DNA of 46,376 bases, taken from positions 1 to 46,376 of IMG/VR virus record IMGVR_UViG_3300045257_000154. One strand, 5' to 3'. Positions 1 to 46,376 of this stretch are shown in pieces (the stretch's first letter is position 1; every line of letters begins with the position of its first letter). This DNA is from a virus. The notes under the pieces were generated by a model. It did no database searches. It saw only the letters and a program-made list of their open reading frames with translations, and was not told the origin of the DNA. Made by a program: the position numbers and the translations under genes.

Positions 1-151
1 ACATCCGCTGCACAAGCGGCGCCATGGTTTTAGATGCGGTGGACTTTACCAAAGGCGGCGGCTCCTTCGTCTACATCGGCGCGGGTGATTCCTGTACCTC
101 GCTCAAGATCACCCGGTCCAAGATGGGCTGCGACTCGATCAACCAGAGCGG
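1..151. repeat. Terminal direct repeat, left copy
   Basis: Bases 1-151 recur at 46226-46376 with a single difference (T at 25, C at 46250). The repeat lies wholly inside a coding sequence that stays in frame when the ends are joined. This points to a circular or circularly permuted molecule, with the repeat being assembly overlap rather than a dedicated terminal repeat. Confidence 0.9.
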
Positions 152-854
152 TCCTGGCAACGTGGCGCTGGCACAGGTCCAGAAGGTCATCCCTGTTATA
201 ATTGAGGACAGCGACATCGACCTTGGCGGCTGTCTCGGCATCGGTGGCGGACAGGTGGCATGGAGTTTCGGCAGCCTCACCTTCACCCGCGTCCACTTTG
301 CGAACATGAGCCAGTCGAACCCGCTCAATCAGGGCGGCTGCCAATTCGCCTATGCAGCTACGCAGGGTGCCACCAACCAGAACGTGACGGTGCAGAGTTC
401 GTGGCTGGGCGAGTGCAACAACGTGAATAGTGGGGCCCATAACAATATGGTGCAGTGGGCGCAGATCGCGGCGGGCAACAGCCTGACGTTCAAGTTCAAC
501 AGCTACGTCCAGACCATCAATAACAGCAGCAGTGATCAGGGCGGCGAGATGGCACAAAGCTACCAGCAAGGCGCAACCGTCGCCTTTCCCGGCAAACTCA
601 CCGCTGGTGACGTCAGCAACAACACCATCATCTGCAGAAAGAGTGCAACGGGGCACACGACCTGCAGCAATGCCTTCAATGGCGGTGGTGCAGGCTGCGC
701 AGGAACCTGCATCTTCGATTCGAACTGGATGGATGCTTCGGGTGCCTTCAGCTACAGCTACGGGCGGGGCAACTCGGCTGGATGGACTCCGCGCTCCGGG
801 TCGTCTCCGTTCTTCGTGCTTGGCACGGGAGCGGGCCAAGGCTTCACACCCTGA
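1..854 (+). CDS. Fibre-like secreted protein, C-terminal part (gene continues from window end)
   Basis: This is the 3' part of a gene that starts at 45832 and crosses the closure of the circle. Joined, it encodes about 415 residues with an N-terminal Sec signal peptide. The apparent ATG at 24 is not a start: the other copy of the repeat has ACG there and the frame is open upstream. The protein is rich in Asn, Ser, Gly and Thr, with paired Cys, as in beta-helical surface proteins. It is a paralogue of the gene just upstream (44612-45817). Shared stretches include GAHNN, DQGGE and GHTTCSN in the same order. Its role is unknown; a receptor-binding or secreted adhesin-like protein is the best guess from context. 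Confidence 0.75.
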   Translation, partial: IRCTSGAMVLDAVDFTKGGGSFVYIGAGDSCTSLKITRSKMGCDSINQSGPGNVALAQVQKVIPVIIEDSDIDLGGCLGIGGGQVAWSFGSLTFTRVHFANMSQSNPLNQGGCQFAYAATQGATNQNVTVQSSWLGECNNVNSGAHNNMVQWAQIAAGNSLTFKFNSYVQTINNSSSDQGGEMAQSYQQGATVAFPGKLTAGDVSNNTIICRKSATGHTTCSNAFNGGGAGCAGTCIFDSNWMDASGAFSYSYGRGNSAGWTPRSGSSPFFVLGTGAGQGFTP

Positions 855-901
855 GAGGCATTGAGATATGCGTTTTCGTCAGCATCCCATATGATAGCAG
901 A

Positions 902-1186
902 ATGGCCATGGGAAATGAGACGGCGCAGATAATCATGGCGGTCGGGACGCTCGTGACGGCGACATTCTCAGGCCTTGCCGTGCTGTTCACCGCCCTCGTT
1001 GCAGGCCGGCTGAAGATGCAGGCTCTCGTTCTGGAGCAGCAGAACGTCGTGCTGACAGAAACCAAGAAGACAGTCGAACTCACCCACGAGGCGACCAACT
1101 CCAAGATGGACAGGCTTCTCGCGGTGACGGCGCAGGCGGCAGAGGCGCGGGGCCTGAAGCAGGGGCAGGATGAGAAGAAGGTCTGA
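902..1186 (+). CDS. Small membrane protein with C-terminal coiled coil
   Basis: A 94-residue protein. Residues about 8-36 form one or two closely spaced hydrophobic segments. The rest is a charged helix rich in Gln, Glu and Lys that looks like a coiled coil. The start at ATG 902 is chosen because the upstream in-frame part is basic and overlaps the end of the previous gene; ATG 908 is an alternative. One membrane segment followed by a coiled coil is the layout of an inner-membrane spanin, and the lysis cassette lies 2.5 kb downstream, but no family was recognised. Confidence 0.6.
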   Translation: MAMGNETAQIIMAVGTLVTATFSGLAVLFTALVAGRLKMQALVLEQQNVVLTETKKTVELTHEATNSKMDRLLAVTAQAAEARGLKQGQDEKKV

Positions 1187-1242
1187 ATTGAACAGCGGCA
1201 CCTTTGTAGCCGCGCTACGTTAGTGACGCGAAGGAGACCACC

Positions 1243-1479
1243 ATGTCCTTAGCCGTTATGGTCATCAACTTCCTCATACTGCTGCTCATCCTTGGGTTGC
1301 TGTTCTACGCCGTCATCTGGGTGCTGGGCATTCTCGGCATCCCGGTCCCGCCCAAGGTGCTGCAGATCCTGGGGGCCATCATCTTCCTCGTCGTCCTGCT
1401 ATGGTTCCTGAAGGTGATGCTGGGCGGTGGACATTTCCCATCAATTCTGATGCTCCCCCTTGGAGCTTGGATGAGTTAA
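1243..1479 (+). CDS. Small hydrophobic protein with two membrane segments
   Basis: A 78-residue protein, almost entirely hydrophobic. Two membrane helices (about residues 4-30 and 38-60) are separated by a short PVPPK turn. A strong ribosome-binding site (AAGGAG) precedes the ATG. It resembles the many short two-helix proteins of proteobacteria and phages with no known function. A holin-like role is possible because of the size and the position before the lysis genes, but a better holin candidate lies at 4305. Confidence 0.65.
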   Translation: MSLAVMVINFLILLLILGLLFYAVIWVLGILGIPVPPKVLQILGAIIFLVVLLWFLKVMLGGGHFPSILMLPLGAWMS

Positions 1480-1480
1480 A

Positions 1481-1843
1481 ATGGACATCCACGTTTACAT
1501 CCACTCGAATGACGACAAGCTGGACCGCATCCTGCGTATCCTGCAACGCACTGAACAAGAGGTATTAGATATGTCCGCTGCATCCGACCAGGCCCTTGCC
1601 GACCTTACCGCCGCCCAAGCCAAGACCGCTGCCGGCGTCGACTCGGCCATCCTCCTCCTCAACACCATTCCGGCCCTGCTCACCGCGAGCGGCGTCGATC
1701 CGGCGGCGGTTGCTACCGTTACTGCGTCGCTGAACAGCAAGGCCGACGCCCTGCTGGCGGCTATTGCGGCCGATGGCCCGCAGCCTGCACCTCCGGGTCC
1801 GGTTGTGAATGCCGCGTCCGTGGCGAGCGCCAAGAAGCCCTAA
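1481..1843 (+). CDS. Ala-rich coiled-coil protein of unknown function
   Basis: A 120-residue protein starting two bases after the previous stop, so probably translationally coupled to it. The N-terminus has a short amphipathic helix (DDKLDRILRILQRTEQEVL). The middle is long Ala/Leu helix and the end is a Pro/Ala-rich tail. Short helical proteins of this kind sit between fibre and lysis genes in many phages. No specific family is recognised. Confidence 0.6.
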   Translation: MDIHVYIHSNDDKLDRILRILQRTEQEVLDMSAASDQALADLTAAQAKTAAGVDSAILLLNTIPALLTASGVDPAAVATVTASLNSKADALLAAIAADGPQPAPPGPVVNAASVASAKKP

Positions 1844-1882
1844 TGGTAGTTTTCCCCACCCGTGGGTGATACCATGGGTGGG

Positions 1883-3682
1883 ATGACTGTCCCGCATATC
1901 TTCCGCACGATTACCGGCACCTCTCCGATTGAGGTGCCGGCGTCGTGGCTTGACGACGATTTCGCATCCCTTCCGACAGAAATAAGCGTCGTAGGTAAGG
2001 GTGCCGTTGCCGATGGCAATACCGATAATTCTGCTGCCTTCGCCGCCGCCATCGCCGCCGCCGCATTGACTCCGGGCGCCATCGTCGCGGTGCCTGCCGG
2101 AACCGGCACCTATCTGGTCAGCAGCACCATCATCATTCCACAGGGCGTGAACCTCCGCGTCGACGGGATAATCTCGCCCGGCGCGGCAATGACGGATCTC
2201 GTCAAGGTCACTGCACTTGAAAATTCTTTCGTCTATGGGACGGGCACCCTCGCCAACAGGAACAGCCTTGCCACCAACGGCGTCACCTTCAATTCAGTTA
2301 CCCCCGGCAACAATCGCCTTTTCCTCATCGGATTGGAGCTGCTCGGCTTCGTCAACAATATCCGGAACGTCAATGCCGATGACATCTGCATCAAAGATGT
2401 CTTCTCGCAGAACGCGACCGGCAACACGCTCTACGCCACGGCCGGCACGGGCATGGAGATCGACGGACTGAAAGTTCTGGGGGACGCCAACGGTCCCCAC
2501 TGGAGCGGCAATCCCATAGAAGGTGTAATCTTCACCAATTCGGAGATCCTGACGACGGCCATCGGTGCCTATGCCTACAAGTTCGACAACGGAGCGGGCT
2601 ACGCCAGCCAGGTCAGCAATGTTACCTGCCAGGGCACCATCATCTACGACGCCTCAGTCACGCCTCTCTCAAACGTCACGATCAACGCCCTCTACACCAA
2701 CCCCGTCGCGGGCTCACCATCGACGGCGGTGGGCGTGGACATCATCGGTAACTGCGATGACTTCAAGATCAACGGCCTGACCACCGCCGCGTGCCCCAAG
2801 GCAGGGCTTAGGATCAGAGATACCACGGGCACCCAGCCACAACGTATCTACATCAATAAATTCATGGGGTTGGTCAACGGTACGGCAGCGGGTTCGGCAG
2901 ATCTTCTGCTGGACGGCAGCAATGGCTTGGGCATAGCAAATATATTCATAGACGACAGTTCGTGTCAGAGCGTCGGCGGCTCGGTCAAGTCAGTGATAGA
3001 GCTGGGAACCGTCGCTTCGTCCTACAGCGCGACCAACCTGTTCTTTTCCACGGTCACATTAGTCCTCGCAAACAGACAGCCAGTATCGGGTGGAATTCCC
3101 TATATCGACAGTCACTCGGTACAAGCGTTCACTCCCGTGCTGGGCGCAAACAACGTGCTCGTTGGCGGCGGTGCAGGCAACCCGCCGAGTTCAGTCGCGA
3201 ACCTGGACTGGAATAGCGGGACGGGAAACTTTGAAGTTGCAGGCGGCTTTAGATCGGCCCGGACGAACGGGACATGCTTCGCTGCTGACACCCTCACGAC
3301 CAATCCGGGCTTTCTCCAATTCAGTGCAACGGGAAATTCTGGCTTTTTCGGAACGGAGGGCTCTGCCGGAGGCGCGAGTTTCACTGGGACTGCGGCCTAC
3401 GCAACTCTGGTTGGTGGGACGAGTTCGGACACGCAATTCGTCACCACGGCAGTCGTCCGGGGCGGCGTTAATAACGCGGGCCTCTATTCGATCACTACCG
3501 TAAAGACCGGGGTAGTTACGGTCGGCGCCCTCCCTTCGGCAGCGACGGCGGGAGCGGGCTCGCGCTACATGGTGAGCAACGCGACCCAAACCCTGACGGC
3601 GGGCATCGGGGCGACCGTCGCAGGTGGCGGCGGCAATACCGTGCCGGTCGTGAGCGACGGAACGAATTGGCTCATCGGATGA
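1883..3682 (+). CDS. Tailspike with pectate-lyase-like beta-helix
   Basis: A protein of 599 residues. Residues 1-30 (beginning MTVPHIF, with PASWLDDDF) match the start of the gene at 42766, so this is probably a shared virion-anchoring segment. From about residue 35 the sequence has the pectate lyase superfamily signature: GAVADGNTDNSAAF, then VPAGTGTYLVSSTIIIPQGV. Repeating parallel beta-helix strands follow. A second domain (from about residue 450) is Gly/Thr-rich and ends in a fibre-like DGTNWLIG tail. Such spikes bind and often cleave capsular or O-antigen polysaccharide. The start is set at 1883 rather than an ATG 21 bases upstream because of the homologous MTVP start. It overlaps the endolysin start by 4 bases. 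Confidence 0.8.
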   Translation: MTVPHIFRTITGTSPIEVPASWLDDDFASLPTEISVVGKGAVADGNTDNSAAFAAAIAAAALTPGAIVAVPAGTGTYLVSSTIIIPQGVNLRVDGIISPGAAMTDLVKVTALENSFVYGTGTLANRNSLATNGVTFNSVTPGNNRLFLIGLELLGFVNNIRNVNADDICIKDVFSQNATGNTLYATAGTGMEIDGLKVLGDANGPHWSGNPIEGVIFTNSEILTTAIGAYAYKFDNGAGYASQVSNVTCQGTIIYDASVTPLSNVTINALYTNPVAGSPSTAVGVDIIGNCDDFKINGLTTAACPKAGLRIRDTTGTQPQRIYINKFMGLVNGTAAGSADLLLDGSNGLGIANIFIDDSSCQSVGGSVKSVIELGTVASSYSATNLFFSTVTLVLANRQPVSGGIPYIDSHSVQAFTPVLGANNVLVGGGAGNPPSSVANLDWNSGTGNFEVAGGFRSARTNGTCFAADTLTTNPGFLQFSATGNSGFFGTEGSAGGASFTGTAAYATLVGGTSSDTQFVTTAVVRGGVNNAGLYSITTVKTGVVTVGALPSAATAGAGSRYMVSNATQTLTAGIGATVAGGGGNTVPVVSDGTNWLIG

Positions 3683-4128
3683 ATATCTCCCCTCAGGGGT
3701 TGGAGCTTCTGATGGCCAGGGAGGGCAAGCGTAACGCCGTCTACCTGGACAGCGTCGGCGTGCCGACGGTGGGGTATGGGCATACCGGCCCCGAGGTCCA
3801 TCTGGGCGATACATGGACGGACATCCAGATCGAGGAAGCCTTTGCCAAGGACCTCGATGAGTTCGAGAAGGCCATCAACCAGAACGTCAGGGTAGCGCTG
3901 ACACAGTCCCAGTTCGATGCCCTTGTAAGCTTTGCCTACAACGTAGGTGCAGGGGCGAGTACAAGGGCATTTGAATCGTCCACAATGCTAAGATATATTA
4001 ACGCTGGCGAAATGGGAGCGGCGGCGCTAGAGTTCAACCGCTGGCATATACCGCCCGAGATCACGAGCCGGAGGAACGCCGAGCGTGAACAGTTCAAAGG
4101 CACTCAGTTTGCTGCGCGCATCGATTGA
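3679..4128 (+). CDS. Endolysin, T4-type lysozyme (GH24)
   Basis: A 149-residue muramidase that cleaves the glycan backbone of peptidoglycan at the end of infection. The catalytic triad of T4 lysozyme is visible with standard spacing: Glu15 (in AREG), Asp24 (YLD) and Thr30 (GVPTVGYGHT). The C-terminal signature QFDALVSFAYNVG and the RRNAEREQF segment also fit the family. There is no signal peptide or signal-anchor helix, so export should depend on a holin. The start is ATG 3679, overlapping the tailspike stop (ATGA). A TTG further upstream is less likely. Confidence 0.92.
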   Translation: MNISPQGLELLMAREGKRNAVYLDSVGVPTVGYGHTGPEVHLGDTWTDIQIEEAFAKDLDEFEKAINQNVRVALTQSQFDALVSFAYNVGAGASTRAFESSTMLRYINAGEMGAAALEFNRWHIPPEITSRRNAEREQFKGTQFAARID

Positions 4129-4198
4129 GCCTGTGCTGGCTCTTAGCGCTGCCTTAGCGGGCATTTGCTTGGGTTCGCTCTACAGGTTCCTCGGTTGA
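4085..4198 (+). CDS. Micro-membrane protein 1 of lysis cassette
   Basis: A 37-residue frame starting at GTG inside the endolysin 3' end. GGAGG lies 10 bases upstream. It carries one predicted membrane helix (EPVLALSAALAGICLGSLY). Its TGA overlaps the next TTG start (TTGA). It may be a holin, antiholin or lysis regulator. Support comes from hydrophobicity, the ribosome-binding site and the chain of overlapping start/stop codons. Confidence 0.5.
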   Translation: MNSSKALSLLRASIEPVLALSAALAGICLGSLYRFLG

Positions 4199-4308
4199 AC
4201 CATACCGACCCCTGGAAGGCCCCTGACGGCGTGGTGATCCTCGTTCTCGCGGGCGGCGTCCTCGCAAGCTGGTGGGTCATCTGGATCATCTGGGAGGCCT
4301 TCAAGTGA
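4195..4308 (+). CDS. Micro-membrane protein 2 of lysis cassette
   Basis: A 37-residue frame with TTG start (GTG 4231 is an alternative). Its Trp-rich membrane helix is VVILVLAGGVLASWWVIWII. The stop overlaps the GTG start of the holin candidate (GTGA). Position and size fit a lysis accessory protein; no family is recognised. Confidence 0.5.
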   Translation: MNHTDPWKAPDGVVILVLAGGVLASWWVIWIIWEAFK

Positions 4309-4616
4309 ACCAGCAACAGATCGAAGCCATGCTGCGCCTTCTGGTGGGAGCGGGAGGGCCATTGGCGGCCCTGCTACTGTCCTACGGGATACCACCCGAC
4401 AAGCTCAACCTGTGGGTCAACCTGGCGATTGCCATCATCCCGCCGATTGGAGCGGGCGTCTGGGGTATCCTGGCCAACACCCAGCAGCGGACGATTGCCG
4501 ACGCTTCCAAGGTTCCAGGCGTGGTGAAGATCAAGGTTGCTGACAATGCGACCGGCGGAGCGGCGGATGCTGCGAACGACGCAACTCTCCCCAACGTCAA
4601 GAGAGCGAGCGAATAA
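4305..4616 (+). CDS. Putative holin with two membrane segments
   Basis: A 103-residue protein. Hydrophobic segments lie at about residues 9-26 and 35-56, split by a PPDK turn, followed by a charged, Ala/Asp/Asn-rich C-terminal tail. The layout resembles the Pam3-gp28-type putative phage holins. The start is GTG 4305, with GGGAGG at 4291-4296. A longer reading from 4272 would add unrelated residues antagonistic to the overlap pattern. It would form inner-membrane lesions to release the endolysin encoded three genes upstream. Function is inferred from topology and position. Confidence 0.7.
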   Translation: MNQQQIEAMLRLLVGAGGPLAALLLSYGIPPDKLNLWVNLAIAIIPPIGAGVWGILANTQQRTIADASKVPGVVKIKVADNATGGAADAANDATLPNVKRASE

Positions 4617-4948
4617 TGCCATTTGACTCACAACCGCTTGAGATTCCGCCGCCTCTCCTTGGGGACGACCTGACGCTGCGTGTCTTGCGTGGGGCACGGG
4701 AACTCCTGGCGGCCGGCTGGTGCAAAGGCGCAATGCAATCGGGCGATGAATATTCTGGTTACAAATACTGCGCTCGTGGTGCAATCGCCGCTGTGAACGG
4801 AAGGGCCTTCCCCTTCGCTTACGTCGAAAGTTTCGTGCCCAAAGATCGGTCGCTCCCCGATTACAACGATGACCCTAAGACGACCCACGCCGACATCCTC
4901 GCGCTGTTTGATCGCGCCATTGCTACCCGCGTGAGAGAGATTCAATGA
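4616..4948 (+). CDS. DUF6197-like protein
   Basis: A 110-residue soluble protein whose ATG shares one base with the previous stop codon. Conserved-looking features are LLAAGWCKG, CARGAIAAV, the YNDDPKTTHADILALFDRA segment and a helical end. These match my recollection of the DUF6197 family, which occurs in actinobacteria and phages and has no known function. In this operon it separates the holin from the lipoprotein genes. Confidence 0.6.
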   Translation: MPFDSQPLEIPPPLLGDDLTLRVLRGARELLAAGWCKGAMQSGDEYSGYKYCARGAIAAVNGRAFPFAYVESFVPKDRSLPDYNDDPKTTHADILALFDRAIATRVREIQ

Positions 4949-5079
4949 AGCGCGAACTGCTCGGTGCCCTGAAGGCGCTGCTGAAGAACTATCTCGTGGC
5001 GCTCGGTATCGAGGGTGCCAGCACGTACGAGAAATCAGTCCGCCGGGCGCAGGCGGCAATCAGAAAGGCTTCCAAATGA
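4945..5079 (+). CDS. Small basic helical protein
   Basis: A 44-residue frame with ATGA overlaps on both sides (previous TGA 4946-4948, next ATG 5076). It is Lys/Arg/Ala-rich and probably two helices. No family is recognised. The precise coupling at both ends supports it as real. Confidence 0.55.
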   Translation: MKRELLGALKALLKNYLVALGIEGASTYEKSVRRAQAAIRKASK

Positions 5080-5441
5080 CCCGTATCCTTTGCTTGGCCA
5101 TCCTCGCTCTGGGAGGCTGTTCTACGGCGTCGACGGTCGATATGACCTCCTTGTCGAAATCGGCCTATACCGCCAAATCCACCTATGCCGGGCTTCTGGT
5201 GATTGCCGTTGCCTACAACCAGCGTCCGCCCTGCGGCGGGACGGTCGTGATCTGCCGCGACCCGGTGGTGGTCGAGCAGATCCGCAAGGCTTCTGTGGCA
5301 GCCGACGCTAGCACGCAGGCCGGCGAGAATGCGGTGCGCACCTTGGGGTCCAATCCCCTTGTCGTGCAGGCTGCGGTGGTCGCTGCGCAGCAGAGTGTAA
5401 CGGCCTTCAAAGCCGTAACCGACGCATACGGGAGCAAGTAA
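5076..5441 (+). CDS. Putative lipoprotein, o-spanin candidate
   Basis: A 121-residue protein. A short hydrophobic leader ends in the lipobox LALGGC, so Cys15 would be lipidated and the mature protein held in the outer membrane. The mature part is Ala/Val-rich and helical, with two further Cys in the PPCGG and VICRD segments. It sits just behind endolysin and holin, where outer-membrane spanins are often found, but its 107-residue mature part is not a classical Pro-rich o-spanin. The ATG overlaps the previous TGA. Confidence 0.6.
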   Translation: MTRILCLAILALGGCSTASTVDMTSLSKSAYTAKSTYAGLLVIAVAYNQRPPCGGTVVICRDPVVVEQIRKASVAADASTQAGENAVRTLGSNPLVVQAAVVAAQQSVTAFKAVTDAYGSK

Positions 5442-5639
5442 ATGCCTGCCATCCTAGCCCTCATTGCCGAGATCATCTCGCTGGCTCCGACACTTGCCTC
5501 TGCCGGCGTCAGCCTAGCTTCTCTCTACGCAAAGGTCCGCACCGTACTGGATGCCAACGCAGCTCCTGGAGACGCAGACTGGGATGCCCTCGACCAGCAG
5601 GTAAAGGATCTGCAGGCGGCTCTGGCGAAGGACCCCTAG
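5442..5639 (+). CDS. Small protein with hydrophobic N-terminus
   Basis: A 65-residue protein. The first 30 residues are hydrophobic and could be a membrane helix; the rest is an acidic helix (DALDQQVKDLQAALAKD). It starts directly after the previous stop and is the last gene of the late operon. Its TAG stop interlocks with the stop of the opposing gene (CTAG at 5636-5639). Function is unknown. Confidence 0.55.
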   Translation: MPAILALIAEIISLAPTLASAGVSLASLYAKVRTVLDANAAPGDADWDALDQQVKDLQAALAKDP

Positions 5640-5839
5640 GACTCGTGCCCTGTCTCCTGCGGCGGTGCTTTCCACATCACCAGCCATTCAGGCACCGGCT
5701 TGATCTCAATGGGGGGCTTGGGCCGCTTCCTGAACAGCCGCGCTATGTAGACGACGATCAGAAGCCATACGCAGACCGCTGCCAGGATAATGGCGATGCC
5801 AATGCAGATGTGCAGGATGTCTGCTTCGTTCAGTTCCAT
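5636..5839 (-). CDS. Single-pass membrane protein, end of early minus operon
   Basis: A 67-residue protein with one long membrane helix (about residues 10-32) and a basic RKRPKPP stretch after it. The tail contains EWLVMW. The start at 5839 overlaps the upstream micro-ORF's stop; an ATG at 5851 is possible. Function unknown. Confidence 0.6.
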   Translation of the reverse strand: MELNEADILHICIGIAIILAAVCVWLLIVVYIARLFRKRPKPPIEIKPVPEWLVMWKAPPQETGHES

Positions 5840-5916
5840 AGCCGCCACCATGCGATGCGGACGATGATGTAGAGCGCATCCCAGAAGGACATCTCGGGTT
5901 CGTTCAGCCTATCCAT
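5830..5916 (-). CDS. Micro-ORF, Trp-rich
   Basis: A 28-residue frame (starts MDRLNEPEM, ends RIAWWRLWN) with GGGAG before the ATG. It overlaps the genes on both sides, as do all its neighbours. It could be an amphipathic membrane-associated peptide. Support comes only from the ribosome-binding site and gene spacing. Confidence 0.4.
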   Translation of the reverse strand: MDRLNEPEMSFWDALYIIVRIAWWRLWN

Positions 5917-6014
5917 TGCTTAACTCCCCAGACTGTCAGGCCCAACGCAAAGAGATAGATAGCACACAGGACCGTGGCGCTTACCCATGCCGGCCATTCA
6001 CTTCGTGCGATCAT
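5904..6014 (-). CDS. Micro-membrane protein
   Basis: A 36-residue frame with one membrane helix (WVSATVLCAIYLFALGLTVW). Its ATG overlaps the stop of the upstream gene (ATGA). Function unknown. Confidence 0.45.
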   Translation of the reverse strand: MIARSEWPAWVSATVLCAIYLFALGLTVWGVKQWIG

Positions 6015-6175
6015 TCGTATTGCCTCGCTGGTGCGCTCGCCTTGAGCAGCCATACCTCGTGGCGCAATTTCTCGATTTCGTCAGTTAAGTCCTCGATCAA
6101 ATAGCAAACTGGATCGAAGCCGTATTCGATGGCTTCTCGCCGAGCCCGCTCCACGAGGTCTGTCTTCTCGCTCAT
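6011..6175 (-). CDS. Small helical acidic protein
   Basis: A 54-residue frame rich in Glu and Arg, with a probable coiled coil (LIEDLTDEIEKLRHEVWLL). It overlaps the previous gene at TGA/ATG. No family is recognised. It is absent from standard ORF lists because of its length. Confidence 0.5.
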   Translation of the reverse strand: MSEKTDLVERARREAIEYGFDPVCYLIEDLTDEIEKLRHEVWLLKASAPARQYE

Positions 6176-6555
6176 GGCTTGGCCTCCTTGTGGTGGGCGA
6201 GGGCGGCGCGGGCGATGAGGATTGCCGTCCCCAATTTCGGGTCATTGGAAGGCTCTCCGGCCTTCATCGACATTTTCCCGATCTTCTCCAGCGCCTCCAC
6301 AAGCTCTGCCACGCCGTCAGATGACGATAGCTCGTCAACCCAACCACTTCGCGGACGATGTCCGGCCGGGCCACGGTCTGTAGCGTCGGACGCAGGTTGC
6401 GCAATAGTTTTGGGCGCATCCGGTATGGCGAGAGCGCGGATGGAGGATGCAACCCACCAAGCTCCATTGGGCCATTTGTTCTGTTCGCACCAATAGTCGG
6501 CCACTCTTGCAGAATCTTCCCGCGCAGCCGCATAGCCCCGTTCGTAGTCGGTCAT
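6172..6555 (-). CDS. Small early phage protein with MTDYERGYAA leader
   Basis: A 127-residue protein. Residues 1-10 and the underlying DNA (6525-6555) are duplicated at the start of the gene beginning at 6964. The N-terminal half has DYWCEQNKW and NGAWWVASSIRAL; the C-terminal half is helical (ELVEALEKIGKMSM, AILIARAALAHH). It resembles the short accessory proteins common in phages of alphaproteobacteria. Function unknown. Confidence 0.65.
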   Translation of the reverse strand: MTDYERGYAAAREDSARVADYWCEQNKWPNGAWWVASSIRALAIPDAPKTIAQPASDATDRGPAGHRPRSGWVDELSSSDGVAELVEALEKIGKMSMKAGEPSNDPKLGTAILIARAALAHHKEAKP

Positions 6556-6752
6556 GGGCGCCTACCGAAGACCGGCCGAAGGACGTTAAACTCGTTGCTG
6601 CCGTCGCGCAGATCGTGAAGGCAATCGAGACGAAGCGCTAGCGCCCTGATCTCGTTCGCGTCCAGCGTCTCCCATCGCGCGCGAATGTCCAAGGTTTCGG
6701 ATAGCTCGAATCCAGCTAACATAAATTCAGTACGGCTTGGCTTGGGAATCAT
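6552..6752 (-). CDS. Small early protein of unknown function
   Basis: A 66-residue protein starting at ATG 6752, which overlaps the preceding TGA. A longer frame upstream would run through the neighbouring gene. It contains an Arg/Leu-rich helix (LDANEIRALALRLDCLHDL). No family is recognised. Confidence 0.55.
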   Translation of the reverse strand: MIPKPSRTEFMLAGFELSETLDIRARWETLDANEIRALALRLDCLHDLRDGSNEFNVLRPVFGRRP

Positions 6753-6964
6753 GTCTTGGCCTCCAGGCGCTTCAATGCGCGGAACACGGCTCTTACCCAT
6801 TTGTCCCTCGTTTCCTCTGAGCAGTCCTCCCACGGATTATCAGCGGAGTTTACAATCAGCTCATCGTAGAAAGCTGCAGCAAAGCGTCTTTGCCATTCTT
6901 CGGATACTAGAAGCAGTTCGTCGCTCATGGCTTCAGCCGCATAGCCCCGCTCGTAGTCGGTCAT
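6749..6964 (-). CDS. Small early protein, leader fused to a second start
   Basis: A 71-residue protein. Residues 1-10 (MTDYERGYAA) repeat the leader of the 6172-6555 gene. Met13 (MSDELLL) looks like an older start to which the leader has been fused. The body is acidic and helical with Trp at W24, W45 and W56 approximately. Function unknown. Confidence 0.6.
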   Translation of the reverse strand: MTDYERGYAAEAMSDELLLVSEEWQRRFAAAFYDELIVNSADNPWEDCSEETRDKWVRAVFRALKRLEAKT

Positions 6965-7188
6965 TTCAGGTTACCCCCAGCAATCAACCGAAGTTTCTTC
7001 GTTTTACGGGCGCTTAATAAGTGCATTGAGTTTTCAGTGTGAGAAGCTCCATGGTCGATATACAACTCAAAGAAGATCACCAACGCAAACAATCGCCCAG
7101 CAGCATCACCTGTCGCGGCTAATTGATGACCAAGACATAGCGAAGCTAGCTCGGCCGCCTTGATGCGGGTTGAGCGCCTTGATGTCAT
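6961..7188 (-). CDS. Small early protein of unknown function
   Basis: A 75-residue protein. The N-terminus is basic (MTSRRSTRIKAAELASL) and a central hydrophobic stretch (GRLFALVIFFELYI) could be a buried helix. The start overlaps the stop of the DUF551 gene by ATGA. It recalls phage acyl-CoA-like or DUF helical proteins but I cannot assign it. Confidence 0.5.
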   Translation of the reverse strand: MTSRRSTRIKAAELASLCLGHQLAATGDAAGRLFALVIFFELYIDHGASHTENSMHLLSARKTKKLRLIAGGNLK

Positions 7189-7373
7189 GTCTTGGCTGGT
7201 GGGGAAGGAAGGGGCATCCAGTGGGTGGGCTCTATCACCATGCTATCCTCCCCGCTTAGTATCCACCAGTTGTCTAAGACATATTGGGCTATTTTGATTC
7301 CCATATAGCGATCATAAGTAAGCACCGGATTTTCGTTCTTCGGCGCAGTTTCAATCGGCTGCCATTCGCTCAT
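7185..7373 (-). CDS. DUF551 family protein
   Basis: A 62-residue protein with the two DUF551 signatures: EWQPIETAPK at the start and THWMPLPSPP at the end. The family is widespread in phages and proteobacteria and has no established function. It is joined to its neighbours by 4-base overlaps. Confidence 0.85.
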   Translation of the reverse strand: MSEWQPIETAPKNENPVLTYDRYMGIKIAQYVLDNWWILSGEDSMVIEPTHWMPLPSPPAKT

Positions 7374-7807
7374 TTCTTCTCCTTGGCTACTGCAAGCAGT
7401 GTGCGTGCGACCAACAGCACTTCGTCGCCAGTAAATGACCAGCCATCATTCTCGATGATCTCGGCAACCATCCGCCGCGCTGCTTCCACCGCTTGGGGCT
7501 CGATACGCGGGCCTGATGGCAACTTCAAAAGGTCTATCTGGATTGCCAGCCAATCGGGAAGGTCGTGTTCGGGCCCCGGATATTTGGCGTTGTACCAATC
7601 ACGAAAGTCCCGCAGCGCTTCGAGGGCTGCTGGCGCACTGGAGAGGCGTTCGATCCGCAAGCGCTGCAGTTCGTGAAGGGCTGCGCGCATGTCGCGAACG
7701 GTGATTATGTCTGCATATCCGTAAGCAGGCCGCTCGGCATGGAGCGAAAGCAGACGGGTGATCTCGGCGTCGGTCAGCCTTCTGTCTGTATCTGTCTGGC
7801 GGGTCAT
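7370..7807 (-). CDS. Helical early protein of unknown function
   Basis: A 145-residue protein. It opens with TDTDRRLTDAEITRLL and has a central coiled segment (MRAALHELQRLRIERL). A Trp-rich part (FRDWYNAKYPGPEHDLPDW) is followed by two C-terminal helices. It lies next to NinB and may belong to the recombination/replication module. No family is recognised. Confidence 0.6.
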   Translation of the reverse strand: MTRQTDTDRRLTDAEITRLLSLHAERPAYGYADIITVRDMRAALHELQRLRIERLSSAPAALEALRDFRDWYNAKYPGPEHDLPDWLAIQIDLLKLPSGPRIEPQAVEAARRMVAEIIENDGWSFTGDEVLLVARTLLAVAKEKK

Positions 7808-8268
7808 GGGCCTAATCTCTTGAGCGATTTCTCGACATCCTTGAGGAGATTATGCCTCGTGTCCTTCACCGGGATGCCCCACCGGGTCATGGTCGCCTCG
7901 ATGTAATCCAGAAGCTCGGTCAACTCGCGCTTGGACATCGAGGCGGTGCTACGGCGCAGGAGGACGACCCCACCCTCGATCCCTTGGACCGCCCTGCCTG
8001 CGCCGCGCCCCTCGTGGACATCGACGGCGTGGACGAACAGACTTTTCCAGTCGTCCAGCCCCATCTTCTGCCCACCCCACTCCGGCTTTGCTTTCACCAC
8101 GTCTGCAAGAAGTGCGTGAAGCCTCGCGTTCTGGTCGAGGTTCCGTATCGGCTCTCGGATAATCACCTGATGGCCGGTGGGAGCCTCCCAAATGGCCCTG
8201 CAGGCATCACCACGATGATTCCACTCATCGCCGGGGTGTCCCAGCCAAAAGGTGGCCCAAACGCTCAT
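7804..8268 (-). CDS. ninB: NinB-like recombination protein
   Basis: A 154-residue protein of the NinB/Orf family (PF05772). Diagnostic features are NLDQNARLHALLADV near residue 45, EWGG, the DDWKSLFVHAV segment and the late helix SKRELTELLDYIEA. In lambda, Orf/NinB binds single-strand-binding protein and single-stranded DNA and assists Red recombination as a mediator. Here it directly follows an annealing-protein gene in the same operon, which supports the same job. Confidence 0.88.
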   Translation of the reverse strand: MSVWATFWLGHPGDEWNHRGDACRAIWEAPTGHQVIIREPIRNLDQNARLHALLADVVKAKPEWGGQKMGLDDWKSLFVHAVDVHEGRGAGRAVQGIEGGVVLLRRSTASMSKRELTELLDYIEATMTRWGIPVKDTRHNLLKDVEKSLKRLGP

Positions 8269-9020
8269 ACGCGCGCCTGTGCCCTTCCTAGAGCGGTTCC
8301 ATAGACAGCCATGATCTTGTCGTACTCGGGCTCGAAGTTGCTCTGCAGTTTCTTGAGGGCCTTGGCGTTCCGTACCGACCAGCCCTTCACATCCTCTGCA
8401 TTTTCGAGGGTTGCCAGGACCCCGGACTCGGTGGCCACCCAGCGCCGCGCGCCGGCGGACACGTCCTCGTCTTGGGGCATCATCGGCGTTTCATTGGGCG
8501 GCGGGTTCATTGCTGCCTTTCCCGAGAACTCGGCCTTGAGCTTGGCGACGTACTTGTTGTCGTCGTACATCCCGAGGAACACGTCGGCGGACAGTCCGAG
8601 ATGGGACAGGCCCTTGGTCAGGGCATCGGTCATGGCCTTCTTGGGAGCATCGTCGTCGAGCCGCATCTTGCCCTCCTTGAAGGGGCCGTAGAGTTCGCAT
8701 GTCGCGCGGATGGGGCCGTAGGAATTGTTGGAAATGATGCGGAGTGGCTTGTTCTCTTCGGCCATTACCATTGGCGTGCCCCACCAGATCGTCACGTCCA
8801 CGACGGCCAGCACGAGCGGGTGAACATCCTGGGGATTCATCGTCTGGATTGAATGCACGCAGGTATAACCCCAGCCTTCCCCCACCGGACCGAATTGCTC
8901 GGTCATGCGCTGCAGCTGCCATTGCGCGTCGATGCTGGTGAACTTCCTGCCGAAGCCGACTTCCTTGGTATGCCGGGGATCGGTGGTCTTCAGCGCATCC
9001 CAGATTCGCATGTTGGTCAC
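8265..9020 (-). CDS. Rad52-like single-strand annealing protein
   Basis: A 251-residue protein. The N-terminal 170 residues resemble the Rad52-superfamily annealases found in phages: GKGWGY-like segment EGWGYTCVHS, SYGPIRATCELYG, then DDAPKKAMTDALTKGLSHLG and SADVFLGMYDDNKYV. The C-terminal part after about residue 175 is less conserved and probably contacts partner proteins. It would anneal complementary single strands during recombination or genome concatemer formation. NinB is encoded immediately downstream. The exact subfamily (Sak-type or DdrA-type) cannot be settled by eye. Confidence 0.7.
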   Translation of the reverse strand: MTNMRIWDALKTTDPRHTKEVGFGRKFTSIDAQWQLQRMTEQFGPVGEGWGYTCVHSIQTMNPQDVHPLVLAVVDVTIWWGTPMVMAEENKPLRIISNNSYGPIRATCELYGPFKEGKMRLDDDAPKKAMTDALTKGLSHLGLSADVFLGMYDDNKYVAKLKAEFSGKAAMNPPPNETPMMPQDEDVSAGARRWVATESGVLATLENAEDVKGWSVRNAKALKKLQSNFEPEYDKIMAVYGTALGRAQARV

Positions 9021-9280
9021 TTGCTTTTCTCCCTCGCCAGTTCCTCGGCAATGTCGGCCGGGCAGCCCGCCTTGGTTAGCTTCTCCCTGATCTCGGCGCG
9101 CATCCGCTCGACGCGGGCGCTTTCCTGGGCGGGTGTGGACGAGGTGTGATAGGTCGCCTCGTCCTCATCGATCTCGTTCATGCAATCGATGCACATTAGG
9201 CCGAACGAGCTGCCGTATTCCTGGCAGCCGTCATCGCTGTCGGCGATCTCATCGCATTTGACGCAGCGGAACATGCTCAT
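9017..9280 (-). CDS. Zinc-ribbon-like small protein
   Basis: An 87-residue protein. Two Cys pairs (CVKC near residue 6 and CIDC near residue 30) would bind one zinc ion. The C-terminus is a charged helix (ARVERMRAEIREKL). The start at 9280 is preferred because the longer frame upstream is basic and overlaps the neighbouring gene. Function unknown; its place beside the annealase suggests DNA metabolism. Confidence 0.6.
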   Translation of the reverse strand: MSMFRCVKCDEIADSDDGCQEYGSSFGLMCIDCMNEIDEDEATYHTSSTPAQESARVERMRAEIREKLTKAGCPADIAEELAREKSK

Positions 9281-9291
9281 GCCACACCAGA

Positions 9292-9525
9292 CTAGTCTTC
9301 GGGGTCGTTCTTGCGGCTCGCCATGATGAAGGCCCGCACGTCCATCAGGGCCTTGCGGTAGCCATGCCAATAGCCGCTGATGCCGACGACCCCATTCTCA
9401 TCCTGCAGGCGGTTGATTTCGAGACATACTTTCCCCATGGCGATGATCTCGCCATGTCGCAGGCCGTCCTTCACCAGGTCGGCGTGCACCTTGGAGATGC
9501 GGAGGATTTCGTGTTCGAGGTCCAT
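9292..9525 (-). CDS. Small helical protein
   Basis: A 77-residue protein starting at 9525 with a TGATG junction to the upstream gene. It is mostly helical (DLEHEILRISKVHADLV, GKVCLEINRLQ) and ends in ASRKNDPED. No family is recognised. The longer frame extending to 9819 is a shadow. Confidence 0.55.
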   Translation of the reverse strand: MDLEHEILRISKVHADLVKDGLRHGEIIAMGKVCLEINRLQDENGVVGISGYWHGYRKALMDVRAFIMASRKNDPED

Positions 9526-9794
9526 CAGTGCCTCCACAGCAAGCCGATGAGGAAAGCCGCGATGCCGGCGGCGACGAACAGGCAGACGACGCAGCCGACG
9601 ATGAAGTCCTGCCGCCTGACGTTGCGGCTCTCGCCGAACGGCGGCACAATCGAGCCCGAGGCGATGCAGTTCTTGTAGAAGGTGTCGCTCAACGGATTGC
9701 CTATCCAAGGGCGGTAGGGCGCGTCGGGTGGTCCAACATAATGTTTTCCATCGACGGCGAGAGCCACTTGGTCGGATTGTGCGCGAGCGGTCAT
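9525..9794 (-). CDS. C-terminally anchored membrane protein
   Basis: An 89-residue protein. The N-terminal 60 residues are soluble (with PPDAPYRPWIGNPL) and the last 25 form a membrane helix (FIVGCVVCLFVAAGIAAFLI). The start at 9794 overlaps the previous TGA (ATGA). Tail-anchored early phage proteins sometimes act on host membrane functions, but nothing here shows that. Confidence 0.6.
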   Translation of the reverse strand: MTARAQSDQVALAVDGKHYVGPPDAPYRPWIGNPLSDTFYKNCIASGSIVPPFGESRNVRRQDFIVGCVVCLFVAAGIAAFLIGLLWRH

Positions 9795-9979
9795 GTTGAT
9801 TCCTCGCATCGTTTGGCAAAAGCGTTGAGGGCGCGAAGGACGGCCGGCTCTAGTGCGATCTTGTCGCCGTTGACGATGCCATTGGAGGTCCATATCCAAA
9901 CCTGATAGCCGTCAAATTCTGCGTAGACCCCATCCCCGAGATAGTCTTTGTATGGTTCTACTGGTGCGCGAGCGTCCAT
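9791..9979 (-). CDS. First gene of the early minus operon, small conserved phage protein
   Basis: A 62-residue acidic protein with GDGVYAEFDGYQVWIWTSNG and a helical end (ALEPAVLRALNAFAKR). This short type recurs in many phages without known function. A strong AAGGAG lies before the ATG, and a sigma70-like promoter lies in the upstream divergent region. Confidence 0.7.
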   Translation of the reverse strand: MDARAPVEPYKDYLGDGVYAEFDGYQVWIWTSNGIVNGDKIALEPAVLRALNAFAKRCEEST

Positions 9980-10073
9980 GGTGTCTCCTTGTTGTCCCCA
10001 AGAATATCCTAATCCGGGAGCCTGTCAATAGGATATCGTTGACACCCAAGAATATATTTGCGATAGTCTCGAA
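9980..10073. promoter_or_regulatory. Divergent early promoter region A
   Basis: On the minus strand there is TTGACA (10028-10023), a 16-base spacer and TATTCT (10006-10001), reading into the gene at 9979. On the plus strand there is TTGACA (10039-10044), a 17-base spacer with TG at 10059-10060, and GATAGT (10062-10067), 6 bases before ATG 10074. An inverted repeat, ATATCCTA (10004-10011) and TAGGATAT (10029-10036), could bind a repressor. Parts recur in regions near 11865 and 18535. Confidence 0.7.
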
Positions 10074-10280
10074 ATGAAGATCGGCGGACATCGCTATACC
10101 GGCCGCGCGCTGGGCAGCATCAGGAACGGCATCCAGAAGCCGCACCGCTCGCCGCGCATTGCAATTACCTGGCCGCATGATCTGCTGGTCATGGTGTCAG
10201 ACGAGGCCGAGGCGCTGAACCTGCCGTTTGCCGAGATCGTGCGCCGTCGCATCCGTGCCAGCTATGAGGAGCAGAAATGA
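10074..10280 (+). CDS. Ribbon-helix-helix-like DNA-binding protein
   Basis: A 68-residue basic protein. Residues 28-66 fit a ribbon-helix-helix unit: strand RIAITWP, helix LLVMVSDEAEALN, turn, helix PFAEIVRRRIRASYEE. Such proteins bind palindromic operators as dimers, and the operator-like repeats of region A lie directly upstream. No ribosome-binding site is visible and the -10 box ends 6 bases before the ATG, so the transcript may be leaderless. A regulatory role is inferred. Confidence 0.65.
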   Translation: MKIGGHRYTGRALGSIRNGIQKPHRSPRIAITWPHDLLVMVSDEAEALNLPFAEIVRRRIRASYEEQK

Positions 10281-10696
10281 CCCCAGCCCAGGCGCTGAAA
10301 CGCTACCGCAAGGCTCCCAAGGGCTATCGCAACAGGGCCTTGGTGCGGCTGCAGGACGTGAACCTCGCGACGCTGCAGAAGCGGACCAAGTATGGCAACA
10401 CCAAATGCGAATGGCGCGGCGAGAAGTTCGACTCCAAAAAGGAGCTGGAGCGCCACCTCGTGCTGCTGGACATGCAGGAAAAGGGGGAGATCGTGCGGCT
10501 CAGGCGTCAGCCCGTCTATACCATTGACGTCGAAGATACACGGATCTGCAAATATATCGGGGATTGGTACTATTACGACAACAAGAAATGCATCGAGGTG
10601 GTGGAGGATTCAAAGGGTTTCCAGACCCCTGAGTTCAGATTGAAATGGCGACTTTGCCGAGCCTGCTATCCCGAGATCGACTGGCGGCTGTCGTGA
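10277..10696 (+). CDS. DUF1064 nuclease-like protein
   Basis: A 139-residue protein of the DUF1064 family (PF06356). It shows KYGNTKCEWRGEKFDSKKE, ELERHLVLLDMQEKGEI, LRRQP, then YIGDWYYYDNKKCIEVVEDSKG and a FRLKWRL helix. The E..VEDSKG core resembles the metal site of PD-(D/E)XK-fold nucleases, as expected for a phage resolvase or processing enzyme, though activity is not established for the family. It overlaps the preceding gene by ATGA and precedes the replication protein. Confidence 0.82.
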   Translation: MTPAQALKRYRKAPKGYRNRALVRLQDVNLATLQKRTKYGNTKCEWRGEKFDSKKELERHLVLLDMQEKGEIVRLRRQPVYTIDVEDTRICKYIGDWYYYDNKKCIEVVEDSKGFQTPEFRLKWRLCRACYPEIDWRLS

Positions 10697-10813
10697 TTTG
10701 GTGCTATCCTGATGGTGCTCGGAAAAGGCTGGCCAGCCCTTCCGACGCTCGGCATCGACTTCCCCCCCGTCGTCGATTCCGGCCGGATACGAGCATCCTT
10801 TTTCGGGGGCAAT

Positions 10814-11341
10814 ATGTCAATCATTGCAATGACTTGGGTGTTCAAGCAGCCCTTGAGGCCATCATGGTTGAAGTTTCTGCTGCTCGCCCTGGCGGACAAT
10901 GCCAATGACGAAGGCCATTGTTACCCTTCCGGCAAGTATCTCTGCATAAAAACCAGCCTGAACCGCAAGACGGTAATCTCCGGCCTCGACCAGCTTGAGG
11001 CCAAAGGCTACCTGATCGATACCGGCCAGCGAAAGGGCGCCACCAAGCAGGTCAAGGTCTACCAGATAAGAGTACCGGAGGAGGGACTCTTAAACAGTCC
11101 CGTAGAAGGGACTCTTGTCCCTGAAAGAGTCCCGTCTGTACCACCTAAGAGTCCCGTCTGTACCACGAAAGAGTCCCGCGCACGGGACACGGAATCATCA
11201 AGGAACCGTCAGGAACCTCTGAGAGAGGATTTATCCACACGCTTGAAAGCCATGATCGCCAGTTTCGAGAAAGTCGGCAACAAGGCGAAGGCGGCCAAGT
11301 ACCGGGCGGAGCTTGAGCTGTTGGAGGCAACTCGTGACTGA
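10814..11341 (+). CDS. Winged-helix phage replication protein
   Basis: A 175-residue protein. Residues 5-95 form a helix-turn-helix domain of the type found at the N-terminus of lambda O-like and DnaD-like replication proteins: WLKFLLLALADNANDEGHCYPS, then SLNRKTVISGLDQLEAKGYL. A low-complexity Pro/Ser/Thr linker (about 95-140) is encoded by the iteron array at 11083-11177, and the C-terminal 35 residues are a basic helix. The likely role is to bind the iterons and load a helicase. GGGGGC precedes ATG 10814; the longer upstream frame is rejected as it has no ribosome-binding site. Confidence 0.78.
   Translation: MSIIAMTWVFKQPLRPSWLKFLLLALADNANDEGHCYPSGKYLCIKTSLNRKTVISGLDQLEAKGYLIDTGQRKGATKQVKVYQIRVPEEGLLNSPVEGTLVPERVPSVPPKSPVCTTKESRARDTESSRNRQEPLREDLSTRLKAMIASFEKVGNKAKAAKYRAELELLEATRD
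11068..11239. other. Candidate origin of replication: iterons and DnaA box
   Basis: The 9-mer AAGAGTCCC occurs three times on the plus strand at 11125, 11147 and 11169, spaced exactly 22 bases apart. Its complement GGGACTCTT lies at 11083 and 11108, and a near copy AAGAGTACC at 11068-11076. The first two direct units agree over 20 of 22 bases. A perfect DnaA box, TTATCCACA, lies at 11231-11239. The array sits inside the linker of the replication gene, as in lambda O. Confidence 0.75.
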
Positions 11342-11373
11342 CAAGCCACCTGCTTGCATGCCGCTAAAACGAG

Positions 11374-11402
11374 AAGACCTCCCGCTGACGGCGGAAGGTC
11401 TT
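11374..11402 (+). terminator. Possible transcription terminator after replication gene
   Basis: The hairpin AAGACCT-C-CCGC / GCGG-A-AGGTCTT has a 5-base loop and is followed by ATT. The stem is strong but the T-tract is short, so termination would be partial or the hairpin may have another role. Confidence 0.45.
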
Positions 11403-11487
11403 ATTCGAAACGGCCGTTACCGCAACTGGCTCAACGGGTGCGGCAACTATCTTGATCAGCAACAAGCACACTCTAAAGGAGAAAGCA

Positions 11488-11619
11488 TTGAGCGACAAGC
11501 CCACCGCCTGCACCCGGCCGCCGTGGTGGCAGACCTTAGCCAGGATCGACGCCGACAAGCTCAAGCTGCTGGAAGCCTTCAGACAGAGCTTGAGGCTCGG
11601 CAAAGGAAAGAAAGGCTAG
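11488..11619 (+). CDS. Small protein of unknown function (TTG start)
   Basis: A 43-residue frame starting at TTG with AAAGGAG 5 bases upstream. It starts as Met (TTG), then SDKPTACTRPPWW, and continues as a helix ending in GKGKKG. Its stop region overlaps the end of the opposing gene. The same DKPxAC start pattern occurs at GTG 11334, which raises the chance of a local duplication. Confidence 0.45.
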   Translation: MSDKPTACTRPPWWQTLARIDADKLKLLEAFRQSLRLGKGKKG

Positions 11620-11849
11620 GGCTTGCCTGCCAAGCCGCAGAAGCCGTGGTCGACCTTGATGCCTACGCCTTCGGGTATCCAACGCCACGCCATGCAGGCA
11701 GAGCCGATGCAAGAATTGTGGCGCATGTCGCTATCCGGCTTACCATCCTTGTCCTCGACAAAGCGATTAGGAGCACCGCTGCCGTCGTCTTCATCAATTT
11801 GTACGCGGGCGAACGGGCACCATTTAGTCTTGGCTTCTTCCTCGGTCAT
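11616..11849 (-). CDS. Cys-containing conserved phage protein
   Basis: A 77-residue protein starting at ATG 11849. It contains WCPFARV, an acidic loop, CIGSACMAWRW and a GFCGLAGKP end. The four Cys (one near residue 11, two in CIGSAC, one near the end) could bind a metal. This short type recurs in many phages, with no established function. The TATAGT -10 box ends at 11856, 6 bases from the ATG, so the mRNA is probably leaderless. Confidence 0.7.
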   Translation of the reverse strand: MTEEEAKTKWCPFARVQIDEDDGSGAPNRFVEDKDGKPDSDMRHNSCIGSACMAWRWIPEGVGIKVDHGFCGLAGKP

Positions 11850-11899
11850 CCACAAACTATATCGTTGACAGCAACTTAGGTCAAACGATATTGTTATGC
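11850..11899. promoter_or_regulatory. Divergent early promoter region C
   Basis: The minus strand has TTGACC (11884-11879), a 17-base spacer and TATAGT (11861-11856). The plus strand has TTGACA (11865-11870) and TATTGT (11889-11894, spacer 18) or GATATT (11887-11892). ATATCGTTGAC (11859-11869) and GTCAAACGATAT (11879-11890) form an inverted repeat with one extra base. ATATCGTTGACA also occurs at 10033-10044. Confidence 0.7.
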
Positions 11900-12064
11900 A
11901 TGGCTAGAAATGCAGAAGTAGACCTGACCAACGCGCCCAAGTTGCCGGTGACACGCATCCCAAAGGAGGAACTGGCGGCGCTCAAGCGGGAGATGAAGGC
12001 GCGCAAGCTGCCGAGCCTTAGCCAACTTGTCCGCGTGCTGCTGCGCGAGGCGATTGCCAAATGA
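11900..12064 (+). CDS. Small ribbon-helix-helix-like regulator
   Basis: A 54-residue frame. A strand-like segment (KLPVTRIP) precedes helix KEELAALKREMKARKL, then a turn and helix LSQLVRVLLREAIAK. This is the layout of Arc/CopG-type ribbon-helix-helix proteins. It begins about 6 bases after a -10 box without a clear ribosome-binding site and overlaps the next gene by ATGA. Binding to the inverted repeat of its own promoter is plausible but not shown. Confidence 0.6.
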   Translation: MARNAEVDLTNAPKLPVTRIPKEELAALKREMKARKLPSLSQLVRVLLREAIAK

Positions 12065-12981
12065 AAGGCCTCTCCATTGCCGACTTCGAGCGCATGTTCG
12101 GCGGTCCGTTGGACAGCAAGACAGCATTCCATACGACGATCTTCGACTGGAGCTACGAGGTCGTCGACCAGAAGACCAGCGAGGCCATCATCCTTGACCT
12201 GCTTCTGAGGATCGAGCGCAAGGACTTCTCGATTGCCGGCCAGAACACCGAGAGATGGCAGAAGGGTTGGCAGGAGAACCTCGACGACTTCCGCCGCACT
12301 GGGGACGTCGCCTCACTGGAGCCGAAATACCTCCGTCCCTCCGAATACCTTCGCCTGGACAGCCAGTTCATCAAACCTATCGATCCGATGTTTGAACGGA
12401 ATTGGTATAAGGTGTTCCGAGGCTGGTTCGCGCGGCGCTATCTCAGCGAGTTCGATTGAATCTATGAGTTCGGCTGCGGCAGCGGCCACAACGTCGCTTT
12501 CCTAGCGGCGGAATTTCCAGAGAAAGCAATCTATGGCCTTGATTGGACAGAGGCCTCTTACGAAATCATCGAGGAGTTGGCTCGGCTGGGTCACAGAGTT
12601 GGCGCCCATACGTTCGATTTCTTCCAGACCCGCGAATTGACCTTCCAACCCAACACAGCAGTCCTGACCATCGGAGCCCTTGAGCAGACCGGCACGCATT
12701 GGCGCCCGTTCATGGACTTCCTGAAGCGCACCAAACCTGCCGGGTGCTTCCACATCGAGCCGATGGTGAACTGGTACGATCCAGCTAAACTGGTCGATCA
12801 CACAGCCATCAGGATTCACAAAGCGCGTGGCTTTTGGACGGGCTTTGCCGAAGAGGTGCGCGCGTCGATGCATCGCACGGGCTTCGGGAGCTTGCTATTG
12901 GAAGGCTACTCACAGGTGATTTGGAATCCCGCATTAATGCCTGAGCAGGCCCGCATCGATGCGCTGGAGGGTGCGCCTTGA
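12061..12981 (+). pseudogene. Class I SAM methyltransferase interrupted by in-frame TGA
   Basis: The reading frame is continuous over 306 codons except for TGA at 12457-12459. Upstream are 132 residues with PKYLRPSEYLRLDSQFI and a RYLSEFD end. Downstream the frame continues with the SAM-binding motif EFGCGSGHN, an acidic GLDWTEAS strand and late motifs (VLTIGALEQTGTHW). The stop lies directly before the motif. One G-to-A change from TGG (Trp) would explain it. Its product could methylate a sugar or small molecule made by the following genes. The TGA may be a mutation, a population variant or a sequencing error. Readthrough is less likely; other TGA codons act as stops here. Confidence 0.75.
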
Positions 12982-13202
12982 ACGTGAACCGACTGAGGAA
13001 AATTCTTGCGGCTGTCGACGGTAAAATGCGCGTCGAAATCGCTTATGATTCATTCGTGGTCACTGATGAACTTAGGCGTGGAAACGTCTGGGCTGGGAAA
13101 GATCCTTACGAAGAAGACGATGTTTTGTATCTGTGTGCGGACTCCGCCGGAGCGGGCTATTCCCCAACTGCCAAGCGTTATTCGCTTAAAAGGGTCGCAT
13201 GA
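12978..13202 (+). CDS. Small acidic protein of unknown function
   Basis: A 74-residue protein. It starts at TTG 12978, which overlaps the methyltransferase stop (TTGA) and has GGAGG nearby; GTG 12984 is an alternative. The sequence NRLRKILAAVDGKMRVEI followed by strands (DVLYLCAD) suggests a small alpha/beta fold. It overlaps the transketolase start by ATGA. Confidence 0.55.
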   Translation: MNVNRLRKILAAVDGKMRVEIAYDSFVVTDELRRGNVWAGKDPYEEDDVLYLCADSAGAGYSPTAKRYSLKRVA

Positions 13203-13957
13203 ACCTTGAAGCCAAAGCAGCGGAGATCCGCCGCGCCATCCTTGAGAACGCTCTCAGGATCGGCAAGGGCCACATAGCGAGCGCGCTGTCGTGGGTGGAG
13301 ATCGCCGTTGCGCTGTTCTACGGCACGATGAAGTCGGGGGATCGCTTTGTACTCTCGAAGACGCACGGCCATCTGACCTTGGACGCCATCCTTGCAGACC
13401 GTTCCAGAATATTGCCGGGAATGTTTTTTTGTCATGAGATGATGTGGCCGGGCTGGCCGGCGATCTGCAGCGGCTCATTGGGGCAAGGATTGGGCATCGC
13501 GGCGGGCATGGCGTTGGCTCAGAAACTCGACGGCAGCAAAGGACGGACGTTCTGTGTCTTGAGCGACGCCGAGCTGCATGAAGGAGCGATCTGGGAAGCG
13601 GTGATGTTTGCCGCGCATCACAAACTCAGGAACCTTATAGCGATTGTCGACAACAACCAGCAATCGTGTGCGAACTTCACGAGTGATGTTCTTAACATCA
13701 ATCCAATCCAGGCAAAGTTTGCGGCATTCGGATGGGACTCCGACGAATACGATGACGACCGAGGTCATAATGCCGAGGCTTTGGCCGGGCGTTTCACACT
13801 CAGGTCAAATCCCCCTCCGCATGAACATTGGCCGATTGTCCAGATTGTGAAGACCATCAAGGGCAAGGGCATTCCCTTCATGGAGGGCAATCCCAAATGG
13901 CACCACCGCCACCCCGAGGGCGATCAGATTGCGATAGCGCGACAGGCGCTTGCGTGA
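13199..13957 (+). CDS. Transketolase N-terminal half (thiamine pyrophosphate-binding)
   Basis: A 252-residue thiamine-diphosphate-binding subunit of a split transketolase. Visible are GKGHIASALSWVE (His25), LSKTHGHL, GSLGQGLGIAAGMAL (92-106), and the segment LSDAELHEGAIWEA...DNN (122-153). The last is the place of the GDG...N cofactor motif, but SDA replaces GDG. The region between residues 60 and 90 is shorter than in full-length enzymes. The partner C-terminal half lies at 14853. Together they would transfer two-carbon ketol units, probably to an unusual sugar substrate. Split pairs also occur in bacterial glycan and antibiotic clusters. Confidence 0.85.
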   Translation: MNLEAKAAEIRRAILENALRIGKGHIASALSWVEIAVALFYGTMKSGDRFVLSKTHGHLTLDAILADRSRILPGMFFCHEMMWPGWPAICSGSLGQGLGIAAGMALAQKLDGSKGRTFCVLSDAELHEGAIWEAVMFAAHHKLRNLIAIVDNNQQSCANFTSDVLNINPIQAKFAAFGWDSDEYDDDRGHNAEALAGRFTLRSNPPPHEHWPIVQIVKTIKGKGIPFMEGNPKWHHRHPEGDQIAIARQALA

Positions 13958-14190
13958 TCGAACAAGCACTTCCAAAGGGAACGGGGCGCGCGTGGGTTGA
14001 TGCGGGCTGGCTTCACTGGAAGGGAATACGCCAGATGGTGAAATTGCTTCAGTTTCGAGGCCATCACATCGAACACCTCGAGATTAGCACGGGGCTCGGC
14101 ACGAAGCATTTTGAGTTCAAGGGCGATGCTGATGCTGTCATGGAGATGGGCCAATATCTGAAGCGGCTCGAAGCCAGCAACAATGAGTGA
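13954..14190 (+). CDS. Small protein between the transketolase halves
   Basis: A 78-residue protein starting at GTG 13954 (GTGA overlap with the previous stop). Residues about 15-50 (RAWVDAGWLHWKGIRQMVKLLQF) are Trp-rich and helical, followed by strands and a C-terminal helix. No family is recognised. It overlaps the next gene by 8 bases. Translation through the operon is tightly coupled. Confidence 0.55.
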   Translation: MIEQALPKGTGRAWVDAGWLHWKGIRQMVKLLQFRGHHIEHLEISTGLGTKHFEFKGDADAVMEMGQYLKRLEASNNE

Positions 14191-14737
14191 CCTCAATCAG
14201 CAGGGGTTTGCAAGGCTTGGCATCGTGCCCTGGATAGATGACGTCGTGGCCTTTCTCGATACCTGCAAACGCTATCCCGGTCATATCAAGGCGCGGCCGA
14301 GGCTCGGCATGGAATGCAATTCCATGGAGAGCGTCATCGCTGCTCCGCACTTCCTCGCCTATGCGGAGAGCCTGACTCCGACCGTCTCTAAGTTCTTTGG
14401 CGAGCCTGCAATTCTCTGGTCGCTCAATGCATTTTATACGACAAAGCATACGCCCTATTTTCCCGGCCTGCATGGTCTGCACAAGGACCGTGGAGGCTCC
14501 AAGATCGTGGCCCTCTTCGTATTAGGCTACGACACTCCGATTGACTCGGCCCAGCTTCATATGCGTCCGGATGGCCTGCTGGAGCCCCTGTATGGACCGA
14601 AGGGCACGGCGTGGCTGGCCGACAACACTCAATATCATCTCGGCCTCATTCCATCGCAGCCACGCATGATGCTGTGGGCGCGCTGGGCAGAGAAGATCCC
14701 GCAGGAGTTCTTTAACGAAGGGCTCCCCAGCATATGA
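14183..14737 (+). CDS. 2-oxoglutarate/Fe(II) dioxygenase-like protein
   Basis: A 184-residue protein. It has the iron-binding triad of 2-oxoglutarate dioxygenases: His100 and Asp102 (HKD in LHGLHKDRGG), and His152 (QYHLGL), with Arg161 placed to bind the cosubstrate carboxylate. Strands around IVALFVLGYD and GTAWLADN fit the jelly-roll core. Such enzymes hydroxylate or otherwise oxidise small molecules, sugars, nucleobases or proteins. The neighbours suggest a sugar or base-modification step. The assignment rests on motif spacing only, and the substrate is unknown. Confidence 0.6.
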   Translation: MSDLNQQGFARLGIVPWIDDVVAFLDTCKRYPGHIKARPRLGMECNSMESVIAAPHFLAYAESLTPTVSKFFGEPAILWSLNAFYTTKHTPYFPGLHGLHKDRGGSKIVALFVLGYDTPIDSAQLHMRPDGLLEPLYGPKGTAWLADNTQYHLGLIPSQPRMMLWARWAEKIPQEFFNEGLPSI

Positions 14738-14853
14738 AGAAATTATCCCTTCCCGCGCACCGGGACGCCTGGCTGGTTGAAGGCTACTACGTTGTTTGCC
14801 GATGGCTTCCCATCTTCTTCTCTATCATGCTTTTGATTATCGTGGTGCGTTGA
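14734..14853 (+). CDS. Micro-membrane protein
   Basis: A 39-residue frame with ATGA overlap to the previous gene and TGATG junction to the next. The C-terminal half is a membrane helix (WLPIFFSIMLLIIVV). It could anchor the pathway enzymes at the membrane, but that is a guess. Confidence 0.45.
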   Translation: MKKLSLPAHRDAWLVEGYYVVCRWLPIFFSIMLLIIVVR

Positions 14854-15713
14854 TGAAGCGCGACTTTCGCGACGCTGTCTTCGGGGTCCTGCATGGCCTG
14901 ATGAAGGCTGATCCCTCCATCATGATCCTGTGCAACGACGCGGCAGCCTGGAAGCTGGACGAGATCCGGCAGGAGTTTCCCGAGCGCGCCATCAATGTGG
15001 GCGTGGCCGAGCAGAACATGATGAGCCTCGCTGCCGGCCTCGCCAGCGCGGGCAAGAAAGTGTTTGTCTACGGCATTATTGCCCATCTGATGAGGGGCTG
15101 GGAGCAGATCAAGGTGGGGATCTGCATTCCCAACCTGCCGGTGACGATCCTGGGAATGGGAGCGGGCCTCTCGTCTGGTCTGGACGGCCCGACGCATCAT
15201 GCCGTCGAGGACGTGGCACTGATGCGCGTCCTGGCCAACATGACGATCTACAATCCGGCCGACTGCGTGTGTGCCGAGGCCTGCGTGCGGATGGCTTACG
15301 AGGCGGGCACGCCGCATTACATCCGGCTCGACAAAGATCCGGCAGACGATCTTTACAGGCCCACATACGATTTCAGTAGAGGTTATGCGGTCTTTGGTGA
15401 CGAGCGAGATGACGCTATTGTTGCGACAGGAATCGAGACGCAAAGAGCGCGCAGGAAATATGCCAGTTGCGTAATTGATGTGTTTCGACTGAAGCCCGCG
15501 CCGGATGTTTGGCAGTTTGCTCTCAGCACCTGCGAAGTTTGGGACGAACATCATCCCCATGGTGGGTTGTGGTCCATGGTTGCCGAGCAGGCTTGCCTGG
15601 CGCGTCCGAAGACGCTGCAGGATGAGTTCATATTGGGGCCTGCGAAGCGCGAGCCGGTTACGGGCGAACTTGCATGGGTCGATGACGGCTATGGGATGCC
15701 GTTCCGTGGTTGA
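14853..15713 (+). CDS. Transketolase C-terminal half
   Basis: A 286-residue subunit with the pyrimidine-binding and C-terminal domains of transketolase. The catalytic Glu is Glu53 in NVGVAEQNMM, which activates thiamine diphosphate. Further family signatures are AAGLASAGKKVFVY, GMGAGLSSGLDGPTHH and YNPADCVCAEACVRMA. The start is ATG 14853 (TGATG), consistent with MKRDFRDAVF at the N-terminus of related subunits; an earlier start would add a foreign leader. It pairs with the N-terminal half at 13199, and the two are separated by three genes. Confidence 0.85.
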   Translation: MKRDFRDAVFGVLHGLMKADPSIMILCNDAAAWKLDEIRQEFPERAINVGVAEQNMMSLAAGLASAGKKVFVYGIIAHLMRGWEQIKVGICIPNLPVTILGMGAGLSSGLDGPTHHAVEDVALMRVLANMTIYNPADCVCAEACVRMAYEAGTPHYIRLDKDPADDLYRPTYDFSRGYAVFGDERDDAIVATGIETQRARRKYASCVIDVFRLKPAPDVWQFALSTCEVWDEHHPHGGLWSMVAEQACLARPKTLQDEFILGPAKREPVTGELAWVDDGYGMPFRG

Positions 15714-16383
15714 AATCACCAGGGAACGCTTCGTCAATCCGCGAACTGCGCTCATTACCGGAGGCAGCAGGGGCATCGGGCTTGCGATTGCCGATGCTCT
15801 GGCAATGCAGGGCAAGGAGGTGAAGGTTATCTCTCGAACCAAGCCGCCTCGGCATCAATGGATAGAGGCTGACGTCAAATGGGGCGGATGGGATTTCCTG
15901 AAGGTGGACATCCTCGTGAATAACGTAGGTGGCGGAGGGCGCTGGGGGGAGGAAATCATCGAGCATACGAAGCCCGAGGTATGGGACGAGGTTTATCGAA
16001 AGAATGCCGGCATTGCCACCGAGCTGACCATGCGAGCCCTTCCCTACATGCGCCGGAAGAAATGGGGACGCGTGGTGACCATCACGTCCATCCATGGAGG
16101 CAAGGACGGCAACGGACGGCCATGGTTTGTAATGGCGAAGGCGGCCCAAACGGCACTGATGAAGAGCCTGGCAACACAGAGCTATCTGGCGAGGGATGGG
16201 ATCACGTTCAACAGCGTGGCACCGGGTGAGATCGATGTGGGCAAGCCGCCAAGCTCCCCGGATGTGCGGATGGGCACGCCCGAAGACGTAGCGGGCATTG
16301 TCGCATTCCTGTGCAGCGACGCGGCCAAGCATATCAATGGGGCGAATATCATTGTCGATGGGGGACAAAGCCATGCGATCTAG
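15706..16383 (+). CDS. Short-chain dehydrogenase with altered active site
   Basis: A 225-residue Rossmann-fold oxidoreductase. The NAD(P)-binding motif TGGSRGIG is at residues 18-25, NNVG at 72-75, the structural Asn at 100, Ser128 in TITS and Lys145. The usual Tyr of YxxxK is Phe141 (FVMAK). A normal acid-base step is therefore unlikely unless another residue supplies it. The C-terminus has the family ending SVAPGEI...DVAGIVAFLCSD...DGG. GTG 15706 is favoured as start; ATG 15691 is possible. It would reduce or oxidise a keto intermediate in the cassette, or act only as a binding protein. Confidence 0.8.
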   Translation: MVEITRERFVNPRTALITGGSRGIGLAIADALAMQGKEVKVISRTKPPRHQWIEADVKWGGWDFLKVDILVNNVGGGGRWGEEIIEHTKPEVWDEVYRKNAGIATELTMRALPYMRRKKWGRVVTITSIHGGKDGNGRPWFVMAKAAQTALMKSLATQSYLARDGITFNSVAPGEIDVGKPPSSPDVRMGTPEDVAGIVAFLCSDAAKHINGANIIVDGGQSHAI

Positions 16384-16582
16384 GAAGCAATCAAAACAGA
16401 AACCTATCCCTGCATACGTTCAAAAGCTGATAGATCTATTTGAAGCCCAATCTGCCGAATATTGGCATCAGATCAGGCACTTTCACAATCGTATTGATGG
16501 CTTGGCGAATCGCTTTGAAGAAGTGATTGCGGCCATCAACGGAATGCCTGACAAGAAATTCCCAAGGCGCAAACGTAAATGA
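16373..16582 (+). CDS. Small basic protein
   Basis: A 69-residue protein, Lys/Arg-rich at both ends (SRKQSKQK, KKFPRRKRK), with a central helix (VQKLIDLFEAQSAEYWHQI). GGGGGA precedes ATG 16373, which overlaps the SDR end. It overlaps the glycosyltransferase-like gene by 4 bases. It could bind nucleic acid; function unknown. Confidence 0.55.
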   Translation: MRSRKQSKQKPIPAYVQKLIDLFEAQSAEYWHQIRHFHNRIDGLANRFEEVIAAINGMPDKKFPRRKRK

Positions 16583-17463
16583 AGATAGCGGCGCTGATCG
16601 TCACCAGGGGCAAGCCACGGCAGGTGGTGGGCATCATCGAGTCGATGCGGATGCTGGCGACGGGGGATCATGAGCTTGAGTTCCTGGTGGCATGCGATGA
16701 CGATGATCCTGATACTGTGCAGGGCCTGCGGGGCAATTTCTGGCCAGGCGATGTGATCATTGACGTAGGTCCACGTCCGGTAGGTGTAGGCTCATGCTGG
16801 AACAGGCTGGCGAAGCTGACCGACGCCGACGCGCTGATAACGCTGCCTGACGATGGGATTATCGCAACGCCGCGCTGGGATCATTGCATCAACTGGGCAT
16901 GGCGTAATCACGACTGGGTGCATCCGGATCTGAAGATCGGGGGATTGAAGGACCAAGCCAATCCCGGGCAACCCACGCTGTTCGTGATGGGCAAGCGATG
17001 GGTGGAGCTGGTGGGCGAGGTGCTCGACGCACGCTACCCGTTCTGGTTCAGCGATACTGCGATTGCGGAGACATACAGCTTCATTACGGGATCGGGACTG
17101 CCGATGCTGCCCATAGAGTTTGCCAGCAAAGGCGGGAAGTGGAATCCGAGGCTCCGGCGCATGTCGTTGTGGTGGGCTCATTACGGGCTCACCAGGGTGG
17201 AGCGGATTGGCAAGGCCATGATGATCCAGTCAGAACTCGGATTGCCCGTACCGCCAAATTTGAAGGACCTACATGCGTTGTGGGCAAAGAGGGATGCGGA
17301 CGGGCTGCCCGCGTCTGAGGAGATCGTGCGTCAGATCGAGAAGCCTGCACCATTGGACGAGCGTTATCTGGAGGCTGAACGTGCGGCTATCGAGTATATT
17401 GCCAAGCATTCATATGGCTGGAAGCGATTCGAGCCCTCAACGCACAATGACGATCGCTTCTAG
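16579..17463 (+). CDS. GT-A-like glycosyltransferase
   Basis: A 294-residue protein. The start MKIAALIVTRGKPRQVVGIIESM resembles the nucleotide-binding strand of GT-A glycosyltransferases. An acidic segment CDDDDPDT follows, then ALITLPDDG with the paired Asp that usually bind metal and nucleotide sugar. It is a paralogue of the gene at 32142 (shared layout: acidic DDxxT, then D-rich loop, then WDxxIxxAW). Its place at the end of the transketolase/SDR cassette suggests it transfers the product sugar. Acceptor unknown. Confidence 0.65.
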   Translation: MKIAALIVTRGKPRQVVGIIESMRMLATGDHELEFLVACDDDDPDTVQGLRGNFWPGDVIIDVGPRPVGVGSCWNRLAKLTDADALITLPDDGIIATPRWDHCINWAWRNHDWVHPDLKIGGLKDQANPGQPTLFVMGKRWVELVGEVLDARYPFWFSDTAIAETYSFITGSGLPMLPIEFASKGGKWNPRLRRMSLWWAHYGLTRVERIGKAMMIQSELGLPVPPNLKDLHALWAKRDADGLPASEEIVRQIEKPAPLDERYLEAERAAIEYIAKHSYGWKRFEPSTHNDDRF

Positions 17464-17596
17464 AATATATCTTCTCATCCGGGTTTTCTGGTGGGATCTC
17501 GCATGGATGGCCACCGGCGAGCCGAAATATCTATTCCGCATCATCAATGTGTTGCACGATGAGCTGGTCTCAACGCAGGATGGAGACAGGTTTTGA
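17447..17596 (+). CDS. Small protein with hydrophobic N-terminus
   Basis: A 49-residue frame starting at ATG 17447 inside the glycosyltransferase end. It begins MTIASRIYLLIRVFWWDLAWM and is helical. No family is recognised. Confidence 0.45.
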   Translation: MTIASRIYLLIRVFWWDLAWMATGEPKYLFRIINVLHDELVSTQDGDRF

Positions 17597-17868
17597 CGTA
17601 CGTCAAGGAGCCGTTCAAACGGGCGCCCGTGAGCACCAAACGCCGACGTGCATTCATACTTACGCCATTGGACAATAACAGGCGTATATCCAATCCGGTG
17701 CAGGCAACACTCGCCAATACAGCCAGCTCTTGGCAGCGCATTCAGGACGAGACGCCGACGTTGAGGCGTCTTTACGAATACCTCAACGGCGGTACGGCTG
17801 GATCGGCTGCAGCGGTTGAAACACCGGAGGCGGAGCATATACCGGTGCCGGCGCTACCGGGGCGCTGA
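17593..17868 (+). CDS. Basic protein of unknown function
   Basis: A 91-residue protein starting at TTG 17593 (TTGA overlap). The N-terminus is Arg/Lys-rich (KRAPVSTKRRRAF) and the C-terminus Pro/Ala-rich. The last 86 bases overlap the end of the opposing gene at 17783. Function unknown; it is the last plus-strand gene before the late region. Confidence 0.5.
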   Translation: MTYVKEPFKRAPVSTKRRRAFILTPLDNNRRISNPVQATLANTASSWQRIQDETPTLRRLYEYLNGGTAGSAAAVETPEAEHIPVPALPGR

Positions 17869-18055
17869 AGTAGTCGAAATTGCCAATACGCTGCTGGGTC
17901 TGGCCATTGTTCCAATAGGTGTTGTTGCCCACGCTATTGCCCTGCAGGCCATTGGAGCAATAGATCTGCTGGCCGATGGTCTGGCAGGTGGTCTGAGCCT
18001 GCACGCTGGTACTGAAAGCAAGCGCGGCCGCAAGCAATATCAATGACTTAAGCAT
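17783..18055 (-). CDS. Small exported protein
   Basis: A 90-residue protein. Residues 1-22 form a Sec signal peptide (MLKSLILLAAALAFSTSVQA, then Q). The mature part has two Cys (TTCQTIGQQIYCSNG) that could pair, Asn/Gln-rich middle, and a Pro-rich tail (PVAPAPVYAPPPVF). AAGGAG precedes the ATG at 18055. It would act in the periplasm or be secreted. Similar short exported proteins occur in alphaproteobacterial phages; function unknown. Confidence 0.7.
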   Translation of the reverse strand: MLKSLILLAAALAFSTSVQAQTTCQTIGQQIYCSNGLQGNSVGNNTYWNNGQTQQRIGNFDYFSAPVAPAPVYAPPPVFQPLQPIQPYRR

Positions 18056-18260
18056 AGTCTTCTCCTTTTTTAAACGTCGTTTTTGGCCAAACGAATCTCC
18101 CATCAGGGGCGGGAATTGGTGCTTCAATTTCAGCAATTGCCTCCAATTTGAAATCGGAAAGATCTTTGCATTGCCGGTCCAAAATGAAGGCGCTGGCGTC
18201 GCGTTCATTGTCGAATGTTGCTTCATGCAGTTCGTGGTACGTCACACGGAAAATTGTCAT
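18048..18260 (-). CDS. Small acidic protein
   Basis: A 70-residue protein with strand-helix-strand look: FRVTYHELHEATF, then a helix with FILDRQCKDL, then EAIAEIEAPIPAP. GGAG precedes the ATG at 18260. It overlaps the exported-protein start by 8 bases. Function unknown. Confidence 0.55.
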   Translation of the reverse strand: MTIFRVTYHELHEATFDNERDASAFILDRQCKDLSDFKLEAIAEIEAPIPAPDGRFVWPKTTFKKGEDYA

Positions 18261-18283
18261 GGCTCCAACTCTTGGCCAGAGGA

Positions 18284-18496
18284 TCAGCTTTCGACGGCGT
18301 AGCGGCAGCCTTCATCGATGAGCAGAAGGCGCTCACCAGGATTAAGCTCAGGCTTGCCTAGCTCGATCTCCCCGTCTTCAATCTTCTCGCGTATGGCGCG
18401 CTCCAGCTCAGAGACGCTGAGATCATCCATCCCTTGGCCCTTGTAGTAATCGCAAGCCTTCGTGAAGTTGACGAAATGTGATGTTCCCGTGCGCAT
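18284..18496 (-). CDS. Small acidic early protein
   Basis: A 70-residue protein, first gene of a minus-strand unit under promoter region B. It contains SELERAIREKIEDGEIELG and NPGERLLLIDEG. AGAAGGAG precedes the ATG. Function unknown. Confidence 0.6.
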   Translation of the reverse strand: MRTGTSHFVNFTKACDYYKGQGMDDLSVSELERAIREKIEDGEIELGKPELNPGERLLLIDEGCRYAVES

Positions 18497-18575
18497 GTGA
18501 TTGCTCCTTCTGATGTCCTAAAGATACTCTTAGGATATCGTTAGTTCAAGAGATATCTTTAAGATAGTTCGGCAA
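18497..18575. promoter_or_regulatory. Divergent promoter region B
   Basis: Minus strand: TTGAAC (18549-18544), 17-base spacer and TATCTT (18526-18521), serving the gene at 18496. Plus strand: GATAGT (18563-18568) with a weak TTAGTT (18541-18546). TAGGATATCGTT (18531-18542) is identical to 10029-10040 in region A. The repeated AGATAC/AGATAT half-sites look like repressor sites. From 18576 to 18757 no gene is seen. Confidence 0.65.
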
Positions 18576-18757
18576 TATCCTTGCGTTGTTTGGTCATTTC
18601 AAGCAAGACAGTGCCCCTGATACCAGTTTGCATTGCGTCAGAATAAGCATTGCAACACAAGGGCTTGTAAGTTTGCCGTTGACAGTGGATAACCCGCCAC
18701 GCAATCATCTTCCGCGCGCATTCTCATACGGTTCAACGAACCTCTGAGGCTTATACC

Positions 18758-19027
18758 TTGTCCATCCCCATCACCGACAGGCTCACCGCAGCCATAAGAC
18801 TGGCAGAGCAGTCCATCGAGATGGCCCAATACCAGGCAGATCACAGGAACTGGAAAGAGGTTCTCAGAGTCCTGCAGGATGCAAGGGACGAGCTGGGCAA
18901 GCCTCCTACGCTCATCATTGACCGCACATCAGATGAATTAGTTCCAGCGGTATTTGTCGAACGTATCTCACCACCCAAAATCGACGGCCGCACCAAAGAG
19001 GCAAGAGCCCTCAAGGCTGCACAATGA
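18758..19027 (+). CDS. Small helical protein upstream of terminase
   Basis: An 89-residue protein starting at TTG 18758 with GAGG upstream. It has helices (DRLTAAIRLAEQSIEMAQY, NWKEVLRVLQDARDEL) and ends with a basic segment. A TTGACA lies at 18679 but no good -10 is visible. It overlaps the terminase small subunit by 4 bases. Function unknown; possibly packaging-related. Confidence 0.55.
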   Translation: MSIPITDRLTAAIRLAEQSIEMAQYQADHRNWKEVLRVLQDARDELGKPPTLIIDRTSDELVPAVFVERISPPKIDGRTKEARALKAAQ

Positions 19028-19518
19028 GTGCACTGCCAGTCCGACAAGACAAGTTCGCTCGCGAGTACGTCAAGACAGGCAATGGCGCTCTGGCAGCTCG
19101 CAAGGCTGGCTACTCAGCCAAGTCAGGTGCAGACAGTGTGCAAGGCACAAGGTTGCTAGCCAACGCTAAGGTGTCAGCAGAGATCGCAGCTCATCGCCGG
19201 CGCCTGCAAGAACGCCTCGACATATCCAAAGAGACACTCATCAACAATGCTGCTCACATTGCAGAGCAAGCCTCAGTCGACCAGCAATACGGACCAGCCA
19301 TCAAGGCAACAGAGCTGATCCTAAAGGCTCAAGGCTACCTGGTAGAGAGATCGATGAATGTCTCAGTTGATGTGACACAGAGCCACTTGGATGCATTGCA
19401 GGCATACACAGACCAGCGGATAGACAGAGCAGTCAATGACATCAGAGCCGAGGTGAAGAGGGAAGCAGGGCAAGTGCTCGCCTCCTCCATCACCGATGTG
19501 ATTGATGATGCTGTCTAA
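19024..19518 (+). CDS. Terminase small subunit
   Basis: A 164-residue protein of the Terminase_2 type (PF03592). Signatures are VRQDKFAREYVKTGNGALAARKAGYS and SVQGTRLLANAKVSAEI, forming the N-terminal helix-turn-helix that recognises the packaging site. The middle segment ERLDISKETLINNAAHIAEQA is the usual oligomerisation helix. It would recognise phage DNA and regulate the large subunit, whose gene begins 478 bp downstream. Confidence 0.9.
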   Translation: MSALPVRQDKFAREYVKTGNGALAARKAGYSAKSGADSVQGTRLLANAKVSAEIAAHRRRLQERLDISKETLINNAAHIAEQASVDQQYGPAIKATELILKAQGYLVERSMNVSVDVTQSHLDALQAYTDQRIDRAVNDIRAEVKREAGQVLASSITDVIDDAV

Positions 19519-19554
19519 CCCATTGATGTTGCTACGTTGTTCACCATCATTTGT

Positions 19555-19570
19555 CATAATGCACATTATG
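19555..19570. repeat. Perfect palindrome CATAATG-CA-CATTATG
   Basis: A 7-base inverted repeat with a 2-base centre in the gap between the terminase subunits. It could be a protein-binding site, operator or part of the packaging site. Confidence 0.5.
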
Positions 19571-19690
19571 CGATCACTAACGTACGATGAGACAACCAAC
19601 GAGAGCGTGAGCTAAGTCATTGATGTCATTGGGTTATCCGCCTGGCGCCGGGCCACAGCTCGCGAGGCCCCCCCGGATGCGGTGACCACC

Positions 19691-19721
19691 GGAGGGTGCG
19701 GCTGCCGATGCAGCACCCTCC
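19691..19721 (+). other. Strong hairpin between terminase genes
   Basis: GGAGGGTGC (19691-19699) and GCACCCTCC (19713-19721) pair perfectly around a 13-base loop. There is no T-tract, so an RNA structure, attenuator or packaging element fits better than a standard terminator. The rest of 19519-19778 shows no gene. Confidence 0.55.
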
Positions 19722-19778
19722 CATTCTGTGGAGAAATTTAGGAAAATTATTAGAAATCAGATAGATAGGGGTGGGTGG

Positions 19779-20024
19779 ATGGATAAAGAGCTTGAGGCCT
19801 TGGGGTTGGCGGTCAGGGATTATGACTGGCACCGGGTAAGGTTGGCGCTGGAGGCATTGAAGGCGTCTTTGGTGAGCACTCCGAGTGAGGGGAATCATCC
19901 CCAGGACGGGGCGAACATCTCGGAGGAGGAGCTGGGGAAGCAAGGTTATGTCCCTGGCCCGCCGGCGGAAAGTAAGAATGTTGCGCTGGAGGGGGATGAG
20001 GCCCCTGACACTGTTTCACAGTGA
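19779..20024 (+). CDS. Small acidic protein overlapping terminase large subunit
   Basis: An 81-residue protein (MDKELEALGLAVRDYDWHRVRLALEALKASL, written here only in part by motif: ELEALGLAV, HRVRLALEALK). ATG 19779 follows a GGGGTGGG stretch; GTG 19728 is an alternative. The C-terminus is acidic. The last 29 bases overlap the terminase large subunit start. Function unknown, possibly a terminase partner. Confidence 0.5.
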   Translation: MDKELEALGLAVRDYDWHRVRLALEALKASLVSTPSEGNHPQDGANISEEELGKQGYVPGPPAESKNVALEGDEAPDTVSQ

Positions 20025-21474
20025 AACACTCCCTGCTGCCAAGCCTCGGACGCAGTCGCAGCAGGCTGTCGAGATGCGCCAGAAGTTCGACGCCTTCGTG
20101 CACCGGTACAGGCACGACCCTGTGGCCTTTGCCGAGGAGGTTCTGAAGGTCGATCTCCTGTCGTGGCAGCGCGAGTTTCTGCGGGCTGTGGCGGCGGGGC
20201 GCAAGAGGATCAGCGTCCGGACGGGACATGGAGTAGGCAAGACCGCCGTGTGCGGGATGCTTGTGGTATGGCATCAGACGGTCAGATATCCCCAGAAGAC
20301 CGTTGTGACGGCCCCAGCGGCTGGACAGCTCTTCGATGCTCTTTATCCGGAGATCAAGAAATGGTTCAGCCGTCTCCCCGATTTCTGCCGGGTCCTGTTC
20401 GAGGTGTTTACGGACAGAATCGTGCTCAAGGCCGAACTGAGGAACAAGATCGAGGAGAGCTTCGTCAGTGCCAAGACTTCCTCGATGGACAGGCCGGAGG
20501 CGATGCAAGGTGTCCACTCCGATGGCTTTGTACTGCTGATCTTCGACGAAGCTTCGGGCATACCCGAGGCGGTCTACAGTGCCGCTGCCGGGTCGATGTC
20601 GGGCCATAACTGCGTCACCATCCTGATCGGCAATCCGACCCGCAACAGCGGCTTCTTCTTCGACACCCACAACAGCCTCCGCTCCAACTGGCTCACCATG
20701 CACGAGTCCTGCGTGGGGAATCGGCTGGTGAGCGCTGATTTCATCGCCGATACCCTCCACCGCTGGGGCGAGGGCAGCACCGAGTACCGGGTAAAGGTCC
20801 TGGGCGAGTTCCCGGTGTCCGAATCTGACACCCTCATCTCGGCCGACATCGTTGATGGAGCCATGAACCGTGACGTCGTTCTCGATACCAAGGAAGGCAT
20901 TGTGTATGGCGTTGATGTCGCCCGATTTGGCGACGACCGCTCGGTCATTTGCAAAAGACAGGGCAACGTTGTCCTGGAGGTCAAGTCCCAACGGGGACTG
21001 GATCTTATGGGAACGACGGGTTGGGTCGCCATGGAAGCCAACATGGACCGTCCAAGCGAGATCATGGTGGACAGCATCGGACTGGGTTCAGGCGTTGCGG
21101 ACCGCCTTCGCGAACTCAAGTTCAATGTCCGCGACGTCAACGTAAGCGAAACCACGGCGATGAACCTGAAGGCCTATCGGCTCCGTGACGAGCTTTGGAT
21201 CATGGTCAAGGACTGGCTCACCACCCGCGTCTGCCGGCTGCCCAAGGACGACGAGCTGCGCATGGAATTGGTCAGCACGCGCTACAAGTACCATTCGACG
21301 GGCAAGTACAAGATCGAGGACAAGGAAGAGATGAAAGCACGCATCCGCAAATCCCCCGACCTCGCGGATGCACTGTGCCTCACGTTCGCCGGCCAGGGAG
21401 CCCTGGTCGGCGGACGTGCCCCCGCCTGGATCCCAGGCACCCCATTGAAACGCGGCCTACGAGGAGTTGTCTGA
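19996..21474 (+). CDS. terL: Terminase large subunit
   Basis: A 492-residue packaging motor. The ATPase domain shows Walker A RTGHGVGKTA (about residue 75) and Walker B LLIFDEASG (about 180), then a coupling motif ILIGNPTR. The nuclease domain begins at YGVDVARFGDD with metal-binding Asp, followed by MVDSIGLGSG and SPDLADALCLTFA. The start at ATG 19996 has GGAGGGGG upstream; the frame further upstream is basic shadow. It would fill the prohead through the portal and cut DNA, presumably by headful measure. Confidence 0.93.
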   Translation: MRPLTLFHSETLPAAKPRTQSQQAVEMRQKFDAFVHRYRHDPVAFAEEVLKVDLLSWQREFLRAVAAGRKRISVRTGHGVGKTAVCGMLVVWHQTVRYPQKTVVTAPAAGQLFDALYPEIKKWFSRLPDFCRVLFEVFTDRIVLKAELRNKIEESFVSAKTSSMDRPEAMQGVHSDGFVLLIFDEASGIPEAVYSAAAGSMSGHNCVTILIGNPTRNSGFFFDTHNSLRSNWLTMHESCVGNRLVSADFIADTLHRWGEGSTEYRVKVLGEFPVSESDTLISADIVDGAMNRDVVLDTKEGIVYGVDVARFGDDRSVICKRQGNVVLEVKSQRGLDLMGTTGWVAMEANMDRPSEIMVDSIGLGSGVADRLRELKFNVRDVNVSETTAMNLKAYRLRDELWIMVKDWLTTRVCRLPKDDELRMELVSTRYKYHSTGKYKIEDKEEMKARIRKSPDLADALCLTFAGQGALVGGRAPAWIPGTPLKRGLRGVV

Positions 21475-22100
21475 TGGCGACCTTCATGACCGGCCTCCTC
21501 GGCAACGAATATAACCGCCGCCTGAAACCCTCAAACGTGCCCATCACCGGCGGCGTCCAGCAGGGGCCGGCCACCTACGATGAGGCGACCAAGTTCCTCT
21601 GGCAGCAGCCGGAAGAGGACAGGTTCCGCGCCGAAATGGAGCAGCCGCCGCCCTCGCAGGCACCCTACGATGATCCTCTTAAGAAGATTGGCCTCCTTGA
21701 TCGCGGGCTAGATCCCTCCTTGCTCAAGAACCTTGAGGCCGCCCGCAAGGAACTGAAGCTCACGCCAGAGGAAGACAATCTCTACCAGCGCCATCTTGAA
21801 AATCTTTGGGGCTCGGGGGGCGTCGACAATCCCGATGGCAGCAGGTCCTCTCTCTACCAGGCTGTCGTGCCGGGATCGAACGGCTACCACAATATCCCCA
21901 CCGTCTGGGGGGGCAAGATCCTGCCGATCGAGCAGGCCCTGCAAAGAGCGCAGCCCCTCGATCAGTTCCCGGCCTACAAAACGCCGGAAGAGGCCGACGA
22001 CCGCTATATGAAGATGCACGATTACATGCAGAAGGACACCGGCGACTACTTTGCCATACGCAGGCCCCAACCCCTTACCGGACTACTAGGAGACAGATGA
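21474..22100 (+). CDS. Structural-module protein with NPDGSRSSLYQ domain
   Basis: A 208-residue protein starting at ATG 21474 (TGATG). Residues about 115-190 carry a domain met in phage internal or structural proteins: NPDGSRSSLYQAVV, YHNIPTVWGGK, and PEEADDRYMKMHDYM. The sequence TGLLG occurs at both ends (residues 6-10 and near 204). The place between terminase and portal suggests a virion or assembly protein. Exact role unknown. Confidence 0.6.
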   Translation: MATFMTGLLGNEYNRRLKPSNVPITGGVQQGPATYDEATKFLWQQPEEDRFRAEMEQPPPSQAPYDDPLKKIGLLDRGLDPSLLKNLEAARKELKLTPEEDNLYQRHLENLWGSGGVDNPDGSRSSLYQAVVPGSNGYHNIPTVWGGKILPIEQALQRAQPLDQFPAYKTPEEADDRYMKMHDYMQKDTGDYFAIRRPQPLTGLLGDR

Positions 22101-22309
22101 TGAGTGCCAACAACATCACCACCGAGAAGATGAACACCGCCGGCTTCCAGACCGGAGGCTACAAGGCCCCCAAGAGCGAGGGCGGCGGCAAGCACACGCC
22201 CACCCGAGCGATCATCGACAACTCGGGCCATACGGCGGCGCGGCCGAAGAAGACGGCCACCTACGCCAAGAGCCAGAATAACCCCGGCCTCTACGATCCC
22301 AAGAAATGA
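22097..22309 (+). CDS. Small Lys/Thr-rich protein
   Basis: A 70-residue protein (starts MMSANNITTEKM) with AGGAGACAG before the ATG. It is low-complexity and basic in the second half (AARPKKTATYAKSQNN). Short disordered proteins between terminase and portal are common in phages. Function unknown. Confidence 0.55.
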   Translation: MMSANNITTEKMNTAGFQTGGYKAPKSEGGGKHTPTRAIIDNSGHTAARPKKTATYAKSQNNPGLYDPKK

Positions 22310-22563
22310 TCGGGGACAGTTCCACCGCCAAGGAAGTCCTTGAGGCTCTTGAAAAGGCCCTTGCGGATTTCCGCAACACCATCGGCACCCTGGAGCAGCG
22401 CATCGAGGTCCTTGAGCTGAAGGACCGCGAGCGCCCCCGGACCATGGTCTATCCGAAGGATGGCGGCCCTTTGCGCGCTGCAACTCCGAACGACTTCTCC
22501 GAGCGTTGGGGCACGACGGCCCGCTGGACGGAGGAGGACTTCCGTAATGCCGTGGAACCCTGA
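22306..22563 (+). CDS. Small coiled-coil protein
   Basis: An 85-residue protein. Residues 8-45 form a coiled coil (ALEKALADFRNTIGTLEQRI). The end has FSERWGTTARWTEEDF. It overlaps the previous gene by ATGA. Function unknown; a minor structural or assembly protein is likely. Confidence 0.55.
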   Translation: MIGDSSTAKEVLEALEKALADFRNTIGTLEQRIEVLELKDRERPRTMVYPKDGGPLRAATPNDFSERWGTTARWTEEDFRNAVEP

Positions 22564-22729
22564 AGAGTTCGGGAAGAAGAACAAGAAGCTGAAGGGTAAA
22601 GCCTTGTCGACGGCTGCCGCGCAGGCCTCCGCCATGGTGAGGAAAGGGCTTCCCGAGGGCGAGGCCATTGCCACCGCGAACAAGACAGGCAATCGCCTGA
22701 TGAAAGGAAAGAAATCATGGCTTGGGTAG
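22547..22729 (+). CDS. Small Lys/Ala-rich helical protein
   Basis: A 60-residue protein starting at ATG 22547 (GGAGGA upstream). It contains MPWNPEEFGKKNKKL and the helix STAAAQASAMVRKGLPEG, then AIATANKTG. This short type is common in phages and proteobacteria without known function. Confidence 0.6.
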   Translation: MPWNPEEFGKKNKKLKGKALSTAAAQASAMVRKGLPEGEAIATANKTGNRLMKGKKSWLG

Positions 22730-23010
22730 ACAAGGCAAAGCTCGGCTCGACAATGTCGAAATTCGAGAAGCTCCCGAACAGCGTCGGCAACATGAACGCC
22801 GGAGCCACCAACCTCCATCACGCCACCATGGCCCCGATGGGCAATACCAACCCGGTGGGCGCCACCAAGGGCAACGGCCCCGGCTTCGGCAATCCCACAG
22901 CGGGAGGTCTCGGAGGGAAGGTCAGTTCCGCCGTCCAAAGTCCTGCCCAGCACGCCGCGACCGTCAAGGCCGGCAAGATGAGCGGCATCAAGCGCCGGAA
23001 GATGTTCTGA
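22717..23010 (+). CDS. Gly/Asn-rich small structural-module protein
   Basis: A 97-residue low-complexity protein rich in Gly, Asn, Ala and Met, with a basic tail (SGIKRRKMF). It resembles a linker or disordered virion protein. It ends at a TGATG junction with the next gene. Function unknown. Confidence 0.5.
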   Translation: MAWVDKAKLGSTMSKFEKLPNSVGNMNAGATNLHHATMAPMGNTNPVGATKGNGPGFGNPTAGGLGGKVSSAVQSPAQHAATVKAGKMSGIKRRKMF

Positions 23011-23312
23011 TGGCCAACATCCTCACCACCAAGGCAGTGACGGCAACGGCCACCTCGCTCGCCGTCCTCCTGCTCGCGGCCAACCGGGGACGTCAATACC
23101 TCAACGTCTCTCTCCCCGTGGCCAGCACCCTCTTCGTCGGTGGTCCGGGCGTCACCACCACGGGAGCCGGCACCGGCTTTGCCGTCACCTCCGCCATCCC
23201 CTTCGTGATGCAGGCCGGCAACGATATCGGCGGCGTGGGAATCTACCAGGGCGACCTCTGGGGCGTCGCCACCGCCGTCTGCACCGCCACCATCGTGGAA
23301 GCCTCGACCTAA
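23010..23312 (+). CDS. Small beta-rich putative structural protein
   Basis: A 100-residue protein with many Thr, Val and Ala (ATATSLAVLLLAANRGRQYLNV...GVGIYQGDLWGVATA). The composition suggests a compact beta-sandwich as in decoration or tail proteins. The start at ATG 23010 overlaps the previous TGA. No family is certain. Confidence 0.55.
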   Translation: MANILTTKAVTATATSLAVLLLAANRGRQYLNVSLPVASTLFVGGPGVTTTGAGTGFAVTSAIPFVMQAGNDIGGVGIYQGDLWGVATAVCTATIVEAST

Positions 23313-23474
23313 ATGTACGACGCCCACATCCGTGCTTGGAAACGCCATCTCGAACGCATCGAGATGAAGACGCTTTTAGCGTCGAAGTTCCGCGTCACGG
23401 ATGACTGGCGTCACCAATGGAATGCCATCGAAGCGCGCCGCAAGGCCATGACGGAGCGCAAATGGCTGACATGA
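23313..23474 (+). CDS. Small basic protein ahead of portal
   Basis: A 53-residue frame starting immediately after the previous stop. It is Arg/Trp-rich and helical (IRAWKRHLERIEMKTLLASKF is split here as IRAWKRHLERIEM and KTLLASKF). It overlaps the portal start by 13 bases. Function unknown. Confidence 0.5.
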   Translation: MYDAHIRAWKRHLERIEMKTLLASKFRVTDDWRHQWNAIEARRKAMTERKWLT

Positions 23475-25774
23475 AGTTCCAGATGCGCCAGGTCGGCCAG
23501 GGCAACTACGAACTCCCCGGCGACCCCGGCAAGTCGAACTCCGGCGCCGAAGGCCTCCCGAAGGGCGTCGGCGTCTCGAACCGCGCCGCGACCGGCCGAA
23601 AACGCATGGACGACTACGAATACGGCGTCCAGGTCCACGGCACGATCAGCGACGCCATGCTGTTCATCGACGGCTACATTGCCCCCGACCGCGCGCTCGC
23701 ACAGGCCTACTACCTCGGACGCCTGTTCGGCAACGAGGAGGAAGGCCGCTCCGAAGTCGTGATGACCGAGGTCCGCGATTCCGTCCTCGCCATGATCCCC
23801 GATCTTCTGAGGATCTTTACCCAGGCCCAGACCATCGTGCAGTTCATCCCGAACAGCAAGAAGAGCGTCGAGCAGGCCGATCAAGCGACCGACTACGTCA
23901 ACCACATCTTCTGGAACGATAACCCAGGCTTCGAGATCTTCCACAATTGCCTGAAGGACGCCCTCACGGTGAAGACCGGCGTCATCAAATGGCACTGGTC
24001 CGACGACATCCAGATCAGCGAAGCGGATTACTCGGGAATCTCCCACGACCAGCTCATGCTCCTGCAGAGGGAAGAAGATGTCGAAATCCTCGAAGCCGAA
24101 CCCGTCACCAAAACAGCCGCCGTCGAGATGGGGGGAAACGTCATCGTCCCCGCCGAGGTCGTCTATGACGTCCGCATCCGACGCGAGAGGAAGAAACAGC
24201 GCGTGGTCTTGGAATGCGTCCCTCCAGAGGAGTTCCTCATCGACCGAGAGACGCGTGATCTGGACACATCTCGTTACATCGGTCACCGGAGTCTGAAGAC
24301 TGTCTCCGACCTCGTCGATATGGGATATGACCCCGATGACATCGAAAGCATCACCAACTCCGATGATTCCTACTACCTCACCAACCTTGAGGCGATTACG
24401 CGCAATCCTGCTGTCAACATCTTCTCGCGTGATACCGGTCCCAATTCCGCGCTCAAGCGTTTCGTATACGTCGAGTCGTGGATACGAGTGGACCGGGACG
24501 GCGACGGAATTGCTGAACTCCGCCACGTCTGCTCCATCGGCCCGCACATCCTCTTCGACGAAGTTGCTGACGAAATCCCCTTTGCCGTCTTCTGCCCCGA
24601 CCCGACCCCCCACCTCCTCATAGGCCAGTCGGTCGCCGACCAGACGATGGACCTGCAGCTCATCAAGAGCAGCGTCACGCGCGACCTCCTGGACAGCCTC
24701 AAGCAGAGCATCAACCCGAGGACGGTAGTCGTGGAGGGACAGGTCAACCTCGACGACGTCCTGAACAATGAGATCGGCAACGTCATCCGCGCCCGCCAGC
24801 CCGGCATGGTGCAGCCGCTCGAAACTCCATTCCAGGGCCAGTACGCTCTGCCGGTCATCCAGTACCTCGACAACGTCAAGGAACGCCGCACGGGAATCTC
24901 CGACGCCGCCGCCGGCCTCGACCCCGACGCCCTGCAGAGTGCCACCCCGAACGCGGTGAACAACACCATCCAGGCCGGACAGGGCCGTAAGGAGATGGTG
25001 GCCAGGCTCTTTGCAGACAACGGCATGAAGCGCCTGATGAAGGGCATCTACCGCATGGTGGTCAGGCATCAGGACAAGCCAAGGATCATCAGGCTCAGGG
25101 ATCAGTTCGTCGAGATGGACCCCCGCTTCTGGGACTCCGACCTCGACTGCGTGCCCAATGTCGCCCTCGGTCGTGGCTCCGACATGCAGAGCCTCACCTT
25201 CCTCGCCCAGATCAAGCAGACGCAGGAAGCCATCATCCAGATGCTTGGTCCGACGAATCCGCTGGTTCCCGTCGAGAAATATCGGGAAACTCTCTCCGAA
25301 ATGTGCCACCTCGCGGGCTTCAAGGACGAGACGAAGTTCTTTGCCGACGTCACCGGCCAGGACCTGATGCAGCACGTCGCCCAGCAGCCGCAGAAGCAGG
25401 ACCCGACCATGATGCTGGCCGAGATCGAGAAGCAGAAGGTCGCCGTGCAGCAGGCCAAGCAGCAGGCCGACGCCGCTTACGACCAGGGCAAGCTCCAGTC
25501 GGATCACGCCCAGGCCATGATGAGGATGCGCCTCGACGCCGCCGTGAAGCTCGCCACTGCCCAGATCGCCGCCACCGGTTCGTTCAACGAAACCCAGCTG
25601 GAAGCCCTGATCTCCCATGACGAGGCGATCAGCACCGCTCATATCCAGGCGGCCGTCGATCATCACGCCAACCTGATGCAGACCGCCGTCGACCACGGAG
25701 GCAACGCCATGGATGCCGCCGCCCAGATCGCCCAGGCCCATATTGCAGCTAACGCCCCGCAGGCCGCCCAATGA
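23462..25774 (+). CDS. Portal protein, P22 type
   Basis: A 770-residue protein matching the length and pattern of P22-like portals (PF16510). The N-terminal half includes SDAMLFIDGYIAPDRALAQAYY, QAEQATDYVNHIFW-type segment (EQADQATDYVNHIFW), and the acidic crown region. Later come the RTGISDAAAGLDPDALQ hallmark and an Ala/Gln-rich C-terminal helix (the portal barrel). It forms the dodecameric ring at the head vertex, through which DNA enters and leaves. The start at ATG 23462 has GGAG upstream. Confidence 0.88.
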   Translation: MADMKFQMRQVGQGNYELPGDPGKSNSGAEGLPKGVGVSNRAATGRKRMDDYEYGVQVHGTISDAMLFIDGYIAPDRALAQAYYLGRLFGNEEEGRSEVVMTEVRDSVLAMIPDLLRIFTQAQTIVQFIPNSKKSVEQADQATDYVNHIFWNDNPGFEIFHNCLKDALTVKTGVIKWHWSDDIQISEADYSGISHDQLMLLQREEDVEILEAEPVTKTAAVEMGGNVIVPAEVVYDVRIRRERKKQRVVLECVPPEEFLIDRETRDLDTSRYIGHRSLKTVSDLVDMGYDPDDIESITNSDDSYYLTNLEAITRNPAVNIFSRDTGPNSALKRFVYVESWIRVDRDGDGIAELRHVCSIGPHILFDEVADEIPFAVFCPDPTPHLLIGQSVADQTMDLQLIKSSVTRDLLDSLKQSINPRTVVVEGQVNLDDVLNNEIGNVIRARQPGMVQPLETPFQGQYALPVIQYLDNVKERRTGISDAAAGLDPDALQSATPNAVNNTIQAGQGRKEMVARLFADNGMKRLMKGIYRMVVRHQDKPRIIRLRDQFVEMDPRFWDSDLDCVPNVALGRGSDMQSLTFLAQIKQTQEAIIQMLGPTNPLVPVEKYRETLSEMCHLAGFKDETKFFADVTGQDLMQHVAQQPQKQDPTMMLAEIEKQKVAVQQAKQQADAAYDQGKLQSDHAQAMMRMRLDAAVKLATAQIAATGSFNETQLEALISHDEAISTAHIQAAVDHHANLMQTAVDHGGNAMDAAAQIAQAHIAANAPQAAQ

Positions 25775-26016
25775 GTGACATCGAATTCATCTCCAATGTC
25801 CAGACGCTCGCCACCAATGGCACGCTGATCGAGCTGCTGCGTCGCCTCGAAGAGGATGCTGTCACCCAGTGGAAAATTGGCGCCGATGCCGAAGAGCGTG
25901 AGGAATGTTGGCATGTCATGAATGCCATCCAATTCCTCAGGAACAAGATCGAATCTCTAGGCAGTCAAGACAAGGTCCAGGAATGGCTCAACCGCCGGAT
26001 CGCAAGGAGAGTCTGA
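25771..26016 (+). CDS. Small protein between portal and scaffold
   Basis: An 81-residue helical protein (LIELLRRLEEDAVTQW; AIQFLRNKIESL). It overlaps the portal stop by ATGA. No family is recognised; the position suggests a head-assembly accessory. Confidence 0.55.
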   Translation: MSDIEFISNVQTLATNGTLIELLRRLEEDAVTQWKIGADAEEREECWHVMNAIQFLRNKIESLGSQDKVQEWLNRRIARRV

Positions 26017-27011
26017 TGGCCGAACCCCAGACACAGTCCGAGGATCTGTCCATCGCCGAAGCTACGAATGCCTTTGACGGCCTGCTTGCCCGCGAAGAGG
26101 GAGACATCGAGCAGACAGACGAAGGAGAGGCTGCGCCTAAGAAGACGCAGGAGGCCTCCGAACCGCCCGAGACGCCGGCCAAGGTTGAAGAACCTGCCGA
26201 AGGCGAGGAAGAGGAGACGACTGAGCAGGAAGCAGAGCCCGAAGAAGAGCCCGAAGAGCAGCCGCTTTACACCGTCAAGGTCGACGGTAAGGAACAGCAG
26301 GTCGCGCTCGAAGAGCTTCAGAGAGGCTATTCCGGCCAGAAGTGGATCAGTCAGCGTAGTCAGGCGCTTTCGGCGGAGAAGAAAGCCTTCGAGGCCGAGG
26401 CGGCTGCGGTGAAGCAGGAACGCGCCCAATACGCCCAGGTTCTGGGGCAACTCGCCAAGCAGTTGGAAACCAACGGTGAAGCGGAGCCCGACTGGGAGAA
26501 GTTGCGCGCCGAAGACGAGTTCAAGTTCGTGGTCGAGAGACAGGCCTGGACGCTCAAGCAGGAGAAGCTCAACGCCGTCAAGGCAGAGCAGTCTCGCGTG
26601 CAGGCCCTGCAGCAGCAGGAGACGGAAAAGGAACGTGGTCGGAAGATCGTCGAGGAAAACGACAAGGTTCTCGGCTTCATTCCGTCATGGAAGGACGAGG
26701 CAACTCGAAAGAAGGACGTGGCAGATCTCAGGGCCTTCGCTCTCAAGGGCGGATGGACCAACGAAGAGATCGACAATGCGACCGATGCCAGGGCCGTTCG
26801 GGCACTCTTTGCCGAATACACCCTGAGCAAGATCGTGAATGCCGAGCGTCCGCGCCCCGTTACCCGTGGTCCCCGTTCAGCCTCTCCCGGTGCAGGTTCG
26901 TCCACCCCTGGCCGTCAAGTCGAACTCACCCGCGACAAACAGCGTCTCGCCCAGACCGGCCGTGTCGAGGACGCGGCCGATATCTTCAACAAAGCGGGGA
27001 TCTGGGAATGA
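26016..27011 (+). CDS. Scaffolding protein
   Basis: A 331-residue protein. Residues 1-85 are very acidic (many Glu/Pro), residues 90-230 form coiled coil and helices (e.g. SAEKKAFEAEAAAVKQER), and the C-terminus is basic. These are typical of phage scaffolding proteins, which guide capsid assembly and then leave. The place directly before the major capsid gene fits. Start is ATG 26016 (TGATG). Confidence 0.75.
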   Translation: MAEPQTQSEDLSIAEATNAFDGLLAREEGDIEQTDEGEAAPKKTQEASEPPETPAKVEEPAEGEEEETTEQEAEPEEEPEEQPLYTVKVDGKEQQVALEELQRGYSGQKWISQRSQALSAEKKAFEAEAAAVKQERAQYAQVLGQLAKQLETNGEAEPDWEKLRAEDEFKFVVERQAWTLKQEKLNAVKAEQSRVQALQQQETEKERGRKIVEENDKVLGFIPSWKDEATRKKDVADLRAFALKGGWTNEEIDNATDARAVRALFAEYTLSKIVNAERPRPVTRGPRSASPGAGSSTPGRQVELTRDKQRLAQTGRVEDAADIFNKAGIWE

Positions 27012-27033
27012 TCCCCCTGGAGCGAGAATTTAA

Positions 27034-28020
27034 ATGGCAATCGTCACCAACACGATCACCCGCTACGACTATACCAAGTCGGTGCGCGAGGATCTCTCCG
27101 ACATCATCTACAACATCAGTCCGGTAGACGTCCCCTTCCAGAGCAACATCGGACGCGACAAGGCCTCCCAGACCTTCACGGAATGGCAGACCGACACTCT
27201 TGCTGCGGCGGTAACCACCAACGCGCAGCTCGAAGGCGACGACATCGTCTCCACCACGGATACTCGTGCAGCGACCAACCGCGTCGGCAACTACACCCAG
27301 ATCAGCCGCAAGATCGTCTCGGTCACGGGCACCCTCGAAGCCGCCAACAAGGCGGGCATGAGGTCCGCGAAAGCCTACAACCTCGCGAAAGCGGCCAACG
27401 AGCTGAAGCGTGACCTCGAAAGCACGCTGACCGGCACGCAGGCGGCAGTCGTGGGCAACAACACCGTGGCTCGCCAGACGGCGGGCTTGGGTGCGTGGAT
27501 CATCACCAACTACATCAACGGCAACAACACCGCAGGCGGTGCGCCCACGATGTCGTCCGGTTCCGACGGCTATCCGCAGACGGCGGCGGTCGCTACGACT
27601 GCCCGTACGGCCACGGAAACCGTGCTGAAGAGCGCGATTTCCAAGGTGTGGACGCAGGGCGGCAGCCCGGACTTCGCCATGACGGGTCCGTTCAACAAGA
27701 CGGTCATCTCGGCCTTCTCCGGCATCGCCACGCGCTTCCGTGACGTTCCCGCCGGCCGGCAGGCCCAGATCATCGGCGCGGCGGACGTCTACGTGTCCGA
27801 CTTCGGCACGATTTCCATCGTCCCGAACCGCTTCCAGCCGGAAACCCAGATCTACCTGGTCGACAAGAGCATGGCGGGGGTCAGCTACCTCCGGCCGTTC
27901 CAGAGCGTTCCGATGGCCAAGACCGGCGACGCGGACAAGACGATGTTGATCGTCGAATACGCGCTGAAAGTCCGAAACCAGCGGGCGTTTGCCAACATCT
28001 CCGATTGTACTACGGCCTAA
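27034..28020 (+). CDS. Major capsid protein, SU10 type (DUF5309)
   Basis: A 328-residue HK97-fold capsid protein of the SU10_MCP family (DUF5309). Signatures are YNISPVDVPFQSNIG near the N-terminus, RVGNYTQISRK, and the C-terminal DKTMLIVEYALKVRNQRAFANI. A GGAGCGAG site precedes the ATG. It would form the capsid shell together with the scaffold upstream. A terminator-like hairpin follows, as expected after a highly expressed gene. Confidence 0.92.
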   Translation: MAIVTNTITRYDYTKSVREDLSDIIYNISPVDVPFQSNIGRDKASQTFTEWQTDTLAAAVTTNAQLEGDDIVSTTDTRAATNRVGNYTQISRKIVSVTGTLEAANKAGMRSAKAYNLAKAANELKRDLESTLTGTQAAVVGNNTVARQTAGLGAWIITNYINGNNTAGGAPTMSSGSDGYPQTAAVATTARTATETVLKSAISKVWTQGGSPDFAMTGPFNKTVISAFSGIATRFRDVPAGRQAQIIGAADVYVSDFGTISIVPNRFQPETQIYLVDKSMAGVSYLRPFQSVPMAKTGDADKTMLIVEYALKVRNQRAFANISDCTTA

Positions 28021-28039
28021 CTGTTGAGGGAAAACTTCC

Positions 28040-28075
28040 GGGCGGCGAACTCCACGCAACCGTCGCCCCCTTTTT
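28040..28075 (+). terminator. Rho-independent terminator after major capsid gene
   Basis: GGG(C)GGCGA (28040-28048) pairs with TCGCCCCC (28063-28070), leaving one bulged C, and is followed by TTTTT (28071-28075). It probably limits readthrough from capsid into tail genes. Confidence 0.7.
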
Positions 28076-28078
28076 CAA

Positions 28079-28381
28079 ATGAAGATGATCCTGGACCACG
28101 ACCCGGTGACGGGAATCTCCCACTGGGTCGACACCGACGAGAGCACCGGCATCACGACCTATGGCGCCGACCAGGAGGTCGCGCCCATCCTCGAAGCCAA
28201 CAAGCAGGACTACAACGAGAGCCACGGAAAGTGGGGCGAGTGGACCCGCGTCGGCTCGATCCCGATGACTCTGTGGATGCAGTGGTACGAAGAGGGGATC
28301 ATCAGCGACCAGAAGGAACTCAAGAAGCGTCTCAACGACATCGGCTTTCGCAACCTCAGGACCAGACCGGGGAATCTATGA
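28079..28381 (+). CDS. Small structural-module protein
   Basis: A 100-residue protein with a Trp-rich core (HDPVTGISHWVDTDES; HGKWGEWTRVGSIPMTLWMQW) and an NLRTRPGNL end. Similar proteins follow the SU10-type capsid gene in related phages. Role unknown; virion or head-completion protein is likely. ATG 28085 is an alternative start. Confidence 0.65.
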   Translation: MKMILDHDPVTGISHWVDTDESTGITTYGADQEVAPILEANKQDYNESHGKWGEWTRVGSIPMTLWMQWYEEGIISDQKELKKRLNDIGFRNLRTRPGNL

Positions 28382-29238
28382 AAATCGGCATTGTCAGCCC
28401 CGCAAGGGATATCGTGGACACCGGCTTCTCGTTCGATGCCCAGAACATGATAGGTTATACCTGCGCCCATCATCCCGAACTGACGCTCGGCTCGTTCGTC
28501 TCCAAGGGCACCATGATCTTCAACCAGAGAATAGACCTTGTCCGCGAAGCGATGAGTGAGGGCTGCGAGTGGATCTTCTGGCTCGACACCGACATGCGCT
28601 TCCCCAAGGACGCGCTGGTGAGACTCCTCGCCCACAAGAAGGACATCGTGGCCGCGAATTACGTGACGCGCCAGGTGCCTCCCGAGCCCGTCTCCTTCCA
28701 GCTCACTGACGACGGCAAGCTATGGCGCCGCGTTCCGACGCTGGCTGCCTCCACGGGCCTTGAGAAGGTCACGGGCGCCCCGATGGGCTGCATGCTGACC
28801 TCGGCCGCCGTCTTCAAGAAGATGGACAAGCCTGACGTGCCGATGTTCTGGTTCCAGTACAGCACGAAGAACCACACGACCCTCGGGGAAGACATCTACT
28901 TCTGCATCAATGCCGGCCGCTACGGCTTCGACATCTTCATCGACCATGACCTCTCCAAACAGGTCCGCCATGTCGGCATCTTCGAGTTCGGTCACGAGCA
29001 TGTAGACGAGAACCAGGCCCTTTCCATGCGGGCAGAAATAGACGCCGCCATCGTCACCGACCTGCACAAGGCTCCGGAAGACAGGAAACCCGTTGCTCCC
29101 ACTCCGCGCTATATCGGCGCCGAGGGCGTACACAAAGCCTTCGTGAGCGAAGAAATCAAGATTCCGGAAAACACCAAGATTCCACTTGAAGTGCATCAGG
29201 AACTCGTTCGGCGGAAGATTGCCGAGGTAGGCGGCTGA
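28378..29238 (+). CDS. GT-A-type glycosyltransferase in the virion module
   Basis: A 286-residue protein. The start MKIGIVSPAR and the metal-binding motif DTD (Asp70-Thr-Asp72, in FWLDTDMRF) fit a GT-A fold. Further features are ALVRLLAHKKDIVAANY and GAPMGCMLTSAAVFKK, with an acidic GEDIYFCINAGRYG near the C-terminus. It overlaps its neighbours by ATGA and TGATG, so it is part of the late operon. Glycosylation of capsid, tail, or host glycan is possible; the acceptor is not visible from sequence. Confidence 0.7.
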   Translation: MKIGIVSPARDIVDTGFSFDAQNMIGYTCAHHPELTLGSFVSKGTMIFNQRIDLVREAMSEGCEWIFWLDTDMRFPKDALVRLLAHKKDIVAANYVTRQVPPEPVSFQLTDDGKLWRRVPTLAASTGLEKVTGAPMGCMLTSAAVFKKMDKPDVPMFWFQYSTKNHTTLGEDIYFCINAGRYGFDIFIDHDLSKQVRHVGIFEFGHEHVDENQALSMRAEIDAAIVTDLHKAPEDRKPVAPTPRYIGAEGVHKAFVSEEIKIPENTKIPLEVHQELVRRKIAEVGG

Positions 29239-29429
29239 TGCAACCAAGCTATTATCTCACAAAGCGGGAGATTGAGGCGATCATTGCGGATGTCGAAGCG
29301 AAACAGCGCGCCTATGAGATGTCGGGCGCTGCGTTGGCTCAACGCCTCTCGCATTGCTCATGCTGTGCGCGTCCTCTGAGTCGGCTCTGCACTGTTCCAA
29401 CCGAATGCGATGAGTGCAGGAGTATGTGA
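29238..29429 (+). CDS. Small zinc-ribbon protein
   Basis: A 63-residue protein with Cys pairs (CSCC and CDEC near the C-terminus) that could bind zinc. The N-terminus is helical (KREIEAIIADVEAK). It lies between the glycosyltransferase and adaptor genes. Function unknown. Confidence 0.55.
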   Translation: MQPSYYLTKREIEAIIADVEAKQRAYEMSGAALAQRLSHCSCCARPLSRLCTVPTECDECRSM

Positions 29430-30055
29430 TGGCTCTTGATGGGACTTACACTGGGCTAAAAGCTTCTGTGGCGGATTGGTTAAATAGACAAGATTTGAGC
29501 GCCCAGATTCCCGACTTCATCACCATCGGTGAAGCGCGGATGAACCGCAAACTGCGGGTCCTTCAGATGGAAACCCTGTCTGACGGAACCTCTTCAGATG
29601 GCCTTGTTGCCGTGCCCTCGGACTGGCTTGAAACGCGCACATTCAGGCTGGAAGACCCCACGGCAGGCCAGCAGATCCTCGAATATGTCGGTGAGGAAGA
29701 GTTCGACCAGCTTGAGGCGAGCGGCCTCACCAGCACGACCCGCTACTACACCATCATCAACGGGGCGTTTCAGGTGCTTCCCGTCCCGACTGCTGCTGTC
29801 AGCTACGACCTCCGCTACTATGCCAAGATTCCCGCGCTGTCGGCCAGCAACGCCTCCAACTGGCTGCTGCTGAAATCGCCCGATCTTTACCTCTATTCGG
29901 CCCTGCTGGGAGCGACTGTCTTCCTGAAGGATGATGACCGTCTTCCCCTCTGGGCCGGAGCCTGGAACGAGATCACCGAAGACATGAAGATGGAGAGCGA
30001 GCGGGCCAAGCGCCCGACGACCCGTCTCCGCACCGTGAAGAGCACCTACGGATGA
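29429..30055 (+). CDS. Head-tail adaptor protein, SU10/P22 gp4 type
   Basis: A 208-residue protein. It starts ALDGTYTGLKASVADWLNRQD and has EARMNRKLRVLQMETLSD, both typical of phage adaptor proteins at the portal-tail junction. The middle is Tyr-rich beta structure (SYDLRYYAKIPALS) and the end helical. AGGAG precedes ATG 29429. It would bind the portal ring and give a platform for tail proteins. Confidence 0.72.
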   Translation: MALDGTYTGLKASVADWLNRQDLSAQIPDFITIGEARMNRKLRVLQMETLSDGTSSDGLVAVPSDWLETRTFRLEDPTAGQQILEYVGEEEFDQLEASGLTSTTRYYTIINGAFQVLPVPTAAVSYDLRYYAKIPALSASNASNWLLLKSPDLYLYSALLGATVFLKDDDRLPLWAGAWNEITEDMKMESERAKRPTTRLRTVKSTYG

Positions 30056-30411
30056 GCGTCGTGTACTCCCTGACCACCAAGAATGCCAGGATGCAGCTTG
30101 TCGCCAACCTGATCCAGACCATGGTGCTTGGCACGAGCGCGCTTTCCGGGGCGACGGGAGTGCTGGCAACGGTTAACCTCGGTGCCACGACCGTCTCGGG
30201 CGGCATCCTGACCCTTACGAGCGTGCCCATCACGACCACCGGGACTGCTACCGGAACTGCCTCCAAGGCCGAACTGCGTGATGTTTCCGGCAACACTGTT
30301 GCGAGCGGTCTTGCCGTGGCGATCACGGGAACGGAAGTCATCATCGCCAACCCGAACATCACGCTGGGCGAGAGCCTGACGGTCAATTCGGGGACGCTCA
30401 CCCATGGATAG
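30052..30411 (+). CDS. Beta-rich virion protein of unknown function
   Basis: A 119-residue protein, rich in Thr, Gly, Ala and Val, with short repeated strands (GVLATVNLGATT, GILTLTSVPI, TATGTASKAELRD). This pattern recurs in phage structural modules. ATGA overlap with the adaptor. Possibly a minor tail or decoration protein. Confidence 0.6.
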   Translation: MSVVYSLTTKNARMQLVANLIQTMVLGTSALSGATGVLATVNLGATTVSGGILTLTSVPITTTGTATGTASKAELRDVSGNTVASGLAVAITGTEVIIANPNITLGESLTVNSGTLTHG

Positions 30412-30417
30412 CGTCTG

Positions 30418-31056
30418 ATGGCCACCACCTGGAGCACTTCCAACAAGAGCGCCCATATCACCCTGTCGAACGGTAATTTGACAGCCGTGAACGATGGCAG
30501 CGCAGGGCCACCGTTTTCCGGCCGCAGCGATGCATCGATCTCAGGCTCGCAAAAGATCTATTGGGAAACCAAGCTCGATGTCAAAGCCACCACCAACAAT
30601 GACGCAATCGGGGTTGCCAATTCATCGTGGACTTTCACGGACGCCAGTTTTATCGGCGGCGATACCTTCTCGCTCGGTTATTACCCGACAGGTCAGGTTT
30701 TCGTGAACTTCGCAACGCTGGCCACGATAGCCACCTTTGCGCAGGGTGCTATTATCGGCCAGGCCATGGATCGCGGGGCAGATAAAATCTGGTACACGCT
30801 CGACGGCCTGACATGGAACAATGCCGTCCTTGCCCTGCAAAATCCCGTGGGTGTGATAGGCGGCATCACGACGGGAATCACCGGCAATCTGTTTCCCTCA
30901 TACGAAACATGGCAGGACTCCGGCGTTTCCGGTCAATGGACCGCCGATTTCGGGGCAACGACTTTCGTCTACGCGACGATTTTCGCGACCCTTCAGGCTG
31001 CGGGATATGCGGCCTTCGACGGCAGCGACACGCTCTTTGGCCAGGCGGTGATGTGA
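30418..31056 (+). CDS. SPRY-like domain virion protein
   Basis: A 212-residue protein with a SPRY/concanavalin-like fold: KIYWETKLDVKATTNNDAIG, TFSLGYYPTGQVFVN, AMDRGADKIWYTLDGLTWNN and FPSYETW. Such domains occur in phage fibre or surface proteins and bind protein or glycan. It is followed by a TGATG junction. Confidence 0.7.
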   Translation: MATTWSTSNKSAHITLSNGNLTAVNDGSAGPPFSGRSDASISGSQKIYWETKLDVKATTNNDAIGVANSSWTFTDASFIGGDTFSLGYYPTGQVFVNFATLATIATFAQGAIIGQAMDRGADKIWYTLDGLTWNNAVLALQNPVGVIGGITTGITGNLFPSYETWQDSGVSGQWTADFGATTFVYATIFATLQAAGYAAFDGSDTLFGQAVM

Positions 31057-31385
31057 TGAGAAGCAAGCGCGACCAGACAGGCGAGATCCTGATCGACCAC
31101 ACCTTCAGCCCCGGCATCACACCGGAATGGGCCGCCGCGAACGGTGCCGGAGTGGCTGTCGCCGGCGGCAAGAAATGGGAGAGCGCCGTCAAGGCCTGTT
31201 CTCATTGCGGGGCCGATGTTTACCTCAACCCCCAGCGCACGCGCGCACGCGAATGGTGCATGGGCTGCGACAGATACATATGCGATGCCTGCGGGTATCT
31301 CAAAAAGCTCGGACGGCCCTGCAAGACATTGCAGCAACAGCTTGAAGAGGCATTCAACGAAACCCAGACAATAAGGAGCTTCTGA
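31056..31385 (+). CDS. Zinc-finger protein in the virion module
   Basis: A 109-residue protein with CSHCGADV and CMGCDRYICDACG, that is five or six Cys able to hold one or two zinc ions. The N-terminus is basic, and the C-terminus helical. Function unknown, but similar short Cys-rich proteins occur among tail genes. Confidence 0.6.
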   Translation: MRSKRDQTGEILIDHTFSPGITPEWAAANGAGVAVAGGKKWESAVKACSHCGADVYLNPQRTRAREWCMGCDRYICDACGYLKKLGRPCKTLQQQLEEAFNETQTIRSF

Positions 31386-31900
31386 TGGGTACTTCAGCTT
31401 TCGCCGTGGGCACGTTCTCCACGGGCACGGGAACGGCCAGCGGGTCGAACCTGACCAATGGTTCGTACATGGCCCTGCAGGGTGGCACGACCACGCAGGT
31501 CAACTTCATCGAGGAAGTCTATATCGGCGGTCAGGCCACGGCCTCGGCGCCGATGATTATGCTGCTCGGTCGCGATTCCACCGTCATGGGTGGTCCGGCC
31601 GCTCTTGCCACGCCCAACTCAAACGGCCTGCTCAATCCCTCGGGCGCGGTGGTCACGACCGTCGCGGTCGCCGCCATCTCGGCAACCACCGTAGCCGTCC
31701 GCTCAAGCGCGCTCACGCTGTCTCTGAAGAACTTCACCTTCAACGGCTTTGGGGGCATCGTGAAAGCGAGCTACCAGAACACGCAGGATCGCTTCGGCAT
31801 CCTGGGCAACACGGCGAGCTTGGGTGAACTCTCGCTCAGTGCCTTCACCGGCACGACCTCCGGTTCGGTGGGCGCCCACTTCATCTACGAGACGATGTGA
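31385..31900 (+). CDS. Beta-rich virion protein
   Basis: A 171-residue protein rich in Gly, Thr, Ala and Ser, predicted beta. Segments include SYMALQGGTTTQVNFIEEV, APMIMLLGRDSTVMGG and FNGFGGIVKASY. It starts by TGATG overlap. It is likely a minor capsid or tail surface protein; no firm family. Confidence 0.6.
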   Translation: MGTSAFAVGTFSTGTGTASGSNLTNGSYMALQGGTTTQVNFIEEVYIGGQATASAPMIMLLGRDSTVMGGPAALATPNSNGLLNPSGAVVTTVAVAAISATTVAVRSSALTLSLKNFTFNGFGGIVKASYQNTQDRFGILGNTASLGELSLSAFTGTTSGSVGAHFIYETM

Positions 31901-32145
31901 TGGCCGACCAACCAGCACTGGGGAACGTTCACTATCCCAAGGCAGGCTATCTCTACCTGCTGAACCGGCTTCAGAAGGCGGATGAGGACATCATGTGCCT
32001 GATTAACATCTGCGTCGCCAAGGACCAGAAGATCGCTGAGCTGGAGGCGAAGCTCATCGTGCCTCCGGACGAAGCCGTGAGCAATCAGGCGCAGAACAAA
32101 TATGCGTCTTCTTATCAGAACAACGTGTCGAACCTGAAGCCATGA
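31900..32145 (+). CDS. Small helical protein
   Basis: An 81-residue protein starting at ATG 31900. A central helix (LYLLNRLQKADEDIMCLINI) and an IAELEAKL segment suggest coiled coil. It overlaps the next glycosyltransferase-like gene by ATGA. Function unknown. Confidence 0.5.
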   Translation: MADQPALGNVHYPKAGYLYLLNRLQKADEDIMCLINICVAKDQKIAELEAKLIVPPDEAVSNQAQNKYASSYQNNVSNLKP

Positions 32146-32924
32146 AGATCGTGGTCATCATCCCGAGCCGCACGGCTCCTTTCAAGCTTCAGGAAATGCT
32201 GCACGAGGCGCGGCGTCTGGAGTCGGGAAGGCATGACGTCCGCTATGTGGTGGGGATCGACCACGACGACGAAAACACGCTGGCCATGGGCACTATGCTG
32301 CGCCTTCAGTCCGACAGGTACAGCTATCGCGTGTTCAAGCGCATGTCTTCGCTTGGAGCCATGAGCAACATCATCGCCGGAGAGAACCCGGCCGATTGCT
32401 ATTGCTCGCTGGGTAACGACGCGGAGATCATGACCTACGACTGGGACGAGGCCATCCACAAGGCATGGTCGGCACGGCCGGATGGCGTGTTCTGGTGGCA
32501 TGGCTGCGAATGCCCGATTGTCTCAGACCGCTGGTTCAAGGCGGCAGGCTATCTCTATACCGACCTCTTTCCCTTCTGGTGGGACGACAACTGGCTGATC
32601 CAATTGTGGGCGATGGCCAGCGACGGGCCTCAACTGTTCATTGAGGCGACGCTTGCGGACAGGCCGCTGGCAACGCTCAGGATGCGCGATCTGCGGTTCT
32701 GGACCGAGTTCTATGGAGCGATGAAGCCGGAGCGCCAGAGGGAAGCGGCACGGATTGCAACCGCCCTCGGTTGGCCTGTCGGGTCGCTGGAGGACGAGAC
32801 GGGAGACGTGAAGGATCATTTCTGGAAGATGATCGACAGTGTCGAGAAGGGACAGGGCGAGAGGGGACCGCCGACGCCTGAATATCTCAGGGCCTTCGAG
32901 CGCGCCCAGAGCATGGTGGCCTGA
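32142..32924 (+). CDS. GT-A-like glycosyltransferase, paralogue of 16579
   Basis: A 260-residue protein. It starts MKIVVIIPSRTAPFKL and has YVVGIDHDDENT and CYCSLGNDAEI as acidic motifs, then WDEAIHKAW. The order and spacing match the gene at 16579-17463, so the two probably arose by duplication or came from the same family. It sits among late virion genes, unlike its paralogue in the early accessory cassette. Acceptor and donor unknown. Confidence 0.62.
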   Translation: MKIVVIIPSRTAPFKLQEMLHEARRLESGRHDVRYVVGIDHDDENTLAMGTMLRLQSDRYSYRVFKRMSSLGAMSNIIAGENPADCYCSLGNDAEIMTYDWDEAIHKAWSARPDGVFWWHGCECPIVSDRWFKAAGYLYTDLFPFWWDDNWLIQLWAMASDGPQLFIEATLADRPLATLRMRDLRFWTEFYGAMKPERQREAARIATALGWPVGSLEDETGDVKDHFWKMIDSVEKGQGERGPPTPEYLRAFERAQSMVA

Positions 32925-34303
32925 TGGCAACGGTCTTCCGTGATCCTGTCGTTACCAACAATCGTCCGAAGATCGACGCGACGCATCTGCGTCAGTTCGT
33001 TTCTGCGGGGCTTGCGCTTCTTACGGCGGTCGCCCTGCCGGTCGGACAGGCCCGGCACACCAATGTCGGCTTCGACATCCCCAATCCGAAGTTCAAGGTC
33101 GACAGCCCGATAGCGCGCGACCGGCAGCGGATCAACGATCTTCCCCGTCAGCTCGCCCAGACGCTTCCGTTCAATCAGGCTCAATGGCCGCTTGCTAGGC
33201 TACGTCTGCCTGCAACGCCCGAGACGCCCTATCTCAACATAGCGACCATCCGGACGGTCATTGTTACGACGGCGCCGTTCTACCAGACCGACTGGCCGCT
33301 GCCGAAGAAGGGCGCGCTGGATCTGCCCGATGCGTCTTGGGAAGCGCCTCTGACGTTGATAGCGCCCAAGCCATTCCTTCAGTCGGATTGGTTCGTTCCA
33401 CAGAAATTCCGGCCTGATCCTCCCGATGCGACATGGTCGGAATCGCTGGCGCTTACATTTACGGGCCAGCCATTCGTCCAATCGAATTGGCCGCTACCAC
33501 AAAAGTTCCGTCCCGATCCTCCGGATGTCACCTACAGCGAGTCCCTGGCGCTTTCCTTCGGCGGCCAGCCGTTCGCTCTGCGTGAGTGGCCGCTTCCAAG
33601 GCGCGCCAGGAATGCGCCCGATAGCCAAGTCCAGAACATCGCGGCGCTGCGGACGGTCATCGTTTCCACCAAGCCCTTCGTGCAACTGGGGTGGGATCTC
33701 CCGCGCCGCATCGACAGCCCGCTCGCAAGAGACAGGCAACGGCAGAATGATCTCGCAAGACAGACGGCAGTTACGCTACCCGCGCGGCCCTACGACTGGC
33801 CGATCCCGAAAGGCCGGCGCGCGAAGATACCCGACACGCTCTACGGCACGCCCCAGCAGCTCAAGGTCATCGCCTCGACCACTATCACGTTGGCAGCGAC
33901 GGAGCCTCAAGATACGGCGGCATTCAACTTCTCGTTCTGGAGGGTGGAACCGATCCCGCCCGATGGATGGACGCCGGAAGCTATCGGGGGCGGCTCCAGG
34001 GAAGCGCTGCAATTCGTCACCAACAGCGGCTCGGCAATACGGTTCGTCAATAATGGCGGCGGCGAAATCGTATTTTCCGGGAATGCGACGTCTGCATGGA
34101 CGCCCGTCCCGTTCACGGCGGCAGGATGGATTCGCGAATTTGTTCCCGGCGCCGGTCCGATCCTGCAATTCATCAGCGATGATGGAACCCTCATAATGTT
34201 CGTTAACGATCTCGGTGAGGAAATCTTCTTTACCGCCGATCAGGTCGACATCTGGAATGCCGAAGCCGTCGCCTCCGACACATGGACGAAGCGCAATGGT
34301 TGA
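32924..34303 (+). CDS. Repeat-containing virion protein (WPLP repeats)
   Basis: A 459-residue protein. About seven units of 25-40 residues each carry (Q/E)xxWPLP-like cores: QTDWPLPKK, QSDWFVPQKF, QSNWPLPQKF, LREWPLPRR, LGWDLPRR and YDWPIPKG. The C-terminus has a duplicated motif: LQFVTNSGSAIRFVN and LQFISDDGTLIMFVN. It is probably a fibrous or surface virion protein. Function unknown. Confidence 0.65.
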   Translation: MATVFRDPVVTNNRPKIDATHLRQFVSAGLALLTAVALPVGQARHTNVGFDIPNPKFKVDSPIARDRQRINDLPRQLAQTLPFNQAQWPLARLRLPATPETPYLNIATIRTVIVTTAPFYQTDWPLPKKGALDLPDASWEAPLTLIAPKPFLQSDWFVPQKFRPDPPDATWSESLALTFTGQPFVQSNWPLPQKFRPDPPDVTYSESLALSFGGQPFALREWPLPRRARNAPDSQVQNIAALRTVIVSTKPFVQLGWDLPRRIDSPLARDRQRQNDLARQTAVTLPARPYDWPIPKGRRAKIPDTLYGTPQQLKVIASTTITLAATEPQDTAAFNFSFWRVEPIPPDGWTPEAIGGGSREALQFVTNSGSAIRFVNNGGGEIVFSGNATSAWTPVPFTAAGWIREFVPGAGPILQFISDDGTLIMFVNDLGEEIFFTADQVDIWNAEAVASDTWTKRNG

Positions 34304-34520
34304 ACCTTTCTATATCCTCCGTACCAATGTGCGCTCCTTTCAGTCGCATATTCCGTTGAAGGCATGGACCGCTAACGCTTCCAATGAAGCCCGCGCACAG
34401 GGAGCGAAATACGGCCGCGTCTCGACCCATCCCTCCACCGGGGAAGTCGTGTTCGAGGCATGGAAGGAAGAGCATCCGGAGACGGGCGAGCCGCGCTGGC
34501 AGGAGACAGTAAATGGCTAA
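34296..34520 (+). CDS. Small virion-module protein
   Basis: A 74-residue protein starting at ATG 34296, overlapping the previous stop. It has a QSHIPLKAWTANASNEARA segment and a short strand pair (STGEVVFEAW). Function unknown. Confidence 0.5.
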   Translation: MVEPFYILRTNVRSFQSHIPLKAWTANASNEARAQGAKYGRVSTHPSTGEVVFEAWKEEHPETGEPRWQETVNG

Positions 34521-35415
34521 CAGTTTTACGGCCAACCTCAACCTTGAAAAGCCCGAGGTCGGCGCCGACTCCAATCTCTGGGGCGGACATATCAATAGCG
34601 ACCTCGACGTGCTGGACTCGATCTTTACGACGGCGACGACGCGGCCGATTGCCTCCCAGATCCTGTCAAGCACCAGAATCCTCGATTCTGCGACGACCAC
34701 CAAGTCCATCCTGCTGGTTCTCTCCGGCATCACGACAACGACGGGACGCAATCTTACGGTTCAGGATGCCGACGGGACGCTCGCCTATACGGCCCAGATT
34801 GCGACCTCGACAGCCGCCTCGGCAACGACCGGACAGATCGCTGCTGCAACGGCAACCTTGGTTGCCCTTCTTGCGGCATCCGCTTTCACCAGCACGGCGG
34901 TGACGGGCGTCACGACTACGGCAGGCGATAACAGCACGAAGTTCGCCACGACCGCCTATGCCGACCGCGTCGGTGTGCAGCAGCGCGTGACGACAGAAAC
35001 GGGAGCCTTTGCGACGGGTTCCACGGCAATGCCCTATGATGACACGATCCCACAGAGCACTGAGGGCGACCAGTATATGTCGCTCGCCATCACACCCAGG
35101 AGTGCGACGAGCAAGCTCACGATTGAGGTTGTCTTCAATTATGCAGTCAGCACTAGCGCTGGCACGGTCATCGCCTTGTTTCAGGATTCGACCGCCAACG
35201 CGCTGATGGCCGTGCCGGGCCCCATATCCAGCCAGGGCGTGCAGAGCGTTTCCTTCAGCCACACAATGACCTCGGGAACGACTTCATCGACCACCTTCAA
35301 GGTGAGAGCTGGAAGTAACGATGCGTCGGCCATCTACTTCAACGGACTAAGTGCGGCCCGTCTGCTTGGCGGCGTCATGGGGTCTTCCATCACCATCACG
35401 GAGGTGGGTTTCTGA
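34513..35415 (+). CDS. Tail fibre-like protein
   Basis: A 300-residue protein. The N-terminus FTANLNLEKPEVGADSNLWG with DLDVLDSIF is a common phage fibre start. The middle is Ala/Thr-rich. The C-terminal half (PQSTEGDQYMSLAITP; LTIEVVFNYAVS) is a beta-sandwich-like knob. It could bind host surface glycans. It overlaps the preceding gene by 8 bases. Confidence 0.72.
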   Translation: MANSFTANLNLEKPEVGADSNLWGGHINSDLDVLDSIFTTATTRPIASQILSSTRILDSATTTKSILLVLSGITTTTGRNLTVQDADGTLAYTAQIATSTAASATTGQIAAATATLVALLAASAFTSTAVTGVTTTAGDNSTKFATTAYADRVGVQQRVTTETGAFATGSTAMPYDDTIPQSTEGDQYMSLAITPRSATSKLTIEVVFNYAVSTSAGTVIALFQDSTANALMAVPGPISSQGVQSVSFSHTMTSGTTSSTTFKVRAGSNDASAIYFNGLSAARLLGGVMGSSITITEVGF

Positions 35416-35906
35416 TGCCCCTCGTTCCTATCCAGCTTCTCGCCGGTCTTGAGGACCGCTTTTGGCCAAAGGTAAGCCGTCTTGGTCACAAGAACGATTG
35501 CTGGCATTGGCGTGGATGGAAGAACGAAGATGGATATGGTTTTATAGCCAAGGGTCGCGGGGATGCGACACCCATGCTGGCCCATCGCGTTTCATGGCTC
35601 GTCCACAACAAGCCAAAGTCGCTTACGTCAAAACAATGCGTGATGCATTCTTGCGATAATCCGGGCTGCGTTAATCCTAATCATTTGAGGATTGGCACGC
35701 AGGCGGAAAATACTGCTGATCGCCATAGCAAAGATCGAACAGCGAGAGGCGAACGCCTTAATCGTGGTGTCCTTAATGAAGACCTCGTGCGAAAGATCAG
35801 GCAGGAAGCAAGTCGAGCCTATACTGCTCTCGGGAAGAAATACGGATGTTCTCGGGCGACTATTAGGCAAGTTGTTCAGGGCAAGACGTGGAGACACGTA
35901 TGTTAG
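35415..35906 (+). CDS. HNH homing endonuclease
   Basis: A 163-residue protein of the HNH type. Core features are CWHWRG, a LAHRVSWLVHN strand-helix, MHSCDNPGCVNPNHLR (the zinc/HNH core) and a C-terminal AP2-like or HTH segment (YGCSRATIRQVV). It is AT-richer than its neighbours. It starts MPLVPIQL, nearly the same as the start of the next gene (MLVPIQL), which suggests that the endonuclease took over that gene's original 5' end. Confidence 0.85.
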   Translation: MPLVPIQLLAGLEDRFWPKVSRLGHKNDCWHWRGWKNEDGYGFIAKGRGDATPMLAHRVSWLVHNKPKSLTSKQCVMHSCDNPGCVNPNHLRIGTQAENTADRHSKDRTARGERLNRGVLNEDLVRKIRQEASRAYTALGKKYGCSRATIRQVVQGKTWRHVC

Positions 35907-37417
35907 TGCCAATCCAACTGCCGCCGGGTCTTGAAAGAAATAATACAAGCTACGAGACGCTGGATCATTACTGGGACTCGAACCTCGTACGCTGGCAGTC
36001 GGGGTCCATTGTTCCCGTGGGAGGCTGGAGCAGGCTGACGGCCACCCCGCTGAACGGAGCGATCCGGAAGATCCACGTCTATCGCGACAACGCCGACCAA
36101 CGCCATATCCTGGTGGGCGCTGATACCAAGCTCTATGAGGACAATGGCTCAAGCTATACTGACATCACCCCTGCGGCCTTCGTTCCGCTCGATACTCCCG
36201 GCGTCGGCGGCTATGGAACGCTGACTTATGGCTCGTCGACCTGGGGCACGCCCCGCTCAGGCGCTTCCGGAATCTTCTCTCCCTATTCCTATTGGACGAT
36301 GGACAACTGGGGACAGGACGTGATCCTCACGGCCAACAGCGACGGACGGATTTTCTATTATTCGACGGCCACGTCGACGGTCGCCCCTGCTGTCGTCACC
36401 ACTGCGCCAACCGGAAACAACGGTGTCGCCGTCACCCCCGAGCGCCATGTGATTGCCTTCGGGCAGGTCGGATCAAGCGGCTCGGTGTTCCGAGTGGCGT
36501 GGTGTTCGCGCGAGGATTATACCGACTGGAACTTCGCCAGCACGACCAACACGGCGGGCTTCCAGGACCTCGACGCCCATTCCCCCTTGATCGCGGCGCC
36601 GCAGGTTCGCGAAGGCCATCTGATCTTCTCGCGCTCCGATGTCTATCTCATGCAGTACGTGGGGCAGCCCTTCATCTTCGGCTTCACATGGCTTGCGACG
36701 GCGGCGATGATGCATCCTGCCTCCATTATTCCCTTCAACGGCCGGGCGGCATGGCTCAGTCGCAGCGGCTTTCAGCTCTATAATGGCGGCGTTATCAGCG
36801 ACCTCCCATGTCCCATCCTGAACGACATCTTTGCGGAGATGGACCCGACCTATGGGCAGTTCCGCATTCATGGCGCGCTGAACGGGAAGTTTCCGGAACT
36901 CTGGTGGTTTTATCCGACCCGAGGAAACACGGAGGCCAATCGCTACGTGATCTGGAATTACGACGAGAACTGGTTCGCCTGGGGGATGCTGACCCGCTCT
37001 GCGATGTCGTCGGCCATTACCGACGTGGCTCCCTTCATGGGTTCCACCGATGGCAACATCTACCAGCATGACGCGGCGGATCAATGGACGAACGCGGGCA
37101 ATCCGAGGTTCCAGGACATCTTCATCGAAACAGGAGCCCTGGGAGTGAGTGACCGTATCGTGGACATAAACCAGCTTCAGGCGGCAACGGGCGATGGTGC
37201 GACAGTACTCAGCGTCACGGCCTTTGCCCAATACACTCCCGAAGGAGCGGTGAATACGTTCGGTCCCTATACGCCCCGCAGCGATGGCTACTGTGATACG
37301 CGCATCTCGGGCCGGAATGTCCGCTTCCGCTGGCAGCCGACCGCTGATGGCATGTGGGGCATTGGAACCGTGCGAGTCGATATCCCGCAGGCGCAGGGAA
37401 CGGGAGCCAAGCGATGA
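35900..37417 (+). CDS. Tail hub or nozzle protein (P22 gp10-like)
   Basis: A 505-residue protein. It starts LVPIQLPPGLERNNTSYE and has repeating beta-propeller-like strands. Signatures of phage tail-tube/nozzle proteins include ELWWFYPTRG and YVIWNYDENWFAWG. In P22, gp10 closes the portal-tail channel with gp4 and gp26. A GTG 12 bases upstream is a less likely start. The start lies inside the HNH gene's 3' end. Confidence 0.6.
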   Translation: MLVPIQLPPGLERNNTSYETLDHYWDSNLVRWQSGSIVPVGGWSRLTATPLNGAIRKIHVYRDNADQRHILVGADTKLYEDNGSSYTDITPAAFVPLDTPGVGGYGTLTYGSSTWGTPRSGASGIFSPYSYWTMDNWGQDVILTANSDGRIFYYSTATSTVAPAVVTTAPTGNNGVAVTPERHVIAFGQVGSSGSVFRVAWCSREDYTDWNFASTTNTAGFQDLDAHSPLIAAPQVREGHLIFSRSDVYLMQYVGQPFIFGFTWLATAAMMHPASIIPFNGRAAWLSRSGFQLYNGGVISDLPCPILNDIFAEMDPTYGQFRIHGALNGKFPELWWFYPTRGNTEANRYVIWNYDENWFAWGMLTRSAMSSAITDVAPFMGSTDGNIYQHDAADQWTNAGNPRFQDIFIETGALGVSDRIVDINQLQAATGDGATVLSVTAFAQYTPEGAVNTFGPYTPRSDGYCDTRISGRNVRFRWQPTADGMWGIGTVRVDIPQAQGTGAKR

Positions 37418-37635
37418 ACATTCGGTTCCCTGCCTTCGCTCAAGATCGTTTTGGCCAGCAACTGCAGCAGGCTTTCCAGACCGTCTCGACTGCGTTTCAG
37501 AGCGTGGTATCGAAGGACGAAGGCTCCGAGCGTGTCCTGCTCCGTTCACCGAATGGGACGATCTATGCGATCACAACCAGCGATGCGGGTGTACTTACTA
37601 CCGCCGCTATCTCAGGCAAGACCCGTGAAATCTAA
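37414..37635 (+). CDS. Small virion-module protein
   Basis: A 73-residue protein with ATGA overlap. It has an amphipathic helix (RFGQQLQQAFQTVSTAFQ) and strands (ERVLLRSPNGTIYAIT). It resembles short proteins between tail tube and internal virion genes. Function unknown. Confidence 0.5.
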   Translation: MNIRFPAFAQDRFGQQLQQAFQTVSTAFQSVVSKDEGSERVLLRSPNGTIYAITTSDAGVLTTAAISGKTREI

Positions 37636-38002
37636 AGCCCTCACCCCGGACCAGAAGATCGAACGCATCAAGAAGGCGCTGCATTATGCCGGCGACTATC
37701 ATACGTGGGAGGATGTGCAGGAGGGCCTTGAGGGACGCAGGTTCCAGATCTTCGACAACAGCGACGGATGCATCATCACCGAGATCATCCAGCTTCCGGG
37801 CGGACGCTACCTTAATGCCTGGATCGCCGGTGGCAGGCTTCCGGGCATCATGAAGAACGTGCCCGAGATGGAGAAGATCGCGAGGAAGAACGACTGCAAG
37901 CAGATGCTGGCCTTCGGGCGCATCGGCTGGGACAGGGTTCTCCCGAAGTACGGATGGAAAAAGATCGGCGTGGTCTACGCCAAGGATGTGAGCAATGCCT
38001 AG
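37625..38002 (+). CDS. GNAT-like internal virion protein candidate
   Basis: A 125-residue protein starting at GTG 37625. It shows IIQLPGGRYLNAWIAGG, MEKIARKNDCKQMLAF and YGWKKIGVVYAKD, the strand-helix-strand pattern of an acetyltransferase-like fold as in T7 gp13-type proteins. Similar genes occur before ejection protein genes in podoviruses. Enzymatic activity is doubtful. Confidence 0.5.
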   Translation: MKSKALTPDQKIERIKKALHYAGDYHTWEDVQEGLEGRRFQIFDNSDGCIITEIIQLPGGRYLNAWIAGGRLPGIMKNVPEMEKIARKNDCKQMLAFGRIGWDRVLPKYGWKKIGVVYAKDVSNA

Positions 38003-39011
38003 CAAGCCCGCTGGAAACAGCAATCAGCAGACTTCGTCCACGACGCAGGTCCAGCTTCCCGATTGGGTAAACGCTGCGTCGCAGGGAATCGTCGGTGCCT
38101 CCCAGCAATACGCCCAGAACTTGCCTCAATATCAGGTCGCCCCAATCACGCAGGGCGGACAGCAGGACATCCAGGCCCTGCAGAATAATGTCGGCTCGAC
38201 CAATGCCGCCTATCAGCAGGCGCAGACGGGCACGCAGCAGCAGGCAAACTATAATCCGCAGCAGGTCACGCCGGGCTTCCTGTCGGGCACCGATCTCTCG
38301 CCCTACATGAATCCCTACACTCAGAGCGTCATCAACGCGACCATGCCGCTGATCGACCAGCAGCGGCAGATGGCAAACAACCAGAGCGCGGACCTCGCCA
38401 GCAAGACCGGGGCATTCGGCGGCAGTCGGCAGGGCGTGCAGGAAGCGGTGAATAACTCACAATCCGCTCTCTATGCCGGGCAGCTTGGCGCGCAACTCAA
38501 TCAGGCAAACTTCGCGCAGGCTCAAGCTGGAGCGACGGGCGACCTCAATCGCAGCCTGACGGCGCAGCAGTCCAATCAGGCGGCAGGCCTGCAGGGAGCC
38601 GGGCTCAATCTCGCTGCCAACCAGCAGATCGGCAACCTTGCGGGACAGGGCCAGAACGCTTTCCTGCAGGGAGCTACGGGCGGTTTAGCAGGTCAGACGC
38701 AGTTGCAGCAGCAGCAGCAGGCGGTGTCGAACTCTCCATGGCAGGACGCCCTGCAGCGGATGCAGTTACAGGAGCAGGCCATCGGCTCGGTGCCCTATGG
38801 ACAGACCCAGACCTCAACGGGAACGGGACCGGGGCCGACCAGCAATCCTTGGCTCACCGGGCTTGGCGCATTAAGTTCCGGCGTCGGCATTGCGGGCGGT
38901 ATTCAGGGACTGCTTGGAAGTGGTGCCGCTACTGGGGCCGCCGCCTCCGCGGGCATTCCGGCCGGTATAGCATCGGCGGGGATGCTTGCTGGACTTCCGT
39001 TCGGAGTATAG
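37995..39011 (+). CDS. Gln/Ala-rich putative DNA-ejection protein
   Basis: A 338-residue protein, low-complexity, rich in Gln, Ala, Gly and Asn. It has GLSGTDLSP-like segments (LSGTDLSPYMNPYTQ) and a hydrophobic Gly/Ala-rich C-terminus (GIPAGIASAGMLAGLP) able to enter membranes. Position after the tail hub and before the hydrolase fits the internal virion protein set that P22-like phages eject with DNA. Confidence 0.6.
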   Translation: MPSKPAGNSNQQTSSTTQVQLPDWVNAASQGIVGASQQYAQNLPQYQVAPITQGGQQDIQALQNNVGSTNAAYQQAQTGTQQQANYNPQQVTPGFLSGTDLSPYMNPYTQSVINATMPLIDQQRQMANNQSADLASKTGAFGGSRQGVQEAVNNSQSALYAGQLGAQLNQANFAQAQAGATGDLNRSLTAQQSNQAAGLQGAGLNLAANQQIGNLAGQGQNAFLQGATGGLAGQTQLQQQQQAVSNSPWQDALQRMQLQEQAIGSVPYGQTQTSTGTGPGPTSNPWLTGLGALSSGVGIAGGIQGLLGSGAATGAAASAGIPAGIASAGMLAGLPFGV

Positions 39012-39014
39012 GCC

Positions 39015-39776
39015 ATGGCGACTCCTGAACAGATCGAAAAATTCAAGCGCGAGAACTGGCCCCATGCGCTCGCCGTTGCGCAGCAGACCGGCGTGGACCC
39101 GCGTATCGTCATGGCGCAGGCGGCGGTTGAAAGTGATTGGGGAAATGCTGCCCCCAACAATAATGTCTTTGGCATCAAGGACTTCAGCGGCAAGGGTTCA
39201 TCTCAGCCGACGACTGAGGTAATCGACGGAAAGACGGTCAAGGTCGATCAGCCGTTTGCCAAGTATGATAGCCCCGAAGGATCGTTCGGCGGCTATGCGA
39301 AGCTCATCGGCAGCAACGAACGGTATCGACCGTTTCGCACGGCTCCCGGCTACGGCGCGCAGATCGCTGAATTAGGCAAGAGTGGCTATGCGACCGATCC
39401 CAACTATGCCTCGGTGGTCGACCAGACCGCGAGGAATCTAGACGTTCCGGGCGACGTCAAGCCATCAGTGCTGGCTATGAATGTCTCCGGCGCGGGAGCC
39501 GGAGGTGCTGGTGTTGTTGCGCCGACTCCGACGCCCGCCCCGACGTTGACCGCCGGTCTGCCGCCCAGCGCTGCCGCTTCTCTCGGTATCCTAGCCGCCA
39601 ATTCGCAGCGGCAACAGTACGCCAGCACCATGGGCCAAGCGCAAGCACTGATGGCTGCCGGTGCGCCGACGCAGGTCGCACCACAACGCGCCATTCCGAT
39701 GCTGCAGGCCAATCGTCCAAGGGCGCAGTTGAATGCGGCCCCGATTATTCCCGGCCTTCGCGGGCTCCTAGGGTGA
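39015..39776 (+). CDS. Virion-associated glucosaminidase (GH73/FlgJ-like)
   Basis: A 253-residue protein. Residues 1-150 form a glucosaminidase domain: AVAQQTGVDPRIVMAQAAVESDWG with the catalytic Glu, NNNVFGIK and a YDSPEGSFGGYAKL segment. The remaining 100 residues are Pro/Ala-rich. It would cut peptidoglycan locally during DNA entry. Its gene sits among ejection proteins, separate from the endolysin. Confidence 0.85.
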   Translation: MATPEQIEKFKRENWPHALAVAQQTGVDPRIVMAQAAVESDWGNAAPNNNVFGIKDFSGKGSSQPTTEVIDGKTVKVDQPFAKYDSPEGSFGGYAKLIGSNERYRPFRTAPGYGAQIAELGKSGYATDPNYASVVDQTARNLDVPGDVKPSVLAMNVSGAGAGGAGVVAPTPTPAPTLTAGLPPSAAASLGILAANSQRQQYASTMGQAQALMAAGAPTQVAPQRAIPMLQANRPRAQLNAAPIIPGLRGLLG

Positions 39777-39781
39777 TTTAA

Positions 39782-41233
39782 ATGGCAGGCCTTCTCGACT
39801 TCCTCGCAGGCTCCAGCGACCCCAGCACCGCAGATCCCACTACGGGCCTCGTGGATGCGCAGCGCAAGCAGCTTGCCTATGGGATACTGGGACAGACGGG
39901 TGCGGCTTTGCTTGCGGCGGGTGCGCCACAGATGCCGGGTTCCGGAGAGCAAGGTCGTGCCTTGGCGCAGTTGGGAAACATTCCCGGCAATCTGGCGCAG
40001 CAGCAGTCGCAGATGGTGCAGCAGAACGTGATGGTTCAGCGCGAGCAGGCATTGAAGCGCGAGAATGAACAGAAGACGGAACTGGCGAAATATATGCAGA
40101 CGCCCGAGTTCCAGGATCAATTGAAGGGCCTGCCGCCAGCCCAGAAGGCTGTCGTGATGGCCGCCGCGAAAGCGGGCGACACAGGATCCATTTTGAAAGC
40201 TCTGCAAGAAGCGCAAGTCGCGACGCAGCCGAAGTTTAATTCGGATGGAACGATTTACTTCCCCGCTTCCGGCGACATCATAGACCCGATCCGTGGCACC
40301 AAAACGAACGTCAGTAACCTGACCGGCGGAGGACAGCCCCCCGGAGATGGAAGCAACGCGGGGGCTTCTGCAAATGCTCAAGCTGGCCCGACTGGCGATG
40401 CGTTCCTAGCAACTGTTTCGCCGGGATATGGAAACTTTCTGAAGAGCGTGGCAGACGGACGTGAGTCTATTTCTCCCATGCTTGCTCGAACTCCTGCCGG
40501 ACAGAAGATCCTGATGGATCTCAATCGTATGGAGCCGGGCTTCGACCAGACCAACTATCAGGAGCGCCAGAATTTCAGGAAGAGCGTCACATCCGGACCT
40601 CTGTTCCAGAATGTTATCCTGCCGGCAAACAAGATGCTGGATCACGCCAATGATTATCTGAACAGTTACGACAAGCTCGGCATGGATAGCGGCGTCACTT
40701 CTTACGTCACGAATAATATGAAGTATGCGAACGCCAAGATAAATAGAACGGGCGAATTTCAGGCGGCCGAGTTGAACCTGAACACCTTCAAGAAGGAATT
40801 TGAGAAGGTGATGGCCGGGAAGGGACAGCTTACTGACGAGGCTCGCCGGACGATGGATACGCTGTCGCCCACTGCTTCACCGGAAGAGACTTATGCCGTG
40901 ATCGGCAAGATGGTCCAAATGATGAAGGGGCAGGTCGGTCCTGTCGAGATCCAGAAAGATCAGACCATGGGCAAGTCTATGCCCAAGTCGCTTATTCAGG
41001 AACCGGGACAAGCCGTGATGGCTCGCGTTCAGGCCGGACCGCCGGGGCAGCGCGCGCAGCCCGGTGCGGCTCCCGCTCCCGGCGAAACCGCTCCGCCGAC
41101 GCCGCCCTCAACGACGACTGCCCAAGAGCAGCCGCCGCAAGGACAGCCCGCACTTCCGCCCGGTGCTGATACGAGCAAGTTCGAGTATCGTTATGACCCT
41201 GCTCGCGGCGTGTGGCAGCAGAGGCGCAAATAG
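39782..41233 (+). CDS. Putative DNA-ejection/internal virion protein
   Basis: A 483-residue protein. The N-terminus is hydrophobic (YGILGQTGAALLAAGAP), followed by coiled coil (QQSQMVQQNVMVQREQALK), a central helical domain (NFRKSVTSGPLFQNVI) and a Pro/Gln-rich C-terminus. This resembles the N-terminal layout of P22 gp16/gp20-type ejection proteins. It would enter the host envelope with the genome. Confidence 0.6.
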   Translation: MAGLLDFLAGSSDPSTADPTTGLVDAQRKQLAYGILGQTGAALLAAGAPQMPGSGEQGRALAQLGNIPGNLAQQQSQMVQQNVMVQREQALKRENEQKTELAKYMQTPEFQDQLKGLPPAQKAVVMAAAKAGDTGSILKALQEAQVATQPKFNSDGTIYFPASGDIIDPIRGTKTNVSNLTGGGQPPGDGSNAGASANAQAGPTGDAFLATVSPGYGNFLKSVADGRESISPMLARTPAGQKILMDLNRMEPGFDQTNYQERQNFRKSVTSGPLFQNVILPANKMLDHANDYLNSYDKLGMDSGVTSYVTNNMKYANAKINRTGEFQAAELNLNTFKKEFEKVMAGKGQLTDEARRTMDTLSPTASPEETYAVIGKMVQMMKGQVGPVEIQKDQTMGKSMPKSLIQEPGQAVMARVQAGPPGQRAQPGAAPAPGETAPPTPPSTTTAQEQPPQGQPALPPGADTSKFEYRYDPARGVWQQRRK

Positions 41234-42769
41234 ATGGCCGACTGGGAAGACGTTCCTTCGGCTGGCGGTGGCTGGGAAGACCTTCCGGCGCAACGCCCGT
41301 CATGGAGCCAAGCTCCCGGCAACATCCTCAGTGACGTCTCCAAGACCGTGGATGAGATCAAGGCGCTTCCTGGTGCCGCTTTGCGTGCGGGTCAAGCCAT
41401 CGTCGAGCATCCTGTTGATACGGCCATCGCTGGGGGCAAGGCTGTTGTTGGAGGGTTGGTCAACCAGGGACGTCAGATCGCGGGAGCGCTTACTGGCGGT
41501 GCGGTGGGAATGTCGCCTGAAGAATACAATGCGACCGTCGTTCAACCCAGCCGCAAGCAGGCCATCGAGCGGCCATTGTCAACCGTTGCGAACATCGCTT
41601 TGCAGGGTTCTCCGGCCGGTGAACTGACGGCCGGGCGGTTGGCGCTCAAGGGTGCCACGGCGACGACGCGCGAGGCCGCGAATATTCCGACGTGGATGCT
41701 GGCTGGCGTTGCTCGAAAGTCTTCCAACGAAGCATTAAGAGCCATTTCCGCTGGAGGTCCAGAGGCCGCTGCATTCCGCGCTCAGATGTCGGGCGGCGAA
41801 GCGCTGCCTGTTGCGCAAAAGGCGTTGAATGCTGCTGACCAGATCGCGGCGGACAAGAACGCGGCTCATCTTGCCGGCATCCAGAAATGGAATATACCGG
41901 GTGGGGTGGCTCCTATATCCGATGTGGATCAAGCATTAGCCAATGCTCACGCGGCCAATAGGGTGCCGAGTACCAACGCAGTTCGCAATACCCAAGCGCA
42001 AGCTGCTCTCGATAAAATTACACAAGTCGTAGATCAGCACACGACCATTCCCGCCCAAGGAGGATTTGGCCCGACAAAACTTGCTGGCCTTCCTGTCGCC
42101 GACATGGATGCACTCAAGCAAGCCATTGGCGAAGTCATGTACGACAAGAATATGGCTCCTGCGGGTTCGGCCGCCAGGGTTCACGCCGGCAAAATCTACG
42201 ATGCCGCGAAGGACGCAGTAACTTCCATCAGCCCTGAATATGCGGCGGAGATGGAGCGCAGCCAGGCGCGCATCAGAAATCTCAACGATCTCCGCCAGGA
42301 ACTCTCGCTCAAGCCCAACGCCAGCAAGGGCACGATCCTGCGCAAGCTACAGAGTGGGATGCGTGAGGATGTCAACAGTGGCTTCAAGGCGCGTGGCCAG
42401 ATGCTGGATCAGCTCGCCAAGAAAGACCCGACACTCCCAGCGGCCTTGGCCGGACAGGACTTTTCTTCTCCATATCCGCGCGGGCTTTCTAAGTTGTCGT
42501 CAATAAGCGAAGGGATGCTCGCGGGAACCATTGGAATTACGCACGGCATAGGTGCGTTACTTCATGCTGCGCCGGTTCTTATTCCTCTTGCGCTTGCCTC
42601 CAGTCCGAGGATACAGGGCGAAGCGCGTTCTGCTTTGGGCCTGCTGACTCGTGGCGCGCGCGCTGTAGGCGCAACACAGAAGAACATCGGTCGTGCTGGA
42701 GAAGCTGCGCGCGTTGCGGGCCTGCTGGCTGATCCTGACCGCAAGCCGAAGGGACTTCTTAACCCATGA
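41234..42769 (+). CDS. Putative internal virion protein with DWEDVP leader
   Basis: A 511-residue protein. It starts MADWEDVPSAGGGWEDLP, a repeated motif common at the start of large internal phage proteins. Helical segments follow, with a hydrophobic region near the C-terminus (ITHGIGALLHAAPVLIPLAL). It directly follows the previous ejection gene, so the two likely act together. Confidence 0.62.
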   Translation: MADWEDVPSAGGGWEDLPAQRPSWSQAPGNILSDVSKTVDEIKALPGAALRAGQAIVEHPVDTAIAGGKAVVGGLVNQGRQIAGALTGGAVGMSPEEYNATVVQPSRKQAIERPLSTVANIALQGSPAGELTAGRLALKGATATTREAANIPTWMLAGVARKSSNEALRAISAGGPEAAAFRAQMSGGEALPVAQKALNAADQIAADKNAAHLAGIQKWNIPGGVAPISDVDQALANAHAANRVPSTNAVRNTQAQAALDKITQVVDQHTTIPAQGGFGPTKLAGLPVADMDALKQAIGEVMYDKNMAPAGSAARVHAGKIYDAAKDAVTSISPEYAAEMERSQARIRNLNDLRQELSLKPNASKGTILRKLQSGMREDVNSGFKARGQMLDQLAKKDPTLPAALAGQDFSSPYPRGLSKLSSISEGMLAGTIGITHGIGALLHAAPVLIPLALASSPRIQGEARSALGLLTRGARAVGATQKNIGRAGEAARVAGLLADPDRKPKGLLNP

Positions 42770-43197
42770 CCGTCCCCTACATCTTCGGTACGCTTACGGG
42801 GACACCTCCCATTGATGTCCCGGCGTCGGAACTCGATGATAATTTCAGTTACCTGTTGGCTCTGGTGCCGAGCCCGACGACGATTGCCTGCATCACGAAT
42901 CAGTTGCTAACGACAGGCCAATCGCTGAGTACATTCACCAATGCGGGCGCAGGGGGTGCTGTTACGCTTACCCTGCCGACGCCCACGGCGGGCCTATTGT
43001 ACACCTTCGTCGTCGCTGCCAACCAGACGCTCACGATTGCTGCCGGAGGTTCTGCGGTGATCGCGTTGGGTGAGGTCACCTCGACGGCCGGCGGCAACAT
43101 CTCGTCCAGCACATCTTATTCAGCCGTTACCCTGCGGGCAATCTCCTCTTCCGTGTGGGTGGCGCTTTCCATCACTGGCACATGGGCCACAGCATGA
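42766..43197 (+). CDS. Tail protein with shared N-terminal anchor module
   Basis: A 143-residue protein. Residues 1-30 ([16 protein letters not shown]) match the start of the tailspike at 1883, suggesting a common virion-binding segment. The rest is beta-rich and Thr-rich ([19 protein letters not shown]), a fibre-like domain without enzyme signatures. It precedes the three signal-peptide genes. Confidence 0.65.
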
Positions 43198-44615
43198 AAA
43201 AATTCCTCCTTCTCCTGCTGCTTCCCGCCTGCGCATTGGCACAGACAGCGAGTACCTATTACACGGTGCCGACGATTGCCGCCCTCAAGGCGCTTACCAC
43301 GCGGCCCGGCGTTGTCGAGGTACGGGACAGCAATCCCGGCATTTTCAATTGGTCCACCTCGGCCTGCGGTGCTGCAGACGACATATTCCAGGTGACGCCC
43401 ACCTCCGGTCCTTCCGGCTGCTACAGCCGCATGGCAGGAACCTATGCCGTCGGAAAGAATGGTAGCACCTCAGTGTTCCTGCGCGGGGATAATACGTGGG
43501 CTACCCCGGCCGGCGCCGGAACGGTCACGTCGGCTTCGGTCGCCACCGCCAACGGCTTCGCGGGCACCGTTGCCAATGCCACATCCACGCCCGCGATTAG
43601 CATCACCACATCGATCACCGCTCCTGTGTTGAAGGGCGATGGGACCGCCATCGCCGGGGCGACTACGACGGGTTCCGGTTCGACGGTAGTTCTGAACAAT
43701 GGGCCGACGTTGATCGCGCCTGTTCTGGGCACGCCCGCTTCGGGCAATGCCTCGAACATGACAAGCATCCCCGTCAATCAGGCGACCGGCAATCTCCCTG
43801 TAGCCAACCTCGGCAGCGGCACTGCTGCATCGGCCTCCACGTTCTGGCGCGGTGATAACACGTGGGCCACCCCTTCAGGTGGCGGCAACATCTCGAATAC
43901 TGGCACGCCGACCAACGGTCAACTCGGGGTGTGGACCGCTTCGACAGTCCTTTCCGGCGTCACGCTCGCCGGAGACTGTACGCTAAGTTCGCCCAACATT
44001 ACCTGCACCAAGACGAGCGGATCCAGCTTTGCGACATCGGCCACGACGGACACGACCAATGCGTCGAACATTTCGAGCGGAACGCTCGGAGCGGCGAGGC
44101 TTCCCAGTCCGTCCTCCAGCACGCTGGGAGGCGTCGAGTCGATTGCCGCCGTGTCGCATAAATGGATCAACACCATCTCGACTTCCGGCGTTCCGTCGCT
44201 CACGCAGCCCGACATCTCCGATCTCAGCAGCATCGGAACCGGCGTTGCCACGCAACTTGCCAGTGCCGCCGATGGGTCGAGTGCATCCGGCATCGGCTTC
44301 CGGGGCGTGCCGCAGAATCTGCAGAGCACGAACTACACGCTGGTCATGGCCGACGCGGGCAAGCATATCTATGGCACCACCGGCACCAACACATGGACGA
44401 TCCCGGCCAATAGCGGCGTCGCCTTTCCGATTGGTACGGCCGTTACCTTCATCAATCTGTCGGGTACTGCGGCGACCATCGCTATCACGACCGACACGCT
44501 TTACCTCGGCGGAACCGGCACGACCGGCTCGCGCACGCTGGCCCAGTTTGGCGTGGCTACAGCAGTGAAGATCGACAGCACCCACTGGATCATCTCGGGG
44601 CCGGGACTGACATGA
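43194..44615 (+). CDS. Fibre-like protein with Sec signal peptide
   Basis: A 473-residue protein. Residues 1-16 look like a signal peptide ([16 protein letters not shown], then Q). The rest has tail fibre repeats: [15 protein letters not shown] and [27 protein letters not shown], and [10 protein letters not shown]. Such fibres are normally cytoplasmic virion parts, so a leader is unexpected. It starts by ATGA overlap. Confidence 0.7.
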
Positions 44616-45817
44616 AATACATTCTTCTCTGCCTCGCTCCTGTCTTCATGGCGACGGGAGCCCATGCGAGCGGCGGGTTGAATCTGATGGCTGCCCTGCC
44701 GACGGCAGGCGGAGGGCCTCCTCCCACCGGCTGTCCCCAGGGCAGCACTTATCCTGACGGCTGCTCGGCCAATCCCAACAAGGCCAAGACGCCGCAGTAT
44801 CCCAATCTCCTGAGCAGCTACAGCTTCAGGCCGCCGTGGAATGTCGCGGCAGTGGACATGTATGTCGGGCTCGACACCAGCCTGACGTTGACCGACTGGT
44901 CGACGCTCGGTGCGGGCCAGCACGTTGCGCTCACAGGTTCGGGCGGCGGCGGCGGCACGCAGGGCATCCAATGCAACGGCAGTTCCTCGATCGACATCGT
45001 TCTCGACAAGATCGACTTCACCCTGCATCAGGGCGCGGGCATCTATTGCGGTTCCGGGTCGGCTAAGTCGCTGACCGTCACCAATTCCAATTTCGGCTGC
45101 TCTCCCGTTAATAACACCGGCCCCAACCCGGTCGCCTTCTTCCAAATTCAAGATGCGAATATTCCGGTCACGGTACGTAACAGCACCTTCAACTTTCACA
45201 ACTGCAACGGGATGGGCGACAGCCAGGTCATCAATACTTTTGGCTCTATCATCTTTGAATACAATTTCGTGGAAAACGACACCAATCCGGCAGAGGCGCT
45301 CAACAATGGCGGGGGCGGCCAGGGGCTCTATGCCGGGACTCAGGGAGCCGCAGTGACCGTGCTGTCACGTTTCAACTACTTTGGCGACGAAAACAACCAG
45401 GGTACGGGGGCGCATAACAACTATCAGCAATGGGCAATTCTTAGCTCCTCCACAAGTTCGACGTGGTCGTTCAACACTGGTCGTCAATCGGTCAATTCCA
45501 TAGCGGCGGACCAGGGCGGCGAGTTCACGCAATGGTATGCCAATACCTCGGGCAGGATCGGCAGCGGGACGCTGACGTTCAACACCATGATCTGCACGCC
45601 CAGCCTCGGCCACACGACCTGCTCAAACTTCAGCAATGGGGGGAATCCGGTCGTCGGGGGCACGGTGGACACAAACTATTGCGATGACAGCGGCACCTTC
45701 ATCGCCTTCTATCCCGGCTCGATGACGCCTACGCAGAATTGGAACCGTTCGAGCGGCGGGCTGCACAACGGCATCGCGTGCATCCGCATGACTACTGGCG
45801 CGACGATTACCCCATAA
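44612..45817 (+). CDS. Secreted beta-helix-like protein, paralogue of the next gene
   Basis: A 401-residue protein with a signal peptide ([19 protein letters not shown], then S). The rest is rich in Asn, Gly, Ser and Thr with Cys pairs, as in a beta-helix. Shared segments with the gene at 45832 include YPDGCS/FPDGCS, the [21 protein letters not shown] region, GAHNN and GHTTCSN. A receptor-binding or secreted role is likely; not established. Confidence 0.68.
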
Positions 45818-45831
45818 CCCATGGCTGACGC

Positions 45832-46376
45832 ATGAAATTATACCCCATTCTCCTGCTTGCCCTCCTGCCCCTCTGCGCGCACGCTCAGACGGCTACGCTT
45901 AATTGTACGACGAGTAACGGCGTGATGACTTGTGTTGGACCGATCACCACTCCCCCGATCATCCCTCCCGTCGTCACGCCGCCCATCGTCATCCCTCCCG
46001 TCGCCGGCACATGCCCGATGGGGAACGCCTTCCCCGATGGCTGCAGCACGGCCCCGCTCAACGCAGTCACGCCACGCCACGCGGGCATCCTTGCGAGCTA
46101 TGGGACCAACCGTCCGAAATGGAATGTGGCGGGTGCAGACTACGAGGTCGGCCTAGATAAGAGAATTGGACTGACCGATTGGCACGCGCTCCCCACGGCA
46201 GTCATCGGCAGCGGTGGCACCCAATACATCCGCTGCACAAGCGGCGCCACGGTTTTAGATGCGGTGGACTTTACCAAAGGCGGCGGCTCCTTCGTCTACA
46301 TCGGCGCGGGTGATTCCTGTACCTCGCTCAAGATCACCCGGTCCAAGATGGGCTGCGACTCGATCAACCAGAGCGG
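45832..46376 (+). CDS. Secreted fibre-like protein, N-terminal part (continues at position 1)
   Basis: The 5' part of the gene that crosses the closure of the circle and ends at 854. It starts with a signal peptide (MKLYPILLLALLPLCAHA, then Q), a Pro-rich linker (PPIIPPVVTPPIVIPPV), and FPDGCS. With the left part it makes about 415 residues. It is open at the window edge, so no stop codon is present here. It is a tandem paralogue of the 44612 gene. Confidence 0.75.
   Translation, partial: MKLYPILLLALLPLCAHAQTATLNCTTSNGVMTCVGPITTPPIIPPVVTPPIVIPPVAGTCPMGNAFPDGCSTAPLNAVTPRHAGILASYGTNRPKWNVAGADYEVGLDKRIGLTDWHALPTAVIGSGGTQYIRCTSGATVLDAVDFTKGGGSFVYIGAGDSCTSLKITRSKMGCDSINQS
46226..46376. repeat. 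Terminal direct repeat, right copy
   Basis: Matches 1-151 except for C at 46250 against T at 25. The C makes Thr (ACG) where the left copy has an apparent ATG, so the C is more likely the coding state. Confidence 0.9.

Follow-up and report, generated by a model that had tools for sequence, protein, structure and literature searches.

A split transketolase in a phage-borne enzyme cassette, and its possible role in sugar tailoring

Why would a phage of otherwise ordinary content carry both halves of a transketolase in one run of genes with a methyltransferase, an oxidoreductase, an oxygenase and a glycosyltransferase? We addressed this for a 46,376-base IMG/VR virus record (IMGVR_UViG_3300045257_000154, analysed in full and hereafter "the window"), in which a first-pass annotation, made from the sequence, had proposed an operon that makes or alters either a glycan or a hypermodified base. 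Overall, the glycan reading is favoured over the modified-base reading.

Genome context and conservation of the cassette

The first 151 bases of the window (1-151) are repeated at 46226-46376 with a single T/C difference (positions 25 and 46250) that points to variation in the population or to an error in sequencing, and because of this terminal overlap the window is probably a complete genome. Among the window proteins scanned, the portal, scaffold and capsid families are podovirus-like, the nearest named portal being that of Sinorhizobium phage phiM5 (42%), and the remaining scanned proteins belong to usual families (terminase, portal, scaffold, capsid, NinB/Orf, O-like initiator). The picture of an otherwise ordinary podovirus thus stands, and its late region holds a further pair of GT-A-like genes (32142-32924 and 28378-29238), the former a 29% paralogue of the cassette glycosyltransferase. 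Two tandem paralogues, 40-43% identical and with N-termini resembling Sec signal peptides, lie at the contig-end junction (44612-45817, and 45832-46376 continuing at 1-854).

The cassette itself (12061-17463) comprises nine consecutive plus-strand genes, in this order:

12061-12981, plus strand: MT, class I SAM methyltransferase, 306 codons (Methyltransf_12 1.6e-5, Methyltransf_25 3.3e-5)
12978-13202, plus strand: small gene, 74 aa, no family match; no tblastn match in relatives, where other genes take its place
13199-13957, plus strand: TKN, N-terminal (ThDP/Mg-binding) half of a split transketolase (Transketolase_N, Pfam 1.4e-20)
13954-14190, plus strand: small gene, 78 aa, no family match; no tblastn match in relatives, not conserved
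14183-14737, plus strand: DOX, short PhyH-type Fe(II)/2-oxoglutarate (2OG) oxygenase (identified via distant homologues and Fe(II)/2OG residues)
14853-15713, plus strand: TKC, C-terminal (pyrimidine-binding) half, with a degenerate third domain (Transket_pyr 5.8e-28)
about 15691-16383 (start uncertain), plus strand: SDR, FabG-like short-chain dehydrogenase/reductase (adh_short_C2 7.6e-32)
16373-16582, plus strand: small gene, 69 aa, between SDR and GT, no convincing family match
16579-17463, plus strand: GT, GT-A-like glycosyltransferase (PHROG 14945 glycosyltransferase, 4.5e-8)

Family and PHROG matches thus recover the proposed transketolase halves, SDR, methyltransferase and GT-like gene. 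Most neighbours overlap, by 4-23 bases, in line with the tight packing described earlier, and a 115-base gap separates DOX from TKC. The two transketolase halves, as identified by Pfam, do flank other genes, but these are two (13954-14190 and 14183-14737) rather than the three first counted.

The order MT-TKN-DOX-TKC-SDR-GT is kept in four other IMG/VR contigs (L002, L004, L005 and L006; 61-92% protein identity), and L003, which is cut at its end, retains DOX-TKC-SDR. Compared with L002 and L004, the six genes have pN/pS ratios of 0.12-0.40, and purifying selection acts on all of them. Because the order recurs in four contigs and one partial contig, with such ratios throughout, the cassette is real and beyond chance. 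The small intervening genes vary among relatives, and in L002 a gene resembling DNA methylases separates TKN from DOX. After its SDR, L003 encodes a TPR plus GT9 (heptosyltransferase family) protein (L003:2783-4060), at the place of the GT-A gene in the other contigs.

Parts of the set also occur separately: L022 has DOX and GT, with TK, MT and SDR not detectable, and L023 has DOX alone, with a DNA methylase-like gene nearby. Conversely, in virus contig L007 (IMGVR_UViG_3300017613_003143), MT, TKN and TKC lie inside a full nucleotide-sugar cluster with its own dehydratase, epimerases, RmlC and GT2. Adjoining TKN/TKC pairs also occur in L008, L010, L011 and L012, which form a further, more remote group of virus contigs.

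The split transketolase and its companion enzymes

The Transketolase_N and Transket_pyr domains sit on two chains, and the Pfam scan of TKC gave no match to Transketolase_C. We considered a single broken transketolase gene and rejected it, since TKN and TKC find their closest counterparts of solved structure in the two chains, N and C, of the split transketolase from Carboxydothermus (6yak, 7.5e-35 for TKN; 6yaj, 5.4e-58 with profile A1 for TKC); the window transketolase is of a naturally two-gene type. In alignments (residues numbered as in E. coli TktA), TKN keeps H26, H66, D155, E160, N185 and H261, and TKC keeps E411, D469 and H473; the ThDP/Mg and proton-relay residues are thereby retained (H26, H66, D155, N185, H261, E411, D469 and H473). 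In place of the GDG motif, the window has SDA, and L004, L005 and the bacterial locus L025 have GDA.

The sugar-phosphate pocket (R358, S385, H461 and R520) is incomplete in the window enzyme: R358 is kept, the R520 position holds a Lys (where the alignment is unsure), and no clear S385 equivalent aligned. At position 461, the phosphate ligand is His in TktA of E. coli and in the Carboxydothermus transketolase, but Gly in all phage and sugar-island transketolases aligned, as would be expected if the acceptor were other than a simple sugar phosphate. In addition, F437, which stacks on ThDP, is a His in the window clade, and in L004-L006 TKC is reduced to 174 aa, having lost its third domain and stopping after the pyrimidine domain with the GIPFGG tail retained.

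The methyltransferase assignment rests on Pfam matches under the curated cut-offs (best 1.6e-5) and on a glycine-rich motif I (EFGCGSG); MT is 64-69% identical to its counterparts in L002, L004, L005 and L006, and 29% to that of L007. In the window, MT is interrupted by an in-frame TGA (12457-12459), whereas the reading frame is unbroken in L002, L004 and L006, and the corresponding codon is TTC in L002 and CAC in L004. The segments on either side are equally constrained (pN/pS 0.43-0.45 ahead of the TGA, 0.34-0.38 past it). TGA is also the terminal stop of MT, TKN, DOX and TKC, so recoding is unlikely, and we rejected it on this ground and on the Phe or His found at the site in relatives. The interruption fits either a recent mutation or a sequencing error.

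For DOX, the earlier guess of a dioxygenase holds, through distant homologues only. The phage proteins gave no direct Pfam match; a profile search finds alphaproteobacterial proteins, two of which (L062 and L065) exceed the PhyH cut-off, and H100, D102, H152 and R161 (the HxD...H...R triad plus the 2OG arginine) are invariant in 8 of 8 aligned phage and bacterial proteins. The predicted structure (pLDDT 38) was too poor for a fold call, a deeper viral search returned nothing new, and DOX had no match in the genomes carrying the MT islands described below.

The SDR has a recognizable cofactor motif (TGxxxGIG, present as TGGSRGIG) and lacks the catalytic YxxxK; the phage protein, like five of the six bacterial members, has FxxxK instead. 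We first read this Tyr-to-Phe change as decay, and dropped that reading on finding it in the bacterial proteins. As the subfamily is without the classical catalytic Tyr, the chemistry of the SDR is uncertain. The phage protein is 39-48% identical to SDRs adjoining bacterial MT homologues, with which it shares the signatures NVGGGGRWG and PWFxxAK. The GT is 67-84% identical among relatives; its structural model has low confidence (pLDDT 48) and yielded no fold match at E<=0.001, the weak best matches being mostly GT-A.

Bacterial relatives and proposed role

Homologues of MT (33-45% identity) occur in 13 bacterial and archaeal MAG contigs, and in 7 of 385 genomes of one class (including G018, the genome of L035). 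Around them we found two-gene ThDP enzymes, of transketolase type in L025, L027, L030, L032, L034 and L035 and of E1 alpha/beta type elsewhere, together with GDP-Man-dehydratase-like, GHMP kinase, epimerase and RmlC genes. Such a ThDP pair (transketolase or PDH-E1 alpha/beta type) is present in 14 of the 18 MT loci of ~10 kb or more, or in 10 of 18 when TK/E1 matches below 47% identity are disregarded, figures that describe an association and not an unbiased rate as the loci were picked by MT. The same SDR subfamily lies beside or near MT in 6 of the 13 MAG loci; L024-L029 include members with Phe for the catalytic Tyr, and atypical SDR chemistry may therefore be common in these islands. In L025, the dehydratase best matches GDP-heptose 4,6-dehydratase (7us5, 3.5e-80) and the kinase matches heptose kinases, which points to a GDP-heptose route as described for Campylobacter (PMC10680097). 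This Omnitrophota island (L025:2671-14230) holds three ThDP systems: an E1 pair, an acetolactate-synthase-like enzyme and a split transketolase.

In the transketolase tree and in the MT tree alike, the phage clade falls with Omnitrophota L025 (support 98/98 in the former; a 100/98 clade with L024, L025, L026 and L076 in the latter). Judged by sequence, MT, TK and SDR derive from one bacterial module and share ancestry with it, and MT groups with small-molecule enzymes of sugar clusters.

These associations, together with L007, support the sugar-tailoring half of the original proposal; its base-modification half found no support, as family hits of the proteins scanned included no pyrimidine hydroxymethylase or other base-modifying enzyme. 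The replacement of H461 by Gly and the interchange of transketolase- and E1-type pairs in the islands suggest that a ketol or acyl group is transferred to a keto-sugar, rather than that the enzyme takes part in pentose-phosphate chemistry. E1-type enzymes perform acetyl branching, and for miharamycin and amipurimycin it has been proposed that split-gene transketolases attach hydroxyacetyl branches to keto-sugars, a reaction for which a 2025 review reports no in vitro proof (PMC12247030).

The reading that we favour, with moderate confidence, is therefore a phage-borne nucleotide-sugar tailoring cassette, in which TKN and TKC branch a sugar at carbon, SDR, MT and DOX tailor it and GT transfers it. 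In the sequence of steps that we infer, TKN and TKC would form a single shared thiamine-diphosphate active site and move a two-carbon ketol onto a keto-sugar, giving a C-branched sugar. The acceptor would probably be a GDP- or other NDP-linked 4-keto-6-deoxy-hexose or -heptose; since no dehydratase, epimerase or nucleotidylyltransferase of the phage's own was found in the window (PF01370 matches only the SDR), it must be host-supplied. The SDR-subfamily protein and MT would then act on the branched sugar, as in the bacterial islands, the PhyH-type DOX may hydroxylate it or the glycan receiving it, and the GT-A enzyme may hand the sugar to a host surface glycan (LPS or other) or to the virion. 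Several observations count against this scheme, namely the lack of own sugar-nucleotide genes (which accompany the ThDP pair in the homologues and in L007), the interrupted MT, the lost SDR Tyr, the F437-to-His change and the shortened TKC of L004-L006.

Three other explanations were weighed. The split enzyme could be an ordinary pentose-phosphate transketolase, providing sedoheptulose-7-phosphate as a heptose precursor or shifting carbon for nucleotides, with the other genes using its product. Its fold and catalytic residues do match transketolase, and its relatives lie in islands of the GDP-heptose type, for which sedoheptulose-7-phosphate serves as precursor (PMC10680097); however, the phosphate-binding His461 and a clear Ser385 equivalent are missing, hosts already have a transketolase, and in other islands the place beside MT is taken by a PDH-E1-type pair, which is no maker of sedoheptulose-7-phosphate, so that we find this account unlikely. 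It also seems improbable to us that only DOX and GT work for the phage, as a pair modifying a glycan or the virion, with MT-TK-SDR a decaying bacterial hitchhiker. The persistence of DOX and GT in L022, where the other three are not detectable, the stop in the window MT and the missing C domain of TKC in L004-L006 would all be in keeping with such decay; yet TKN, TKC, SDR and MT (including the part past the stop) show pN/pS of 0.25-0.40 over large synonymous distances, the order is held in five genomes, and the SDR Tyr-to-Phe change is common to the bacterial members.

Least probable, in our estimation, is that the cassette decorates phage DNA, with DOX, MT and GT acting on a hypermodified base and TK and SDR making the donor sugar. 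The location between replication genes and terminase would suit this role, as would the oxygenase and GT pair persisting in L022 without the TK module and the DNA methylase-like genes nearby in L002 and L023. Against it, the family hits of the genes scanned (which left out some small ORFs) include neither a base hydroxymethylase nor a base-modifying kinase, the relatives of MT are enzymes of sugar islands, not DNA methylases, and DOX is of PhyH type.

If the transketolase does branch a sugar at carbon, bacteria would by the same logic have a widespread and so far uncharacterised route to branched heptoses, marked by MT, the Phe-for-Tyr SDR and the ThDP pair. The cassette and its bacterial kin also supply a few candidates for ketone-accepting split transketolases, some with the pyrimidine domain alone in the second chain, and, should the phage alter surface or virion glycans, carbon-carbon bond chemistry would be tied to phage-host recognition.

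Comparison with known systems

Neither MT nor DOX was found in cultured phages (50,697 phage records), where transketolase matches are distant only and mostly to unannotated gut records, and the literature searched (phage transketolases with LPS or glycan genes) holds no description of this gene set, in agreement with the initial impression that no phage system with exactly this set had been described. The closest solved enzyme, the Carboxydothermus hydrogenoformans split transketolase (6yaj, 6yak), likewise has two chains with the catalytic residues kept, the N chain aligning over residues 2-248 and the C chain over the pyrimidine-binding domain and beyond. It differs in that the window has two genes between the halves, Gly for H461, His for F437, SDA for GDG, and a third domain that is degenerate or absent in the phages. 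The miharamycin and amipurimycin systems (compared by description; PMC12247030) also combine a split transketolase with a sugar-tailoring oxidoreductase and other tailoring genes, but every case reported comes from Streptomycetes and is proposed for an antibiotic cluster.

Also related in gene content are the bacterial GDP-heptose-type islands (L024-L035), which share homologous MT, TK and SDR subfamilies; relative to them, the phage set is without dehydratase, kinase, epimerases and RmlC, and adds DOX and its own GT. The viral cluster of L007 likewise groups MT, TKN and TKC, but encodes dehydratase, epimerases, RmlC and GT2, with no DOX or cassette GT detected. Set against these systems, the cassette is a new version of the known phage-borne glycan-tailoring cassettes, and we tentatively propose, as a possibility somewhat short of even, that it holds the first virus-borne ThDP enzyme to C-branch a sugar, through which a host keto-sugar nucleotide would be branched, tailored and put on a host or virion glycan.
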